The notes under the pieces: model-generated
The model's input: only the letters and a program-made list of their open reading frames with translations
What the model was told of the DNA's origin: nothing
Database searches by the model: none
Source: Jiangella mangrovi
Lineage (GTDB): Bacteria > Actinomycetota > Actinomycetes > Jiangellales > Jiangellaceae
Length of the DNA: 64,000 nt
Direction of reading: 5' to 3'
Assembly (NCBI RefSeq): GCF_014204975.1
Contig: NZ_JACHMM010000001.1
Location: forward strand, 5,456,037-5,520,036
Shown here: piece by piece, positions 1 to 64,000 of the stretch
Layout of the letters: the number at the start of each line of letters is the position of its first letter
How positions within the stretch are numbered: the first letter of the stretch is position 1
Position numbers and translations under genes: made by a program

Positions 1-196
1 ACACGCCGTGCACCTTGGCCATGGTCAGGGTCGGCGGCCGCGAGGCCCACGCGCCGCCCGCCGTGGCGGCGCCGTCGAGCACGACGAACGACACCCCGAG
101 CCGCCGCAGGTGGTACGCCGTCGACAGCCCGGCCTGGCCGGCACCGATCACGACGACATCCACGTACACGTCAACCAGCGGCGGCCCGGAAACCAT
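1..196 (-). CDS. FAD-dependent monooxygenase/oxidoreductase, N-terminal part (runs off the window)
   Basis: Only the first 65 codons are inside the window. The N-terminus carries a Rossmann dinucleotide motif GAGQAG at residues 18-23, preceded by a hydrophobic beta strand (DVVVI) and followed by a conserved GGAW at about residues 48-51, the arrangement of flavin-containing monooxygenases and related FAD oxidoreductases. The ATG at 196 gives a 26-bp overlap with the end of the upstream epimerase gene; a GTG at 169 would shorten the overlap but has no better ribosome binding site. It is the last visible gene of the minus-strand sugar operon, so it may oxidise a metabolite made by the preceding enzymes. 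The substrate cannot be inferred. Confidence 0.75.
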
Positions 197-1034
197 CCTG
201 AAGCGGGTATCGCGCCGTGAAGCCGAACAGCCGGGTCGCCGCCGACGTGTCGACCGGCACCGAGCGCCCGGGCAGCGGCCGCCGCACCGGCACGTCCGGC
301 AGGTACCGCCGCAGCAGCTCCTCGGTCGGGTACGGCACCAGCGTCTCCGGCGCGGCCACCAGCACGACGTGAGCGGCGCCGTCGTCGACGGAGAGGGCGT
401 CGAGCGCGACCAGCGCGGCGTCGCGCACGTCGAGGTACGACCACAGCTCCCGCACCCCGCGCGCGGGGTCGTCCGTCAGCGTGCGGGCGTGCGCGGCCAG
501 CCGCTCCTCCACCCCGCCGATGAACGGGTAGCGGACGGCGACGACGGTGAGTCCGTGCCGGCGCGCCATCATCGCCGCGGTCAGCTCGTCCGTCTGCTTG
601 GACAGCCCGTACGGGTCCTCGACGGGGCTCGGCAGCGCCTCGTCGACCGGCAGGTACGCGGGCGGGATCAGGCCGCGCGACCACGGCAGGCCATTGGCGC
701 CGTACGAGCTGGCGATCACCGCCCGCCGCACGCCCGCCTCGCCCGCGCACTCGAGCACGGTGAAGGTCGCGCGGGTGTTGTCGGCGAACACCTCGACCGG
801 GGTGCCGCTGGTCGGCGCGGGCCGGGCGGCCAGGTGCACGACGGCGTCGGCTCCGGCCACCGCCGACCGCACGACGAGCGGGTCGCCGGCCGAGCCGACG
901 ACCACCCGCGAGGCCGCCAGGTCGCCCGGGTCCTCCAGCACCATGGCGGTCGCGTCGATGCCGCGGGACGCCAGCAGGTCCAGCACCGCCCGCCCGATCC
1001 GCCCGGCGGCGCCGGTGACGAGCACCCGCCTCAC
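171..1034 (-). CDS. NAD(P)-dependent sugar epimerase/dehydratase (extended SDR)
   Basis: 287 aa. An N-terminal TGAAGRIG motif (residues 7-14) is the extended-SDR nucleotide-binding loop, and the catalytic Tyr-x3-Lys is present as Y142/K146 in PYGLSK, with the usual serine in the IASSYG stretch just before it. The family converts nucleotide-activated or free sugars (epimerases, dehydratases, uronate dehydrogenases). The GTG start overlaps the stop of the FAD oxidoreductase gene by 4 bp (GTGA), so translation is probably coupled. Its place in a carbohydrate operon suggests a sugar or sugar-acid substrate; the exact reaction is not visible. Uronate dehydrogenase-like activity is one possibility, held weakly. 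Confidence 0.85.
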
Positions 1035-3232
1035 GGCGCGTACGCCCGCAGCGCGATGACGTGGGCGGCGGGCGCGCCGTTGGTCGCCGTCACGACCACC
1101 CGCAGCGCGGTGCAGGTCACCGGCGACGAGAGCTCGTGCACCTGCCGTCGCCGGCGGTTCGCCGTCACCGACGCGACCGTCACCCACTCCCCGTCGACCA
1201 GCGCCTCGACGTCGTAGTCGCGGACCAGCGTCGGCGGCATCGGGAACGGCGTGCGGTGGCGGTGCAGGTTGATGAGGTCCTCGTCGACGTCGTCGTCGCC
1301 GATCAGCTCGACCCGCCCGACCGTCACAGGCGACTCCCACGACAGCCGCAGCCAGGCCGGCAGGCCCGACGACACCCAGGTGCGCGGTCCGGCGAACGGG
1401 CGCAGGTATCCGTCGACCGCACGAGCCGGCGCGAACGCCGCAGAAGCACCCGCGCGGAAGCAGAACGTCCGCCGCAGCAGCTCCCGGTTGGTCCACTCGC
1501 GCAGCGGCTGCGGCCGCTCGTCCTGCGGCCGCAGCGGCCGCCGGGTGAAGCTCAGCACGCCCGGTGTCGGCCGGTCGGCGACGTACAACGCCACCCCGGG
1601 AACGGCCGGGACCAGCACGAACGCGTTCCGCGGGGTCGACGGGGACCAGTCGAGGTCGAACCGCACCCACTGCTTCGACCCGGCCGGCACCGGCACGGTC
1701 GCCGTCGTCACCAGGTGACGCGGCACGTAGTTCTGCCCCGGCCCGGGGTCGTACAGCTCGACGGTCAGCGAGGTGTCGGCGGCCGCGTCGACCAGCAGCT
1801 CGAGCACCGGCAGCGACGGGTCCACCGGCAGCACCAGCCCGGCGTCGGCCTCGAGCGGCCAGAGCGACGACCCGTCCGCGACCGACAGCGACGACAGGGA
1901 CCCCGACGCGGTCACCGAGGCGGACGAGGCGAGATCGAGCGGATCCGACAACGGCAGTCCCACGATCGACGCGTCCTGCCGCAGCAGCGTCCGCTGCAGC
2001 TCGCCGACGTCGACCGACCGCGGCGGCACCCCTGCGGCGACACTCAGCGCCGCCGCCGTCCCCGCCGCCTCGCCCATGACGGCGGTCGTCGCCTGCACGC
2101 GGGTGGTCCCGAACGCGACGTGCGACGCGGACACGTTCCGGCCGGCCAGCAGCAGGTTCGTCACGTTCGTCGAGTACAGGATGCGGTAGGGGATGTGGTA
2201 GATCCCGTCGGCGTAGCGCTGCTTCGCGCCCTCCTCTTGCGCGTACATGCCGCCGGGCGGGTGCAGGTCGATGGACCAGCCGCCGAACGCGACACGGTCG
2301 TCGAACTCGGTCTGCCCGAGCACGTCGTGCTGGGTGAGGACGTAGTCGCCGAGGAAGCGCCGGTACTCCCGCTTCCCGGGCACCGCGCCGACCCACTCCA
2401 GCGTCAGGTTCTCGGCGTCCGGATACTCGCCGGAGTTCTTGATGTGGTCCCAGATCCCGTAGACGACCGCCCACAGCTCGTCGCGGATCGCCTCGTTGTC
2501 GTGGACGGTGTCCAGCTCGCCGCCGAACTCGATCCACCAGTAGGCGCAGCCGTTGTCCGACGAGCGGATGATCCGCCGCGACGGGATCGACGTGGCGGTG
2601 ATGTCCTTCGTGAACGACGGCGGCACGAACCGGACCGGCTCCCCCGCGTCCTTCGAGTAGAACAGCAGCGTGCTGCCGAGCGTCACCTCATCCGCGACCG
2701 GCGGTGCCCAGGGCTCGTCGTACTCCGACCGCGCCTCCCGGCCCACCCGGAACGAGGCCCCGGCCAGCGCGCCGACCAGCCCGTCCCCGGTGCAGTCCAG
2801 GAACACCGGGGACGTGAACGTCGTCAGCAGCTCCGACCCCATGGTCCAGCCGGTCACCGACTCGATGACTCCGTCGGAGGCGGCCACCGTCCGCACGTCC
2901 GTGTTCAGGAAGAGCGAGATGTTCGGCTCGGCCCGGACGGCGTCCAGCACCACCGCGTCCCAGTAGTACGGGTTGCCCTCGGGGTTGCGGTACTGGTTCT
3001 CGACGAACAGCTCGCCCATGATCCCGGTCTCGCGGGCGTGGTGGTTGCGGCCGTGCGCCGTCGCGCCGACCACCCACACCCGGATCTCGCTGGACGAGTT
3101 GCCGCCCAGCACCGGCCGGTTGTTGACCAGGGCGACCGTGCGGCCGAGCCGGGCGGCGGCGATGGCGGCGCACACGCCCGCCAGCCCGCCGCCCACCACG
3201 GTCACGTCGTGCCGGACCTGCTGCTCCCGCAT
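1031..3232 (-). CDS. FAD-dependent oxidoreductase (FAD_oxidored family) with C-terminal discoidin-like domain
   Basis: 733 aa, with no signal peptide visible. Residues about 9-45 form a Rossmann FAD site (GGGLAG at 14-19), followed by the GGNSSSEIR and RNHHARETG stretches typical of the large FAD_oxidored family found in polysaccharide-utilisation loci. After a middle beta-rich region, residues about 610-733 resemble an F5/8 type C (discoidin, carbohydrate-binding) fold: an exposed WLRLSW strand, a VGRVELIGDDD strand and a closing LRVVVTATNG strand. The start ATG at 3232 lies 5 bp past the stop of the upstream Tat-exported protein. Family members oxidise or activate sugars and glycosides. The combination with a binding-type domain in an apparently cytoplasmic enzyme is odd. 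Confidence 0.8.
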   Translation of the reverse strand: MREQQVRHDVTVVGGGLAGVCAAIAAARLGRTVALVNNRPVLGGNSSSEIRVWVVGATAHGRNHHARETGIMGELFVENQYRNPEGNPYYWDAVVLDAVRAEPNISLFLNTDVRTVAASDGVIESVTGWTMGSELLTTFTSPVFLDCTGDGLVGALAGASFRVGREARSEYDEPWAPPVADEVTLGSTLLFYSKDAGEPVRFVPPSFTKDITATSIPSRRIIRSSDNGCAYWWIEFGGELDTVHDNEAIRDELWAVVYGIWDHIKNSGEYPDAENLTLEWVGAVPGKREYRRFLGDYVLTQHDVLGQTEFDDRVAFGGWSIDLHPPGGMYAQEEGAKQRYADGIYHIPYRILYSTNVTNLLLAGRNVSASHVAFGTTRVQATTAVMGEAAGTAAALSVAAGVPPRSVDVGELQRTLLRQDASIVGLPLSDPLDLASSASVTASGSLSSLSVADGSSLWPLEADAGLVLPVDPSLPVLELLVDAAADTSLTVELYDPGPGQNYVPRHLVTTATVPVPAGSKQWVRFDLDWSPSTPRNAFVLVPAVPGVALYVADRPTPGVLSFTRRPLRPQDERPQPLREWTNRELLRRTFCFRAGASAAFAPARAVDGYLRPFAGPRTWVSSGLPAWLRLSWESPVTVGRVELIGDDDVDEDLINLHRHRTPFPMPPTLVRDYDVEALVDGEWVTVASVTANRRRRQVHELSSPVTCTALRVVVTATNGAPAAHVIALRAYAP

Positions 3233-3237
3233 GTGCG

Positions 3238-5562
3238 TCAGCCCTCCGCCGGACGGTGCGTGATCGACGAGACCCGGCGTTCGGGCTGGTCGCCGAGTCC
3301 GTAGTAGACCCGCGGCGTCCCGTCGAGCACGACGCCGATCACCCCGCGCGACCCGGTGACGGTCCGCTCGCGGCCGAGCACGTCGACCTCGGTCAGCCGG
3401 GCGCCGAGGAACGCGACGTCGGTCTTGGTCGGCCAGTCGTCCTCCCACGCCTCCGGGTGCGGGTAGTACGCCACGTCCTCGTCGTGCGAGGCGTTCAGGA
3501 AGTAGCCGTCGGTCCGCGTCCACAGGATCGACATCGGCCCGGACGGGGTGTCGAACTGCAGCCCCTTCACGTCCCCATCATCGAACTCGAGCCAGCGGAC
3601 GAACTCGGCGCCCTCCAGGATCCGGGTCGCGGTGGCGTACGCGAGCAGCGACGGCTTGGCGCTGGTGTCGCGGTTCATCAGCCCGAAGTGGTACTCGGTG
3701 TTGGTCGGGTTCGCCTTCTGCGGCTGGTGGATGATGCTGTCGTGCAGCTGGTACCAGTTGACGCCGTCGACCCCCTCTGAGAGCGCGAGCGCCAGCGTGA
3801 GCAGCACGTTCTCGGCCGACTGGCGCATGGTGTCGTTCCACCAGTGGTTCGGCCGGGTGCACGAGTACGCCTCGGTGAGCCACAGCTCCTTGTCGCCGCC
3901 GTACTCGTCGAGGCGCCGCCGCGCCTCGCGCAGTCCGCCCAGGAAGTTCCAGTAGCTGCCGTTGCTGCCCTGCTCCCACTCGTCCGGCCTGGGCGCGTAG
4001 TCGGGGGTGAAGTTGCCGCGACCGGGGTGGAACGCGAACACGTCGATGAGGTCCCAGCCGCCGTTGGCGTGGAAGTTGTCCAGCCAGTTGACGTCCATGC
4101 CGCCCAGGCCGTTGTTCATCACCTTGACGTCGTGGCCGATCTCGGCGAGCCGCTCGACCACCGGCCGCAGCCCGTCGCGGATGTACTCCTCGGTGAACTG
4201 GCCGGACATCCACGGCTGGTTGCGCTCGTTGTCGACCTCGAAGTAGTGCGCGCCGGCGTCGACGACGACGTCCACCAGCTCCGCCGCCCAGGCCTTCGCC
4301 TGCTCCGGCGTCGCGCCGAACACGACGTCGCCGTGCTGGATGTTCGGCATGATGCCGAGCTGCTCGAGTTCGGCCGGCGCGATGCCCGGCGCGCCGTTGT
4401 AGGCGATGCGCACCGACGCGACGCCGATCCGCTGCATGAGGGCGGCGACGTCGGCCTTGCTCGGCTGCAGCAGCCACGGGTAGTTGGCGATGCCGAACCG
4501 CCCGCCCGGCTGGTACGTGTACGGCCGCAGCGACGCCAGCGTGGTCCGCGCGAACGCCTCGTCGCCGCCCGCCGCGACCCTGACCTCGACGAAGACGATG
4601 CCCTGCTCGGCCGACGGGAACTCGACCGTGCGCTGGGCGACACCTCCGGCGCCCAGGGCGAGGGTCTCCGCACCGCTGGCGACGACGACGCCGTCGAAGT
4701 CGCGGCCCCACCAGCTCAGCTCGACGTCGCGGGCGGTGGTGCCGCCGTTGACCGCCTGGGCGTGCACCGCCATCGCGTGCCCGGCGCCGTCCCACAGGTT
4801 GAACGGCTGGTCGGTCCAGATGTCGACGCCGAGCGGGCGCTGCTGGGCCAGCGCGTTCGCCGCGGCCGGGCGCAGGTCGCCGATCACCACGTCGACGTCG
4901 TGCACCAGCACGTCGCCCTGGTAGGTGCCGGCGACGTGCACCCAGTCGCCCACGGTCCAGGCCGGGTTGCTGTCGGCGATGCGGATGAACCCGCCGGTGT
5001 CGGCCCAGCCGCGCGCGTAGATGACGCCGTCGTTGGTCTCGTACGGCACGCCGCCGCCGCTGTCGCGGTTCCAGCGGGTCAGCGCCCGGGTCGTCTCCGG
5101 GCCGGCCTGGCCCAGCGCCACCCGGTGGAACTGCGAGTTCAGGTACATCGGGTTGCCGCTGGTGGCCTCCCAGCGGGCGTGCAGCCGCCGCGCGCTGACG
5201 TCGAACGTGCCGCGTACGGCGATGCCCACACCGGTGCTGCCCATGCGGTAGTCGACCCGGATCGCCGGGCGGCCGTCGGGCAGCGTGATCGCCGACGGCG
5301 TGCCGCCGAACGTGCGCTGCTGCCCGAGCACGGTGTCCTTGACCAGGAAGTGCGCCAGCCGCAGCCGTTGCACCCCGGCGCCGTCGGACACGACGATCGC
5401 GCCGTCGGTGCCGGCCGTGACGCTGATGCCGTCCGCGCCGATCGTGAACGGGCCGGCGGCGTGGGCGACACCGGCGGGCAGCAGCCCGGCGGCCGCGGCG
5501 GCACCGGCCGCGGCGAGGGAGCCGCCGACGAACGTCCGGCGGGAGAGGTGGTGTTCGGACAT
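3238..5562 (-). CDS. Tat-exported clan GH-A-like glycosidase, copy A
   Basis: 774 aa. A Tat signal (SRRTFVGG near residue 8, then an Ala-rich hydrophobic stretch ending VAHA around 35) precedes a beta-rich N-terminal half and a TIM-barrel-like C-terminal half. Two motifs fit the clan GH-A retaining mechanism: DNERN, with a putative acid/base E446 preceded by Asn, and LWLTEAY, with a putative nucleophile E564. A GGAGG ribosome site sits 8 bases before the ATG. The upstream paralogue ends 14 bp before, and the two proteins align over their whole length with catalytic residues at matching positions. Probably an exported glycosidase releasing sugar for the neighbouring ABC importer. I cannot assign a GH family number. 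Confidence 0.75.
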   Translation of the reverse strand: MSEHHLSRRTFVGGSLAAAGAAAAAGLLPAGVAHAAGPFTIGADGISVTAGTDGAIVVSDGAGVQRLRLAHFLVKDTVLGQQRTFGGTPSAITLPDGRPAIRVDYRMGSTGVGIAVRGTFDVSARRLHARWEATSGNPMYLNSQFHRVALGQAGPETTRALTRWNRDSGGGVPYETNDGVIYARGWADTGGFIRIADSNPAWTVGDWVHVAGTYQGDVLVHDVDVVIGDLRPAAANALAQQRPLGVDIWTDQPFNLWDGAGHAMAVHAQAVNGGTTARDVELSWWGRDFDGVVVASGAETLALGAGGVAQRTVEFPSAEQGIVFVEVRVAAGGDEAFARTTLASLRPYTYQPGGRFGIANYPWLLQPSKADVAALMQRIGVASVRIAYNGAPGIAPAELEQLGIMPNIQHGDVVFGATPEQAKAWAAELVDVVVDAGAHYFEVDNERNQPWMSGQFTEEYIRDGLRPVVERLAEIGHDVKVMNNGLGGMDVNWLDNFHANGGWDLIDVFAFHPGRGNFTPDYAPRPDEWEQGSNGSYWNFLGGLREARRRLDEYGGDKELWLTEAYSCTRPNHWWNDTMRQSAENVLLTLALALSEGVDGVNWYQLHDSIIHQPQKANPTNTEYHFGLMNRDTSAKPSLLAYATATRILEGAEFVRWLEFDDGDVKGLQFDTPSGPMSILWTRTDGYFLNASHDEDVAYYPHPEAWEDDWPTKTDVAFLGARLTEVDVLGRERTVTGSRGVIGVVLDGTPRVYYGLGDQPERRVSSITHRPAEG

Positions 5563-5576
5563 GGTCGGTTCCTCCA

Positions 5577-7892
5577 CTAAACGGGATACGTGTCGGTGGT
5601 GGTGAGGTCGAGGCCGACGAAGATGCGCGGCGCGCCGTCGAGGGTGACGGTCACCCGGCTCCCGGCGGCGGTGTGCAGGGTCTCCTGGCCGATCGCGTTC
5701 AGCTCGCGGACGGTGGTCGTGGCGGCCGGGGTGGGCAGCGTGACCTGCGTCTTCGTCGGCCACGGGTCCACCGACGGCTCGGGGTGCGGATAGTAGGTGG
5801 TGCCCTCGTCGTGGTCGGCGTTGAGGACGTAGCCGTCGTGCCGGGTCCACAGCACCTGGAACCGCCCGGTGGGCGTGTCGAACAGCAGGCCCTTCACCGC
5901 GGGGTCGGAGAACGTGACCCGCCCGAGGTACTCGGCCTGGTCGAGGAAGCGGGCCGCCGTGGCGAAGGCCAGCAGCGACGGCTTCGGGCTGCGGTCTCGA
6001 ACCAGCAGGCCGAAGTGGTACTCGATGTCGGCGGGCTCGGCCTCGCGCGGCTGCTGCTCGATGCCGTCGTCGAGCGAGTACCAGGTGACGCAGCGGACCC
6101 CGTGCGCACGGGCGAACATCAGCTGCAGCAGCACGTTCTCGGCGGCGTGCCGGTAGGTGTCGGTTCCCCAGCGGTTCGGCTGCGTCGACGCGTACGCCTC
6201 GGTCAGCCACAGCTCCTTGCGCCCGTCCGGTGTGCTCGCGCGTGCGGCGTCGGCCTTGCGCAGCGACCCGATGAAGTTCCAGTACTCCGGCTTGCGGTCG
6301 CCGTTGGGCTCCAGCCACGGCTCCGGCGGCGAGTAGTCGGCGACGAAGTTGCCCCGGCCGGGGTGGTAGGCGAGCGCGTCGACCTCCTCCCACCCGCCCG
6401 CCGCGCCGAACGCGTCCAGCCAGACCGAGTCCAGGCCGGCCAGCCCGCAGGTCATCACCTTGAACGCGGGGGTGTCGCCGAGCGCCGCGCGCAACGGGAC
6501 CAGCGCGTCGCTGACGTACGTCGCGGGGGCCAGGTTCGGCTCGACGAGGTTGAGCTCGTTGTCGCACTCGTAGTAGCGGGCGCCGGCCCCGGCGCACAGC
6601 GCCACCCGCTCGGCCGCCCACGTCTGCTGCTCCGCCGCCGGCTTCCCGATCGGGAGGTCGCCGAGCTGGACGTTGTGCAGCAGTCCGTGGCCGTCGAGGT
6701 CGCCGGGCGGGATGCCGGGCGCGCCGTCGTAGGCGGTGCGGACCCACGCCATCCCGATCAGCCTCATCAGCGCCGCGACGTCGTGCGGGCCCGGCCCGCT
6801 GAGCAGCCACGGGTAGTTGGCCAGGCCGAACATGCTGTCCTCGCCGGCCTGGTAGGCGTACGACGACAGCACCGCCAGGTTGGTGCGCGCGAACGCCGCC
6901 ACGCTGGGGGCGGCCGGGTCGGCGTCGTCGACCACGGCCTCGACGAACGCGATGTCGCGGCCGCCCATCGTGACCGGGAACGACGTGTTCCAGATCGACC
7001 GCGGGCCGACCGTCGCCGGGCCCCTCGTGCCGGACTGCTCCGCGCCGTCCCAGGTCCGCGCCGTCCACCTGACCAGCACCTGCCGCGCCGCCGTCTCCTG
7101 GTTCACCACCTGCGCGTTCACCGTCTTGGCACCGCCGGTGTTCCACACGTGGAACGGCTGGTCGGCCCAGAGGTCGATGCCCAGCGGGGTGACGATGTCG
7201 CGGGCGATGACGCCGGCCGAGTGCGCCCGCATGAGGCCGGGCACCAGCACCGCCTCGGTGACCCAGCCCTCGCCGTCGGCCGCCGCTACCCCCGGCGCGT
7301 GGACCGCGGTGACGCCGCCGCCGAACGCCGGCGTGCTCTCGCGCAGCCGCAGCAGCAGCCGGGTGTCGGCGTAGGTCATCGCGTAGCAGGCGCCGTGCCG
7401 GGTCTCGTACGGGATCCCGCCGCCGGCGTCGCGGTTCCACAGCGCCAGCGGGTCGTACCGGACCGTCCCGTTCACCACGGCCTGGCCGATCAGGAACTGC
7501 GACGGAACGGCGGCCGTACCCTCGACCACCCAGCGGACCCGCGCCTTGCGCAGCCCGGCGACCACGACGGCGGTCACGCTGACGTCCGGGTGCTGGGTGA
7601 CGTACTCGACGTGCAGCTCGGTGTCGCTGACCTTCGTCACCGACGTCGCGCCGCGCGTCCGGATGTCCTTCGCGTACCAGAACTCGGTGAGCGTCAGCCG
7701 GTGCGCGCCGCCGGCGTCGAGGACACGGATCGCGCCGCTCGCCGCGTCGGCGGCCAGCGTGACCGTGCCGGCCGGATCGGCGACGGTGACCTCCGCGGCC
7801 TGCGCGGTGGTGAGGAACGACGGGGTCAGCAGTCCCGCGCCGCCGGCCGCGAGCGAGCCCCGGACGAACGTGCGTCTGGACAGTTCGGGCAT
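5577..7892 (-). CDS. Tat-exported clan GH-A-like glycosidase, copy B
   Basis: 771 aa, paralogue of the next gene downstream. The Tat signal (SRRTFVRG, then AGLLTPSFLTTAQA) ends near residue 32. The predicted acid/base E446 (DNELN) and nucleophile E565 (LWLTEAY) fall within one residue of those in the paralogue, with shared flanking motifs such as FAFHPGRGNF/LAYHPGRGNF and ANYPWLL. Sequence identity is clearly below 60% by eye, so the duplication is old and the two probably split substrates or bonds. It lies 40 bp downstream of the sugar permease genes on the same strand, which supports co-transcription with uptake. The closed TAG stop lies in the leader of copy A. Confidence 0.75.
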   Translation of the reverse strand: MPELSRRTFVRGSLAAGGAGLLTPSFLTTAQAAEVTVADPAGTVTLAADAASGAIRVLDAGGAHRLTLTEFWYAKDIRTRGATSVTKVSDTELHVEYVTQHPDVSVTAVVVAGLRKARVRWVVEGTAAVPSQFLIGQAVVNGTVRYDPLALWNRDAGGGIPYETRHGACYAMTYADTRLLLRLRESTPAFGGGVTAVHAPGVAAADGEGWVTEAVLVPGLMRAHSAGVIARDIVTPLGIDLWADQPFHVWNTGGAKTVNAQVVNQETAARQVLVRWTARTWDGAEQSGTRGPATVGPRSIWNTSFPVTMGGRDIAFVEAVVDDADPAAPSVAAFARTNLAVLSSYAYQAGEDSMFGLANYPWLLSGPGPHDVAALMRLIGMAWVRTAYDGAPGIPPGDLDGHGLLHNVQLGDLPIGKPAAEQQTWAAERVALCAGAGARYYECDNELNLVEPNLAPATYVSDALVPLRAALGDTPAFKVMTCGLAGLDSVWLDAFGAAGGWEEVDALAYHPGRGNFVADYSPPEPWLEPNGDRKPEYWNFIGSLRKADAARASTPDGRKELWLTEAYASTQPNRWGTDTYRHAAENVLLQLMFARAHGVRCVTWYSLDDGIEQQPREAEPADIEYHFGLLVRDRSPKPSLLAFATAARFLDQAEYLGRVTFSDPAVKGLLFDTPTGRFQVLWTRHDGYVLNADHDEGTTYYPHPEPSVDPWPTKTQVTLPTPAATTTVRELNAIGQETLHTAAGSRVTVTLDGAPRIFVGLDLTTTDTYPV

Positions 7893-7932
7893 GGTGCGTC
7901 CCTTCTTCTTCGTCGAAGTGCGGACGGAGCTG

Positions 7933-8802
7933 CTAGCCCTTCACCCCCGTGAAGCCGAGCCCGGCGACGATGTGGCGCTGGAAGACCAGGAAGACGATCA
8001 CCGGCGGGACCAGCGCGAGCACCATGGCGGCGATCAGCTGGTCCTGTGGCGCCTGGCCGGCCAGCACCGTCAGGGCGACGGCGATCGGCTGCTTCTGCGG
8101 GTCGGCGATGGCCACCAGCGGCCAGATGAAGTCCTTCCACGCGTGCATGACGGCGAGCAGGCTGATGACGGCGAGGATCGGCCGGCTCATCGGCAGCACG
8201 ATGCTCCACAGCAGCCGCCAGGTGCCTGCGCCGTCGACCTTCGCGGCGTCGAACAGCTCTCGCGGCAGCGCGTCGAAGAACCCCTTCGCCAGCAGCACGT
8301 TGAACGCGTTGGCCCCGGCCGGCAGCCAGATGGCCCAGTACGTGTTGGCGATGTTGATGCCGAGGAACGGCAGGTCGATGATCGTCAGGAACAGGCTGAC
8401 CATCGACACCGTGTACGGCACGAACATCGTCGCCAGGATCGCGCCGTACACGTACGGGCCGATGCGCGGGCGCAGCACCGACAGCGCGAACCCGGCGGTC
8501 GCGGCGACGAACAGCTGCACCGCCCACGAGCCGAGCACGATCCAGAGGCTGTTGAGCACGTACCGGCCGACCTGCAGCTCGTCCCAGGCCAGGGAGAGGT
8601 TGTCCAGACGCGCCTCGACCGGCCACAGCGCCAGCGGGTTCGTCACCAGCTCCGTCGGCGACGAGACCGCGCCCTTGACCGCCCAGTACAGCGGTCCGAG
8701 GCCGATCAGCACCAGCGCGATCAGGGTGAGGCCGTGGACGGTGAACAACGCGCCGCGGGTGCCCGGCCGGCGCCGGCTGCTCTCGGAGACGAATCCGGTC
8801 AT
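7933..8802 (-). CDS. ABC sugar transporter permease (MalG type)
   Basis: 289 aa with six hydrophobic segments. The cytoplasmic EAA loop is visible as ELFDAAKVDGAGTWRLLWSIVLP at about residues 180-202, the coupling motif of carbohydrate uptake-1 permeases. The C-terminus ends in the usual GLGFTGVKG. The ATG overlaps the stop of the first permease gene by 4 bp (ATGA). It pairs with the upstream permease and the lipoprotein encoded at 9764-11164. No ATPase is encoded here; actinomycete CUT1 importers often share a separately encoded MsiK-type ATPase, which is the likely partner (inference). Confidence 0.93.
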   Translation of the reverse strand: MTGFVSESSRRRPGTRGALFTVHGLTLIALVLIGLGPLYWAVKGAVSSPTELVTNPLALWPVEARLDNLSLAWDELQVGRYVLNSLWIVLGSWAVQLFVAATAGFALSVLRPRIGPYVYGAILATMFVPYTVSMVSLFLTIIDLPFLGINIANTYWAIWLPAGANAFNVLLAKGFFDALPRELFDAAKVDGAGTWRLLWSIVLPMSRPILAVISLLAVMHAWKDFIWPLVAIADPQKQPIAVALTVLAGQAPQDQLIAAMVLALVPPVIVFLVFQRHIVAGLGFTGVKG

Positions 8803-9746
8803 GACGTGCTCCAGCTCCGGGTGGCCCGCAGGTACACCGCCGACAGCAGCGCCAGTGCGAGGGCGAGGAGGAAGGCCAGCGCCGCGGCCTGCCCGTAGTT
8901 GCCCTGCTGGAACCCGTACCGGAAGATCAGCAGGAGGACGGTGGTGGTGGCGTTCTGCGGCCCGCCGCCGGTGAACACGTAGGGCTCGGTGAACACCTGC
9001 ACGGTGTTGATCAGCTGCCAGAGCAGCAGCAGCGCGATCACCGTGCGCAGCTGCGGCAGCATGACGTGCCAGATGCGCTGCCAGAGGTTCGCGCCGTCGA
9101 TCTCGGCCGCCTCGTACAGCTCCTGCGGGATGCCGACCATCGCGGCGAGGTAGATCAGCACGGTGCCGCCCATGCCGGCCCAGGTCGACTCGAGGACGAG
9201 GCTGAGCATCGCGGTGTCCGGCGACTCCAGCCAGGGATACGGTCCCAGCCCGACTGTGCCGAGCAGCTCGTTGAACAGCCCGGCGCCGGGGTCGTAGAAC
9301 CACTTCCACAGCAGCACCGACACCACCGGCGGGATCACCACCGGCAGGTAGACGAGGAACCGGTAGACGCCTCCGAGCCGGCGCACCGTCGACAGCACCG
9401 ACGCCAGGATCAGCGGCGCCGGGAACCCGATCAGCACGCCGAGCCCGACGAACAGCAGCGTGTTCTGCACCGCGGTGCCGAGCAGCGGGTCGGCGAACAG
9501 CGCCTGGAAGTTGTCCAGGCCGACCCACGTGCTGGTGCCCATCAGGTCAGTCCGCTGGAAGCTGATGATCAGGCCGCGGACGATCGGCCACCACGCGAAC
9601 AGGCCGAACACCAGGATCGCGGGCAGCAGGAAGAACAGCCCGACGAGCTCCCTGCGCCCGCCGGCACGCCACCGGCGGGAGCGGGCGGCCCGGACCTGCT
9701 GGGCCGCCTGCTCCTCGGCCGGACGGGTGACCGTCGCCGTCGTCAC
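8799..9746 (-). CDS. ABC sugar transporter permease (MalF type)
   Basis: 315 aa. After a basic N-terminal tail of about 35 residues, six membrane segments follow, with the EAA loop ELYEAAEIDGANLWQRIWHV near residues 205-224. GTG start at 9746 was chosen because a GGAGG lies 9 bases before it and the preceding SBP gene ends 17 bp upstream. It forms the channel together with the second permease. Neighbours, order (binding protein, MalF-like, MalG-like) and LacI control are the standard CUT1 layout. Confidence 0.93.
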   Translation of the reverse strand: MTTATVTRPAEEQAAQQVRAARSRRWRAGGRRELVGLFFLLPAILVFGLFAWWPIVRGLIISFQRTDLMGTSTWVGLDNFQALFADPLLGTAVQNTLLFVGLGVLIGFPAPLILASVLSTVRRLGGVYRFLVYLPVVIPPVVSVLLWKWFYDPGAGLFNELLGTVGLGPYPWLESPDTAMLSLVLESTWAGMGGTVLIYLAAMVGIPQELYEAAEIDGANLWQRIWHVMLPQLRTVIALLLLWQLINTVQVFTEPYVFTGGGPQNATTTVLLLIFRYGFQQGNYGQAAALAFLLALALALLSAVYLRATRSWSTS

Positions 9747-9763
9747 TGGTTCGTTCCTCCGGT

Positions 9764-11164
9764 CTACTGGACGGCGGCCGCGAGCTGCCGGTTGGCCTCG
9801 TCCTCCGCCGCCGCCAGCAGCGCGTCGACGTCGGCATCGGGGTCGGTCAGCACCGCCTGCACCACGGGGTCGAGCACCTGGTAGAGGGCCTGGGCGTTCA
9901 GCGGCGGCTCCGGCTGGAGCTCCAGCTCCGGGGTCCCGGCCAGGTAGGGCTGGAAGTTCTCCAGCTCGACGTTGACGTGCGGGGCGATCGCCTCGTTGAT
10001 CAGCTGCTGCTGGGCGTCGTCGAACATCGGCAGCGTGGGGACGCCGACGGCGGCGGACGGGTCCTGCGCCAGCGCCTCGGCCTCGGCGGCCGCGACCTCG
10101 GGGTCGTACTGCGGCTCGGCGTAGTAGAAGACCATCCACTCCACCGCCGCCGCGGCCCGGTCCTCCGGCACCGACGCCGGCACCATGAAGATCTCGCCGC
10201 CGCTCATCGTGGCGCCGCCGCCGGCCTGCGGCATCGAGGTGACGCCGTAGTTCGCGGTGTCCTCCATGCCGAAGTTCTGCTTGGCCAGCCGGTACGTGCC
10301 GGGCGTGCCCATGAACATGCCGATCTGCCCTGCGGCGAACTGGCGGATGACGTCGTCCTGGTTGAGCAGCTGCGTCTCGCCCATCGACTGGTCGGTCCAG
10401 CGCATCTCGCGCAGCAGACCGAGCGAGTCGCGGACGGCGTCGTTCTGGAAGTCCGCGACGTAGGTGTCGCCGTCGGCCTTCTCCAGCTCGCCGCCGTGCG
10501 CGTACGCCAGCATCGTCAGCTGCCAGCCGCCCTGGCCGTCCTTCGACTCGTGGACGAAGCCGGCCACGCCGGTGGCGTCGCTGATCGCCTGCGCCGCGGC
10601 CCGGACGTCGTCCCAGGTCGCCGGCGGGGCGTCGGGGTCGAGGCCGGCCTGCTCGAACAGCGCCCGGTTGTAGACCAGGCCCAGCGCGAACGGCGAGCGC
10701 GGGATGCCGTAGACCTCGCCGTCGGCGTCGGAGATCGGCTCCAGCACCTGCGGGTTGAGTTCGCCGGCGTGCTCCCACTCGTCCAGGAACCCCGTGATCG
10801 GCTGCACCTGGCCGCGCTGGATCAGCCCCTGTGGCTCGGTGAGCGGGACGCGGATGACGTCCTCGACGCCACCGCCGGCCAGCAGGGCCGAGAACGTCTG
10901 CGGGTCGTACTCGTTGGTCGACGCCTCGACCCGGATGTCCGGGTGGAGCTCCTCGAACTCGTCGATCTTGGCGTTGAACTGGTCCTGGCCGGCCTGGTCG
11001 GTGCCCGGCGGCAGGCCCTGGACGCGGATGGTGACGGTGTCGCCGTCGCCGCCGCCCTCGCTGGCGCTGTCGTCGGCGCAGGCCGCGAGCAGTCCGGCGG
11101 CGAGCACGCCGCCCGCCAGCACGGCGGCGAGGCGGAACGGGCGTGGTGTAGCCATGGTGGTCAT
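9764..11164 (-). CDS. ABC sugar-binding lipoprotein
   Basis: 466 aa. The signal peptide ends in a lipobox LLAAC with the lipidated Cys at residue 29, followed by an acidic, Gly-rich linker. The body has the extracellular solute-binding protein family 1 look: EFEELHPDIRVE near residue 70 and YNRALFEQAGLDPDAPPATWDD in the middle. It would capture a mono- or oligosaccharide for the two permeases. ATG at 11164 is preferred over the TTG 12 bases upstream because a GGGAG sits 5 bases before it. The 91-bp gap to lacI shows no clear second operator, so it is probably read through from the lacI promoter. Confidence 0.92.
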   Translation of the reverse strand: MTTMATPRPFRLAAVLAGGVLAAGLLAACADDSASEGGGDGDTVTIRVQGLPPGTDQAGQDQFNAKIDEFEELHPDIRVEASTNEYDPQTFSALLAGGGVEDVIRVPLTEPQGLIQRGQVQPITGFLDEWEHAGELNPQVLEPISDADGEVYGIPRSPFALGLVYNRALFEQAGLDPDAPPATWDDVRAAAQAISDATGVAGFVHESKDGQGGWQLTMLAYAHGGELEKADGDTYVADFQNDAVRDSLGLLREMRWTDQSMGETQLLNQDDVIRQFAAGQIGMFMGTPGTYRLAKQNFGMEDTANYGVTSMPQAGGGATMSGGEIFMVPASVPEDRAAAAVEWMVFYYAEPQYDPEVAAAEAEALAQDPSAAVGVPTLPMFDDAQQQLINEAIAPHVNVELENFQPYLAGTPELELQPEPPLNAQALYQVLDPVVQAVLTDPDADVDALLAAAEDEANRQLAAAVQ

Positions 11165-11255
11165 GTGCGCTCCCAAGGACTTCCTCGTACCTGGAGATGG
11201 GGACTGACGTTCGGCGCCTCGCGCTGCGGCGCGTGCGCTGGGTGCGGCGTTGCGC

Positions 11256-12263
11256 TTACGCGTCGTCGCGCCGGGCGAAGGTGGCCCGGCTGGCCGGGCC
11301 GGTCGTGCCGCGCGGGATCAGCCGCGACCCGACCTCGGTCACGGGCTGTGCGGGCTGACGCCCGTGGGCCAGCCCGATGAGCAGGTCGATGGCCTTGGTG
11401 GCCACCTCGTCGGGGGCGATCCTGATGGTGGTGAGCGACGGGGTCGAGACCGACGCCAGCAGGGTGTCGTCGATGCCGACCACGCTGACGTCGGCCGGCA
11501 CGGAGGCGCCCAGCGCCGCCAGCTGGTGCAGGACGCCCATGGCCACGAGGTCGTTGTGGGCGAGGACCGCGGTCGCTCCGTGCGCGAGCACCAGCGGCGC
11601 GGCGTGCACGCCGGTCTCGAACCGGGGCTCGTACGGGCCGATCTCGATCAGGCCGAGGCCGTGGGCGTCGAAGGCCTCGCGTATCGACTTGGACCGCGAC
11701 TGGTCCGGCCGGTTGCCGTTGCCGTCGACGAAGACGCACTGCTGGTGGCCGTACGCCTTGAGGTGCTCCGCGGCCTGGGCGATGCCGTCGGTGAGCGAGA
11801 CGTGCACCTCGACGACGCCGGGGACGTGCCGGTTGACCAGCACGACCGGCATGCGGGCGGCGAGCTCGGCCAGCCGTTCCTCAGGCAGCATCGAGGCCCA
11901 CAGGACCAGGCCGTCGACCTTCTTCGAGACCGCCGCGATGGTCTCGAGCTCGTCCGCCTCGCGCTCGTCGCTGTCGGCGACCAGCAGGGTGTAGCCCTGC
12001 CGCTTCGCGCGCTCCTGCATTGCCTTGAAGATCGGCGGGAAGAACGGGTTGGTGATGTCGGGGATGAGCAGCCCGAGCGACTCGGTGCGGCCCTCGCGCA
12101 GCGACCGCGCCGCCGGGTTGGGCGCGTAGCCGAGGCGGTCCGCGGCGTCCTTGACCCGCTGCCGGGTGACGGCGTTGACGAGGTCGGGGGTGTTGAGCGC
12201 CCGCGACACCGTCGAGACGGACACCCCGGCGGCCTTGGCGACCTCGCCGATCGTGACGGCCAT
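11256..12263 (-). CDS. LacI-family transcriptional repressor
   Basis: 335 aa. Residues 1-50 form the LacI helix-turn-helix (TIGEVAKAAGVSVSTVSRALN) with the hinge helix NPAARSLREGRT after it, then a periplasmic-binding-like sensor domain. ATG at 12263 follows a GAGGAGG site. It heads the minus-strand sugar operon and is divergent from the dehydratase gene. A central-CG palindrome inside its own promoter (12316-12323) makes autoregulation and control of both transcription units likely. The ligand is presumably the imported sugar or its acid product. Confidence 0.92.
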   Translation of the reverse strand: MAVTIGEVAKAAGVSVSTVSRALNTPDLVNAVTRQRVKDAADRLGYAPNPAARSLREGRTESLGLLIPDITNPFFPPIFKAMQERAKRQGYTLLVADSDEREADELETIAAVSKKVDGLVLWASMLPEERLAELAARMPVVLVNRHVPGVVEVHVSLTDGIAQAAEHLKAYGHQQCVFVDGNGNRPDQSRSKSIREAFDAHGLGLIEIGPYEPRFETGVHAAPLVLAHGATAVLAHNDLVAMGVLHQLAALGASVPADVSVVGIDDTLLASVSTPSLTTIRIAPDEVATKAIDLLIGLAHGRQPAQPVTEVGSRLIPRGTTGPASRATFARRDDA

Positions 12264-12308
12264 GCGGTTCCTCCTCGACTCTGCGGTGAACGGGTGACGC
12301 GGCCCGCA

Positions 12309-12337
12309 GCATTGCAAACGTTTCTGATTCATGTCAA
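12309..12337 (-). promoter_or_regulatory. lacI promoter with embedded LacI-type operator
   Basis: On the minus strand a perfect -35 TTGACA (12337-12332) is followed by a 17-base spacer and CAATGC (or AATGCT with 18). The palindrome AAACGTTT at 12316-12323, a core typical of LacI-family operators with CG at the centre, sits inside the spacer, so a bound repressor would block polymerase. A weaker match, ATCGTTTTC, lies near 12405-12413 just before the dehydratase gene. The promoter call rests on sequence only. Confidence 0.6.
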
Positions 12338-12432
12338 GAGGTGTCTATGCAGTAAACCCGGTCATAGGCTACCGTCTACTCCGCCGCGATGACTTGTTTG
12401 CGGTATCGTTTTCAGAGAGGACGCGGACGCCG

Positions 12433-13572
12433 ATGAAGATCACCGGGTGCGAAGTGCTCACCCTTCCCGACCACGGCGACAGCATGATGCTGGTGGCGGT
12501 CGACACCGACGAGGGCATCCATGGCCTGGGCGAGGTGGGCATCCGGACCCGGCAGCGTGCGGTCGCCGGCGGCATCGAGCACCTGGCCGAGCTCATCGTC
12601 GGCGAGGACCCCACCCGGATCGAGTATCTCTGGCAGGTCATGTTCCGGCGCGGGTTCTTCCCGTCCGACCGGTTCCTCTCCGCCGCCATCGCCGCCATCG
12701 ACGTGGCGCTGTGGGACATCCGCGGCAAGGCGCTGGGCGTGCCCGTGTACCAGCTCTTCGGCGGCCACGTCCGCGACGCCGTCCCCTGCTACGTCCACGT
12801 CGGCGACCAGTACCGCGGGCGCGAGGCGTTCCTCGACCGGTGCCGGTCGCTGGTCGACGAGGGCTGGCGGCACCTGCGCTTCGCCACCCCGCACGACGAC
12901 GGCGTGCTCGACGCCCGGGCCAGCATGCGCGAGTCGATCGAGCTGGTGCACGCCGCGCGCGACGCCCTCGGCGACGGCGTCGAGCTGATCCTCGACGTGC
13001 ACACCCGCCTCGACCCGCCCGAGGCGGTGACGCTCTGCCGCGAGATCGAGTCGGCCCGCCCCTACTTCGTCGAGGACCCACTCCGGGCGGAGTCGCTGGA
13101 CAGCTACGAGATGCTGCGCCGGCGGACGGGCGTTCCGATCGCGACCGGCGAGGTGTTCGGCTCGAAGTGGGAGTTCCAGCGCCTCATCGAGCGCGACCTC
13201 ATCGACTACGCGCGCGTCGACGTCGCGGTCGCGGCCGGCCTCACCGAGGCGAGGAAGATCGCCGCCACGGCCGAGACGCACTACGTCAAACTGGCCACGC
13301 ACAACCCGCTGGGCCCGGTCACCGCCGCCGCGTCGCTGCAGCTCAACCTGGCCAGTCCCAACGTCGGCGTGCAGGAGCACCAGGTCGACCCCGAACCCGC
13401 GACGGCAGCGCTGTTCACCGCGCGGCCGGCCGTGCGGGCCGGCTGGGTCGAGCGCAACGAGCTGCCCGGCATCGGCGTCGACATCGACCGCGACGCGGCC
13501 CGGAAGTTGCGGGCTACCGCTGCCGAGCGGCCGCACCTGCGCACGCCCGACGGCGCCTACACCAACTGGTGA
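12433..13572 (+). CDS. Enolase-superfamily sugar-acid dehydratase (mandelate racemase/ManD-like subgroup)
   Basis: 379 aa. Metal ligands are visible as D188 (LILDVHT), E214 (YFVEDPL) and E240 (ATGEVF). Histidines stand at 190, two after the first ligand, and at 290 (ATHNPLG), an arrangement shared with acid-sugar dehydratases such as mannonate and galactonate dehydratase. The reaction would be dehydration of an aldonate or uronate-derived acid to a 2-keto-3-deoxy product. ATG at 12433 was preferred to upstream starts because homology to family N-termini (MKITGCEV) begins there and GAGAGGA lies upstream. It is divergent from lacI and probably under the same repressor. The exact sugar acid is not determinable here. 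Confidence 0.85.
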   Translation: MKITGCEVLTLPDHGDSMMLVAVDTDEGIHGLGEVGIRTRQRAVAGGIEHLAELIVGEDPTRIEYLWQVMFRRGFFPSDRFLSAAIAAIDVALWDIRGKALGVPVYQLFGGHVRDAVPCYVHVGDQYRGREAFLDRCRSLVDEGWRHLRFATPHDDGVLDARASMRESIELVHAARDALGDGVELILDVHTRLDPPEAVTLCREIESARPYFVEDPLRAESLDSYEMLRRRTGVPIATGEVFGSKWEFQRLIERDLIDYARVDVAVAAGLTEARKIAATAETHYVKLATHNPLGPVTAAASLQLNLASPNVGVQEHQVDPEPATAALFTARPAVRAGWVERNELPGIGVDIDRDAARKLRATAAERPHLRTPDGAYTNW

Positions 13573-13582
13573 GGGAGTTTCG

Positions 13583-14314
13583 TCAGGCCAGGGCGTCGAG
13601 CACGGAGGCGACGTTGAACCAGACGGCCGCCCCCACGACGATCGCGAACGTGAGCAGCCACACGCCGCCGGGCACGAACGAGCGCCGCCCCATGAGGTGC
13701 GCGTCGGACTGTTCGACGCCGCGCCCGCTCGTGTGCGCGCGCACGACGGCCCACAGCCCGCGGACCGCGCCGACCGTCAGCAGCCAGGCGAACCCGTACA
13801 CCACGACGGTGCACAGCCAGGCCGACCCGTACCAGCCGACCAGGCCGAACGCGATCCCCGTCGTCAACACGACGGCGACGGTCAGCCAACTGCGCGAGAG
13901 CAGGAACACCAGCGCCAGGCAGACCACCAGGATGCCGAGCGCCAGCCGGGCCCAGCCGTGCGTGGCCGCCCACACCAGCGCCCACCCGACGACGGCCGGC
14001 GCCGGGTAGCCCCACCACATGGTCCACAGCGTGCCCGGCGTGCTGTGCGACCAGAAGTTCGTGGCGCCGGACAGGTCGCCGCGCACCGTCACCCCGCGCA
14101 GCCGGAACCCCGCCGTCAGCGCCGCGACGACGTGGCCGAGCTCGTGCACGATGGTGACCGGGTAGCCGGCGAACCGCCAGGCCGGCCCGTACACCGCCAG
14201 CACCACGCCGGCCAGCGCGAACCCCAGCACCACGGAGGACGGCATGGTCGCCAGCGTCTCGTCGACCCGGACGTTCGCGAACCAGTCGCGCACCCCGTCG
14301 CTCGCCTCCGTCAT
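13583..14314 (-). CDS. Membrane-embedded M50B-like zinc metallopeptidase
   Basis: 243 aa with about six hydrophobic segments. The HELGH motif (H57, E58, H61) lies in the second segment, as in M50 site-2-protease-like enzymes, and is followed by AALTAGFRLRG, a common M50B continuation. The family cleaves membrane proteins or has unknown substrates in actinomycetes. A GTG immediately before the ATG could also serve as the start. It converges with the dehydratase gene, leaving only 10 bp between stops and no hairpin. It lies 12 bp from the end of the next upstream gene, so the two may be co-transcribed. Confidence 0.75.
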   Translation of the reverse strand: MTEASDGVRDWFANVRVDETLATMPSSVVLGFALAGVVLAVYGPAWRFAGYPVTIVHELGHVVAALTAGFRLRGVTVRGDLSGATNFWSHSTPGTLWTMWWGYPAPAVVGWALVWAATHGWARLALGILVVCLALVFLLSRSWLTVAVVLTTGIAFGLVGWYGSAWLCTVVVYGFAWLLTVGAVRGLWAVVRAHTSGRGVEQSDAHLMGRRSFVPGGVWLLTFAIVVGAAVWFNVASVLDALA

Positions 14315-14326
14315 CACCGCCCGACC

Positions 14327-15721
14327 CTACCCGTCCCCTCCCACAGGTCGTCGAAGCCGTGGCAGGCAGAGGTCCGGCCGGAAGGCCAGCAGCGCGGGGC
14401 GGAGCTGGTGGGCCGGCAGCCGGAGCGAGCCGCCGTCGCCCCCGCTCGGCACCCCGGTCCAGCGCGTGCGGCCGCGCGGCTCCAGGTCGTGCCGGTAGGC
14501 CAGGCGCAGCCGGATCGCCGGGTAGCGCACCAGCATCCCGGTGCCGAGGGCGTCCGGCCCCGCGTGCCGCGTCGCCGTCACGTCGGCCCCCATCCCGGGG
14601 GCCGGGACCGGAACCGGCGCGTTCTCGTGCAGGTAGACGTCCACGAAGCGGCGCCTCCCGGCCTGGCTCGCGACGATGTCGAGCGCACGCCGCGTGACGG
14701 CCACTTGCACCCACTCCCAGCTGACGGCGGTCCGCTCGAGCGCCCGCGGCCGCCACCGCCGCTTGCGGACGATCTCCAGCCCGTCGGCCGACACCAGGAT
14801 GCCGACCCCGGCGGTCAGCCGCGGCAGCAGCCACAGCGAGACCGGCAGCGTGAGGCAGCAGAACAGGAACGGGACGAGGAGCACCAGCGCGACCAGCGCC
14901 GCCGCCACCGTCGGCAGGCCGAACGGGTCGTTCATCAGGTACCCGCCGCCGGCCAGCACCACGACCTGCGCGGCGATCGCGAGCAGCAGCCGCGGCCAGG
15001 TCTCTCCGTGATCCAGCCAGACCGGCCCGGCCGGACGGGGCACCTCCGGCGGCGCCGCGGTGTCGGGCACGACGGAGCCGCCGCTGCCGCCGTCGTACAA
15101 GAGGACCGCTGCCGGGCCGGCGGCCTGTGGCGGCGTGAACCACTGGTCGACCCCGCTGCCGGCGTAGAAGAGGTCCGGCCGCCACTCGGCCACCGCCTCG
15201 GCGACCTCCCGCGCGACCGGCGCGCCGAGCCGCAGCCGCGGCGCGGGGACCCGGATCCCGTCGATCTCGGTGTCGGCCTCGACGGCGACGTCGGTCGCGG
15301 CGAACGCCGGCAGGCCGGGCACCTCGCGCGCGAGGTACAGCTCGAGCCGCTCGCCGGGGCCGGGCGCGTTGACGACCTGCACGCCGTCCCAGCCGATGCG
15401 GGCCCAGCGGCCCCGGTGCCACCACTTGGCGTGCTCAGTGACGAGCAGCCCGCCGGCGTCGACGACGATCTCGCGACGGGCCGTGCTGCCCGGCAGGCGG
15501 TGCACCGTCCACGCCGTCAGGACCACCAGCAGCAGGCCCGCCGCCGCGGTGGTGAGCGTCAGCGCCCGGGTGCTGGAGTCCCACAGCTCCGCGCGGTCCC
15601 ACCCGGTCAGCCACCCGAGCGGGACGGCCAGCATCAGGAAGACCAGCGCCAGGAGCACCAGCCAGCCGGTCCGCGCGGCGATGCCGGGTCCGGCGACCGG
15701 CACCGTGCGGGCGTCCTGCAT
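14327..15721 (-). CDS. Membrane protein of unknown function
   Basis: 464 aa. Two hydrophobic pairs are visible, at about residues 15-85 and 270-335, each followed by a soluble stretch that reads like a PH-type membrane-protein domain (GLLVTEHAKWWHRGRWARIGWDGVQVV in the first half, GILVSADGLEIVRKRRWRPRALERTAVSWEWVQV in the second). The two halves look like a duplicated TM-pair plus beta-domain unit (inference from the repeated W-x-W-V-Q-V ending). ATG at 15721 is preceded by GAGGAG. I do not recognise the family. It is divergent from the 359-aa gene. Confidence 0.6.
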   Translation of the reverse strand: MQDARTVPVAGPGIAARTGWLVLLALVFLMLAVPLGWLTGWDRAELWDSSTRALTLTTAAAGLLLVVLTAWTVHRLPGSTARREIVVDAGGLLVTEHAKWWHRGRWARIGWDGVQVVNAPGPGERLELYLAREVPGLPAFAATDVAVEADTEIDGIRVPAPRLRLGAPVAREVAEAVAEWRPDLFYAGSGVDQWFTPPQAAGPAAVLLYDGGSGGSVVPDTAAPPEVPRPAGPVWLDHGETWPRLLLAIAAQVVVLAGGGYLMNDPFGLPTVAAALVALVLLVPFLFCCLTLPVSLWLLPRLTAGVGILVSADGLEIVRKRRWRPRALERTAVSWEWVQVAVTRRALDIVASQAGRRRFVDVYLHENAPVPVPAPGMGADVTATRHAGPDALGTGMLVRYPAIRLRLAYRHDLEPRGRTRWTGVPSGGDGGSLRLPAHQLRPALLAFRPDLCLPRLRRPVGGDG

Positions 15722-15800
15722 GCGGTTCTCCTCGGGCTCGGGCGGGTGGTGCCCCAGGATCCTACGGGTCGCCCTGGTCCCGATATCCTTGATCGATACG

Positions 15801-15820
15801 GTCCCGGAGGCACCCGGGAC
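15801..15820. promoter_or_regulatory. Inverted repeat between divergent genes
   Basis: GTCCCGG and CCGGGAC are separated by six bases in the 137-bp gap between two divergently transcribed membrane-protein genes. It could be an operator or a hairpin in the leader of the rightward gene. No convincing -35/-10 pair was found beside it. Confidence 0.35.
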
Positions 15821-15858
15821 TGTTGCACGTCTCCGCTGGGGGCACGGAGGTCCATCAG

Positions 15859-16938
15859 GTGCTGACCGCACGTGAGCACGCGCTGCGCGCAGGCGGGGCG
15901 TTCGCGTGCGCGCTCGTCCTCGGCGGCGCGCTGGCCTGGCAGGTCCACGACGTGTGGGCCGGGTCCGGCACCGTCGACCAGGCGCCGCGGCTGCTGATCG
16001 TGCTCGCCACGTCGGGCGGCGGTGACCGCGACTTCGACCTGACGGTCCAGACCAGCGTCGACGACGACGGCGACCTGTCGTTCGTCTACTACGGCCGCAG
16101 CCCGAGCCTGAAGGAGCAGTGGGACTACGTCCCGGTCGACGTCCAGGTGACGTTCGCGAGCAGCGGGCTCGACGCGCCGATCACCTGTGGCCCGGACGGC
16201 GCCGCGGCGGCCGACACCGGCTTCGACGAGCTGTCGGCCGGCGCGCAGATGGCGGTGAAGGTCGACCTCGCCAGCACCCGGCGGTCGGCGCTGAACTACC
16301 GCTCGGACGACGGCGACACCGTCGCCCCCGCGTCCGGTTCCGCCTCCGCCTCCGCCCCGGAGGCGCCGGACGAGAACCCGGCCGACGACCTCCCCGACCC
16401 GCACTCGGCCGAGTACCAGGTGTTCACCAGCACGCTCGGGCTGCTCACCGAGGACCACTCGACGACCAGCCGCTGGTACGACGAGGCGCAGAGCATCCTC
16501 TGGGCCGAGGAGTGCACCATCCCCGCCGAGTACGTCTGGCGCGAGTCGAAGAACTCGCTCTACGAGCTGGCGGCGCGCAAGACCTTCCTCATGCCGCAGG
16601 TCAACGTCGTCGCGCAGGCCGGCGACGACCTCGTGCACCAGACCGGCCTGACGGCGGGCACCACCGTCACCCGGCAGGCCGGACTCGACGTCCTCACGTC
16701 CTACCCGCCCTTCACCGTCGGCTACGACGGCTGGTCGACGACCCTCACGGGGCAGCGCAGCGGCACCAAGCTGATCTTCACCGAGCAGCCGGTGCTGATC
16801 CTCGAGGACCGCGACGCCGCCCAGCGCAAGGAGCTGGTGCTCCTGCTCTACGGCGTCGCGGCCGGCGCCGCCGGCTCACTCCTGGTCGCGTCGGTCGGCC
16901 ACAGCGTCGCGGCCCTGGTGAAACGCGGCCGCGAGTAG
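15859..16938 (+). CDS. Bitopic membrane protein of unknown function
   Basis: 359 aa. GTG at 15859 is preferred over an upstream TTG because GGAGG lies 8 bases before it. One hydrophobic segment follows the N-terminus (about residues 10-30) and another lies near the C-terminus (about 330-355), leaving a large domain of roughly 300 residues between them, probably extracytoplasmic. That domain has acidic and Ser/Ala-rich low complexity around residue 155-180. No family recognised. Cysteines are rare (one in ITCGPDG, one in EECTIP), which could form a disulfide if external (inference). Confidence 0.6.
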   Translation: MLTAREHALRAGGAFACALVLGGALAWQVHDVWAGSGTVDQAPRLLIVLATSGGGDRDFDLTVQTSVDDDGDLSFVYYGRSPSLKEQWDYVPVDVQVTFASSGLDAPITCGPDGAAAADTGFDELSAGAQMAVKVDLASTRRSALNYRSDDGDTVAPASGSASASAPEAPDENPADDLPDPHSAEYQVFTSTLGLLTEDHSTTSRWYDEAQSILWAEECTIPAEYVWRESKNSLYELAARKTFLMPQVNVVAQAGDDLVHQTGLTAGTTVTRQAGLDVLTSYPPFTVGYDGWSTTLTGQRSGTKLIFTEQPVLILEDRDAAQRKELVLLLYGVAAGAAGSLLVASVGHSVAALVKRGRE

Positions 16939-16948
16939 GACGACGCCG

Positions 16949-18094
16949 TCACCTCGCGGCCCACTCGGCCCGGAGCTCCGGATAGGGATCCTCGAGCGGC
17001 TCGCGCGACGCTCGTGCGGCCGCCCGGACCACGTGCAGCCGTCCTGCCGCGACGTAGTAGCGCCCTCGGGTCGCCCCGCGCGTCTCGAGCAGTCCCACCT
17101 CGACGAGCCGGCTGAGGTCACGGGTCGCGGTGCGCTCTTCCAGGCCGGCCTGCTTGAGATAGGTGGAGCGCCGGAGTCGATAGCCCAGGACCGCCTCGTA
17201 CAGCGGCTCGGTGACCCGCTCGGGCAGCTCGTCCATCTCGACGATCTGGTCGAGCATCTCCCAGATCGCGGCGGCTTCGTGCAGCCGTCGCTCGGCCGTC
17301 TGTGCCTGCATGTGGTGCGCGCGCAGCATGAATCGCACCCACATCGAGGTGTCCCGTTCGGGGTGCCAAGCGCCATGGCCGGTCGAGGCCAGAGCCCGGT
17401 AGTAGTCCTCGGTGTTCTCACCGAGCCACTCCTCGACGCTGGAGAACGGCGGCTCCACGATCTGCTCGCGAGCCAGCACCAAGGTCTGCAGGGCTCGGGC
17501 CATCCGTCCGTTGCCGTCCCGGAAGGGATGGATCATGACCAGGTTCAGGTGGGCCACTGCCGCCCGCACGATCGGGTCCGTTCCGTCGCTCTCACGCAGT
17601 CCGTCGACGAGTTCGTCCACCAGGTCGGGCACGCGCCGCGCGTCCGGGCCCTCGTAGACGATCCGGTCGTCGTGATCGTCGTGGACGTAGATCGGGCCGG
17701 AACGATACTGGCCCGGGCTCTTCGAGAGCGCATGCGACAGCATCATGAAGTGCATGCTCCGGATCGCCGACAGGTCCAGGACGAAGTACGGGTCGGCGGC
17801 CATCTGCAGGACGTAGCCCAGGGCCCGCCGGTAGCCCCGGATCTCTGCGAACGTCTCTTGGCTGGCGCTCAGCGGCTCTTCGTCGTCCAGAGCCGCCGCG
17901 GCGTCGTCGATCTCGACGTTGTAGCCCTCGATGCTGTTCGAACCACGGATGGCGCGGGCGAGCATGGTCCGGCGCAGGCCGCCCTGCCAGCGCCGAGGCG
18001 TCCGCAGCACATCGGCGAGTCGACTACGCGACGCGTGGATCGCCGCCAGGACGGCGAGGTCCTGAGTGCTCAGTTCCGGCGCGCGAAAGATCAT
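16949..18094 (-). CDS. Fic-family protein with N-terminal inhibitory motif and winged-helix tail
   Basis: 381 aa. The core motif HPFRDGNGR begins at H189 and matches the AMPylating consensus HPFx(D/E)GNGRxxR. Residues 52-57 (SNSIEG) match the autoinhibitory (S/T)xxxE(G/N) helix placed N-terminal to the Fic core, with E56 the expected switch residue (class II arrangement). The C-terminal third reads as a winged helix (RLRRSTYLKQAGLEERTATRDLSRLVEVGLL). Fic enzymes transfer AMP from ATP to target proteins, and such chromosomal solo Fic proteins often lack a separate antitoxin because they inhibit themselves. The 84-bp space upstream is almost wholly a nested palindrome, and the winged helix may bind it (inference). 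Confidence 0.9.
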   Translation of the reverse strand: MIFRAPELSTQDLAVLAAIHASRSRLADVLRTPRRWQGGLRRTMLARAIRGSNSIEGYNVEIDDAAAALDDEEPLSASQETFAEIRGYRRALGYVLQMAADPYFVLDLSAIRSMHFMMLSHALSKSPGQYRSGPIYVHDDHDDRIVYEGPDARRVPDLVDELVDGLRESDGTDPIVRAAVAHLNLVMIHPFRDGNGRMARALQTLVLAREQIVEPPFSSVEEWLGENTEDYYRALASTGHGAWHPERDTSMWVRFMLRAHHMQAQTAERRLHEAAAIWEMLDQIVEMDELPERVTEPLYEAVLGYRLRRSTYLKQAGLEERTATRDLSRLVEVGLLETRGATRGRYYVAAGRLHVVRAAARASREPLEDPYPELRAEWAAR

Positions 18095-18105
18095 GACGAT
18101 GTCCC

Positions 18106-18169
18106 GATGTCCTTATCATTGAGACACCACCGTAGCACGGTGTCTCAATGATAGAGACATCAGGACATC
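18106..18169. promoter_or_regulatory. Nested palindrome in fic upstream region
   Basis: Perfect 14-base arms at 18115-18128 and 18139-18152 (ATCATTGAGACACC and its complement) flank a 10-base centre. Outer arms GATGTCC (18106-18112) and GGACATC (18163-18169) add a second layer. A separate TGTCTC-N7-GAGACA repeat lies at 18141-18159. The palindrome fills the gap between gatB and fic. It could be an operator, or a terminator for gatB, but no T-run follows on the minus strand, which favours the operator reading. Confidence 0.6.
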
Positions 18170-18178
18170 GCCCCCGAG

Positions 18179-19678
18179 TCAGCCCTGCAGCCGCTCGAGG
18201 ATGAGCTCGCGCGCCCGCTTGGCGTCGGCCTGGCCCTTGGTCGCCTTCATGATCGCGCCGATGAGCGCGCCCACCGCGCCGAGGTTGCCGCCGCGGATCT
18301 TCTCGGCGACGTCGGGCTGGGCGGCGATGGCGTCGTCGACGGCGGCACCGAGGGCGGCGTCGTCGTTCACGAGCACCAGCCCGCGCGCCTCGACCACCTC
18401 GTCGGGCGTACCCTCGCCGGCCAGCACGCCCTCGACGACCTGGCGGGCCAGCTTGTCGTTGAGCGACCCGGCAGCGATCAGCTCCTCGACCCGCGCCACC
18501 TCAGCAGCACTGATACCGGCGTCCTCGAGAGAAACGCCGCGCTCGTTGGCGACCCGGGCGACCTCGCCCAGCCACCACTTCTTCGCGCCGCCGGCCGAGG
18601 CGCCCTCGGCGACGGTGTCGAAGACCAGCGACAGCGCGCCGGCGTTGACGACGTCGCGCATCTCGAGGTCGGTGAAGCCCCACGCCTCCTGCAGCCGAGC
18701 CCGTCGCACCGACGGCGGCTCGGGCAGCGTGGCCCTCAGTTCGTCGACCCACTCGCGGGACGGGGCGACGGGGACGAGGTCGGGCTCCGGGAAGTACCGG
18801 TAGTCCTCGGCCTCTTCCTTGACGCGCCCGGAGGTGGTCTCGCCGGTGTCCTCGTGCCAGTGCCGGGTCTCTTGGATGATCGCGCCGCCCGACGAGATGA
18901 CCGCGGCCTGACGGCGGATCTCGTACGTGACCGCGCGCTCGACCGACCGCAGCGAGTTGACGTTCTTCGTCTCGGTCCGCGTGCCGAACGGGTCGCCGGG
19001 CAGCCGCAGCGACACGTTGGCGTCGCAGCGCATCTGGCCCAGCTCCATGCGCGCCTCGGACACGCCGAGCGCCCGGATCAGCTCGCGCAGCTCGGTGACG
19101 TAGGCCCGCGCGACGGCCGGCGCCACCTCGGCCGGCACCTCGATGGGCATGGTGACGATCTCGATCAGCGGGATGCCGGAGCGGTTGTAGTCGAGCAGCG
19201 AGTGCGACGCGCCGTGGATGCGGCCGGTCGCGCCGCCGACGTGCAGCGACTTGCCGGTGTCCTCTTCCATGTGCGCCCGCTCGATGCCGATGCGGTACTC
19301 GACACCGTCGACGGTGACGTCCATGTACCCGTCGTACGCGATGGGCTCGTCGTACTGCGACGTCTGGAAGTTCTTCGGCATGTCCGGGTAGAAGTAGTTC
19401 TTCCGGGCGAACCGGCACCACTCGGCGATGCTGCAGTTCAGCGCCAGGCCGATGCGGATGGCCGACTCGACGGCGATCTTGTTGACCACCGGCAGCGAAC
19501 CGGGCAGGCCGAGGCAGGTCGGGCAGGTCTGCGAGTTCGGCTCCGCACCGAACGCCGTCGAGCAGCCGCAGAACATCTTCGTGGCGGTGCCGAGCTCGAC
19601 GTGCACCTCCATACCCATGACGGGCTCGTACGTCGCGATGGCCTCGTCGAACGAGGGCAGCGCGGTGGTCACCGTCAT
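18179..19678 (-). CDS. gatB: Aspartyl/glutamyl-tRNA amidotransferase subunit B
   Basis: 499 aa, normal length. The N-terminal catalytic cradle has the family signature [18 protein letters not shown] and the zinc-type [15 protein letters not shown], and the C-terminal half has the YqeY-like tail ([23 protein letters not shown]). GatB activates Glu-tRNA(Gln) or Asp-tRNA(Asn) by phosphorylation for amidation with ammonia from GatA. The ATG overlaps the stop of the 73-aa gene by 4 bp, placing it at the end of a gatC-gatA-orf-gatB operon. Confidence 0.97.
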
Positions 19679-19896
19679 TCGTCGTCCTTCAGCTCGACCA
19701 GCGGCTTGTTGTCGTCCTGGGCCTCGCGGATCTCGCGAACGATGATCGCGATGGTGATGGCCACGGACAGGATGCTGAGGACCGCGTCGACCATGCGGAG
19801 CTTGTCGCCCTCGCGGCGCGCCTTCGTCAGGCTGCGTGCGGCGCCCACCGCGCCCATCGCCGATCCCCCGAACTTGGCCAGGTACTTGACGTTCAT
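19675..19896 (-). CDS. Small single-pass membrane protein between gatA and gatB
   Basis: 73 aa. It begins at an ATG that shares one base with the gatA stop (TGATG) and ends overlapping gatB (ATGA), so it is translated as part of the gat operon. A basic N-terminal half ([13 protein letters not shown]) precedes one hydrophobic segment of about 20 residues ([18 protein letters not shown]), and the tail is acidic. No known role in amidation is suggested. It may be an operon passenger or a membrane tether. Confidence 0.75.
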
Positions 19897-21422
19897 CAGC
19901 CGATCCCCTCCAACGCGGGTGCCTGTTCCAGCAACGTTCCCCCCCATTGCGCTGCGTATGCGCTCTCGACCGCCGCCCCCACCAGGTACAGGCGGTCGTC
20001 GGCCAGCACCGGCGCCATGACGTGCAGGCCCACGGGGAGCCCGTCCTCGTCGGCCAGCCCGACCGGGAAAGACGCCGACGCGTTGCCGGCGAGGTTGCTG
20101 GGAATGGTGCACAGGTCGTTCATGTACATGGCCAGCGGGTCGTCGACCTTCTCGCCGATGGGGAACGCCGTGGTGGGCGTCGTCGGCGAGACCAGCACGT
20201 CGACCTGCGCGAACGCGGCCTCGAAGTCGCGGGCGATGAGCGTGCGGACCTTCTGCGCCTGGCCGTAGTAGGCGTCGTAGTAGCCCGACGACAGCGCGTA
20301 CGTGCCGAGCATGATGCGCCGCTTGGCCTCGGCCCCGAAGCCGGCGCCGCGGGTCAGGCTCATGACCTCTTCGGCGCTGCGGGTGCCGTCGTCGCCGACG
20401 CGCAGGCCGTAGCGCATGGCGTCGAACCGGGCCAGGTTCGAGGACACCTCGCTGGGCAGGATGAGGTAGTAGGCCGCGAGGCCGTACTGGAAGTGCGGGC
20501 AGGACACCTCGACGACCTCGGCGCCCAGCTTCGAGAGCAGGGCGACGGCGTCGTTGAAGCGGGCCTCGACGCCGGCCTGGTAGCCCTCGCCGCCGAGCTC
20601 CTTGACCACGCCGACACGCAGGCCGGTGAGGTCGCCCTCGGCCCCGCGCTTCGCCGCGCCGACGACGTCGGGCACCGGCTGGGCGATGCTGGTGGAGTCG
20701 AGCGGGTCGTGACCGGCGATGACGGTGTGCAGCAGGGCGGCGTCGAGCACCGTCCGCGCGCACGGTCCGGCCTGGTCGAGGCTGGACGCGCAGGCGATGA
20801 GGCCGTAGCGGCTCACTCCGCCGTACGTGGGCTTGACGCCGACGGTGCCGGTGACGGCGGCCGGCTGGCGGATCGAGCCGCCGGTGTCGGTGCCGATGGC
20901 CAGCGGCGCCTCGAACGCGGCCAACGCCGCGGCGCTGCCGCCGCCCGAGCCGCCCGGGATGCGGGTGAGGTTCCACGGGTTGCGCGTGGTGCCGAACGCC
21001 GAGTTCTCCGTCGACGACCCCATGGCGAACTCGTCGAGGTTCGTCTTGCCGAGGACGACGATGCCGGCCTCGCGCAGCCGCGTGGTGATGGTGGCGTCGT
21101 ACGGCGGCCGCCAGCCCTCGAGGATCTTCGACCCGGCCGTCGTCGGCATGTCGGCCGTGGTGATGACGTCCTTGAGCGCCAGCGGGACGCCGGCGAGCGG
21201 GCCGAGCTCCTCGCCGTTGGCACGCTTCTGGTCGACGACGGCGGCAGCGGCCAGCGCGCTCTCGGCGTCGACGTGCAGGAACGCATGCACGCCCGCCTCG
21301 GCCGTGCCGTCGACCGCGGCGATGCGGTCGAGATGCGCCTGGGCGACCTCGACGGCGCTGACCTCACCTTGTGCGATGGCGGACGCGAGGTCGGCGGCGG
21401 TCTTGCGGGTGAGGCCGCTCAT
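19896..21422 (-). CDS. gatA: Glutamyl-tRNA(Gln) amidotransferase subunit A
   Basis: 508 aa, normal length. The amidase signature is complete: the catalytic Lys in LALKDVI (near residue 80), GGSGGGSAA with the cis-Ser, and the nucleophile Ser in [12 protein letters not shown]. The GGSGGGS form, with Gly in place of the second Ser, is common in actinomycete GatA. The enzyme releases ammonia from glutamine for the GatB-bound aminoacyl-tRNA. The ATG overlaps gatC by 4 bp. Confidence 0.97.
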
Positions 21423-21718
21423 GCCTCCTCCCCCAGGATCTGCGGCACCCGGAAGCGGCCGTCCTCGGCGGCGGGCGCGGCGGCCAGGACCGCCTCGGCC
21501 GGCAGGCAGACGCGCGGCTCGTCCTCGCGGAACACGTTGGTCAGCGGCAGCGCATGCGACGTCGGCGGGATGTCGTCGGCCGCGACCTCGGTGACCTGCG
21601 CGACCGCACCGAGAATCTGGTCGAGCTGGCCGGCAAGGTGCTCCAGCTCGTCGGGGGCGAGGTCGAGGCGAGCGAGGCGCGCCAGGTGCGCGACCTCCTC
21701 GCGACTGATCGAGGGCAT
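21419..21718 (-). CDS. gatC: Glutamyl-tRNA(Gln) amidotransferase subunit C
   Basis: 99 aa, typical Gat[18 protein letters not shown] at the N-terminus and FREDEPR in the middle, the peptide that wraps GatA and GatB together. ATG at 21718 is chosen because GGAG lies 6 bases before it; the in-frame ATG at 21730 has no ribosome site. A TAGGAT that could be a -10 lies at 21754-21749 on the minus strand, but no good -35 was seen. The gene heads the gat operon and sits next to the dispersed repeat. Confidence 0.95.
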
Positions 21719-21831
21719 GGCGAACTCCATGGTCGGGGAACGGGTCCGATCCTATGGCGACGAGGACGGTGCTCGCTCACCACCCGCCGATCATCTTCAC
21801 GGCCGGGTTCGCCGGGGTGATGAGGTGGGCT

Positions 21832-21980
21832 CCCCGTCCCCCTGCTGCCCAGTGTCTTAGCCGCGGGCGCACGCCTCAAGCCGGCGCCCGCTGTGGTTAC
21901 GTCGCTGCTGTGGTTGGGGGGCTTCGGCTTGACCCGTGCACCCGCGACCAAGAACTCTGGCAGCTATCAGGGGGACGGGG
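21832..21980. repeat. Terminal hairpin module of the repeat, long form
   Basis: Perfect 13-base arms CCCCGTCCCCCTG (21832-21844) and CAGGGGGACGGGG (21968-21980) enclose further inverted blocks: CTGCC/GGCAG, CGCGGG/CCCGCG and TCAAGC/GCTTGA. The whole 149-bp unit is therefore an imperfect palindrome. A related 138-bp unit sits in the opposite orientation at the other end of copy 2 (34206-34343). Confidence 0.7.
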
Positions 21981-22071
21981 AGACCCTGGGCACGCCTCGC
22001 CCCTTCGCGTGCCCGTTTCGCCCCGCTTTGGTGGGCCGTGGACAGCGATGATCATCAACGATCCGCTACAT

Positions 22072-22133
22072 CACCACGATTACCCGAGCCCCAACACGAT
22101 TGCAGGCGTATTGAGGCTCGGGTAATCATGGTG
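22072..22133 (-). other. Central 26-bp stem-loop of repeat copy 1
   Basis: Bases 22072-22097 pair with 22108-22133 around the 10-base loop GATTGCAGGC. There are 23 Watson-Crick pairs and three C-A positions, all of which become G-U pairs in RNA made from the minus strand. The same loop and a same-length stem occur in copy 2 with several different stem bases. This suggests a structured RNA or a protein-bound hairpin; the strand assignment is inferred from the G-U pairs. Confidence 0.6.
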
Positions 22134-22281
22134 GGCGGCCCAGAAAACGCCCCCGAAATCCCACATCGTGGGATGGCGCGGGCCTCGAGGGCGAGTTCAC
22201 CGGCCACAACCACGCAATTGAAGTCGCCACCCCGCACCCGTCGCCAGACTCCCCCCGTCCCAACCCCACGCACCGTAGGAA

Positions 22282-22974
22282 TCAGCCGACCTCGAAGCGG
22301 TAGCCCATGCTCGGCTCGGTGATGAGGTGGACGGGGTGGGCGGGGTCGGGTTCGAGCTTGCGCCGCAGCTGCGCCGCGTACACCCGCAGGTATCCGGTCT
22401 CGCGCGAGTAGGCCGGCCCCCAGACCTCCTGCAGCAGCTGTTGGCGCGACACCAGGCGGCCGGCGTTGCGGACGAGCACCTCGAGCAGGTGCCACTCCGT
22501 CGGTGTCAGCCGCACGTCCGCGCCCGACCGCGACACCTTCTTGCGCGCCAGGTCGATCTGCAGCTCGCCGGCCACCACCACCGGCTCGCCTTCGCCAGAG
22601 GCACCAGGGAGCGAGCGCCGCCAGGCCGCCCGCAGCCGCGCGAGCAGCTCGTCCATGTCGAACGGCTTGGTGACGTAGTCGTCGGCGCCGGCGTCGAGCG
22701 CGCGGACCTTGTCCGACGAGTCCTGTCGCGCCGACAGCACGATGATCGGCACGGTGGTCCAGCCGCGCAGCCCGGCGATCACCTCGAGGCCGCTGATGTC
22801 GGGCAGGCCGAGGTCGAGGACGACGACGTCGGGGTGGCGTTCCGCCGCCGCCGTCAGCGCGCCCCGTCCGTCGGCGGCGGTGACGACGTCCCAGCCGCGG
22901 GCACGGAGGTTGATCGCCAGCGCCCGGGTCAGTGCGGGGACGTCATCGACGACGAGGACGCGCGGCCCGCTCAC
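22282..22974 (-). CDS. kdpE: KdpE potassium-response regulator
   Basis: 230 aa. The receiver domain has the acidic pocket D10/D11, phospho-acceptor D54 (VVVLDLGLP) and the KPF lysine, followed by an OmpR-type winged-helix DNA-binding domain (RLTPTEWHLLEVLVRNAGRLV). It activates kdpFABC when potassium is limiting, on phosphorylation by KdpD. GTG start overlaps the kdpD stop by 4 bp, so it closes the operon. Confidence 0.96.
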   Translation of the reverse strand: MSGPRVLVVDDVPALTRALAINLRARGWDVVTAADGRGALTAAAERHPDVVVLDLGLPDISGLEVIAGLRGWTTVPIIVLSARQDSSDKVRALDAGADDYVTKPFDMDELLARLRAAWRRSLPGASGEGEPVVVAGELQIDLARKKVSRSGADVRLTPTEWHLLEVLVRNAGRLVSRQQLLQEVWGPAYSRETGYLRVYAAQLRRKLEPDPAHPVHLITEPSMGYRFEVG

Positions 22975-25481
22975 GACGCACCGACCGACGAGCCCAAGGG
23001 CAGCCGCAGCACCATCGTCAGTCCGCCGCCGGGAGTGTCGTCCGCCGTCAGGGAACCACCTAGCGCCTCCACGAAGCCGCGTGCCACCGCCAGCCCCAGC
23101 CCGACGGACCCGCCCACGCCGGAGGAGCCGTCGCCCAGGCGCTGGAACGGGCGGAACATCGACCCTTTCTCGGCCTCCTTCACGCCGGGCCCACGGTCGA
23201 CCACCCGGATCTCGACGTCGGACCGCACGACCGCAGCGGACACCGTCACCGCCACCCCGTCGGGCGAGTAGCGGACGGCGTTCTCGACCACGTTGGCCAG
23301 TGCCCGCTCCAGCAGGCCGGCGTCGGTCGTGAGCAGCGGCAGCGTCTCCGGCACGTCCAGCACGACGGACCCGACGGGCACCCCACCGACAGCGCGCGGC
23401 ACCACCTCGTCCAACGCCGCCGGCCGCAGCACCGGCCGGACGGTGTCGGTCTCGAGCCGCGACAGGTCGAGCAGGTTGTCGATCAGCCGCTCCAGCGAGT
23501 CGGTCGCCGACCCCACCGTCGCCAGCAGTTCGGCCTGGTCCGCCGCGTCGAAGGACACCTCGTCCTGGCGCAGGCTGGTCACCCCGGCCTTGATGGTGGC
23601 CAGCGGGGTGCGCAGGTCGTGCGAGACCGCCGCCAGCAGCGCCGTCCGGATCGCGTCGCCCTCCTCCAGCCGCCTGGCCTCGGCCGCCTGCGAGCGCAGC
23701 CGTTCCCGCTCCAGCACGACGGTGGCCTGCGCGGCGAACGCCTCGAGCACCCGCCGGTCACCGGCCTCGAGCACCGGCCCGCGCAGCGCCAGCGCCAGGT
23801 GCTCCGAGATCATCACCTCCGACGACCCCTCCTCCGGCGAGGCGCACGGCCGCCCGCCCGCGCACTCCACCGTCGTCCACAGCTCATGCGTGTCGTGCCG
23901 TTCCAGCAGCGTCACCGACTCCATCCCGAACCGCTCGCGCAGCCGCTCCAGGATCGCCAGGACGGTGTTCTCGCCGCGCAGCACCGACCCGGCCAGCGCG
24001 CTCAGCGTCTCGGCTTCAGCCCCGGCCCGGGAAGCCTGCAGCGTCCGCCGCGCGGCCAGGTCGACCACCGACGCCACCCCGACCGCGACCAGCACGAACA
24101 CCACCAGCGCGAACGCGTTCTGCGGGTCGGCGATGGTCCACTCGTAGTACGGCGGCGTGAGGAACCAGTTGAGTAGCAGGCTGCCGAAGACCGCCGCCGT
24201 CACGGCCGGCCACAGCCCACCGAGCAGCGCGACGCCCACCGTCAGCGCCATGAACATCATGATGTCGATGGGCAGCTCGTGGATCTCGCGCAGCCACACG
24301 AGCACCCCGGTCAGCACGACCGCCCCGAGCACGGCGCACACCCACGCCAGCACGCGCCGGTTCCGGCTCAGCACCTCCGACCGCTGCGGCAGCGTGCCCT
24401 GACCGGCCCGCTCGTGGGTGACGACGTGGACGTCGATCGGCCCGGACTCGCGGACGACGCGCGCGCCGACGCCCTCGCGCAGCGACAGCTGCCAGCGCGG
24501 ACGGCGGCTCACACCGACGACGATGAGCGCGGCGTTGACGCCCCGGGCGAACTCGAGGATCGCCTCGGCGACGTCCTCGCCGACGACCTGGTGGAACTCG
24601 CCGCCGAGCGTCTCGGTCAGCGCCCGCTGTCGCTCCAGCGCCCCCGGAGGCGCCCCCGTCAGCCCGTCGCTCCTGGAGACGTGGACGGCAAGCAGCTCAC
24701 CCCCCGCCCCACGCCCCACGATCCGCGCGGCCCGGCGCAGCAGCGTCTCGCCCTCGGGCCCGCCGGTCAGCGCCACGACCACCCGCTCGCGGGTGTGCCA
24801 GGGCGCCTCGATGCCCTCGTCGACGCGGTACTTCTCCAGCGCGTCGTCGACCCGGTCGGCCAGCCAGAGCAGCGCCAGCTCGCGCAGCGCCGTCAGGTTG
24901 CCGACGCGGAAGTAGTGCGCCAGCGCGGCGTCGACCTTCTCCGCGGCGTATACGTTGCCGTGCGCGAGCCGCCGCCGCAGCGCCTCGGGCGACATGTCGA
25001 CCAGCTCGATCTGGTCGGCCCGCCGGACGACCTCGTCGGGGATGGTCTCGCGCTGGGTGACGCCGGTGATCGAGGCGACGACGTCGTTCAGCGACTCCAG
25101 GTGCTGGATGTTGACGGTCGTGATGACGTCGATGCCGGCGGCGAGCAGGTCGTCGACGTCCTGCCATCTCTTGGCGTTGCGCGAGCCGGGCACGTTGGTG
25201 TGCGCCAGCTCGTCGATCAGCGCCACCTCGGGCCGCCGGTGCAGGATCGCCTCGAGGTCCATTTCCTGGAACTCGGTCCCGCGGTACACGACCGGACGCC
25301 GCGGGACGACCTCGATGCCCTCGAGCAGCTCCTCGGTGTGCGGCCGGCCGTGCGTCTCGACCAGCCCGGCCACGACGTCGGTGCCGCGCGAGCGCCGGCG
25401 GTGGCCCTCGGACAGCATGTCGAAGGTCTTGCCGACACCCGGCGCGGCACCAAGGTAGACGCGTAGACGTCCTCGCGTCAT
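22971..25481 (-). CDS. kdpD: KdpD potassium/turgor sensor histidine kinase
   Basis: 836 aa, close to the usual 850-900. In order: the KdpD N-terminal domain with Walker-like GAAPGVGKTF (residues 11-20) and DELAHTN; a universal-stress domain (about 230-360); four hydrophobic segments (about 385-490); a GAF-like region; a HisKA box with phospho-acceptor H621 (SHDLRTPLATI); and an ATPase domain with N and G boxes (NVVENAVRYSPDG, GVGGSVGLGLAV). It senses low potassium and phosphorylates KdpE. Overlaps kdpC and kdpE by 4 bp each. Confidence 0.97.
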   Translation of the reverse strand: MTRGRLRVYLGAAPGVGKTFDMLSEGHRRRSRGTDVVAGLVETHGRPHTEELLEGIEVVPRRPVVYRGTEFQEMDLEAILHRRPEVALIDELAHTNVPGSRNAKRWQDVDDLLAAGIDVITTVNIQHLESLNDVVASITGVTQRETIPDEVVRRADQIELVDMSPEALRRRLAHGNVYAAEKVDAALAHYFRVGNLTALRELALLWLADRVDDALEKYRVDEGIEAPWHTRERVVVALTGGPEGETLLRRAARIVGRGAGGELLAVHVSRSDGLTGAPPGALERQRALTETLGGEFHQVVGEDVAEAILEFARGVNAALIVVGVSRRPRWQLSLREGVGARVVRESGPIDVHVVTHERAGQGTLPQRSEVLSRNRRVLAWVCAVLGAVVLTGVLVWLREIHELPIDIMMFMALTVGVALLGGLWPAVTAAVFGSLLLNWFLTPPYYEWTIADPQNAFALVVFVLVAVGVASVVDLAARRTLQASRAGAEAETLSALAGSVLRGENTVLAILERLRERFGMESVTLLERHDTHELWTTVECAGGRPCASPEEGSSEVMISEHLALALRGPVLEAGDRRVLEAFAAQATVVLERERLRSQAAEARRLEEGDAIRTALLAAVSHDLRTPLATIKAGVTSLRQDEVSFDAADQAELLATVGSATDSLERLIDNLLDLSRLETDTVRPVLRPAALDEVVPRAVGGVPVGSVVLDVPETLPLLTTDAGLLERALANVVENAVRYSPDGVAVTVSAAVVRSDVEIRVVDRGPGVKEAEKGSMFRPFQRLGDGSSGVGGSVGLGLAVARGFVEALGGSLTADDTPGGGLTMVLRLPLGSSVGAS

Positions 25482-26077
25482 GACGCGTCCAGGTCCTCCA
25501 GCGCGAGGTTGAGCTCGAGCACGTCGACCCGCTCCCCGCCCAGGATCCCGAGGATCCGGCCCTGCGTGTGCTCCGACACCAGCTCGGCGACGGCGTCAGC
25601 CGAGAGTCCGCGGGCCTCGGCCACGCGCTCGACCTGGATCTCGGCGTACGCCGGGGAGATGTGCGGGTCCAGGCCGCTGCCCGACGCGGTGATCGCGTCC
25701 GGCGGCACATCGGCCGGATCCACCCCGTTCTCGGACGCCACCGCGGCCCGCCGCTCCTCCACCGTCGCCAGCAGGTCGGCGCTCTCCGGGCCGAGGTTCG
25801 ACCCTGAGCTGGCGAGCGGGTCGTACCCGTCGCCGGCCGCCGAGGGCCGCGAGTGGAACCACTCGTCGCCCTCGAAGGTCTGCCCGATCAGGGACGACCC
25901 GACGACCTCGCCGTCGCGCGACACCAGCGAGCCGTCGGCCTGATCGCCGAACGCCACCTGCGAGACGCCGGTGACGGCCAGCGGATAGGCGATGCCCAGG
26001 ATGACGGTGAACAGCAGCAGGACACGCAGCCCCGCCCAGCTCTGCCGCATCAGTCCAACCAGATTCAACGAACTCAC
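25478..26077 (-). CDS. kdpC: Potassium-transporting ATPase subunit C
   Basis: 199 aa. One N-terminal membrane segment ([20 protein letters not shown]), then the family blocks [20 protein letters not shown] and [22 protein letters not shown]. KdpC raises ATP affinity and stabilises the KdpFABC pump. GTG start overlaps the kdpB stop by 4 bp. Confidence 0.97.
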
Positions 26078-28155
26078 CCGATTCCAGGAATCGCCGAAAT
26101 GATCAGGTCGACGAGTTTGATGCCGATGAACGGCACGATGATGCCGCCCAGCCCATAGATCAGCGCGTTGCGCCCGAGCATGGACGCCGCGGACAGCGGC
26201 CGGTACCGCACGCCGCGCAGCGCCAGGGGGATGAGCGCCACGATGATCAGGGCGTTGAAGATGACGGCCGACAGGATCGCCGACTCCGGCGTCGACAGCC
26301 GCATGATGTTCAACGCATCCAACTGCGGGTACACCGCGGCGAACATCGCCGGGATGATCGCGAAGTACTTCGCGACGTCGTTGGCGATCGAGAACGTGGT
26401 CAGCGCGCCCCGGGTGATCAGCAGTTGCTTGCCGATCTCGACGATCTCGATGAGCTTCGTCGGGTCGGAGTCGAGGTCGACCATGTTGCCGGCTTCCTTG
26501 GCCGCCGACGTGCCCGTGTTCATCGCCACGCCGACGTCGGCCTGGGCCAGCGCGGGCGCGTCGTTGGTGCCGTCGCCGGTCATCGCGACGAGCCGGCCGC
26601 CGGCCTGCTCGCGCCGGATCAGCGCCATCTTGTCCTCGGGCTTGGCCTCGGCGAGGAAGTCGTCGACGCCGGCCTGGTCGGCGATGGCCTTCGCGGTGAC
26701 GGGGTTGTCGCCGGTGACCATGACGGTGCGGATGCCCATGGCGCGCAGCTCGTCGAACCGCTCGCGCATGCCGGTCTTGACCACGTCGGCCAGGTGGATG
26801 ACGCCCAGGATCCGGGCCTCACCGGAGCGCAGCTCGGCGACGACCAGCGGGGTCCCGCCGGCCGCGGCGACGCCGTCGACCACGTCGTCGACCGCGATGT
26901 CGGGCCGGCCGCCGTGGTCGCGAACCCAGGCCAGGACGGCGCCCGCCGCCCCCTTGCGCACCTGGTGACCGTCGGCGAGGTCGACGCCGGACATCCGGGT
27001 CTGCGCGGTGAACTCGACGAACGTCGCGCCCGGCAGCTCGCCGGTGTGCCGTTCGCGCAGCCCGTACTTCTGCTTGGCCAGGACGACGACGGAGCGGCCC
27101 TCGGGCGTCTGGTCGGCCAGGCTGGCCAGCTGGGCGGCGTCGGCGAGCGCCGGCTCCTCGACACCGCTGACGGGCAGCAGCTCGACGGCCTGCCGGTTGC
27201 CGAAGGTGATGGTGCCGGTTTTGTCCAGCAGCAGCACGTTGACGTCGCCGGCGGCCTCGACGGCGCGCCCGGACATCGCCAGCACGTTGCGCTGTACCAG
27301 CCGGTCCATGCCGGCGATGCCGATGGCCGACAGCAGGGCGCCGATGGTCGTGGGGATGAGGCAGACCAGCAGGGCCACCAGCACCACCATCGACTGCAGC
27401 TCGCCCGAGTACCCGGCGAACGGCTGCAGCGTCACCACGGCGAGCAGGAAGATGATCGTCAGGCTCGCCAGCAGGATGTTCAGCGCGATCTCGTTCGGCG
27501 TCTTCTGCCGCGCCGCCCCCTCGACCATCGCGATCATCCGGTCGACGAAGCTCTCGCCCGGCTTCGCGGTGATCTTCACGACGATGCGGTCGGACAGCAC
27601 CTTGGTGCCGCCGGTGACGGCGCTGCGGTCACCGCCGGACTCCCGGATGACCGGCGCCGACTCGCCCGTGATGGCGGACTCGTCGACGCTGGCCACGCCC
27701 TCGACGACGTCGCCATCGCCGGGGATGACCTCGCCCGCCTCGACGACCACGAAGTCACCGAGGCGAAGGTCGGAACTGCTGACGACCTCCTCGCGCGAGC
27801 CGACGCCGTCCGTGAGGCGCCGTGCCGGGGTCTCCTGCTTCGTCGCCCGCAGCGTGGCGGCCTGGGCCCGGCCGCGCCCCTCGGCGACGGCCTCGGCCAG
27901 GTTGGCGAAGATCACGGTGATCCACAGCCAGACGGTGATCCACCACGAGAACGTGCTCGGGTCGGTGATCGCCAGCACGGTCGTGAAGGCCGCGCCGATC
28001 TCGACCACGAACATGACCGGCGACTTCACCATGCGCCGCGGGTCGAGCTTGCGCACCGCGTCCGGCAGCGACGACACCAGCAGTCTGGGGTCGAACAGGC
28101 CGGCGCCGACCCGGGGCGCGGCGGCCTCGGGGGCCGGGGCCTGGACGAACGTCAC
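26074..28155 (-). CDS. kdpB: Potassium-transporting P-type ATPase subunit B
   Basis: 693 aa. The phosphorylated aspartate D311 lies in DKTGTITFG, with the TGES loop (ITGESAPV) and the hinge [11 protein letters not shown]. It hydrolyses ATP to drive K+ uptake through KdpA. The GTG at 28155 is preferred to an ATG at 28197 that overlaps kdpA: the 14 codons between them use AGA, AGG, AAA, CCA and ACA, unlike the GC-rich third positions of real coding sequence here, and AAAGGAAAG lies just before the GTG. Confidence 0.95.
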
Positions 28156-28193
28156 TGTCTCTTTCCTTTCCGATGGTTCGGATCTGAGCCCGC

Positions 28194-29855
28194 TCATGTC
28201 AGCGCCACCGCGATGGGAGCGAGCGCGAGCGCCGGGAAGAACGTCAGCCCGGCGACGATGACCACCGTCGCGGAGTGCAGCCCGACGAACAGCGGCCGGT
28301 GCGTCGGCAGGGTGCCGGCCGTGACCGGGGTCGGCGTCTGGCGGGCCAGCGAGCCGGCCAGCGCGAGCACCAGCACGATCGGGACGAACCGGCCGATGAG
28401 CATGGCCAGCCCGAGGGCGGTGTTGTAGTACGGCACGTTGGCCGACAGCCCCGCGAAGGCGCTGCCGTTGTTGTTGGCGCCCGACGCGAACGCGTACAGG
28501 ATCTCGGACAGGCCCTGCGGTCCGTCGCTCAGCAGCGAGGCACGGGTGGAGTCGAACGACGCCGCGATGGCCGCGCCGATGAGCAGCGCGAACGGCATCG
28601 CGAGGATGTTCAGCGCGACGAGCGTGATCTCGTACCGGCCGATCTTCTTGCCCAGGTACTCCGGCGTGCGCCCGACCATCAGGCCGGCCAGGAAGACGGC
28701 GAGGATGGCCAGGACGACCATGCCGTAGAGGCCGGTGCCCACGCCGCCGGGCGAGACCTCGCCCAGCATCATGTTGAGCATGACCATGCCGCCGCCGGCG
28801 CCGGTGTAGCTGGCGTGCATCGAGTTGACGGCGCCGGTGGACGTCCCCGTCGTCGAGTTCGCGAACAGCGCGGACGCCCAGACGTCGAACCGGACCTCCT
28901 TGCCCTCGACGGATGCGCCGACCGCCTGCGGCACGGTGCCGGGGTGGTTGACTTCGGCGGCGGTGACGGCGACCAGCGCGCCGCCCCACAGCACGGCCAT
29001 GGCGGCGAGAACCGCGTAGCCCTGCCGCTTGTCCTTCACCAGGACCCCGTAGGTGCGGGTGAGCGAGACCGGGATCACCAGCAGCAGGAAGATCTCGATC
29101 AGGTTGGTGAACGCGTTCGGGTTCTCGAACGGGTGCGACGAGTTGGCGTTGAAGAAGCCGCCGCCGTTGGTGCCCAGTTCCTTGATGACCTCCTGCGAGG
29201 CCACCGGGCCGCCGACGATCGACTGCGTGGCGCCGCTCAGCGTGCTGATCTCCTCGGGCGAGGAGAAGTTCTGGATCACGCCACCCGCGACCAGCACGAG
29301 CGCGAACACGAACGCGATCGGCAGCAGGATGCGGATGACCGCTCGGGTGAGGTCGACCCAGAAGTTGCCCAGCCGGTCGGTGCCCCTACGGGTCAGGCCG
29401 CGGATCAGCGCGATGGCGATGGTCAGGCCGACGGCCGCGGAGACGAAGTTCTGGACGGCGAGGCCGGCCATCTGCGCGGTGTGCCCCAGCGTCGACTCAC
29501 CGGCGTAGGACTGCCAGTTCGTGTTCGTGGTGAACGAGGTCGCGGTGTTGAACGCCAGGTCCGGCGTCAGGCCCGTGAAGCCGAGCGACATCGGCAGCCG
29601 GTCCTGCAGCCGCAGCATCGCGTAGAGGAACAGGACCGACGCCGCGGAGAAGCCGAGCACCGAGAGCAGGTAGGTGCTCCAGCGCTGGTCGGCCTCCGGG
29701 TCGACCCGGGCGACGCGGTAGAAGGCGCGCTCGGCGGCGAGGTGCCTCGTCGAGGTGAACACGCGCGCCATGTAGTCGCCCAGGGGCTTCCACACGACAG
29801 CCAGCAGGACGAGGAGAAGGAGGATCTGCAGCAGGCCCGCTGCGGTGGCACTCAT
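28194..29855 (-). CDS. kdpA: Potassium-transporting ATPase subunit A
   Basis: 553 aa, about ten to twelve membrane segments, with the four K+-channel-like selectivity regions recognisable, including [12 protein letters not shown] (near residue 110) and [16 protein letters not shown] (near 230). It forms the K+ pathway of the KdpFABC pump. ATG shares one base with the kdpF stop (TGATG). Confidence 0.97.
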
Positions 29856-29944
29856 CAGAAGCGCTCCGGGAAGAGCAGGGCGGCCAGCAGATAGCCGACG
29901 AGCAGCACGGCCACGATCAGGCCGACGACGTTCTCAGCGGTCAC
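29855..29944 (-). CDS. kdpF: KdpF small membrane subunit
   Basis: 29 aa: a single hydrophobic helix, with [21 protein letters not shown] followed by FPERF, the standard KdpF composition and length. It stabilises the KdpABC complex in the membrane. GTG start overlaps the preceding small gene by 4 bp (GTGA), and its stop runs into the kdpA start. Confidence 0.92.
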
Positions 29945-30075
29945 CGTTCGGCCTCCGCGTGAGTGGCGTCGGCGTCAGAGCCGTAGCGCCGTCCGAGCCG
30001 GTCCGCGCCCGCCGCGAGGAGCGCCATCGCGATGAAGAAGACCACCGTGAGGGCGATGTAGGCGACGTCTTGCAT
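29941..30075 (-). CDS. Small membrane protein at the head of the kdp operon
   Basis: 44 aa. One hydrophobic helix (DVAYIALTVVFFIAMALLAAG) is followed by a charged, basic then acidic tail. ATG at 30075 has AGGGG before it, and its stop overlaps kdpF, so it is translated with the Kdp genes. Similar tiny genes are known ahead of kdpF in other actinomycetes, with no established role. It could be an extra pump subunit or a regulatory peptide (inference). Confidence 0.75.
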   Translation of the reverse strand: MQDVAYIALTVVFFIAMALLAAGADRLGRRYGSDADATHAEAER

Positions 30076-30097
30076 GAACACCCCTGAGGGAAGCCCA

Positions 30098-30116
30098 GGC
30101 CCCGCCTATCGGGGCC
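30098..30116 (-). promoter_or_regulatory. Hairpin in kdp leader
   Basis: GGCCCCG and CGGGGCC with a five-base loop, 22 bp upstream of the first kdp-operon ATG. It would fold in the kdp transcript leader if transcription starts further upstream. Confidence 0.4.
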
Positions 30117-30141
30117 AGCGTAGGTAGACAACCACCTGAAA

Positions 30142-30159
30142 GGCCTGGTCATGGCCTGG
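30142..30159. promoter_or_regulatory. Direct repeats upstream of kdp, possible KdpE site
   Basis: GGCCTGG occurs at 30142-30148 and 30153-30159, 11 bases apart start to start, one turn of the helix, as expected for a dimeric OmpR-family regulator. The pair lies about 70 bp upstream of the operon start. Assignment to KdpE is inference. Confidence 0.4.
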
Positions 30160-30229
30160 TTAACGCCCTCTTAGCAGCTTCGGGCGGCCGTCTTGACACC
30201 CCGTTAGCGCGGCCGGCTCGCGGACCGGG

Positions 30230-30247
30230 GGTGGGGACAGCCCCACC
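30230..30247. promoter_or_regulatory. 18-bp palindromic operator, site 1
   Basis: GGTGGGGACAGCCCCACC, perfect palindromic arms around ACAG. It is 57 bp before the GTG of the membrane-protein gene at 30305. The same motif with one base changed lies exactly 57 bp before the first histidine-kinase ATG (31198-31215). It can also form a 10-bp hairpin (30227-30250). Confidence 0.6.
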
Positions 30248-30304
30248 CCCGATGGTGGAGCGGGCCTGGCTGTGCCGGCGGCCCGCGGCGGACAGGCTGG
30301 GAGC

Positions 30305-31276
30305 GTGCCCTCCACCGCCCCACCGGCCCGGTTCGCCACGGTGCTCGGCCTGGCCGCGGTGGCGCTCGTCGTCGCCCTGCACTGGGTGCTGCCGGTGACC
30401 GATCCGGGGACCGGCCGGGTGACGACGGCGCCGGCTGCGGCGGTCGTGCTCGCGGCGCCGCTCGCCCTGCTCGCGGCCGGCATCGCGGGGGTGGGCGGGG
30501 TGGCGGCGCTGGCCCGGCCGGCGCTGCCGTTCGCCGTCGTCGCGGTCCCGCTGATCGACGGCGCGGCCCGGCTGCTGTGGCTGCCGGTCGCGCTGCTGCT
30601 GGGCGAGCTGGCCCGGGGCACCCTGCTGCGGCTGCACCTGCGCTGGCGCGGAGCGGAACTGGTGGCGACGGCGGCAGCTGCGGTCCTGTTCGACGCGGCC
30701 GGGTGGTGGGTCGCGACGGTGGCGGCCTGCTGGCTCGCGGCGTACCAGAGCGGGCTGCTCGTCCGGGCCGGCACGGTGGACCGGTTGCGGCCGGTGCACG
30801 GGCTGGCGGTGGCGGCGGCCGGCGCGACGGTGGCAGCCTGCGGCCTCGTGCTGGCGGCGCTGGGGCCCGGCCCCGCGGGACCGCAGCCGACGCCGTCGGC
30901 CCCCGTCCTGCTCGGGTTCGTCGCCGCGCAGCTCGGGCTGGCGCTGGCGGCCCGGCCGCTCATCGACCGCTGGACCGCCGGCGCCCCCGTCGCCGGCGGT
31001 CTGGCCTGGCTCGCGCCGCGGCTGGCCACCGTCTACCTGTGGCACCTCCCCGCGGTCGCGCTGGTCGCCGTCGTCACCGTCAGAGTGGCCGGGTACACGC
31101 CCCCGGCCGGGTTCGGGCCGCAGTGGCGTTCGGACCTGCCGTGGTGGCTGCTCAGCGCGGCCGTCGCGCTCGTCGCGGCGGTCCGCCTCATCGGCCGGGT
31201 GGGGACAGCCCTACCTCGCACTCACGGGCTGACCGGCTCGTCTACCCTGCAATCACACGGAAGGCTGGAGGCATGA
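30305..31276 (+). CDS. Multi-spanning membrane protein, possibly acyltransferase-3-like
   Basis: 323 aa, nearly all hydrophobic, about nine or ten membrane segments. The stretch LATVYLWHLPAVALVAVVTV (near residues 240-260) resembles the late helices of acyltransferase-3 proteins, but the catalytic N-terminal His/Arg motifs of that family are not evident. GTG at 30305 was chosen because the text before it (AGGCTGGGAGC) parallels that before the kinase gene and gives identical spacing from the palindrome. The stop overlaps the first kinase gene by 4 bp, so the three genes form one operon. Confidence 0.55.
   Translation: MPSTAPPARFATVLGLAAVALVVALHWVLPVTDPGTGRVTTAPAAAVVLAAPLALLAAGIAGVGGVAALARPALPFAVVAVPLIDGAARLLWLPVALLLGELARGTLLRLHLRWRGAELVATAAAAVLFDAAGWWVATVAACWLAAYQSGLLVRAGTVDRLRPVHGLAVAAAGATVAACGLVLAALGPGPAGPQPTPSAPVLLGFVAAQLGLALAARPLIDRWTAGAPVAGGLAWLAPRLATVYLWHLPAVALVAVVTVRVAGYTPPAGFGPQWRSDLPWWLLSAAVALVAAVRLIGRVGTALPRTHGLTGSSTLQSHGRLEA
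31198..31215. promoter_or_regulatory. 18-bp palindromic operator, site 2
   Basis: GGTGGGGACAGCCCTACC within the end of the membrane-protein gene, 57 bp before the first kinase start. It differs from site 1 at one base. A TACCCT that could serve as a -10 lies at 31243-31248. It suggests an internal promoter controlled by the same regulator as site 1. Confidence 0.6.
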
Positions 31277-32574
31277 ACACGCAGATCACCGACCGGCCGA
31301 GCGCCGGCTGGCGGCAGGTCCCCCGCGACCTCGCGTACCTGCTGCCCGGACTGCCCATCGCCATCGCCTCGTTCACGATCATGGTGACCGGGTTCTCCCT
31401 CGGCGCCGGGCTGTTCGTCCTCGCGTTCCTCGGCCTCGTCGTGTGGATCGCCATGCTGGGCATCGCCCGCGGGTTCGCCGTCGCCGAGCGTGCGCGTGTC
31501 GCCGTCATGGAAGACCGCCCCGTCGGTCCCGCCTACCACCGTCCGGCCTCCGGCAAGGGCCTGGGCCGGCTCTTCAGCTACCTGCGCGACCCGCTCGCCT
31601 GGCGCGAGTGGGGCTTCGGCATCCTCATCCTGCCGATCCGCTGCTTCACCTGGTCCATGACCATCGCGTGGACGGCGGGCGCGTTCGGCGGCGTCACGTA
31701 CGCCCTGTGGGAGTGGGCCCTGCCGCGCGGCGACGAAGCCGAGAACCAGACCCTGGCCGAGCTGATCGGCCTCGGCGAGGGCCGGCTCCCCGACGTCCTC
31801 CTCAACACCGCCTTCGGCGTCGTCCTCCTCGCCACGCTCCCCTACGTGCTGCGGGCGATGGCGGTGACGGAGTCGTCGCTGGTCTGGGGCATGCTGACGA
31901 ACGAGAACGCCGCTCTGCGGGCGCGGGCCGACGAGCTCAGCCGCAGCCGGCAGGCCGTCGTGCAGGCCGAGGCCGACACCCTGCGCCGGGTCGAGCGCGA
32001 CATCCACGACGGGCCGCAGCAGCGCCTCGTCCGGCTCAGCATGGACCTCGAGTCGGCGCAGCGCCGCTTCGACGACGACCCGAGCGCGGCCCGGCCGCTG
32101 CTCGAGGGCGCCGTCACGCAGACCAAGGAGGCGCTGGCCGAGCTGCGCGCCGTCTCCCGCGGCATCGCCCCGCCCATCCTCACCGACCGCGGGCTGCCGG
32201 CAGCGCTGGCGGCGGCGACGGCCCGCTGCCCGGTGCCGACCACGCTGGACGTGGGTGCGGACCTGGCCGAGCGGCTGCCGTCGGCCATCGAGAACGCCGC
32301 CTACTTCGTCGTCACCGAGTCGCTGACCAACGTGGCCAAGCACTCCGACGCGTCGTCCTGCGCGGTGTCCGTGGTGCGGGTCGGCGACGTCCTGCACGTC
32401 CAGGTCGCCGACGACGGCCGCGGCGGCGCGCACCTGGGCAAGGGCCACGGGCTGGCCGGCCTGGCCGACCGGCTCGCCGGTGTCGACGGGCGGCTCGACG
32501 TGGCCAGCCCGCCCGCCGGTGGCACCGTCGTCACCGCCGAACTGCCCATCCCGGCCGCGAGCACCGCGCGATGA
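31273..32574 (+). CDS. Sensor histidine kinase, copy 1 (putative-sensor + HisKA_3)
   Basis: 433 aa. An N-terminal four-helix putative-sensor region (about residues 20-200: two helices, a soluble hairpin, two helices) is followed by a HisKA_3 dimerisation helix with phospho-acceptor H245 in DIHDGPQQRL and an ATPase domain (DDGRGG and GHGLAGLADR). This is the NarL/LiaS-type kinase architecture. It begins within the stop of the membrane-protein gene and ends within the start of copy 2. No response regulator is encoded on either side. Confidence 0.9.
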   Translation: MNTQITDRPSAGWRQVPRDLAYLLPGLPIAIASFTIMVTGFSLGAGLFVLAFLGLVVWIAMLGIARGFAVAERARVAVMEDRPVGPAYHRPASGKGLGRLFSYLRDPLAWREWGFGILILPIRCFTWSMTIAWTAGAFGGVTYALWEWALPRGDEAENQTLAELIGLGEGRLPDVLLNTAFGVVLLATLPYVLRAMAVTESSLVWGMLTNENAALRARADELSRSRQAVVQAEADTLRRVERDIHDGPQQRLVRLSMDLESAQRRFDDDPSAARPLLEGAVTQTKEALAELRAVSRGIAPPILTDRGLPAALAAATARCPVPTTLDVGADLAERLPSAIENAAYFVVTESLTNVAKHSDASSCAVSVVRVGDVLHVQVADDGRGGAHLGKGHGLAGLADRLAGVDGRLDVASPPAGGTVVTAELPIPAASTAR

Positions 32575-33776
32575 GCGACGAGGCGACCCGGCCGCGGGTG
32601 ACCTGGCGCCAGATCGGCCGCGACCTCGGCTATCTCGTGCCGGGCATGCCCATTGCGGTGTTCTCCTTCGCGCTGATGATCACCGGGTTCTTCCTGGGCG
32701 TCGGGCTGATCGTGCTGGCGTTCGTCGGGCTGATCATCCTGGCCGCGACGCTGCTCACCGGCCGCTGGTTCGCCCGGGTCGAGCGGGGCCGGGTCGGCCT
32801 CATGGAACGGCGCTCCGTGGGGCCGGTGTACTACCAGCCGCCCCGCGAGCGAGGACTGTCGCGCGTGCTCGAGATCCTGCGCGACCGGCAGACCTGGCGC
32901 GACTGGCTGTACAACGTGCTGATCCTCCCGGTCCGGGTGTTCACCTGGTCGGTGACGATCATCTGGCTCGGTTTCGCGATCGGGCTGTCGCCGCTGATCC
33001 TGCTGTCCTGGGCCATCGCCGGCGGCGGCGGGTTCCGCGGACTGCCGCTGGCCATGGCGCACATCCTGCGCGGGGTCGCCGCCCTGGAGTCGTCGCTGGC
33101 GTGGGGGCTGCTGACCAACGAGACCGCCGCCCTGCGCGCCCGCACCGAGGAGCTGAGCCGCAGCCGCCAGTCCGTCGTCGCCGCCGAGGCCGAGATGCTC
33201 CGCCGCGTCGAGCGCGACATCCACGACGGCCCGCAGCAGCGTCTGGTTCGGCTCACGATGGACCTCGAGTCCGCCCAGCGCCGCTTCGACGACGACCCGC
33301 AGGCCGCCCGGCCCCTGGTCGAGGAGGCCGTGCTGCAGACCAAGGAGGCCCTGGCCGAGCTGCGCGCGGTGTCGCGCGGCATCGCACCTCCCATCTTGAC
33401 GGACCGTGGGCTGCCGGCCGCGTTGGCTGCGGCGACGGCGCGCTGCCCCGTCCCGACGACCCTGGACGTCGACCTGCTCGACGGCGAGCGGCTGCCGGCG
33501 GCGGTCGAGAACGCGGCATACTTCGTGGTGACGGAGTCGCTGACGAACGTGGCCAAGCACTCCGACGCATCGTCGTGCGCGGTGTCCGTGCTGCGGGTCG
33601 AGGACGTCCTGCACGTCCAGGTGACGGACGACGGCCGGGGTGGGGCTCACCTCGGCAAGGGCCACGGCTTGGCCGGCCTGGCTGACCGGTTGGCCGGTGT
33701 CGACGGCCGGTTGGATGTCGCCTCGCCCCCCGGAGCCGGGACGACGGTGTCCGCTTCGTTGCCGCTGGTGGACTGA
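32571..33776 (+). CDS. Sensor histidine kinase, copy 2 (putative-sensor + HisKA_3)
   Basis: 401 aa, tandem paralogue of copy 1, with phospho-acceptor H218 in the identical DIHDGPQQRL box. From the coiled linker (RTEELSRSRQSVV) to the end the two proteins are almost the same, including the invariant SRGIAPPILTDRGLPAALA stretch, while the membrane sensor halves differ much more. The pattern suggests two inputs feeding one partner regulator, or gene conversion of the catalytic half. ATGA overlap with copy 1. The dispersed repeat copy 2 begins 17 bp after the stop. Confidence 0.9.
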   Translation: MSDEATRPRVTWRQIGRDLGYLVPGMPIAVFSFALMITGFFLGVGLIVLAFVGLIILAATLLTGRWFARVERGRVGLMERRSVGPVYYQPPRERGLSRVLEILRDRQTWRDWLYNVLILPVRVFTWSVTIIWLGFAIGLSPLILLSWAIAGGGGFRGLPLAMAHILRGVAALESSLAWGLLTNETAALRARTEELSRSRQSVVAAEAEMLRRVERDIHDGPQQRLVRLTMDLESAQRRFDDDPQAARPLVEEAVLQTKEALAELRAVSRGIAPPILTDRGLPAALAAATARCPVPTTLDVDLLDGERLPAAVENAAYFVVTESLTNVAKHSDASSCAVSVLRVEDVLHVQVTDDGRGGAHLGKGHGLAGLADRLAGVDGRLDVASPPGAGTTVSASLPLVD

Positions 33777-33804
33777 GGTTCTGCCGGGGGTTCGAGGTGG
33801 GCGA

Positions 33805-33851
33805 CCCGTCCCCCTGCTGCCCAGTCTCTTGGCAGCTATCAGGGGGACGGG
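33805..33851. repeat. Terminal hairpin module, short form
   Basis: Arms CCCGTCCCCCTG (33805-33816) and CAGGGGGACGGG (33840-33851), with inner CTGCC/GGCAG pairing and a small loop. It equals the long module of copy 1 with its central ~100 bp missing. Confidence 0.65.
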
Positions 33852-33930
33852 GAGACCCTGGGCACGCCTCGCCGTCATCTTGCGGTGCGCGAGGCTGTGG
33901 ACACCGATGATCATCAAGGATCCGCTACAT

Positions 33931-33992
33931 CACCGGGCTTACCCGAGCCTCAACACGATTGCAGGCGTGTCGAGGCTCGGGCAAGCCTGGTG
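33931..33992 (-). other. Central 26-bp stem-loop of repeat copy 2
   Basis: Bases 33931-33956 pair with 33967-33992 around the same 10-base loop GATTGCAGGC as copy 1. Non-Watson-Crick positions are one G-T and two A-C; the A-C pairs are U-G in minus-strand RNA. At the eighth pair copy 1 has A-T (22079/22126) and copy 2 has C-G (33938/33985), a two-sided change that keeps pairing. Confidence 0.6.
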
Positions 33993-34046
33993 GGCGGCCC
34001 AGAAAACGCCCGAGATCCCACCACGTGGACGGCCACGAGCCGTCGA

Positions 34047-34084
34047 GGGCGGGTTACTACCGCCAGAGCAGCAGTAACCCGCCC
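34047..34084. other. 12-bp hairpin unique to repeat copy 2
   Basis: GGGCGGGTTACT (34047-34058) and AGTAACCCGCCC (34073-34084) enclose 14 bases. A further GGAGGGA/TCCCTCC pair encloses the palindrome CGCTATAGCG at 34113-34122. These parts have no counterpart in copy 1. Confidence 0.6.
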
Positions 34085-34205
34085 ACGACGCCCGTCAGGA
34101 GGGAGTTCTCCCCGCTATAGCGAGGAAAAGTCCCTCCCGACGCCGTCAAAAGGGCCGACCTCAATGGCGACCGAGCCAGCGAGCCACCACCCACCCGTCG
34201 CCAGA

Positions 34206-34343
34206 CTCCCCCCGTCCCCCTGATAGCTGCCAGGTTGTTGGCCGCGGGGACCCGGGTCAAGCGGTCCCCCCGCGCGAAGCGCCATCGGTCCGCTTGAGGC
34301 GGGTGCACGCGGCTAAGACACTGGGCAGCAGGGGGACGGGGGG
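34206..34343. repeat. Terminal hairpin module, inverted, right end of copy 2
   Basis: Perfect 15-base arms CCCCCCGTCCCCCTG (34206-34220) and CAGGGGGACGGGGGG (34329-34343). Read on the minus strand it matches the long module of copy 1, including the GTCTTAGCCGCG stretch and the TCAAGC...GCTTGACCC blocks. Confidence 0.7.
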
Positions 34344-34352
34344 AACCCCACC

Positions 34353-35525
34353 TCAGGGCGCGGCAGCGTCCGGCGCGGCCGCCGGCTCGATGGCCAACAC
34401 CACGGGCAGGGCGGGCAGCGCCGGCAGATGCGGGTGCGGCATACGCGCCGTACGCCGACGAGCCCGAGCCGCGGCCAGCAGCCGGACGCACACCCAGGCC
34501 GCCGCCATCAGCGCCGCAGCGGCGACCGGGGCGATGAGGATGACGGCGCGGAAGAGGAACACCGTCGGGAGGGCTTCGCCGAGGCTGGCGCCGGCCAGCA
34601 TCAGGGTCCCGATGAGGGCGGTCTCGGCCGAGCCGATGCCGGCGGGGGTGGGGGTGGCGGCCGACAGGGCGGTGCCGGCGAGGTAGGCCGCCATGGCCAC
34701 GCCGATGCTGATGGGGACGCCGAAGCCGACGGCGGCGAGGGCGAAGCCGGTCGCGAGGCAGGTGGCGGCAGCCAGCTGGGCGGTCAAGGCGGCGAGCGCC
34801 AGGACCGGCCGGGCGCGGACCGAGGCGAGTACGTCGCGCGACGTCAGCACCAGCCGGCGCCACTTCGACGGCGGCGCCACCACGGCGGGCAGCGACGAAG
34901 CAACCGGAGCCGTCCGGACCGCCGGGTGAGCACCGAACCGCGCCAGTCCCCCAACCGAACGGGCCGCGCGACGACGGGACAGCCAGCCGGCCAGCAGCTT
35001 CACCGCGACGACGATCACCGCGGCCACCGCGAGCACTGTCAGCAGGCCGCTCCAGCCCTCGCGCAGCCAGGCGACCCCCAGCAGCAGTCCGCCCGCGTGG
35101 GCGAGTCCGCCGGCCACGGCCCACAGCGCGATGACCCCGGCGGCAGCCGTGTTGGAGGCGCCGCCGCGGTGCAGGGCCGCCGCGAAGACGCCGGCCGCGC
35201 CGACCCCCGCCGGCACGATGCGGTTGGCGACGGTGCCGCCGACGTGAGCGGTCGCCGTCTCGGTCCACGAGAGGTAGCCGGTGCAGATGGCCCGCTTGCC
35301 GGTGATGGCCGCGATCGTCGCGAGCACCCAGAACAGCGCCACGATGAACGGCACGGTGGGGTTGCTGCGCATCGCCGTCGCCAGGTTCGGCAGCGCCGCG
35401 GGCACGACGACCAGCCCGACGGCGACGAGGCCGGCGATGACTGCCAGCAGACCGACGACCCGGCGAGTGCTGCCGAAAAACGCACTCCGCCGGGCCTTCG
35501 TGGTGGTCTGCTCGTCGATCGCCAC
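34353..35525 (-). CDS. UPF0104/LPG-synthase-TM family membrane protein
   Basis: 390 aa, about eight membrane segments, with the family landmarks NRIVPAGVGAAGVFAAALH (near residue 100) and STPTPAGIGSAETALIG-like text, seen here as AATPTPAGIGSAETALIG (near 300). Members include flippase-like proteins and the membrane half of lysyl-phosphatidylglycerol synthases; the soluble aminoacyl-transferase half is absent. GTG at 35525 gives a short cytoplasmic N-terminus and has only a weak AGG before it. The stop lies at the edge of the dispersed repeat, so the C-terminal tail (Pro/Ala-rich) may have been altered by the insertion. Confidence 0.75.
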   Translation of the reverse strand: MAIDEQTTTKARRSAFFGSTRRVVGLLAVIAGLVAVGLVVVPAALPNLATAMRSNPTVPFIVALFWVLATIAAITGKRAICTGYLSWTETATAHVGGTVANRIVPAGVGAAGVFAAALHRGGASNTAAAGVIALWAVAGGLAHAGGLLLGVAWLREGWSGLLTVLAVAAVIVVAVKLLAGWLSRRRAARSVGGLARFGAHPAVRTAPVASSLPAVVAPPSKWRRLVLTSRDVLASVRARPVLALAALTAQLAAATCLATGFALAAVGFGVPISIGVAMAAYLAGTALSAATPTPAGIGSAETALIGTLMLAGASLGEALPTVFLFRAVILIAPVAAAALMAAAWVCVRLLAAARARRRTARMPHPHLPALPALPVVLAIEPAAAPDAAAP

Positions 35526-35626
35526 ACACCTATGGTGACCGACCGAAACGACCTGAGTCTGTAGTAGAGGCGTACAACTGGCGTCGAAACGCCCTCTCAC
35601 CTGGGCTGTTGACGCGAAAAATTTCC

Positions 35627-36880
35627 TCAGCCGACCCGCCGGAGCCACGTGAATCCGGTGTTGGCGTCGATGCAGGTCTGCAGGATCACGTCGCAGCGGT
35701 CGCCGCAGGTCCACTGTTCCGCCGGGCCGAGCTCGGCCGCCCGGCCGGGGGCGATGACGCGGTCGACCACCTCGTAGAGGCCGGCCTGCTCGCCGGTGAG
35801 CTGCACGTACGCCCCCATGGCCAGCTCGTTCCACCAGGCGTTGCCCTGGAAGTCGTGCCCGACGACGAACACGCCGGCGTCGACGGAGGTGTAGTGGCAG
35901 CCGACGCCGTGCGGGAGGGCGTCGACGTCGGCCTGGTTCGCGCAGGACCGCACCGGGATCGTCGCCGCCGACACCGCCGACACCGTCACGTCGGCGCTGG
36001 TCACCGGCAGGTAGCGGGTGCCGCCGGGGTACACGGCGCGGTAGGCGGTGCTGACCGTCGGGGTGACGGTGGTGGCGGCGGCGCCGTCGGAACCGGTCGT
36101 CACCGTCGCGACCGCCGTCCACGCCCCGTCCGCCAGCGCCTCGACGACGATGTCGCCGATGATCGGGACGGCGTCGGTGTTGTGCCAGCCGACCGTCAGG
36201 ACCGCCGGGCCGCCGGTCACGACCCGGGCCGGCGCGGCGGTCAGCGTGAGCGCCGACTCCATGCGGGTCTCGGCGATGACGGCGACCTCGTCGGACACCT
36301 GGGGCGCGAGCGCGTCGCTGCCCGGGTACACGAGCCGGTAGATCGCCGAAGCCGCGACGGTCACACTGGTCGACGCGCGGCCGACGGACGTGGTCAGCTC
36401 GGCGACGGGGACCCAGGTGTCGCCCTCAGCGCGCTGCAGCAGGACGACGCCGTCGACGCCGTAGCCCGCGCTGTCGATCCAGGTCGCGGTGAACACCTCG
36501 GTCGCGCCGGGGTCGGTCAGGCCGGGCGCGGTGAGGTACAGCTCGGTCGGCGCGGGCGCGGCCGGGTCCGAAGCGGGCGGCGGCGCCGGCGGTGTCCCGG
36601 GCGACGACGCCGTGGGCTGCGGCTCGCCGGGCACGGGACCGTCCGGCGGCGGGGCGGACGGGTCCGGGTCGGGCGCCGCCGGGTCCGCGACGGGGGTACC
36701 CGGCGGTGACGTCAGCGGCGTCGGTGCGGGCGCGACGGCGTCGTCGGCGGTGTGCGCGAGCACGGAGCTCGCCGCCGCGGGCACGTCGGGCAGGGCCGGC
36801 CGGTCGGTCGCCGACACGTAGAAGCCGACCGCCGCGGCCAGCGTCAGGGCCGCGAGGATGCCACCCAGGATCCGGTTCAC
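35627..36880 (-). CDS. Exported Ig-like protein with C-terminal divergent sortase-like domain
   Basis: 417 aa. One N-terminal hydrophobic segment (residues 4-20) is followed by a Pro/Asp-rich linker (about 45-110), two Ig-like beta repeats (about 112-290), and a C-terminal domain of about 110 residues. That domain has VVGHDF (H342), LQTC (C403) and R414/R415 near the end. The H-to-C spacing of 61 and C-to-R spacing of 11-12 match the sortase catalytic triad, and the GHD, Y-E-V and LQTC strands fit the sortase barrel. GTG overlaps the kinase stop (GTGA). If active, it could anchor the LAQTG protein encoded nearby (inference). A non-sortase role is possible, since the domain lies at the far C-terminus. 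Confidence 0.65.
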   Translation of the reverse strand: MNRILGGILAALTLAAAVGFYVSATDRPALPDVPAAASSVLAHTADDAVAPAPTPLTSPPGTPVADPAAPDPDPSAPPPDGPVPGEPQPTASSPGTPPAPPPASDPAAPAPTELYLTAPGLTDPGATEVFTATWIDSAGYGVDGVVLLQRAEGDTWVPVAELTTSVGRASTSVTVAASAIYRLVYPGSDALAPQVSDEVAVIAETRMESALTLTAAPARVVTGGPAVLTVGWHNTDAVPIIGDIVVEALADGAWTAVATVTTGSDGAAATTVTPTVSTAYRAVYPGGTRYLPVTSADVTVSAVSAATIPVRSCANQADVDALPHGVGCHYTSVDAGVFVVGHDFQGNAWWNELAMGAYVQLTGEQAGLYEVVDRVIAPGRAAELGPAEQWTCGDRCDVILQTCIDANTGFTWLRRVG

Positions 36881-38808
36881 TGCTCGTCGCCTCCGCTCGG
36901 GTCGGTGGGCCGGTCGGTCGGGGTGCCGAGCGTGGGCCCGGTCGGGGTCGGCGACGGCGTGTCGGTCGGGTCCGGCGTGAACGTCGACGACGGCGTGCCG
37001 TCCGGCGGCGGCTCGTCCGTGGGCGACGGCCCGACGGCGACCACCACCGTCACCGTCGATCCCAGACGGAGGCTGGTCCCGGCGGCCGGCTGCACCCCGA
37101 GCACGGTCCCCGGCGCCTCGCCGGACTCGGCCGGCGTCTCCACGACGGTGAACCCGGCGTCCTGCACCTGCGCCCGGGCGACGCCGATGCCCAGGCCCAG
37201 CACGTCGGGGACCACCTGGTTGCCGCTGGCCAGGGTCAGGGCGACGACGGCGCCCGGCTCCAGCGTGGTGCCGACGCCGGGGGCGCTGGCCAGGACGGTG
37301 TCGGCGGGCCGGGCGGAGTCCTCGCGCGTCAGCTCGCCGAGGACCAGGCCGGCGCGCTCGATCATCGCCCGCGCCTCGGTGAGAGTGGCGCCGTCGAGCT
37401 GGGGCACCGTGACCGACGGACGCGCCTGTGGCCCGCCGGACACCACGATCAGCACCGGCGAGTCGGCCGAGACCGACGACCCCGCCGCCGGGTCGGTGCG
37501 CACGACCAGCCCGGCGGACACGGTGTCGTGCGGCTCGGTGCGGACGCTGCCGTCGCGCATGCCGGCGGTGTCGAGGGCCTGCCGGGCCGCTTCGGCGGTC
37601 TGCCCGGCGACGTCGGGGACGGTGATCGAGGCGTCCGCCTCGGGCGGCGGACCCGCGAACAGCCACAGCAGCAGCGCGACCAGCCCGGCCGCCGTCATGA
37701 CCAGCAGCGTCACCGGCCAGAGCACCGACCGCGGCTCCGGCTCGGGCGGACGGGGCGCGACCAGCGGCTGGGCGTGGACGATGCGGGCCGGCTCCTGCCG
37801 CCGACGCTCGGCCAGCTCGCGCGCCACCGGGACCGGTACCGTCGCCGGACCGGCCGGGCGCCGGACCGGGGCGAACGCCGTCGTCGTCGAGACCCGCGGG
37901 ATGACCTGCGTCGTGCTGTGGTCGGGCCCGGCGCCCGCGCGCAGGCCGGCGGCCACCCGGAGCACCTCGTCGCGCAGCGCCCCCGCCGTGGCCGGGCGGT
38001 CGCCGGGGCGCTTGGCCAGCAGCCGCACCAGCAGCGCGTCGATCTCGGCCGACACACCGGGCAGCCGCGTCGACGCCCGCGGCACGAGCGCCGTCACGTG
38101 CATCAGCGCGACGTCGCGCACCTCTTCGGCGACGTACGGAGGCGCGCCGGTGACCAGCGCGAACAGCAGGCAGCCGACGGAGTACAGGTCGCTGCGGCGG
38201 TCGACGGGGAAGCCCTGCGCCTGCTCCGGCGACACGTAGGCGACGCTGCCATGCACGACCTCGGACTCGGTGCGCTGCTCACCGACGGCCGCGATGCCGA
38301 AGTCGAGGACCTTCACGGCGCCGTCGTCGGTGATCATGACGTTGCCGGGGCTGATGTCGCGGTGCACGACGCCGCGCTGGTGGGCGTGGTCGAGCGCGGC
38401 CAGCACGTGCGCCGTCAGCTCCAGCGCGTCGGCGGGGTCCAGCGGCGGTACCGCGCCGCTGGCCAGCAGCGAGCGGACGGTGCGGCCGCGGACCCGCTCC
38501 ATGGCGATCCATGCGATGGTCCGGCCATCGACGTCATCGGCGCCGACGTCGTGCACCGTCACGATGCCGGGGTGCGACAGCATCGCCGCCGCCGTCGCCT
38601 CGACCTGGAACGCCGCCTGCGCGCCGGCGTCGGCCGCGAGGTCGGGCCGCAGCACCTTGACGGCGACCGGCCGGCCCAGGCGGGTGTCGCGGCCGGCGAA
38701 CACCGTCGCCGACCCGCCGCTGCCCAGGACCTCGCCCACCTCGAACCGGCCGCCGAGCACGGTGCCCGGCGGGACCAGCGGCGGGATGGCGAGGTCGTGG
38801 GTGGTCAT
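36877..38808 (-). CDS. PASTA-domain Ser/Thr protein kinase (PknB type)
   Basis: 643 aa. Kinase domain at about 18-280: glycine loop GSGGSATVFAG, catalytic HRDISPGN with D151, DFG and SPEQ. A Pro/Arg-rich juxtamembrane linker leads to one membrane segment (about 375-395), then at least three PASTA repeats (VPDVAGQTAEAARQALDTAG and similar), and a Thr/Pro-rich tail. Such kinases sense muropeptides or lipid II and control wall synthesis. The C-terminal tail after the PASTA repeats is unusual and may extend through the wall. It starts 2 bp after the transglycosylase gene. Confidence 0.92.
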   Translation of the reverse strand: MTTHDLAIPPLVPPGTVLGGRFEVGEVLGSGGSATVFAGRDTRLGRPVAVKVLRPDLAADAGAQAAFQVEATAAAMLSHPGIVTVHDVGADDVDGRTIAWIAMERVRGRTVRSLLASGAVPPLDPADALELTAHVLAALDHAHQRGVVHRDISPGNVMITDDGAVKVLDFGIAAVGEQRTESEVVHGSVAYVSPEQAQGFPVDRRSDLYSVGCLLFALVTGAPPYVAEEVRDVALMHVTALVPRASTRLPGVSAEIDALLVRLLAKRPGDRPATAGALRDEVLRVAAGLRAGAGPDHSTTQVIPRVSTTTAFAPVRRPAGPATVPVPVARELAERRRQEPARIVHAQPLVAPRPPEPEPRSVLWPVTLLVMTAAGLVALLLWLFAGPPPEADASITVPDVAGQTAEAARQALDTAGMRDGSVRTEPHDTVSAGLVVRTDPAAGSSVSADSPVLIVVSGGPQARPSVTVPQLDGATLTEARAMIERAGLVLGELTREDSARPADTVLASAPGVGTTLEPGAVVALTLASGNQVVPDVLGLGIGVARAQVQDAGFTVVETPAESGEAPGTVLGVQPAAGTSLRLGSTVTVVVAVGPSPTDEPPPDGTPSSTFTPDPTDTPSPTPTGPTLGTPTDRPTDPSGGDEQ

Positions 38809-38810
38809 GG

Positions 38811-39602
38811 TCAGCTCCAGCTGGCGCGCGCGTAGCCGTTGGCGGTCTCGAGCACCTTCGCGGCGTACTCCGTGGACCGGTTGTAGGTGAGGACGGCGTG
38901 CTGCCAGTCCGCGCCGTCGCTGAGGTCGCCGCCGTCGGCGCAGAGGTAGCGCCCGGCCGCCAGCGCGACGTCGTCGAGGTTGTGCACGTCGCTGACGCCG
39001 TCGCCGTTGCCGTCGACGCCCCACTTCCGCCACGTCGACGGGATGAACTGCATGGGCCCGACCGCGCGGTCCCAGACGGAGTCGCCGTCGAGCTCGCCGC
39101 CGTCGCTGTCGGCGATGGCCGCGACACCCGGGCCGCCGTCCAGCGCGATGCCGACGATCGGCTCGGCCGTGCGTCCGTCGGGCTCGACGTGGGTGCCGCC
39201 GAACGTCCCGTGGTGTGACTCGACGAAGCCGATGCCGGCCAGCGTCGGCCAGCCCAGCGCGCAGGACGGCTGCTCGTCCGCCAGCCGGATCGCGGCCGCG
39301 GCGTACGAGACGAGCGCGCGCGGCGGGATCCCGATGCGGCCGCCGACCTCGCGCGCCCAGTCCGGCGAGACGCCGAGCGAGGCCGCCGGCCCCAGCTCGT
39401 CATCGGCGACCGCGTCCGCCTGCGGTCCCGCCGCGGCACCGGACGGCGGCTCGCCGACGACGCCGTCGGTCACCGGGGCGGCGACGAACAGCGGCTGGTC
39501 GCTGCTGCCGGGCGAGGTCCGGGCCACGGCGAACAGCAACCCGACGACGGCGAGGATCGCGAACGCCGACAGGATGGTCGCGCCGCGGCCCGGCCCGGTC
39601 AC
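38811..39602 (-). CDS. Lytic murein transglycosylase (SLT_2 type)
   Basis: 263 aa. An N-terminal hydrophobic segment (residues 8-28) precedes the catalytic domain: the catalytic glutamate E128 in GFVESHHG, the [11 protein letters not shown] motif, and DGNGDGVSD, a Ca-binding-like loop common to actinomycete members. It cleaves peptidoglycan glycan strands. GTG overlaps the pstB stop by 4 bp, tying a wall hydrolase to the phosphate operon. Confidence 0.88.
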
Positions 39603-40462
39603 CCGAACCGTCCGTGCACGTAGTCGCTGGTCCGCTCGTCCTGCGGGTTCTCGAACATCACCGACGTGGGTCCGTGCTCGACGATGACGCCGGGGGTGCC
39701 GTGCGAGGCGAGGAAGAACGCGCACCGGTCCGAGACGCGGGCCGCCTGCTGCATGTTGTGCGTGACGATGACGATGGTGACCTCGGAGACCAGCTCGGCG
39801 ATGGTCTCCTCGATGCGCCGGGTCGACGTCGGGTCGAGCGCGGAGCAGGGCTCGTCCATCAGCAGCACCCGCGGCTGGATGGCCAATGACCGGGCGATGC
39901 ACAGACGCTGCTGCTGGCCGCCGGAGAGCGCGCCGCCGGGCTGACGGAGGCGGTCGCGGACCTCCTTCCACAGGCCGGCCTTCGTCAGGCAGGACTCGAC
40001 GAGGTCGTCCTTGGACCGCTTCGATGCCCGCAGCCCGGTCAGCTTGAGCCCGGCCACGACGTTGTCGTAGATGGACATCGCCGGGAACGGGTTCGGCTTC
40101 TGGAACACCATGCCGATCTGCCGCCGCGCGTCGGTGAGGCGGCGGTTCGGCGCGTAGATGTCCTGCCCGTCCAGCATCACCTCGCCCGCCAGCGACGCCG
40201 ACGGGATCAGCTCGTGCATGCGGTTGAGGATCCGCAGGAACGTCGACTTCCCGCAGCCCGACGGGCCGATGAGCGCCGTCACCTCACCGGCGCGCATGGA
40301 CAGCGACACCCGGTCGAGCACCTTGTGGGTGCCGAACCAGGCCGAGATCGACCGCGCGTCCAGCCCGGCCAGCGACGCGACGTTGGCCGGCGCCCCATTC
40401 GGCGACGGCCGGCTCGCCTGCACGGCGGGGAGGGCGGTGGTGTGGTCGGTCGGTGCGGTCAT
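39599..40462 (-). CDS. pstB: Phosphate ABC transporter ATP-binding protein
   Basis: 287 aa. Walker [10 protein letters not shown], the PstB-specific FQKPNPFP, signature [14 protein letters not shown], Walker [13 protein letters not shown] and the switch [13 protein letters not shown]. An N-terminal extension of about 35 residues precedes the usual start. It powers phosphate import through PstC/PstA. It is separated from pstC-pstA-pstS by four surface-protein genes, an unusual position. AAAGGA precedes the ATG at 40462. Confidence 0.95.
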
Positions 40463-40494
40463 CGGGTGTCCTTTTCGCTGTGTCTGGCCGGGAT

Positions 40495-41619
40495 CTAGAG
40501 CAGGTTCGGGAGCAGCCGGGCGACCTGGTCGGCGGCGGTCAGCCCAAGGGCGGCGATGACCGGGATGCCGACCACCCAGGCCTGCCAGTGGCCGAGCCGA
40601 TTCCGCACCCAGACGGTGCCGGCCACCGCGAGCAGCAGCGCCTGGCCGAGCAGCACGAGCGGGTACCACGCCTGGTCGTCGGTGGCCAGGGTGTCCTCCG
40701 AGGCGGGCAGGCTGGCCGTGGTCAGCGAGCGCGCCGGGGCGGGCTGCGCGTCCGACACGAGCTCGGCGTCGACACGGAGCACGCCCGACGGCAGCAACGG
40801 CCGGCCGTCGGCGGTCACCAGCGTGAGCCGCCCTTCGCCGTCGCGGGCCGGCTCCGGTAGCGGGTCGCCCTCGCGCCGCACGCCGATGACCTCGTACAGA
40901 TGCTCGCCCTGCCCGGTGACCGCGGTGATCTGGTCGCCCGGACGCAGGGTGTGGATGCGGTTGAACGGACCGCCGTACGTGGTCCGCCGCCCCATGATGA
41001 CGCTGGTGCCCTCTTGCCCCGGCAGCACCGTGTCGCGCCGGTGAGCCGGACCGGACCGCATGACGTCGGACGTCGTCCCCTCGAGCACCACCTCGCTGAG
41101 GCCGAGGGCCGGGATCTCCAGGATCGCCACCGGCGTGCCGAACGCCATGAGGCGGTCCGGCTCCTCCACCTCGGTGGCGTCCTCACCCGGCCGCGGCACC
41201 CCCGGCGGCTCCGGTGGCGCCAGCTGCCCGACCGGGGCGACGGCATGGGCCAGGTCGGCCCTGAAGTCGGCGTACAGGGTCTGCTGGTCGCGATCGTGCT
41301 GGAGCTGCGACAACAGCACCACCTGCACGATGAACCCGAGCGCCACCACCGCCACGATCTGCAGCGCGATCGCCGGAATGTACGTGCTCGCCGAGGGCAC
41401 GGTCACGCGCCTGCGCTGCCCGCCCTTCGGCTTCGGCGCGCGCGGGGTGTCGCCGCGCCCACCGCCGCTTCCGTCCCCGGGCGGGTCACCGGGGACGGAG
41501 GGGGGCGGGGGCGCGGCGACCGGCGGCACGCGCGCGGGCTCTGGCGCGCCACCGTGGACCGAACCGGGATCGGCCGGCTCGGTCCTGTCCGTGGTGCCAG
41601 GAGGCAGCAGCGTCGTCAT
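40495..41619 (-). CDS. Catalytically dead sortase homologue (pseudo-sortase)
   Basis: 374 aa. A Pro-rich N-terminal tail (about 1-70), a membrane segment (about 82-106), a class E-like sortase domain (about 155-285), then two C-terminal hydrophobic segments (about 318-370). The domain follows the family closely ([48 protein letters not shown]), but the catalytic His of the GHRTTYG-type motif is R211 and the catalytic Cys of the TLTTC-type motif is A270. The protein has no cysteine at all. It cannot be a Cys transpeptidase; it may bind sorting substrates or scaffold another sortase (inference). Confidence 0.8.
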
Positions 41620-41807
41620 ACGCCCTTTCCCCCCGACACGGGCTCGGTGACGCTCACCCGGTCACCGTGCGTGTTGCTCATGAGGACGCACCGAACCGTC
41701 GGCTTCGCCATCGTGAACGCCGCATGGACATCACGGTCACTCGCGATGGCCGTTCGCCGTCTCGTGTTCGCCTGTTCATCCATTCGGGGCCGCCCTCAGC
41801 TCAGACG

Positions 41808-43550
41808 TCAGGTCGCCGTCGGGTCGTCGAAGGTGAGGAACTCGTCGCGCTTGCTGCGCCGGATGAAGGCGTAACCGGCGCTCAGCGCCGCCAGGCCGAC
41901 CAGCACCAGCGGAGCGACGAGGAAGGCACCGGTCTGCGCCAGGCTCCCCGGGTTGCCGGAGCCGCCCGCGGCGCCACCAGCAGCGCCGTCGTCCGCGCCA
42001 CCGTCTTCGGCGGCACCACCCTCGGTGCCGTCGTCGCCGCCACCGTCCTCGGTCCCGTCCTCCGTGCCGTCCTCGGTGCCGTCTTCGGTCCCGTCCTCGG
42101 TCCCGGCCGGGTCCTCCATCTGGAACTGCCACACCAGGGTCTGCTGCGCGCCGGCGAAGTCCAGCTGGTGCTGGCCGGGCTCGAGCCCGGACGCGGTGAA
42201 CTCGGTCACCACAGTGCCGTCCTCGTCGGCCGGGATCGGCTCCTCGCCGAGCTGTTCGGGTGTCTCGCTCTCGGCGTCGAGGGTGACCGTCACGTCCTCC
42301 TCGGCCCCGAAGCCCGGCGCCGTCAGCGTCACTACCTGTCCGTCGGCCAGCACGGGGTTGTCCTCCAGCGCGTTGCCCTCCGCGTCCACCGCGGTGACCT
42401 TCGGGCCGGGGGCGCCGACGGTGTAGACCACCGGCGTGGACGTCGACGACGTGAACGCCTCCGGCTCCGCCGAGGTGAACGAAGCCGTCAGCGTGTGGTC
42501 GGCCTCGGCCAGCTCGGACGTGGTCAGCACGGCGACGCCGGACTCCACCGGCACCGGCGCACCGAGGTCCTCGGTGCCGGAGCGGAACTGCACCGTCCCG
42601 GTGGCCGCCTCCGGGTCCACGGTCGCCGTCATCGTCACCTCGGCGCCGACGTCGACGGGGCTCTCCGGCGCGACGGCCAGTGTCGTCGTGGTCGACTCGG
42701 CCTCTGGGGCCACGACGGTCAGCGGCACCTCGGCCACCGTCTGCGACGACGTGAACTCCTCTTCGTTGGCAGAGGTGAAGTCGGCCGTCAGGACGTATTC
42801 GCCGGCCGCGAGGTCGCTGAGCGTCACCGACGCGGTCCCGTCGGACAGCTCATCCGTGCCGAGCGATTCCCGCACCTCGAGGTCGGGGTGGCTGTTGAAG
42901 AACTCGACCGTCCCGGCCGCCTCGGCGGGGTCGACCGTAGCCGTGAGCTCCACCTCGGTGCCGAGCTCGACCTCGTCTGCCGGCTCACCGTCGGCGGTGG
43001 CCTCCATGGTGATCGTTGTGCCCGCGGCCCGCGGCTCCTCCGCCGTGATGGTCCACCTGGTCGCGTCGAACGACAGCCACGCCGAGAACGCCGCCGTGTA
43101 GCCGGAAGGGTTTCCTTCCTGGGTGCAGAACAGGACCAGCTCGTAGGTTCCCGGCGGCTCCGGAGCCACACCGGTGAAGATCCCGTTGCCACCGACGTCG
43201 ACGGCGAGGGGCCCCGTACCGATCTGAGTCGCGAACGCCACCTGCCGGTTGCCGTCCTTGGTGGTGCTGTCTCCGCCGGCCCTGATCAGGAACAGCTGAC
43301 CCTTGAGGACTCCGGGGACGTTGAAGCCCGCCGGGCAGGCGGTCGGCGCCGCGAGCCGGGTCCAGTTCGCCCCGGTCACGTCGGCGACGAGGCCGGTCGA
43401 CGGTGTGGCGGTCAGCGTGGGCAACGGCTCCTCTTGGGCCCAAGCCTCGCCGAACTGGCCGGCGACGACCATCGCCACGGCCATTCCCAGCGCTGTCACA
43501 GCAGCAACCATCCATCGCCTGAGCGATGGCGCGACGGTCGTCGTTCTCAT
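41808..43550 (-). CDS. LAQTG-anchored surface protein with Ig-like repeats
   Basis: 580 aa. Signal peptide ends near residue 38. A unique N-terminal domain (about 40-180, with a cysteine pair) precedes two bacterial Ig-like repeats (about 185-375, each with TVDPEAA or similar and SGTEDL/FFNSHPDL strands) and a third beta region. A GTED tandem linker and a Gly/Ala/Asp stretch lead to the sorting signal: LAQTG at residues 537-541, a hydrophobic helix, and RRSKR. The stem probably spans the wall. Substrate for a sortase is likely, yet the nearest full sortase homologue lacks catalytic residues. Confidence 0.8.
   Translation of the reverse strand: MRTTTVAPSLRRWMVAAVTALGMAVAMVVAGQFGEAWAQEEPLPTLTATPSTGLVADVTGANWTRLAAPTACPAGFNVPGVLKGQLFLIRAGGDSTTKDGNRQVAFATQIGTGPLAVDVGGNGIFTGVAPEPPGTYELVLFCTQEGNPSGYTAAFSAWLSFDATRWTITAEEPRAAGTTITMEATADGEPADEVELGTEVELTATVDPAEAAGTVEFFNSHPDLEVRESLGTDELSDGTASVTLSDLAAGEYVLTADFTSANEEEFTSSQTVAEVPLTVVAPEAESTTTTLAVAPESPVDVGAEVTMTATVDPEAATGTVQFRSGTEDLGAPVPVESGVAVLTTSELAEADHTLTASFTSAEPEAFTSSTSTPVVYTVGAPGPKVTAVDAEGNALEDNPVLADGQVVTLTAPGFGAEEDVTVTLDAESETPEQLGEEPIPADEDGTVVTEFTASGLEPGQHQLDFAGAQQTLVWQFQMEDPAGTEDGTEDGTEDGTEDGTEDGGGDDGTEGGAAEDGGADDGAAGGAAGGSGNPGSLAQTGAFLVAPLVLVGLAALSAGYAFIRRSKRDEFLTFDDPTAT
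42045..42104. repeat. Five 12-bp tandem repeats encoding GTED
   Basis: Five copies of a unit close to GTCCTCGGTCCC on the plus strand encode Gly-Thr-Glu-Asp in the wall-spanning linker. Such units can change number by slippage, which would alter stem length. Confidence 0.8.
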
Positions 43551-43597
43551 TGTCGTACTCCTTCGGAATTGTCGATAGAAACGGCCGACACCCCGAG

Positions 43598-43630
43598 GTG
43601 GCCGGATCCGCGAAAGGCGGACCCGACCAC
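43598..43630 (-). terminator. Hairpin after the second phosphate-binding-like gene
   Basis: GTGGCCGGATCCGC and GCGGACCCGACCAC around a five-base loop. The two mismatched positions become G-U pairs in minus-strand RNA, giving a 14-bp stem. It lies 36 bp after the stop at 43666 and before the LAQTG gene. No T-run. Confidence 0.5.
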
Positions 43631-43665
43631 TCGGAGCTGGCTTCAGTTGTCGTGGTGCGAGTCGA

Positions 43666-44748
43666 TCAGCCGTTGGGGAAGGCCCGCAGGTTGGTGTTGA
43701 TCGAGCCGCAGCGGCTGCCGATCGACGCGAAGCCGAACAGCTCGATCGTGCTGACGTTGCAGGCCGTGGAGCTGCTGCCGACGAACGTCGCCATGATCAG
43801 CGCGTCGCCGCCGGTGGCCTGGGCGTGGGAGACGATGTTGTAGACCTCGCGGGTGACCGGGAACGCCGGGTTGAGCACCTGCTGCTCGGTCTCCGGGTTC
43901 TCGACCGTGGGCTGAACGCCGTTGATGGTGCCGAGCTCGGCGCCGTGCAGCCGGTCCGGCGCCACGCCGTTGGTCTGTGCGATCCACTGCGCGATCGAGA
44001 ACGGCACGATCGCGGTCGGGTTGGTCTGCAGGACCGTGCCGTCGTGCTCCTGCACGGACACGCCGCCCAGGGTGTCGTGCACCCACGCCGGCGGGGTGGT
44101 CGCGTTGATGCCCATCGTGTCGGCCCAGAACTGGCGGGTGCCCGAGCCGGCCTGCGGGATCAGCAGCGTGATGTTGGAGTCCGGCGTGTACGTCGTGCCA
44201 CCGACGGTGACACCCGCACCCGTGGAGTACATCGTCTGCAGCTGAGCCAGCGTGAAGCTCGGCAGCGTGCTGGTCGGGCCGGTCGCGGTCGTCACCGCGT
44301 CCAGCGCGAACGGGATGTACACCAGCTGGCCGTTGTTGTTCTGGTTGCTGCCCGGGCCGCTGGACGAACGGGCGGCGTCGAACACGTCCGACCCCACCGG
44401 CACCGAGTTCGCACCGGCCCACGGCGTGGCGACGTTCGTGCCGAGGGAACGACGCAGCGCGTCGCGGCCCTCACTCGAGCCGTTGGGCCGCGTCACCGTG
44501 AACGTGCCCGACTTGGGCGCGATCAGGTCGTGGGTCACGCCACCGACCGAGGCGTGCCACGACTCCAGCAGCCCGCCGGAGATGCCGGCGAGGCCGTTGA
44601 CGACGTCCTGGGTCGTGTCGGAGCCGGCGATCGCCAGCGCGCCACTGGGCGGCGGGTCGGCCTGGGCCGGCCCGGCGAAGGCGCCGATCGCCAGGAGGGC
44701 GGCGCCCAGCCCGAAGACTGCGGTCTTCCCGAAGGCATTGACCTTCAT
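43666..44748 (-). CDS. Secreted phosphate-binding-like protein (PBP-like)
   Basis: 360 aa. Signal peptide ends AQADPP near residue 31; no lipobox. The mature N-terminus AGSDTTQDVVNG and later LIPQAGSGTRQFW and PFSIAQWIA match PstS-type periplasmic-binding proteins, including the loop that grips an oxyanion. Unlike a typical PstS it has neither lipid nor membrane anchor, so it is probably released or held by other surface proteins. It has its own promoter region upstream and a hairpin downstream, so it may be expressed separately from the pst genes. Confidence 0.75.
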   Translation of the reverse strand: MKVNAFGKTAVFGLGAALLAIGAFAGPAQADPPPSGALAIAGSDTTQDVVNGLAGISGGLLESWHASVGGVTHDLIAPKSGTFTVTRPNGSSEGRDALRRSLGTNVATPWAGANSVPVGSDVFDAARSSSGPGSNQNNNGQLVYIPFALDAVTTATGPTSTLPSFTLAQLQTMYSTGAGVTVGGTTYTPDSNITLLIPQAGSGTRQFWADTMGINATTPPAWVHDTLGGVSVQEHDGTVLQTNPTAIVPFSIAQWIAQTNGVAPDRLHGAELGTINGVQPTVENPETEQQVLNPAFPVTREVYNIVSHAQATGGDALIMATFVGSSSTACNVSTIELFGFASIGSRCGSINTNLRAFPNG

Positions 44749-44782
44749 TGATGTCCCCTTTCAGGACTTGGGAAGGATTGCT

Positions 44783-44799
44783 ACCTCCTGTTTGGAGGT
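44783..44799 (-). promoter_or_regulatory. Leader hairpin upstream of the phosphate-binding-like gene
   Basis: ACCTCC and GGAGGT with a five-base loop. In minus-strand RNA one arm reads AGGAGGT, a full anti-16S sequence, but it is about 35 bases before the ATG, and a nearer GGGGA probably serves translation. It may be a decoy or a control hairpin (inference). Confidence 0.35.
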
Positions 44800-44817
44800 G
44801 TCTTCAGTCTTGCCGCT

Positions 44818-44834
44818 TAGATTGTCGCAATCTA
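44818..44834. promoter_or_regulatory. 17-bp palindrome, likely operator
   Basis: TAGATTGTCGCAATCTA: seven-base perfect arms around TCG, directly next to an AT-rich TATATA, about 70 bp upstream of the phosphate-binding-like gene. The low-GC stretch in this genome marks it as a promoter region. The regulator is unknown. It does not resemble the PHO box found upstream of pstC. Confidence 0.5.
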
Positions 44835-44878
44835 TATACGTTCGGCAAAGATCAAGATGTCTTCTTGTCGTCGTCGGG

Positions 44879-47548
44879 TTAACGGGGGGTGACGGCCGCG
44901 GCGCCGCCGAACCGCGGCCCGAGCTTGAGCAGCGCGGGACCGGCCGTGGCGCCGAGCAGGCCGGCGATCAGCACCGCGAGCAGGACGTACTGCATGGGAC
45001 CGACCGGTTCCCCCGGCGTCGTCTGCGCGACGGGAACGTCGTCGCCGACCGCCGGCGGCTGGTCGTCCCCCGCACCGCCCGTCGCGCCGTCCGGTGCGGG
45101 CGGCAGCGACGGGTCGTCGGTGGGGTCGTCGCCGCCCGTGGGCGCCAGCCCCGCGGGATCGGGGGCGTCGCCCGCCCCCGGGGCGCCGTCGTCGGCGCCC
45201 GTCGAGCCGGGACCACCGGCCTCCGTGCCGCCGGCCTCGTCGCCGCCGTCGCCGTTCCCCTCGGCACCGTCCTCGTCGCCGCCGTCCTCGTCGCTGCCGG
45301 GCACCAGGCCGGGCGGGTCGCGCGGGTCGTCGGTCGCGACCAGCGCCTCGGCAACGGCCAGCGTCTGCGCGCGCAGCTCGTCGTTCAGCGGGGAGTACCC
45401 CGGCGGGAGATCGCCGGCGGCCAGCCCGGGCGTCTGTCCGTCGCCGGCCGCGTAGCTCAGCATGGCGGAGTAGTCGGCGAGCGCGTCGTCCTCCTGGTCG
45501 GCGCGCACCGCCGCGTAGGTGATCATGGCGAGCGGGTACGCGTCGGGGTCGGCCGCCTCGGGATCGATGGCCAGCACGTCGTCGATCTCGCTCGGCACCA
45601 TCGAGTCGACGGCCGCGGCGAGGCTCGCCGAACCCGGCTGGACGAACTCTCCGGCGGCGTTGCGCAGGCTCGCGACCGGCAGGCCGTACAGCTGCGCGGA
45701 CGCGGAGTCGGTGACGGCGAGTTGCCAGCGCCGGCCGGGCGCCTGCGGCGGGATCTCGGTCCACCATCCGGGGGTGCCCGACGGGCTGACGGCCAGGGTG
45801 TCCCAGTCCGTCTTCGAGCCGGCCTGCCCGAGCCGTGCGCGCAGGGCGGCGTCCTCGAAACTGGTGGCGAAGAAGAGCAGGTCGAGGGTGCAGTACCCAG
45901 GTGCGGGGATCTGCGGCTGGGTCGTGTTCTGGTAGCAGGCCTGGACGTCGCGCGGAACGGTGTCGGGCGCGGGCGGCTCTGCCAGACCGAGTTCCTCGTA
46001 GGCCGGGTTGACGACCATGCCGTGGTCGTCGGGCTCGCCGGCGAGCCAGGCGCTGGCCTCTGCGTCGGCCTGGATCCAGCGCCACAGCTCGCGGAACGCA
46101 TCGGCGGGGTTCGGGCCTGAGATACGCAGGGCGTTGCCCGCGGCGAAGCCGAGATTGCGCACCGGCGCCTCCGGGTTGAGCTCGGTGAACTCCGGATCGG
46201 CGCTGATGTCCGTGGGGTTGGCCACCGCCCAGGCAGGTGGCTCGTCGAGACCCGTGAACGCCTCGTATCCGCCGGGCACGTCATGCCGATAGCTCTGCGT
46301 GAGCAGCTTCGCCACCAGGCGCGGGGTCAGCCTGAGGTCGCGGACGATCGTCCCGTCGGGTTCCTCGATGTTCAGGGCGATCACGAGTCCCGAGACCGCG
46401 ACGGGCGCGTGCAGGACCTCCGGCCCTTCCTCGCCGGTGACCACGGGCGCATAGGTGAAGGCCAGCCCGGCCGCACCCGGAGTGTCGGAGGCGACCTGGC
46501 GGCGGCCCTCGGCGTCGGACAGCGCCAGGTAGGAGAAGGCGCCGCCGTCAGCGGAGCAGAGCTCCGGCAACCAGGAGAAGACGGCGCGTGCCGCCAGCTG
46601 CGAGCCCACCGTCGGGCGCTGCTCGGACTCGGTGGGGCAGGTGAGGTCGACGCTCGCGAAGTCCAGCCGGACCTGGATCCGCTGCGCCCAGTTCGTCGGC
46701 GTCAGCGGCGAGCCGTCGGCGTACTGAAGCGCGTTCGTCCCGGTGCCGATGGCCGAGCCGTCGAGGCGATGCCCGCCATGTGGGACCACGACCAGCCAGC
46801 AGTCGCGGCCGTCGGCCTGGGCGCCCTCGACCGGTGTGCCACAACCGAGGTACGGCGCGTCGATGGCGTCCTGAACCGTGAAGATCGCCTCTCCGTCGCC
46901 CGCGTCGTCGGTGCGCACGCCGCGCACCTCGTTGGTGGTCCACCGGCCGAACACGTTCTCGATGTCCGCGGACCACACGAACTCGTCGGAGTCGGCCGCA
47001 CGGAACGGGACCTCCGCGACACCCCCGCCCGGCGGGATGTAGTGATCGGGAACGCTCTCAGCCAGCGGGTCGGTGGGCTCGACGCCTCGACCCCGGACGC
47101 TCGGCTCGATCCGGCCCGGATCGGACATGCCGGGGGCGCCCCAGACGCAGTTCTCGGGCAGCGGGCCGGTCTCCTCGTCGCCCCAGCACTGCATGATCTG
47201 CATGTAGTTGCCGGGAAGGCTGCCCACGCTTCCAGGCGTCGGCTGCCAGCCGCTCCACCGCACGTCCAGGGACTGCGCACGGATGTCGTCGGTCTGCGAG
47301 ACCGTCACCTCGAGGCCGTCGAAGTCGTCGTACATGAAGTGCTCGGGGTCGCGCTCCTCGACCACCGTCGAGTGGTCGGCGCCGATGATTCCGTCGGACC
47401 ACCGCAACGTGACGGCCGAGTCGGTGAGGTCGCCGGCGGCCGCGCCGGCCGTCGGCGTCGCCGGCTCGTAGGCGAGCAGGCCGACCCCGGCCACCAGCGC
47501 GAGGGCGGCCGATACCGCCCGGATACGCAGACCAGACGAGATGATCAC
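44879..47548 (-). CDS. 889-aa membrane-anchored surface protein of the pst operon
   Basis: Signal-type N-terminus (hydrophobic residues 10-37), a large ectodomain of about 700 residues with ten or so cysteines, a long Gly/Asp/Pro-rich linker (about 730-850) and a C-terminal membrane helix (PMQYVLLAVLIAGLLG). Parts recall periplasmic-binding folds (LRLTPRLVAKLLTQSY is like the PstS helix before the phosphate loop), but I do not recognise a family. GTG overlaps the pstS stop by 4 bp, so it is made with PstS. The matching architecture of the two, ectodomain plus linker plus C-terminal helix, suggests they sit side by side on the cell surface. Confidence 0.7.
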   Translation of the reverse strand: MIISSGLRIRAVSAALALVAGVGLLAYEPATPTAGAAAGDLTDSAVTLRWSDGIIGADHSTVVEERDPEHFMYDDFDGLEVTVSQTDDIRAQSLDVRWSGWQPTPGSVGSLPGNYMQIMQCWGDEETGPLPENCVWGAPGMSDPGRIEPSVRGRGVEPTDPLAESVPDHYIPPGGGVAEVPFRAADSDEFVWSADIENVFGRWTTNEVRGVRTDDAGDGEAIFTVQDAIDAPYLGCGTPVEGAQADGRDCWLVVVPHGGHRLDGSAIGTGTNALQYADGSPLTPTNWAQRIQVRLDFASVDLTCPTESEQRPTVGSQLAARAVFSWLPELCSADGGAFSYLALSDAEGRRQVASDTPGAAGLAFTYAPVVTGEEGPEVLHAPVAVSGLVIALNIEEPDGTIVRDLRLTPRLVAKLLTQSYRHDVPGGYEAFTGLDEPPAWAVANPTDISADPEFTELNPEAPVRNLGFAAGNALRISGPNPADAFRELWRWIQADAEASAWLAGEPDDHGMVVNPAYEELGLAEPPAPDTVPRDVQACYQNTTQPQIPAPGYCTLDLLFFATSFEDAALRARLGQAGSKTDWDTLAVSPSGTPGWWTEIPPQAPGRRWQLAVTDSASAQLYGLPVASLRNAAGEFVQPGSASLAAAVDSMVPSEIDDVLAIDPEAADPDAYPLAMITYAAVRADQEDDALADYSAMLSYAAGDGQTPGLAAGDLPPGYSPLNDELRAQTLAVAEALVATDDPRDPPGLVPGSDEDGGDEDGAEGNGDGGDEAGGTEAGGPGSTGADDGAPGAGDAPDPAGLAPTGGDDPTDDPSLPPAPDGATGGAGDDQPPAVGDDVPVAQTTPGEPVGPMQYVLLAVLIAGLLGATAGPALLKLGPRFGGAAAVTPR

Positions 47549-49362
47549 GAGGTCCTCCCGGCAGGATCGTTGCGACTCCCGAGTGCCCGGGAGATCACCG
47601 GCGGGCCGAGGACCACGCCGAGAAGAAGGGCGCCGGCCAGCACCATCAGCGTGTGCTGGAAGCTCCAGCCCGACGACGCCTGGAGCGACACCGGCACCGC
47701 GGACACGTTCTGCCCGCCCCCACCGGCGTCCGTTCCGGCGTCACCGCCGCTGATGATCTCGCCCGTCTCCGGGTCGAACACCGGCGCTCCGGTGTCGGTG
47801 CCCGTGTCGGCGCCGGCCGCTCCGGTGTCGGCGCCCGCGTCGGCGCCGGCCGCTCCGGTGTCAGTGCCGGTCGCTGCGCCGCCGGGCTCGGTGCCGGTCG
47901 CCGCGCCGCCGCCGTCGGCCGCACCGCCTCCGCCGTCGGCCGCACCGCCTCCGCCGTCGGCCGCACCGCCACCGCCCTCGGCCGCTCCGCCGTCACCGCC
48001 TCCGCCGCCGTCACCGCCTCCACCACCGTCGGCGCTTCCGCCCGGTGGGTTCGGCGGTGTCTCGTCGTCGTCGCCACCGGTGCCCGTGGTGCACTGCGTC
48101 GCTCCGACGGCGTCACAGGCCGGAGGCTGGGGCGCGTTGATGGCGAGCGTGTTCGTCCCGTCCGGCGAGAAGGTGGGGTTGTTGCAGCCGGCGAGGTCGA
48201 TGGACTGCACCTCGACGCCGGGGATCTTGCGCACCTGGGCGAAACCGGCCTGCACCAGGTTGATCGGCAGCGGCGAGTAGCCCAGTGGGCCTGCCGAGCG
48301 CTGTCCCTCGCACAGGAAGTAGTAGGCGAAGGACCCCAGGGTGAGACCCTTGGCCTCGGTGAAGCCGTTCTCGAGCTTCGTCGGCAGGATCATGTACGAG
48401 TACGACGACAGCGGATACGCGCGCCGGTCGGCGTTGCGGTAGACGTTGTCGAGGTTCTGGGTCAGGTAGTCCGGCGACGCCGGGTTGTTCTCGATCTCGG
48501 CGCCGAGCAGGCCCACGGCGACGGCCTCGGCCGTCGGCTCGATGTAGTAGTCCGACGCGTTGCGCACCTTGGCCACCGGGAACCCGGACTGCAACGCGTA
48601 GGAGTACTCGACGTAGGTGATGGCGCCGGCAGCGCGCGCGACATAACCGGCGACGCCGTTGGAGGTCGCGGCGCCGATGAACGGAGAGCCGGGATTCGGG
48701 TAGCTCGACGTCGGCGTGCACGGGTTGCGCCCCGTCTCGGCGCAGAACGCCTCCCAGATGTCGGGGTGCTGATCGTTCATCCAGGCGGTGAACTGCGCCG
48801 ACGTACCCGAACCGTCGGATCGGAACACCGGGACGATCGGGATCGCGGGCAGGGTGAGCAGCGGGTTGTCCGCCCTGATCGCGGCGTCGTTCCACAGCGT
48901 GATCTGGCCGGTGAAGATCTTCGCGATCACGTCGCCGGACAGACGCAGGTTGGTGACCCGCTGCCCGCCGATGGTCAGGTTGTACATGAACGCGGTGCCA
49001 CCGGCGACGATGGGCATGTAGGCGTACCCGCGACGCGGCGGGTCGTCGGTGTTGTTCCCGTCCTGCACGCCGTACGGGATCTCCGACACCGCGAAGTCGA
49101 CCACGCCCTCGCGGAACTGGTTGCGGCCGTTGGTCGAGCCGTTGGCCTGGAAGTTGATGCGCATGCCCTGCTGCTCGACGTTGGCGCGCCAGGCGTCGAC
49201 GGCGTTGGAGCTCCAGGTGGAGCCGGACCCGCTGACCGGGAAGAAGCTCGCCGCCATCGCCTCACGGGCGGCCCCGGTGACGACGGCCTGGACGATCAGC
49301 ACGAGTGCCAGCAGGCCGCCGACCCAGCGCAGCACGATCCAGCGCGGAGATGTCGGGGTCAT
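47545..49362 (-). CDS. pstS: Membrane-anchored phosphate-binding protein PstS
   Basis: 605 aa, against about 340-380 for a usual PstS. N-terminal signal/anchor (residues 9-32), then a complete phosphate-binding domain: GSGSTWSSNAV, ANGSTNGRNQF and FRSDGSGTSAQF loops, about residues 38-400. A Gly/Ala/Asp-rich linker of about 150 residues and a C-terminal helix (HTLMVLAGALLLGVVLG) follow. There is no lipobox, so the protein is tethered at its C-terminus in place of lipidation. ATG overlaps the pstA stop (ATGA). AAGGA lies 12 bases upstream. Confidence 0.9.
   Translation of the reverse strand: MTPTSPRWIVLRWVGGLLALVLIVQAVVTGAAREAMAASFFPVSGSGSTWSSNAVDAWRANVEQQGMRINFQANGSTNGRNQFREGVVDFAVSEIPYGVQDGNNTDDPPRRGYAYMPIVAGGTAFMYNLTIGGQRVTNLRLSGDVIAKIFTGQITLWNDAAIRADNPLLTLPAIPIVPVFRSDGSGTSAQFTAWMNDQHPDIWEAFCAETGRNPCTPTSSYPNPGSPFIGAATSNGVAGYVARAAGAITYVEYSYALQSGFPVAKVRNASDYYIEPTAEAVAVGLLGAEIENNPASPDYLTQNLDNVYRNADRRAYPLSSYSYMILPTKLENGFTEAKGLTLGSFAYYFLCEGQRSAGPLGYSPLPINLVQAGFAQVRKIPGVEVQSIDLAGCNNPTFSPDGTNTLAINAPQPPACDAVGATQCTTGTGGDDDETPPNPPGGSADGGGGGDGGGGGDGGAAEGGGGAADGGGGAADGGGGAADGGGAATGTEPGGAATGTDTGAAGADAGADTGAAGADTGTDTGAPVFDPETGEIISGGDAGTDAGGGGQNVSAVPVSLQASSGWSFQHTLMVLAGALLLGVVLGPPVISRALGSRNDPAGRTS
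47911..47994. repeat. 21-bp tandem repeats in the pstS linker
   Basis: Three near-perfect and one degenerate copy of a 21-bp unit encode the heptapeptide Ala-Ala-Asp-Gly-Gly-Gly-Gly in the wall-spanning linker of PstS. Length variation between strains would be expected. Confidence 0.75.
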
Positions 49363-50612
49363 CGGCGTTGTCCTTCCTCCTGTGTGGTGAACCTGGGGCG
49401 GGCCGCGTCGGTGCGGCGGAACCGTTCGGCGTCGCGGCGCGACGCGAGGACGCGGCGGTGCTGCTGACGCCGGGTGAGCTGACCCGGACCGCGCCCGCCG
49501 ACCGCCCGGCCGACCGCGAACAGCAGCAGCACGAGCACCATCAGCGTGGCCGCCGTGCCGAAGCCGCGGGCGATCATCTCCGGCTGGGGGTTCTTCACCA
49601 GCTCGAAGGTCAGCAGCGGCAGGGACACCATCGGCCCCTCGAGCGGGTTGGTGTTGACCGCGGCCGTGAACCCGGCGGTCAGCAGCACCGGGGAGGTCTC
49701 GCCGATGCCGCGTGCGGTACCGAGGATGATCGAGGTCATCAACCCCGACCGCGCCGTCGGCAGCGTGACGTGCCACACCGTCCGCCACTGCCCGGCGCCG
49801 ACCGCGTAGGCCGCCTCCTTCAGCGTCCCGGGCACCAGCCGCAGGACGACGTCGGAGGCGCGGATCACGATGGGCAGCATCATCACCGTGATGGCCAGCG
49901 CCGCGGCCGAGCCGGACTGCCCCAGGCCGAAGGCCGTGATCCAGGTGGCGTAGATGAACAGACCGGCGACGATGGACGGCAGCGCCGTCATGGCCTCGGC
50001 GATGGTGCGCACCAGACGGCTGAGCCGGCCGGGGATCTCGTTGAGGAACACCGCGCAGACGATGCCCAGCGGGATGGTGATGGCCAGCGCCATGGTGATC
50101 ATGATCAGCGTGCCGACGATGCCGTGCAGGATGCCGCCGCTGGTCAGTGGGTCCAGCGGACCGGTGACCCGCATGTCCTCGGTGTAGAAGTTCAGGTTCG
50201 GCAGCGCCTCGGCGCCGCGGCCCAGGGTGTAGAGCACGACGAACACCAGGCCGACGCCGAGCAGCAGCGCGAGCCCGTGAACGGCGACCGCTGCCACCTT
50301 GTCGCGCACGGCGGGGCCGTCGTCGTCCAGAGAGACGAGCAGTGCGTAGACGATCAGGAACAGCACGTAGGCCAGGACGACGAACCCGATCGCTCCCTCG
50401 AACGGCAGCAACTGCGTGAAGAGCACGAACGTGATCGAGACGGAGGCGGCGAACGCACCCACCAGGGCGAAGATGTCGGACGTGCGCAGCAGGACCAGGC
50501 TGCGTCGCGGTTCCTCGGGACTGCCCGGCGGTACGGGCGGCGGCAGCGTGGTGCCCCCCGTCGACGGGTCGTCGGCCCCGACGTCGGCGGGCCGGATGTC
50601 GACAGCGGTCAT
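49359..50612 (-). CDS. pstA: Phosphate ABC transporter permease PstA
   Basis: 417 aa, longer than the usual ~300. After an N-terminal Pro-rich tail of about 40 residues and an extra membrane block (about 42-130), the PstA core follows with VFLNEIPG, EAMTALPSIVAGLFIY and the EAA loop TLKEAAYAVGAGQWRTVWHVTLP. A basic C-terminal tail of about 40 residues is also extra. It forms the phosphate channel with PstC. It starts 10 bp after the pstC stop. Confidence 0.95.
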   Translation of the reverse strand: MTAVDIRPADVGADDPSTGGTTLPPPVPPGSPEEPRRSLVLLRTSDIFALVGAFAASVSITFVLFTQLLPFEGAIGFVVLAYVLFLIVYALLVSLDDDGPAVRDKVAAVAVHGLALLLGVGLVFVVLYTLGRGAEALPNLNFYTEDMRVTGPLDPLTSGGILHGIVGTLIMITMALAITIPLGIVCAVFLNEIPGRLSRLVRTIAEAMTALPSIVAGLFIYATWITAFGLGQSGSAAALAITVMMLPIVIRASDVVLRLVPGTLKEAAYAVGAGQWRTVWHVTLPTARSGLMTSIILGTARGIGETSPVLLTAGFTAAVNTNPLEGPMVSLPLLTFELVKNPQPEMIARGFGTAATLMVLVLLLFAVGRAVGGRGPGQLTRRQQHRRVLASRRDAERFRRTDAARPRFTTQEEGQRR

Positions 50613-50622
50613 CGTCGTCCTC

Positions 50623-51648
50623 TCATGCGTCGCTCACGGCGCCGGAGCGCGACCGGGCGATGATCGACGAGGCGGCGAAATTGACCACCAGCGTCATCAG
50701 GAACAGGGCGAGGCCGGCCGCCATCAGGGCCGACAGCTCGAAGTCGCTCGCCTCGCCGTATCTCAGGGCGATCAGCGCCGACACGGAGTTGCTGCCGCTC
50801 TCGAGGATGCGCGGCTGGATCTCGAAGACCGGCGAGATGACCATGTAGACGCCGATGGTCTCGCCGAGTGCGCGACCGAGGCCGAGCATCGTCCCGCCGA
50901 TCATGCCGCCCTTGCCGTACGGCAGCACGACCGAGCGGATCATGCCCCACTTGGTAGCGCCCAGGGCGTAGGCGCCCTCGCGCTCACCGGCGGGCGCCTG
51001 GGCGAACACCTCGCGCATCACCGAGCACGCGATCGGCGTCACCATCATCGCGACGACGATGCCGGCGATGAGCGTGGAGGCCGTGTAGACGGTCTCCGTG
51101 GCGAGCGGGTCGCGGGGATCCGCGCCGTCGACCGACAGGAACGGGATCCAGCCGAGCCACGTCGAGATCCACCGCGACAGGCCGAGGATGTTCCACTGCA
51201 GGAAGAAGGCACCCCAGAGGCCGTACACGACGCTCGGCACCGCCGCCATGAGGTCGACCATGCTGATCAGGGTCTGTTTGATCCGCGCGGGGGCGTACTC
51301 GGAGATGTAGAGCGCCGTGCCGACGGCCAGGGGCACTGCGACGCCTATGGCCACCAGGGCGATCAGGACGGTCCCGGTGAGCACCGCGGCGATGCCGAAG
51401 TCGCCGCCGTTGGGCTCCCACGCCTCGGTGGTGAGGAACGAGATGCCGGCCTCGCGCAACGCCTGGATGGCGCGGTACCCGAGGAAGATGCCGATCAGGG
51501 ACATGATGGCCAGGACGGCGAGGCCGCCGCTGCGGGAGACGCCTCGGAAGATCCGGTCGCTGGGTCCGATGGCAGCCTTCAAGGCGCGTGGCGCGTCCTC
51601 GGTCACCTCACCCGTGGGCTCCACACGCCTCGTGGTCGTCGTCGACAT
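50623..51648 (-). CDS. pstC: Phosphate ABC transporter permease PstC
   Basis: 341 aa, six membrane segments. Family blocks YISEYAPARIKQTLISMVDLMAAVPSVVYGLWG and the EAA loop GEREGAYALGATKWGMIRSVVLPYGKGG are clear. It is the first gene after the PHO-box promoter. GGAGAG lies about 9 bases before the ATG. Confidence 0.96.
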   Translation of the reverse strand: MSTTTTRRVEPTGEVTEDAPRALKAAIGPSDRIFRGVSRSGGLAVLAIMSLIGIFLGYRAIQALREAGISFLTTEAWEPNGGDFGIAAVLTGTVLIALVAIGVAVPLAVGTALYISEYAPARIKQTLISMVDLMAAVPSVVYGLWGAFFLQWNILGLSRWISTWLGWIPFLSVDGADPRDPLATETVYTASTLIAGIVVAMMVTPIACSVMREVFAQAPAGEREGAYALGATKWGMIRSVVLPYGKGGMIGGTMLGLGRALGETIGVYMVISPVFEIQPRILESGSNSVSALIALRYGEASDFELSALMAAGLALFLMTLVVNFAASSIIARSRSGAVSDA

Positions 51649-51713
51649 CAGCCAGAGCTCTCCGTCACTCGCTCCCCCTGCACAACTACATCCCCAAGAT
51701 TTAGATAGACATT

Positions 51714-51742
51714 GAATAGATCGCGTTGATGCAACATGTCAA
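51714..51742 (-). promoter_or_regulatory. pst operon promoter
   Basis: Minus strand: a perfect TTGACA (51742-51737), 17 bases, then CTATTC (or TATTCA with 18). It lies in an AT-rich patch about 65 bp before pstC, with the PHO box 34 bp further upstream, the order expected for an activated promoter. Confidence 0.55.
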
Positions 51743-51775
51743 CATTGCCACGATGTAGCTCCCCGGCCAACGGGA

Positions 51776-51797
51776 TGGGGATGAACGCTGGGTGAAC
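51776..51797 (-). promoter_or_regulatory. PHO box (PhoP-binding direct repeats)
   Basis: Minus strand: two consecutive 11-base units GTTCACCCAGC and GTTCATCCCCA, matching the known Streptomyces PHO-box pattern of repeated GTTCACC-type units. It points to PhoP control of pstC and downstream genes under phosphate limitation. Confidence 0.75.
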
Positions 51798-51818
51798 CAT
51801 CGGGCCGCCGAAGTGAAA

Positions 51819-51851
51819 CGGGCCGGCACCCCGTCCCGAGGTGCCGGCCCG
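51819..51851 (-). terminator. Terminator hairpin after GDPD-like gene
   Basis: CGGGCCGGCACC and GGTGCCGGCCCG, a 12-bp perfect stem around nine bases, 14 bp after the stop at 51865. It separates this gene from the pst promoter. Confidence 0.75.
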
Positions 51852-51864
51852 CGTGTTGCGAGCG

Positions 51865-52725
51865 TTAGTCGAGAAGGCCCGCGAGCAGCGCCGGGACGTT
51901 CGTCACGATCCCGTTCACGTCGCGGTCGATGTAGCGGGTCATGAGCGTCTCGGTGTCGACGGTGTGCACCGACACCTTCAGGCCCAGCTCCTTGATCCGG
52001 TCGATGTGCGCCTCGTCGGCGACCGACGTGACGATGTCGACCTCGTGGGCCCACTCGCTGACGGCGACCAGATCGGCGTCCGCCGGCCGGAAGTCGTAGA
52101 TCACGCCCACCGGCACGTACGGCGCGAGCGCGTGGAAGGCGTTCGCCGAGTCGACGCTCGCGGACTTGACGACGAGCTTGTTCAGGAGCAGCGCACGAAC
52201 CAGGTAGTACGGGTTCGCCGCCAGCTCGTCCCTGACGTCTTCCTCGATCCCCGGGTAGAGCGCGGCGTTGCGGATCTCGATCACGATGCCGTCGCGGTAA
52301 CCGGCCTCGGCGATGACCTCACTCAGGGTCGGGATGCGCTCACCGGCGAACTGCGCACCGAACCAGGAGCCGGCGTCGAGCTGACGGAGCTCCGCGAGAG
52401 TGAAGTCGCGGACCAGGTACGGCGACCGCCCCGGGAAGACCTCCTCGACGTTGGTGGTCCGGGCGAGGCCCGCGTCCTGGATGGCGACGAGCTCGCCGTC
52501 CGAGGTGCGCTGGATCTCGACCTCGGCGTAGTCCGCACCCTGGTCGTAGGCCAGGTCGATCGCGACGAGCGTGTTCTCCGGCGCCGCAGCGGAGGCGCCG
52601 TGGTGCGCGATGTTGGCCGGGTTATGGAAGCGGCCGGTGGCCTGGGCCGGGGCGACCGCGGCCGTCGCACCCACGGCGACGAGAGCGGACACCACGAGGG
52701 TGCGCTTGAGCAGGGAGTTCGGCAT
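51865..52725 (-). CDS. Secreted glycerophosphodiester phosphodiesterase-like protein with altered active site
   Basis: 286 aa. Signal peptide ends APAQA near residue 29. The GDPD fold is recognisable (AHHGAS, PENT, TSDGELV, LARTT, VHTVDT). However, the usual H-R-G is HHG (H41 kept), the E-x-D metal pair is E68-x-E70, and the second catalytic His of the HD motif is Q83. The family hydrolyses glycerophosphodiesters to release glycerol-3-phosphate. With one catalytic His missing, activity may be changed or lost. ATG at 52725 follows AAAGG. It lies next to pst, in keeping with phosphate scavenging. Confidence 0.8.
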   Translation of the reverse strand: MPNSLLKRTLVVSALVAVGATAAVAPAQATGRFHNPANIAHHGASAAAPENTLVAIDLAYDQGADYAEVEIQRTSDGELVAIQDAGLARTTNVEEVFPGRSPYLVRDFTLAELRQLDAGSWFGAQFAGERIPTLSEVIAEAGYRDGIVIEIRNAALYPGIEEDVRDELAANPYYLVRALLLNKLVVKSASVDSANAFHALAPYVPVGVIYDFRPADADLVAVSEWAHEVDIVTSVADEAHIDRIKELGLKVSVHTVDTETLMTRYIDRDVNGIVTNVPALLAGLLD

Positions 52726-52865
52726 GTGACTGCCTTTCGGGCTGGTAGGGGCTGACAAGATCAGAGCCTCTCGGCAGCCGGTGTCGACCAGGTGTCTATG
52801 TCCTGAATTGTCACAAAATAGAGTGGCCCAATCTAACGTGGCGAGCGGGGCCGGGAACGCGGAAC

Positions 52866-52893
52866 GGGGTGACGCTCACAGGAGCGTCACCCC
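52866..52893 (-). terminator. Terminator hairpin after metallophosphoesterase gene
   Basis: GGGGTGACGCTC and GAGCGTCACCCC with a four-base loop, a perfect 12-bp stem 27 bp after the stop at 52921. Confidence 0.8.
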
Positions 52894-52920
52894 ATCGTCG
52901 CGGAGCAGAAGGAACGAGCC

Positions 52921-54804
52921 TCACTCGAAGGGCGTCAGGAACTCCGACGGCGCCAGTGCGCGCTTGCTGATGCGGACGTCGCCGAGCAGGCCATAGAAGC
53001 CCTGCCCGAAGCCGAGATCCCAGCCGGTGGCGCCGATGGTGAACGGCCGGCCCAGGGTCGCGATACCGTGCGCCGGCTGGCGCGGGTTGCGGGTGATGGG
53101 CGAGCCCTCGACCCACACGACCGTCTGCTGCCCGTCGTTGACGACGGCGACGTGGAACCAGCGGCCGACGGGGAGGGCGTGGCTCCAGTGCGTCGGCGAG
53201 GCGTCCTCGACGTGCGGGTAGAGGACGTACTGGAGGAACCGCTCGGGCGACAGGTTGAGGCTGCAGGTCGGCTCGAGCGGCGAGTAGCCGGCGGTCTTGC
53301 CGGCGTCGCCGGCGCGGCCCTGCCAGCTGAAGATGCCCATCCACGCGTGGTTGCCCTCGAACGGCTCGGGCAGCTTGAGGAACAGCTCGATGGTGTAGCC
53401 GCCGAGGAACTTCTCGGAGTTGATCGGCGCGTTCGCGACGGCCTCGAGGACGGCCCCGCGGTCGGGTGACTGGCCGCCGTCGAAGCGGAGGCTGGCGTGG
53501 GTCGGGGCGCCGTCGTGGTGGTCGAGCGACCGGGTGAGCAGACCCGACGCGGTCGAGTGCAGCCGGCGCACGACCAGGTCGTTGCCCTTGCGGGAGAGGT
53601 CCTGGGCGACGGCGCCGTCGGCGACGGTGGCGCCCTCCTCGACCCGGCCGCGCAGGCCGAGCGTGTCGAAGCGCCAGTAGGCGACGGTGTCCTTGCCGAC
53701 CACGCGCGTCGGCGGCACCTGCGGCGGGACGGGGACCGGCGCGAACCCGGCGAACCGCTCGTCGAAGTCGACGGGCAGGCTGAACCGGTCGACGTCGCCG
53801 GTGAGCTCGATGACCTCGGCGCCGAGCGGCGGCCGCTCCCCCGCCTCGCGGGTGAGGAACCAGGGCGCGAACGTCTCGACGTCGATGGTGTTGCGGACCA
53901 GGTCGAACTGGTAGAGCCGGATCATGCCGGCGCCGCCGAAGTAGCGGTCCTGGTAGTTGGTGATGTGCACGTGCACGTCGTGCCCCGCGTCGTTGCGCAG
54001 CACGGTCCGCCCCGGCGGCCAGTAGTGCCCGCCGAGGGCCAGGAAGATCTGGTCCCTGCCGCGGATCAGCCCGTCCCACAGCCGCTGCCCATTGCCGGAG
54101 AGCGAGGCGGCGCCGTCGTCGTCGGCGAAGGCGAGGTCGTGCGTGGTGACGATCGCCGGCAGCTTCGGGTGCGCGTCGACGACGCCGCGGGCCCAGGCGA
54201 GGCCGGCGTCGGAGACCCGCCAGTCCAGGGCCAGCACCAGCCACTCGCGGCCGGCGGCCGGGATGACGTGGAAGCTGTTGTAGCCGTCGGGCGAGCTGCC
54301 GCCGTAGGTCTGGCTGCCGGTGAAGCGCGACGGGCCGAACGCGCGCAGGTACGGGGTCTCGCCGCGCTGGTCGTTGCCGCCGGGGATGTCGTGGTTGCCG
54401 GCCAGGACGCTGAACGGCACGACGCCGTCGATGGCCTCGAAGGTCTGGTCGGCGAGGTCGATCTCGTCCTGCGTGCCGTGCTCGGTGATGTCGCCGAGGT
54501 GGGTCATGAACGCGACGTTGGCGAGGCCGCGCTGCTCGCTGAGGTAGCGGAAGGTGGTGGCCAGCGGCTGCGGGTCGGAACGGTCCTCGTCGAACAGGTA
54601 CTGCGTGTCCGGCAGCACGGCGAGCGAGAACCGCGGGCTCTCCGGGTCGAACCCGGCCGGTGTCGGCGGGAAGACGGGAGCGGCCCCGGCGGTCTGGGTG
54701 AGGCCGCCGCCGACCAGGCCGGGGACGGCGAGCGCCGCGGGGGCGGCGAGGGCGCCCTGCAGGAGACGGCGGCGGGCGACGCCGCCGGAACGGGAATCGG
54801 ACAT
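52921..54804 (-). CDS. Tat-exported metallophosphoesterase with LamG-like domain
   Basis: 627 aa. Tat signal (ARRRLLQGALAAP, about residues 10-50). The calcineurin-like phosphoesterase motifs are in order: LPDTQYL, HLGDITEHG, GNHDIPG, TTHDL and GGHYW, about residues 65-270. The first motif has DTQ in place of D-x-H, as in many secreted members. A C-terminal beta-sandwich of LamG/concanavalin type (about 390-627: YTIELFLKL, WFHVAVVNDGQQTVVWVEG, GLLGDVRISKRAL) would bind a glycan or surface. ATG at 54804 is chosen for its GGAGG; an ATG at 54840 lacks one. Likely releases phosphate outside the cell. Confidence 0.87.
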   Translation of the reverse strand: MSDSRSGGVARRRLLQGALAAPAALAVPGLVGGGLTQTAGAAPVFPPTPAGFDPESPRFSLAVLPDTQYLFDEDRSDPQPLATTFRYLSEQRGLANVAFMTHLGDITEHGTQDEIDLADQTFEAIDGVVPFSVLAGNHDIPGGNDQRGETPYLRAFGPSRFTGSQTYGGSSPDGYNSFHVIPAAGREWLVLALDWRVSDAGLAWARGVVDAHPKLPAIVTTHDLAFADDDGAASLSGNGQRLWDGLIRGRDQIFLALGGHYWPPGRTVLRNDAGHDVHVHITNYQDRYFGGAGMIRLYQFDLVRNTIDVETFAPWFLTREAGERPPLGAEVIELTGDVDRFSLPVDFDERFAGFAPVPVPPQVPPTRVVGKDTVAYWRFDTLGLRGRVEEGATVADGAVAQDLSRKGNDLVVRRLHSTASGLLTRSLDHHDGAPTHASLRFDGGQSPDRGAVLEAVANAPINSEKFLGGYTIELFLKLPEPFEGNHAWMGIFSWQGRAGDAGKTAGYSPLEPTCSLNLSPERFLQYVLYPHVEDASPTHWSHALPVGRWFHVAVVNDGQQTVVWVEGSPITRNPRQPAHGIATLGRPFTIGATGWDLGFGQGFYGLLGDVRISKRALAPSEFLTPFE

Positions 54805-54913
54805 CTGCGGAACCTCCGATGGATGCACTGGATCGCGCATATCGGACCAATCCGAGATGGCCGACCGGCAGCGCGCACGTGACGGCGCGCGATCGGCCGG
54901 ACGAACGCTCCCC

Positions 54914-57685
54914 TCAGGCGTCCCGGGTCAGGGTCGACGCCACGGTCATGCGGCGGAGCGCCGCGGCCGGGATGAGGCTGGCCAGGACGGGCACCGCGGT
55001 GCCGCCGGCCACGGTCGTGACCGCCGCGACGAGCAGCTCCGCCCGCAGCTCGCCGGCCAGCCCGGCAGCGATGGCCAGCCCCGTCAGGGTGCCGGCCACG
55101 GCGCCGGTCAGTCCGATGAGCGCCGCCTCGGCGAGCACGACCCGGCGCACCCGGCCGTCGCCCCAGCCGACCGCCTGGAGGACGGCGAACTCCGCCCGCC
55201 GGTCGCGCATGTTGAGGAACACCACGTCGGCGACGGCGACGCTGGAGAGCAGGATCGTCACCAGGACGGCGACGTAGTCGATCTCGCGCGCGCGGACGGA
55301 GACGGCGTCGCCGAGCACGGAGCCGACGACGGCGCCGTTGAACGCGAGCGTGATGCCGAGCAGGGCGGTGAGCGCGGCGCACCCCAGGGCGACGGCCAGC
55401 ACGCCGAGCACCGTCCGTCCCGGCGAGCGCACCACGTTGGCGACCGCGAGTGAGCGCACCCCGCGCACCACCGGCGAGCGCTGGCCCGGCAGCACCCGCG
55501 GCTGCAGCATGCCGGCGACGGCCGGTTTCGAGGCCCGCCAAGCCGGCCAGGCCGCCGCGACGAGCGCGACGAACACCGCCATCGGGACGGCGATCACGGC
55601 TCTCGCCAGCGTGACCTGCAGGCCGGTGATCCAGCCGATGGCGACGGACACCAGCGCGCCGGCGAGTCCCGCGGCGACGCCCACCAGCACGACCTCGGCG
55701 AGCAGCAGCCGCAGCAGGTGCCGGCGGCTCCAACCGACCCGGCTCAGCACCGACAGCTCGCTGCGCCGCGACCGCGCCGACGCCGCCGAGACGTTCGCGA
55801 CGAACAGCGCGCTCACGGCGAGGACCAGCACGAACAGCGCGAGGCTCTTGTGGTCGACGGCCTGCATGACGGCGGCGACCACACCCTGGCGCATCCACGT
55901 CTCGGCCACCGCCAGCTCCGGCCGGCCGAACGCGCCGGCCGGCAGGACGACGGTCTGCTCGGTGGCGGCGCTGCCGAGGACGATGTCGACGTCGAGCCCG
56001 GTGGCCGCCCGGATCTGGTCGGCCACCAGCCGGACCCGCTCGCGGTCGACCGGGCTGACGCCGTCGACGTCCTCGACGCGGACCCGGATGGCGCTGATCG
56101 GCGCCTCGGGGTCGGCCAGCTCGATGCCGGATCCGGTGAAGGTGTCGAGGTCGGAGAGCCGGATGAACGCCGTCGGCGGCCCCAGGTGGTAGGAGGCCGG
56201 GCTGCCCGACGGCAGGAGCGGGCGGTCGCCGAGCAGCTCGCGGCTGCGCGCGTCGGCCGGCGGCAGGCCGTGGGCGCCGTCGAACTCGGCCGCCTCGAAG
56301 TCCGCCGAGTCGAAGGCGCCGACGATGCGCAGCTGCGGCAGCGAGCCGCCGGACGAGATGGCCGGGCCGGGGTGCGGCCGGACGGTGCGGAAGCCGGTGT
56401 CGGCGGCGACGGGGGGCGTCGGGACGAACCCCTCGAGGCGCACCGCCGAGCGCCACACGTCCTGCGGGTTGTCGACGGGGCGCGGTTTCAGCACGCCGCC
56501 GGCGCCGACGTCGTACGTCGTCGGCTCGGTGGTCCAGAGGCTGTCGACGAAGATCTCCGACTGGCCCGCACGGGCGTCGTCGATCAGCGACGCGTAGGCC
56601 CGCTGGGCCGTGATGGTGTCCGTGGCGACGACCGGTCCCGGCGTGGCCAGCAGCGCGCCGACCTCGTCCAGGGACTGGCCGGCCGCGAACCGGTCGGCCG
56701 CCTCGTCGGGCAGCCGGCGCACCGTCACCTCGGCCTGGGTGTCGATGTCCGGGTCGGCCGCGACCAGGACGGGAACCGGCCGGCTGCCGGTGCCGGTGGC
56801 GGGCGCGGAGTCGGCCAGCGCCTGCAGCGACGGCGACGTCTCGCCGTCGTCCAGCGCCGCCTCCTGGGCGGGGTCGACGGCCGCGACCAGGACCGGGAAG
56901 GACCACTCGAGCATGACGCCGCGCCGCACCGACGCCTGATGCGCCAGGGCGGCGGGGTCGGAGCCGGGCCGGGTCGACTGACAGCTGGCCGCGCGCTCGC
57001 GGGCCGCGGTGGCCGGGGAGTCGGCGATGTCCTCGCGGCTCTCGCGCCGCGGGCAGACCAGCACCGTGGACCCGTCGGGCATGGTCTCGGCCAGCCCGTA
57101 CGGCGCGCTGTTGTCGTACAGCTCACCGACCAGCGAGATCGGGTTGGGGGTGACGTAGGAGTACGACGCCGACGGCTGGTCGATGGTGGTGAGCCCGCGG
57201 TCGGTGGAGTAGACGATGTCGGCCACGAGCAGCTCGCGGCCGCCGTCGGTGCGCGGCCCGGCGTCGACGGCCACCTGGGTCCAGGACATGACGTACCCGA
57301 CCATGGCGACCGGCGCGGCCACCTCGACGCCGGCGACGTCGCGGATGGCGTCGTAGTCGTCGAGGGAGATGCCGCCGAACTGGCCGGACAGCTGGTACGG
57401 CCGCACCAGCCCGCGGTCGGCCTCGAGCTCGCTGCGGCTCCCCGGTGGGCGGACCAGCACGTGGTAGGTGCCGGGCGCGGCCGCGACCTGGCCGCGCAGC
57501 TCGAGGCGGTCGACCTCCGTCGCGCCGGTGAGGACGGTGAACACGGAGGTCGCTGCCACCACGCCCAGGCCCAGCGCCAGCGCCCGGCCCCAGTGCGCCC
57601 GCAGCTGGGCCTTGACGAGAGGGGCGACACCCGGCCGCACGCGCCGCCGCGGCTCGCCCTGGGGCGGCTCAGCCGGCGGCGGCAT
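54914..57685 (-). CDS. FtsX/MacB-type ABC permease with large ectodomain
   Basis: 923 aa. A first membrane segment (about 35-55) is followed by a soluble, presumably external domain of nearly 600 residues, three membrane segments (about 640-770), then four more hydrophobic segments in the C-terminal quarter ending ALRRMTVASTLTRDA. Conserved FtsX blocks SRRSELSVLSRVGWSRRHLLRLLLAE and DRRAEFAVLQAVGWGDGRVRRVVLAE show two FtsX units in one chain. It overlaps the end of the ABC exporter gene by 17 bp. Its ATPase is probably the MacB-like gene at 60870-61658, upstream in the same cluster. Such permeases move peptides or lipids from the membrane rather than across it. Confidence 0.85.
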   Translation of the reverse strand: MPPPAEPPQGEPRRRVRPGVAPLVKAQLRAHWGRALALGLGVVAATSVFTVLTGATEVDRLELRGQVAAAPGTYHVLVRPPGSRSELEADRGLVRPYQLSGQFGGISLDDYDAIRDVAGVEVAAPVAMVGYVMSWTQVAVDAGPRTDGGRELLVADIVYSTDRGLTTIDQPSASYSYVTPNPISLVGELYDNSAPYGLAETMPDGSTVLVCPRRESREDIADSPATAARERAASCQSTRPGSDPAALAHQASVRRGVMLEWSFPVLVAAVDPAQEAALDDGETSPSLQALADSAPATGTGSRPVPVLVAADPDIDTQAEVTVRRLPDEAADRFAAGQSLDEVGALLATPGPVVATDTITAQRAYASLIDDARAGQSEIFVDSLWTTEPTTYDVGAGGVLKPRPVDNPQDVWRSAVRLEGFVPTPPVAADTGFRTVRPHPGPAISSGGSLPQLRIVGAFDSADFEAAEFDGAHGLPPADARSRELLGDRPLLPSGSPASYHLGPPTAFIRLSDLDTFTGSGIELADPEAPISAIRVRVEDVDGVSPVDRERVRLVADQIRAATGLDVDIVLGSAATEQTVVLPAGAFGRPELAVAETWMRQGVVAAVMQAVDHKSLALFVLVLAVSALFVANVSAASARSRRSELSVLSRVGWSRRHLLRLLLAEVVLVGVAAGLAGALVSVAIGWITGLQVTLARAVIAVPMAVFVALVAAAWPAWRASKPAVAGMLQPRVLPGQRSPVVRGVRSLAVANVVRSPGRTVLGVLAVALGCAALTALLGITLAFNGAVVGSVLGDAVSVRAREIDYVAVLVTILLSSVAVADVVFLNMRDRRAEFAVLQAVGWGDGRVRRVVLAEAALIGLTGAVAGTLTGLAIAAGLAGELRAELLVAAVTTVAGGTAVPVLASLIPAAALRRMTVASTLTRDA

Positions 57686-59532
57686 CGGCCGGTCTCCCGA
57701 ACCCGTGCGTCTGCCGCCGGTAGAGCCGGGCGTACTCGCCGCCCGCGGCCAGCAGCTGGTCGTGCGTGCCCTGCTCGACGACCCGGCCGGCGGCCAGCAC
57801 GACGATCGCGTCGGCGTCGCGGACCGCGCTCAGCCGGTGCGTGACCAGCAGGCAGGACCGGCCGCCGCGGCGCGTGCGCAGGTGCTCGTACAGCTCCGCC
57901 TCCGCATCGGCGTCGAGCCCGGAGCTGGGCTCGTCGAGGATCATCAGGTCGGCGTCGTCGCGCAGCAGCGACCGCGCCAGTGCGACCCGCTGCCACTGCC
58001 CGCCCGACAGCTGCACGCCGCCGGCGTCGTCGCTGCCACCGAACGCGCGGCTCAGCATGGTGCCGTACCCCTGAGGAAGGCGGTCGACGACGGTGTCGGC
58101 ACCGGCCAGGCGGGCGGCGGCGCGCAGCGCGTCGTCGTCGCCGAGGCGCCGGACGTCGCCGAAGCCGATGTTGTCGGCGGCGGTGAGGTCGTAGCGGACG
58201 AAGTCCTGGAACAGCACGCCGATGCGCCCGCGGACGGCGGCGGGGGTCGAGGCCGGCGACGTCGCGGCCGCCCCACGTGATCTGCCCGGACGTGGGCTCG
58301 TAGAGCCGGCACAGCAGCTTGACGACGGTGGACTTGCCGGCGCCGTTGGCCCCGACCAGCGCGACCATGGCGCCCGGAGGGATGGTGAACGTGACGCCAC
58401 GCAGGACCGGCGCATGGTCGGGAGCGTAGCCGAAGGAGATGTCACGCAGCTCCACTCCCGCCGCGCGCACGGACCGCGGGCCCGGCAGCGGCGGGGCGGG
58501 TGGCACCGTGCCGGCAGCTGCCGCCGTCGCCAGCACCTCCTCGAAGTGACCGAACACGAGCACGCTGTGGTGAGCGTCGCCGACCGACCGGACCAGTCCG
58601 GCGGCCGCCGCGCGCAGCCCGGCCAGGCCCGTGACCAGCAGACTGAGGTCGCCGACGGTGATTGCTCCTGTGACCGCCCGGACGCCGCCCCACACCAGCG
58701 CGCCGGCCCCGAGCACCGCGCCCGCCGCGGCCAGGCCGCCCTGGACGAGTGCCGAACGCCGGTCCACCGCGCGCTGTGCCGCGGCGATGGCCCGCAGCTC
58801 CGTCGTCATCCGGTCGTGGAGCAGCTCGCCGAGACCGAAGACGCGGATCTCCTTCGCCGCGCCGGCGTCGGTGAGCAGGCTGCCGTAGAACATCTCGCGC
58901 CGGAACCCGGGCGTGGTCTGCCAGAGCACGCGGGCCCGCTCGCGGCTCTCGGCGACGGTGGCCGCGACGGCGGGCAGGCTGCAGGCGGCGACCAGCACGA
59001 CCAGCCAGGGGTTGACCGCGGCCAGCATCGTCACCAGGCCGGCCGCCGCCACCGTCGTCCGCACCGTGCCGAAGACCGCCTGGACCAGCACCGGCGGCGC
59101 GCCCGTGCCGGCCTGCTCGGCCAGCCGCAGCCGGTCGAGGAAGGCCGGCCGCTCGAGCAGCTCGAGACCGGCGATCCGGGCGACCGCCAGCATCAACGTC
59201 GCCTTGGCCCGCAGTGCCACGCGCCGCGACAGCTCGCCCTCGGCGTAGCGGGTCAGCGCGGCGACGACGGCGCTCGTCACCGCCGCGCCCCCGAGCAGCA
59301 CGACGGCGGCGACGGCGGCCGCGGTGCCGCCGTCGGGTCCGCCGCCGGGTCCACCGCCGGAGACCGTGTCGAGCGTGCGCGCCAGCAGCCAGGCGTCGAC
59401 CGGCACCAGGACGCCCGCGAGCAGCGACAACGCCGCGAAGCCCGCGGTCCACCCGGGGGCGGCGGACCAGAGCAGGCCGAGGACGCGGAGAACGGCCGCG
59501 GGGGTGGTCCGCCCGTTCCCCGGGCCGCTCAC
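57669..59532 (-). pseudogene. ABC exporter (membrane domain fused to ATPase), disrupted by +1 frameshift
   Basis: Six membrane segments (about 15-300) then an ATPase domain with Walker A GANGAGKST. The frame then fails: at the run of five G on the plus strand (58242-58246) the reading changes by one base. In the other frame the protein resumes as RGRIGVLFQDFVRYDLTAADNIGF, then LSGGQWQRVALARS, Walker B LMILDEPSSGLD and THRLSAV to the stop at 57669. Dropping one base from the run gives GLDPAAVRGRIG and a full 620-aa exporter. It may be a sequencing error, a recent mutation, or a slippery site. GTG overlaps the MauE gene. Confidence 0.85.
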
Positions 59533-60476
59533 CGCACCGGACGCGGCAGCTCGTCGACGGAGACGGCGGCGGCCTCGACCAGCCCGTCGGCGCCGACCAG
59601 CACGTACGTCGGGAACATCGTGACGCCGTACGCCGTGGCCAGGGCCTCGGCGCGCTCGCCGCCGACCACGCGGGCCACTCCGGCGACGGCGGCCTCGATG
59701 TCGGCGCCCGCGACGGCGTCGCCGACGATCGCCACGGCCACGCGGTCGCGGCCACCGAGCAGCCGGGCGTACGCGACCAGCCGTGGCAGCCCGGTGCGGC
59801 AGCCCTGGCAGGTGGCCGAGGCGAACGCGACCAGCTGGACGCCGCCGGTCGTCCCCGGCACCGCCGGCGCGAGCGTCCCGGCCTCCGGTCCACTCGGCGG
59901 CGGCGTCACGGTGGCGCCGTCGTGCCCATGACCGTGGGTGTCGTGGTGGGCGTCGTGGCCGCGGCGCGGCGCCCGCAGCGCCATCCGCCGGCCGGTGAGC
60001 AGCGCGGCCGCCGCCGTCATGAGCGCGGCCAGGCTCACCGTCGTGCCGGCGCCCCGGCCGTCGGCCGGGCCGGCCAGCGCCAGCGCGGCCGCGGCGAGCG
60101 CCGTCAGGCCGGCGTTGCGCAGCACCGTCGACCACGTCACCGTGGCCGAGCCCGCGCCGAAGCACCGGCACGGCAGCGCCTCGGTGCGCCGGGCCAGCAC
60201 GACGGCGCCCGCCGTCAGCCCCGTGCTGAGCAGCCCGGCGCCCAGCAGGCCCGCCGTCGTCAGGCCCGGCACGGCGATGAGGACCGCGACGACCCCTTCG
60301 GCCGAGACCAGCGCGACCGCGGCCGGTCGGGCCAGCCGGGCCGGGACGTGCAGCCCCACACGCAGCGTGGTGCCCAGGCCGGCCAGGCCGTCGGGCCAGA
60401 CCAGCTTGCCGATGACCGCCGCGGCGAACACCAGGGCGAGTGCCCAGCGCGCCAGCTCGGCGACGTACCCGATCAT
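59529..60476 (-). CDS. MauE-like redox membrane protein fused to a thioredoxin domain
   Basis: 315 aa. Residues about 5-170 form four to five helices of the MauE/DoxX family with the Cys pair C103/C105 in LPCRCFG. A His-rich linker (GHDAHHDTHGHGHDG) leads to a thioredoxin-like domain with C223-Q-G-C226 in FASATCQGCR and the cis-Pro loop GVTMFPTYVLVG. MauE and MauD are known together in maturation of the disulfide-rich methylamine dehydrogenase small subunit. Here they are fused and stand 19 bp downstream of a Cys-rich peptide gene, so disulfide handling of that peptide is the obvious role (inference). The His-rich linker could bind metal. Confidence 0.85.
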   Translation of the reverse strand: MIGYVAELARWALALVFAAAVIGKLVWPDGLAGLGTTLRVGLHVPARLARPAAVALVSAEGVVAVLIAVPGLTTAGLLGAGLLSTGLTAGAVVLARRTEALPCRCFGAGSATVTWSTVLRNAGLTALAAAALALAGPADGRGAGTTVSLAALMTAAAALLTGRRMALRAPRRGHDAHHDTHGHGHDGATVTPPPSGPEAGTLAPAVPGTTGGVQLVAFASATCQGCRTGLPRLVAYARLLGGRDRVAVAIVGDAVAGADIEAAVAGVARVVGGERAEALATAYGVTMFPTYVLVGADGLVEAAAVSVDELPRPVR

Positions 60477-60495
60477 CTCGTCACTCGTCCGGCCG

Positions 60496-60681
60496 TCAGC
60501 AGGAGCCGATCTGGGTCCATGCGCCGCACTGGTACTGACAGTCGGGCCGGAAGCAGCACTCGCGGCGCAGCCGCACCCCACCCGCGCACGATTCCTCGTA
60601 CCGGCAGTCGGGCGGGCAGTCGCGCAACGCGTTGACCGGCGCGAACACGGATCGAACCGCGGACATGATCAAGGTGGACAT
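60496..60681 (-). CDS. 61-aa cysteine-rich peptide, candidate substrate of the cluster
   Basis: Cysteines at 22, 26, 32, 42, 43, 48, 52 and 61, an even set of eight ending in a C-terminal Cys. The N-terminal 20 residues (MSTLIMSAVRSVFAPVNALR) lack cysteine and look like a leader, not a standard Sec signal. The core holds one Trp (55) and the text DCPPDC, ECCFRPDC and QYQC. GGGGAG lies 8 bases before the ATG. Next come the MauE-thioredoxin gene and the ABC exporter on the same strand. No modification enzyme such as a radical SAM protein or LanM is seen. I do not recognise a family; a disulfide-rich secreted peptide or a small redox protein subunit both fit. Confidence 0.7.
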   Translation of the reverse strand: MSTLIMSAVRSVFAPVNALRDCPPDCRYEESCAGGVRLRRECCFRPDCQYQCGAWTQIGSC

Positions 60682-60726
60682 GACGTGCTCCCCGAGTCGT
60701 ACTTCTGGTGTTATGTCCCTCTTTTC

Positions 60727-60743
60727 TACCTTGCCCCTAGGTA
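60727..60743. promoter_or_regulatory. Inverted repeat upstream of the Cys-rich peptide gene
   Basis: TACCT and AGGTA around seven bases, 45 bp before the peptide ATG, in the least GC-rich part of the gap. It could be the operator of the PadR-family regulator encoded 1.1 kb upstream. Evidence is the repeat alone. Confidence 0.35.
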
Positions 60744-60869
60744 CGACGGACAGGCGTGGCGCGGACTGTCACAGACTGTTCGCCTGGGCGCGGCACAGCG
60801 ATCACCTGCGACCCCCGGGCGCCGCACGACGGTCACTCAACGATCATGTTTCGAATCGGGTGGACGAGG

Positions 60870-61658
60870 TCAGCCGAGGCCGGTGGCGCGGCGCAGCGTC
60901 TCTTCGGGCTGCGGATCCCAGAGCGCGTGGTCGGCGACGACGGCGCCGTCGCGCAGGCTGACCAGTCGCGAGCACTGGGCCGCGACCGCCGCCTCGTGGG
61001 TGGCGAGGATCAGGGTCATGCCGTAGTCGGACTGCACCTGGGCGAGCAGGTCGAGCACCTCGTCGCCGGTGCGGGAGTCGAGGGCGCCGGTGGGCTCGTC
61101 GGCCAGCAGCAGCTTGGGCCGCGCGACCAGCGCGCGGGCGATGGCGACACGCTGCTGCTCGCCGCCGGAGAGGTCGCCGACCCGGGCCGCGGACTTCGCG
61201 CCGAGGCCGACGGCGTCCAGCAGCTCGCGCGCCCGCTCGTGCCGGTCGAACGTGACGTGGATGGGCATGAGCGGCACCACGACGTTGTCGAGCGCGCTGA
61301 GCTGCGGGAGCAGGTGGTAGTGCTGGAAGACGAACCCGACGCCGCGCCGGAACGCCGCCGCGGCGCGCCGCGACAGCTGCTCGACCTTGGTGCCGCCCAC
61401 CTGGACGGTGCCGGAGTCGGGGCGGTCCATGGCGCCGATGACGTGCAGCAGGGTCGACTTGCCCGACCCCGACGGCCCGACGACGGCGACCGACTCGCCC
61501 GCGCGGACGTCCAGATCGACGTCGACCAGCGCCGGCACCTGCGTACCGCCCTGGCGGTAGTGGCGCGTCACGTTGCGCAGCGAGATGGGCGCACCGGGGA
61601 AGCGGTCGTGACCCCCCGACCGGGCGTCCGCAGCCTCGCTGGGACCCTGCCGTCTCAT
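60870..61658 (-). CDS. MacB/LolD-type ABC transporter ATPase
   Basis: 262 aa. Walker [11 protein letters not shown]-loop [17 protein letters not shown], signature [15 protein letters not shown], Walker [13 protein letters not shown] and ATHEAAVA, all in the form typical for ATPases that partner FtsX/MacB permeases. The expected partner is the 923-aa permease at 54914-57685, on the same strand and separated from it by the peptide, MauE and exporter genes. It is divergent from the PadR gene. Confidence 0.93.
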
Positions 61659-61860
61659 GTGATCATCATGACCTTCGACTAGGCACGACTAACGGCCGGG
61701 GTCGATTCTCTCACCCTTCCGCAAGCCCCGCCTCCGGCGAACGCCGTTCCCGATGGCGACTATGTGGCGACCTTCTGGAGGCGGCCGTGAGCGGTGGTAA
61801 GCGGATTCCCGGCGTCAGAACGCCATGACAGTGAGAACGACCATGGATCACGGGCCCTGA

Positions 61861-62496
61861 ATGTCGATGGAACGGCCGGTTCACCCTTACAGTGTGAGAG
61901 TGCCGCTTCAGCATGCCGTTCTCGCCCTGCTGGCCGACGGACCCAGCTACGGGTATGAGCTCAAGGCGAATTTCGAGAAGGCCGTCGGACCCCAGTGGGG
62001 CGGGCTGAACATCGGCCACGTCTACCAGATCCTCGATCGACTGCATCGCGACGGCATGGTCAGTTCGCATACCGTGCCACAGGACTCGCGGCCCGACCGG
62101 ACGGTCTATCTCATCACCTCGGCCGGGCGCAGCGACCTCGACGAGTGGCTGGCGACGCCGACCACGCGCACGTCGGGCTATCGCGACGACTTCATCCTCA
62201 AGGTGCTCGCCGCCGGCCGCCGCGGACCCGACGCCATCCGCGAGGTCTGCCGCATCCAGCACGACTCCCGGCTGGCCGAGCTGCAGACGCTGCGCACCAG
62301 CAGGCGCACGCACCAGCACGACGCGCTCGCCGCGCTGACCATCGAGGCGGCCATCCTGCACACCCAGGCCGACATCAAGCTGATCGAGGCGGTCGAGGCG
62401 CGCGCCGACGAGCCGGCCATGCCCATCTCGCAGGCTCCGGGCGCCCAGGCCAAGGACTCCGCCGAGCAGAACGGCAGCGCCCGGCACGCGTCGTGA
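61861..62496 (+). CDS. PadR-family transcriptional regulator
   Basis: 211 aa from the first ATG; in-frame GTG codons at 61894 and 61900 are also possible because the conserved domain starts there (VPLQHAVLALLADGPSYGYEL). The winged helix has the PadR signature GLNIGHVYQILDRLHRDGMV, and the C-terminal helices (about 105-185) serve dimerisation and ligand binding. PadR repressors often control adjacent transporter genes. It is divergent from the MacB-like ATPase with a 202-bp gap that holds CGACTA twice (61676, 61686). Probable regulator of the export cluster. Confidence 0.88.
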   Translation: MSMERPVHPYSVRVPLQHAVLALLADGPSYGYELKANFEKAVGPQWGGLNIGHVYQILDRLHRDGMVSSHTVPQDSRPDRTVYLITSAGRSDLDEWLATPTTRTSGYRDDFILKVLAAGRRGPDAIREVCRIQHDSRLAELQTLRTSRRTHQHDALAALTIEAAILHTQADIKLIEAVEARADEPAMPISQAPGAQAKDSAEQNGSARHAS

Positions 62497-62640
62497 TCCG
62501 TCCCGGGCGGCACGCTTCGCCCGGGTCGTAGCTCCATGTCCGGTGGACGACACCTCCCGTTCGCCTGAGTTCCACCTCCCGGCCACCATCGGCGCTCAGT
62601 CTGAGCCGGTCGCGGGCCGTTCGTGCAGGGGGTAAGTGAC

Positions 62641-64000
62641 GTGTTGATCTTCGGTGCCCGCGAGCGGTCGCGCCCCGGGCCCCGTCGCCGAGCCCTGGCC
62701 GGCGGCACGATCCTGGTCGCGCTGACGGGCGTGGCGGCGGCCTGTTCGGCCATCACCGAGGGCGACGAGCCCACCGCCGGCGGCACGCTGTACTACCTGA
62801 GCGACCGGTTGAACTTCCCGCTCGACCAGCAGGGCCTGTACCTCGCCGAGGACGTCGCGTTCACGACGGCGTTCCTGCAGCGGACCCTGACGGCCTACTC
62901 CTACGACGCCGACCCCACCGCCGTCGAGCTGGTGTCCGACCTCGCCACCGACACCGGCAGCCCGAACGGCGACGCGACGCAGTGGTCCTTCACCCTGCGC
63001 GACGGTCTCACCTTCGAGGACGGCTCCGCGCTCACCTGCGCCGACGTCAAGTTCGGCGTGTCGAGGGCGTTCAACCCGGAGTTCATCCTGGCCAACGGCC
63101 TGCCGCGGGCGGTCCGGCTGCTCGACGTCCCGCTGGGGCCCGACGGCAACCCCGCCTACGCCGGACCGTACGCGCCCGACCCCGGCGACGTCGCCGCGTT
63201 CGACCGCGCCGTCAGCTGCTCCGGCGACGACCGCACGGTCACCTTCCGGCTCGCCCGGCCGGCGGGCGACTTCGGGCACGCCGTCACCGCGCTCGCGTTC
63301 GGACCGGTCCCGGAGGACACCCCGGACGGCGCCGGGTACGGCAGCGCGCCGCTGTCGTCCGGCCCGTACCGCATCGACGCCGCGTCGGCCGAGCGGCTCA
63401 CCCTGGTCCGCAACGACGCGTGGGACCGCGACACCGACCCGCTGCGCCCGGCCTACCCCGACCGGGTCGAGGTCGAACTGGGCGTCGAGCCCGTTGACCT
63501 CGACGAGCGGATGCGCGTCGACGAGGGCGACGACCGGGCCGCCGTGGCCCGCGCCTCGGACCCGGAGGCCGCGCCGGCACCGCTCTCCTCCGACGACGAG
63601 GACCGCCTGATCGCCGGGCAGGGACTGGGCGTGCGCTACCTGGCCGTCAACACCACCCGGGTGCCGCTGGCCGAGCACCGCCGGGCCATCGCGGCCGCCG
63701 TCGACCGTGCCGGTCTGCACGAGGCGCTCGGCGGCGACGACGCCGGCGCACCCGCCGCCGGGCTGCTGCCGCCCGGGATCGCCTCCGACGAGGTGGCGTC
63801 GGCCGGGCCCGCGGACCCGCCGGCGGGCGACCCGGAGGCCGCCCGCGCGCTGCTGGACGATGCGGGCGAGCCGATGCCACCGTTGAGCTTCGCCTACCTC
63901 GACACCCCCGAGAACCACGCGGCGGCCGCCGTCCTGCAGGAGTCGCTGGACGCGGCCGGGATCGCGCTGGCGACGGTGCCGCTGGGGCCGGCCGACTACT
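62641..64000 (+). CDS. Peptide-binding ABC lipoprotein, N-terminal part (runs off the window)
   Basis: 453 codons visible and no stop. The signal ends in a lipobox GVAAAC with Cys35. The mature part matches solute-binding family 5 (oligopeptide/dipeptide): FTTAFLQRTLTAY near residue 80, the WSFTLRDGLTFEDGSALTCADVKFGVSRAF block near 117-144, SGPYRID and RYLAVNTTRVPLAEHRRAIAAAVDR. GTG at 62641 has GGGGG 8 bases ahead; an in-frame GTG at 62623 is an alternative. It follows padR by 144 bp on the same strand. Permease genes would be expected beyond the window. Confidence 0.88.
   Translation, partial: MLIFGARERSRPGPRRRALAGGTILVALTGVAAACSAITEGDEPTAGGTLYYLSDRLNFPLDQQGLYLAEDVAFTTAFLQRTLTAYSYDADPTAVELVSDLATDTGSPNGDATQWSFTLRDGLTFEDGSALTCADVKFGVSRAFNPEFILANGLPRAVRLLDVPLGPDGNPAYAGPYAPDPGDVAAFDRAVSCSGDDRTVTFRLARPAGDFGHAVTALAFGPVPEDTPDGAGYGSAPLSSGPYRIDAASAERLTLVRNDAWDRDTDPLRPAYPDRVEVELGVEPVDLDERMRVDEGDDRAAVARASDPEAAPAPLSSDDEDRLIAGQGLGVRYLAVNTTRVPLAEHRRAIAAAVDRAGLHEALGGDDAGAPAAGLLPPGIASDEVASAGPADPPAGDPEAARALLDDAGEPMPPLSFAYLDTPENHAAAAVLQESLDAAGIALATVPLGPADY

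Follow-up and report, generated by a model that had tools for sequence, protein, structure and literature searches.

A composite palindromic repeat at gene 3′ ends in Jiangellaceae, probably a non-autonomous mobile element

The genome of a member of Jiangella, a genus of soil bacteria, carries a dispersed, modular repeat whose ends abut stop codons, which is found preferentially between convergent genes and which is missing from the same gene pairs in relatives. The shape and length of one of its hairpins are conserved, and its orientation is biased relative to replication. We conclude that this Jiangellaceae repeat is probably a mobile element, composite, palindromic and non-autonomous, and that its way of working resembles that of a REPIN/BIME or BOX mosaic. 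The repeat is new and specific to Jiangellaceae; the likeness is one of working only, and membership in REPIN/BIME or BOX is unsupported. An earlier note on this DNA had described two copies in the window (the whole stretch of DNA analysed, 64,000 nucleotides) that share ordered blocks with a hairpin, and had read them as a structured RNA transcribed leftward or as a mobile element kept for its fold. Both copies are present, and it is the second reading that gains: the repeat fits a mobile element, being dispersed and having empty sites, and the hairpin’s shape and length are kept across the genus.

Anatomy of the element

The element is a composite palindromic, modular repeat, and the hairpin M is one of its modules. 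The modules usually follow one another as X, D, M, any optional hairpins, P and X′, and complete copies are ~500-700 bp in size. X and X′ are long, mutually complementary hairpins. The inner modules are variable, and M is absent from some composites that have other hairpins in its place. The element has no coding capacity, and the intact genes inside it are IS insertions. A 25-codon reading frame seen by eye across D and M of copy 1 has no counterpart to its stop in copy 2.

The two window copies are positioned as first described, with corrected extents. Copy 1 runs from about 21822 to 22261 (+) and is truncated on the right, keeping X, D, M and P and having lost X′. Its neighbours are gatC (21419-21730, −) and a kdpE-like response regulator gene (22282-22974, −). 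It comprises the X hairpin (CCCCGTCCCCCTG ... CAGGGGGACGGGG; 21832-21984), recognised from an inverted pair and a predicted fold; the D-M module (22035-22140, +), a full match to family model R1; and, at its end, the P block (CGTCGCCAGACTCCCCCCGTCCC; 22239-22261, +), recognised from an inverted pair. Within D-M lie the D motif GATGATCATCAACGATC (22047-22063, +) and the M hairpin (22072-22133; inverted pair and fold), with a 27-bp stem and the 8-nt loop ATTGCAGG.

Copy 2 (33777-34350, +) is complete and spans the whole gap between two stop codons, the TGA of a histidine kinase gene (33774-33776, +) and the stop of a convergent gene (34351-34353, −). Its X (33805-33851) is a short form without inner arms and, by inverted pair and predicted fold, forms a strong hairpin directly past the histidine kinase stop. 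The D-M module (33894-33999, +) matches the family model and includes the M hairpin (33931-33992; inverted pair and fold). Two optional modules follow, the J hairpin (34041-34090) and the K hairpin (CGTCAGGAGGGAG...; 34093-34142), both recognised as inverted pairs, and K is found in many other copies. The X′ hairpin (34207-34344; inverted pair and predicted fold) is the first structure past the stop of the minus-strand gene, with a predicted −96 kcal/mol within 34205-34353 (z −5.2).

The M hairpin had been described as a 26-bp stem around an invariant 10-nt loop. The hairpin holds up, and its arms, re-measured, are 27 nt each, 89% complementary and 8 nt apart in both window copies (22072-22098/22107-22133 and 33931-33957/33966-33992). 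In both, the D motif, GATGATCATCAAsGATC, comes before the 27-bp stem with its 8-nt loop. GATTGCAGGC is exact in both copies (22098-22107 and 33957-33966), yet the loop is not invariant, as GATTACAGGC, GGTTGCAGGC, GGTTGTAGGC and GCATGCATGC occur genome-wide. With one mismatch tolerated, GATTGCAGGC occurs 3 times in the window against 3.6 expected, no rarer than chance, so the signal lies in the fold and the shared blocks and not in the loop alone. Fold z-scores for the two copies are −6.8 to −8.0 on either strand, with the minus strand folding slightly better than the plus strand in both. Both match the family model at E ~1e-29, for a model built from these two among others.

Copy number and spread

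BLAST with D-M returned 40 scored places in the 7.16 Mb host genome, and X alone as query found many more ends than D-M. With 25 genus sequences as its basis, a covariance model gave 117 strand matches there. Because the palindrome usually matches on both strands, this amounts to ~60 copies. The model matches 21 of 22 family genomes with patchy copy number: eight Jiangella genomes have from 76 to at least 150 strand matches, and four others have 1-6. Of 297 sampled genomes of the class, 4 outside the family match at E ≤ 1e-4, and these score 35-37 bits among the matches listed, compared with ~100-127 for the best Jiangella copies. One match (L041, in genome G036) looks like chance, given the unrelated sequence around it, and was rejected.

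J. aurantiaca and a second genus of the family also have modules of the D-M type near gene ends, with no X ends detected. In a genome of another genus of the family (G018), a D-M-like module is found directly past a TAG stop codon (L040), which indicates that the module is older than the genus Jiangella. The window gave no Rfam 15 match at the gathering score, and blastn against plasmid and phage collections gave none. A limited literature search brought up no description of such Jiangella repeats, and the J. gansuensis genome paper does not mention them.

A hairpin kept in shape while its sequence changes

Across the genus, M aligns almost free of gaps and at constant length, with very different stem letters. 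Two-sided changes occur at 18 of 27 stem pairs, in 68 cells compared with 27.4 after shuffling and 4-16 with partners slid, controls that keep relatedness in. The claim that pairing is kept while bases change stands for the genus and is weaker for the host genome alone, where 11 pairs compare with 5.0 and derive largely from two divergent copies. All 38 host-genome copies in the alignment share the D core GATCATCAAnGATC without variation, and thus D is more constant than the stem.

Could the hairpin be a structured small RNA transcribed leftward? The strong fold, the covariation across the genus and the slightly better minus-strand fold of both window copies all favor this, and a tendency toward G-U pairs in minus-strand RNA had been part of the argument. 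Plus-strand mismatches of the A-C and G-T kinds number 34 and 15 cells in the host genome but 23 and 34 in other Jiangella; the strand bias of wobble pairs, promising at first sight, thus reverses in other species and was dropped. It is the unpaired D motif that is most constant, no Rfam family matches the window, and broken stems persist. The earlier note had treated stem-breaking copies as a refutation, and these exist in part: about 8 of the 38 host copies (L024, L027, L057 and L059-L063) are chimeras that join a common-type 5′ arm to an L064-like 3′ arm, and this subtype, with its mismatched, broken inner stem, has multiplied. Together, the multiplied broken-stem form and the inconsistent minus-strand G-U bias leave a leftward-transcribed RNA unsupported, and we regard it as very improbable; a mobile palindrome is supported.

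The multiplied chimeras imply that arms recombine at the loop and that a broken inner stem is tolerated. They also count against our preferred explanation, since an intact inner stem is evidently not strictly needed. Selection on the fold, quasi-palindrome correction or replacement with other palindromes may account for the kept hairpin shape. Mutation alone would maintain the hairpin if template switching corrected quasi-palindromes and palindromes replaced each other by loop recombination. Constant length with very different letters and chimeric arms that record recombination near the loop are in keeping with this, and the same effect would mimic covariation. Against it, many mismatches have gone uncorrected and spread, for example G-G at two stem pairs in about half of the host-genome copies. 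As the account of the element we consider this the least probable of all; it concerns only the persistence of the fold and can be combined with a non-autonomous mobile element.

Elsewhere the D motif forms a hairpin of its own, a TGATGATCATCA-type palindrome, at L039 and at the second site of L042, in relatives G010 and G006. D may therefore be an arm of an older palindrome.

Insertion at the 3′ ends of genes

Genes were called with a codon-usage caller made for this analysis, giving a coding fraction of 0.89. Convergent gene pairs host 31 of 52 classifiable copies but account for 33 of 219 background gaps (P=3e-10). Only one copy is in a divergent setting, compared with 68 of the 219 gaps. 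In the host genome, element ends face a stop in 87 cases and a start in 24; in other species, the flanks of 40 D-M modules face a stop in 55 cases and a start in 20. The ends adjoin the stop codon, typically as TGA followed directly by GGTTC, and GGT stands straight after the stop in 18 of 44 cases, compared with 4 of 345 genes. Of 37 right ends, 21 have the stop at a distance of 34-40 nt. Such a location is not in itself new, since REPs reportedly lie no more than 20 bp from the 3′ ends of convergent ORFs (PMC3733652) and repeats of pneumococci are enriched between convergent genes (PMC3049150).

The elements were inserted, given that relatives have empty sites. The copy 2 locus is empty in one relative (G009), where the two convergent genes meet as CTGA-C-TCAG (L103), and in several other species it holds different versions of the element. 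When the flanks of six further copies were joined artificially, for use as queries only, each of the six loci gave a match spanning the joint in one or more relatives, weaker for L059 and L060, and the stops in these relatives are mostly 1-30 nt apart. At the L061 locus, the convergent genes overlap in three relatives; in the host, the two proteins terminate at TGA triplets that make up the ends of the element, which thus supplied both stops there. Filled and empty sites compared at seven loci revealed no recognisable target-site duplication, and their spacers have diverged. The differing element versions at the 3′ end of the histidine kinase gene beside copy 2 in other species (L097, L099, L101, L102 and L105) look as if this gene end had been refilled.

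The same location could reflect service to the host, with the elements acting as bidirectional terminators or mRNA 3′-end barriers under host selection and their mobility incidental or long past. Their position directly past stops, mostly between convergent genes, is what such a role predicts, as are X and X′, strong predicted hairpins that are the first structure past the stop. However, in close relatives these gene pairs lack the element and their stops are 1-30 nt apart, four Jiangella genomes are nearly without copies, and survival bias alone would produce this location, an argument that has been made for pneumococcal repeats (PMC3049150). We find a primarily host-serving element improbable.

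Orientation relative to replication

The dnaA gene is at 1.925 Mb, and the sampled cumulative GC skew has its minimum at ~1.95 Mb and its maximum at ~3.8 Mb. With the terminus inferred from this sampled skew, 49 of 56 copies have D-M directed against the replication fork; if the terminus is placed opposite dnaA, the count is 42 of 56 (P=2e-4). In a scan over terminus positions, the pattern was unmatched in 2000 random assignments. It was noticed in the first 40 copies, and 15 of the 16 added later agree. Convergent settings alone give 26 of 30 against the fork by hand count, so gene direction does not explain the orientation, and an orientation that tracks replication even there is a further point against a small RNA. 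Strand-biased octamers and counts of GGGNAGGG were too noisy to place the terminus. The skew-inferred terminus at ~3.8 Mb is far from the antipode of dnaA, and the replication arms would be very unequal.

The orientation bias hints at replication-coupled insertion. Conventional transposons can reportedly also be oriented by replication, according to a beta-clamp study cited in PMC6006769, which counts for a classical MITE as the alternative taken up below.

Likeness to known systems and possible mode of action

What, then, does the element resemble? It shares with REP/REPIN/BIME systems (RAYT, TnpA-REP, Y1) the character of high-copy extragenic palindromes at gene 3′ ends, as REPs adjoin the 3′ ends of convergent ORFs (PMC3733652), and the fixed motif beside the foot of the Jiangella hairpin recalls the REP guide sequence. 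REPs are 20-40 bp (PMC3733652) or 21-65 nt (PMC6006769) in size and are tagged GTAG or CGTC. In contrast, the Jiangella hairpin is 62 nt long within a ~500-700 bp composite, and its side motif D is different and longer; no GTAG or CGTC foot is present in the alignment inspected by eye, where the 62-nt M is preceded by CTACATCACC or similar and D. Unlike REP/REPIN-RAYT systems, the host genome gave no match to the Y1 transposase (PF01797), which 6 of 14 control genomes do match.

The likeness to the boxA-boxB-boxC BOX elements of Streptococcus, over-represented between convergent genes (PMC3049150), is one of design and implies no sequence homology: the Jiangella element also has fixed outer modules and optional inner hairpins. 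The modules, host and size differ, and X/X′ are long complementary hairpins that end at stop codons. IS200/IS605 elements insert into the lagging-strand template (PMC6006769), and such hairpin-dependent insertion would yield the orientation seen here, although this bias is not specific to IS200/IS605 and the Jiangella element has neither a Y1 transposase nor coding capacity. The MIRU repeats of mycobacteria offer a further lead, as they too are inserted at TGA stop codons. They are short, lie inside operons and have small ORFs, in contrast to the Jiangella hairpin mosaics, which are mostly between convergent genes.

For a non-autonomous palindromic element of this kind, an enzyme acting in trans would recognise the constant D motif together with the hairpin, probably in single-stranded form at the fork during replication. 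Copies would survive at gene 3′ ends, where they do least harm, and their ends may supply TGA stops. The X hairpins, as predicted, could end or protect transcripts that arrive from either side. A more specific proposal is tentative and, on balance, doubtful: a palindromic element free of Y1 that inserts at the fork in fixed orientation, keeps the length of its hairpin but not the sequence, provides stops and a two-way terminator for tail-to-tail genes, and separates overlapping pairs.

If our explanation is right, Jiangellaceae are a large natural experiment, with one hairpin in many sequence versions, in intact and broken copies, and with sister species in which one and the same gene pair may enclose an empty site, a filled one or one filled differently. 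It would become testable what keeps a hairpin’s shape without its sequence, how such repeats move without a Y1 transposase, and whether they terminate transcription between convergent genes.

Candidate mobilisers and interrupted copies

The element shares terminal inverted repeats (X/X′, GAGGTTCTGCC/GGCAGAACCTC) and the lack of coding capacity with MITEs. In a classical MITE, the outer ends (GAGGTTCTGCC / GGCAGAACCTC) would be the substrate of a DDE-type transposase of an IS, with D-M and the remaining hairpins carried along as passengers and exchanged by recombination. The long inverted ends and the swapping of modules, to the point that some composites have no M, are consistent with this. 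However, the D-M-type modules that stand without detected X in J. aurantiaca and another genus indicate that M is not tied to X, neither a target duplication nor an IS with these ends was recognised, and the IS5-, IS110- and IS256-like genes between X ends interrupt the element. We therefore consider a classical MITE unlikely.

No autonomous partner was found, as X ends paired up to ~5 kb apart in the host genome enclose only interrupted elements. That neither a transposase partner, nor a Y1 transposase in the host genome, nor a target-site duplication was recognised counts against our preferred explanation. Candidates at 529 kb, 3.20 Mb, 3.12 Mb and 6.38 Mb were rejected because IS5-, IS110- or IS256-like genes, families named by eye from sequence, interrupt the element there. 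Element copies interrupted by transposase genes occur at L069, L070, L071, L072 and L078 (~529 kb, 3.20 Mb, 3.12 Mb, 6.38 Mb and 5.61 Mb). The same IS5-like gene is present in four of these five, and the interrupting IS may target such hairpins.
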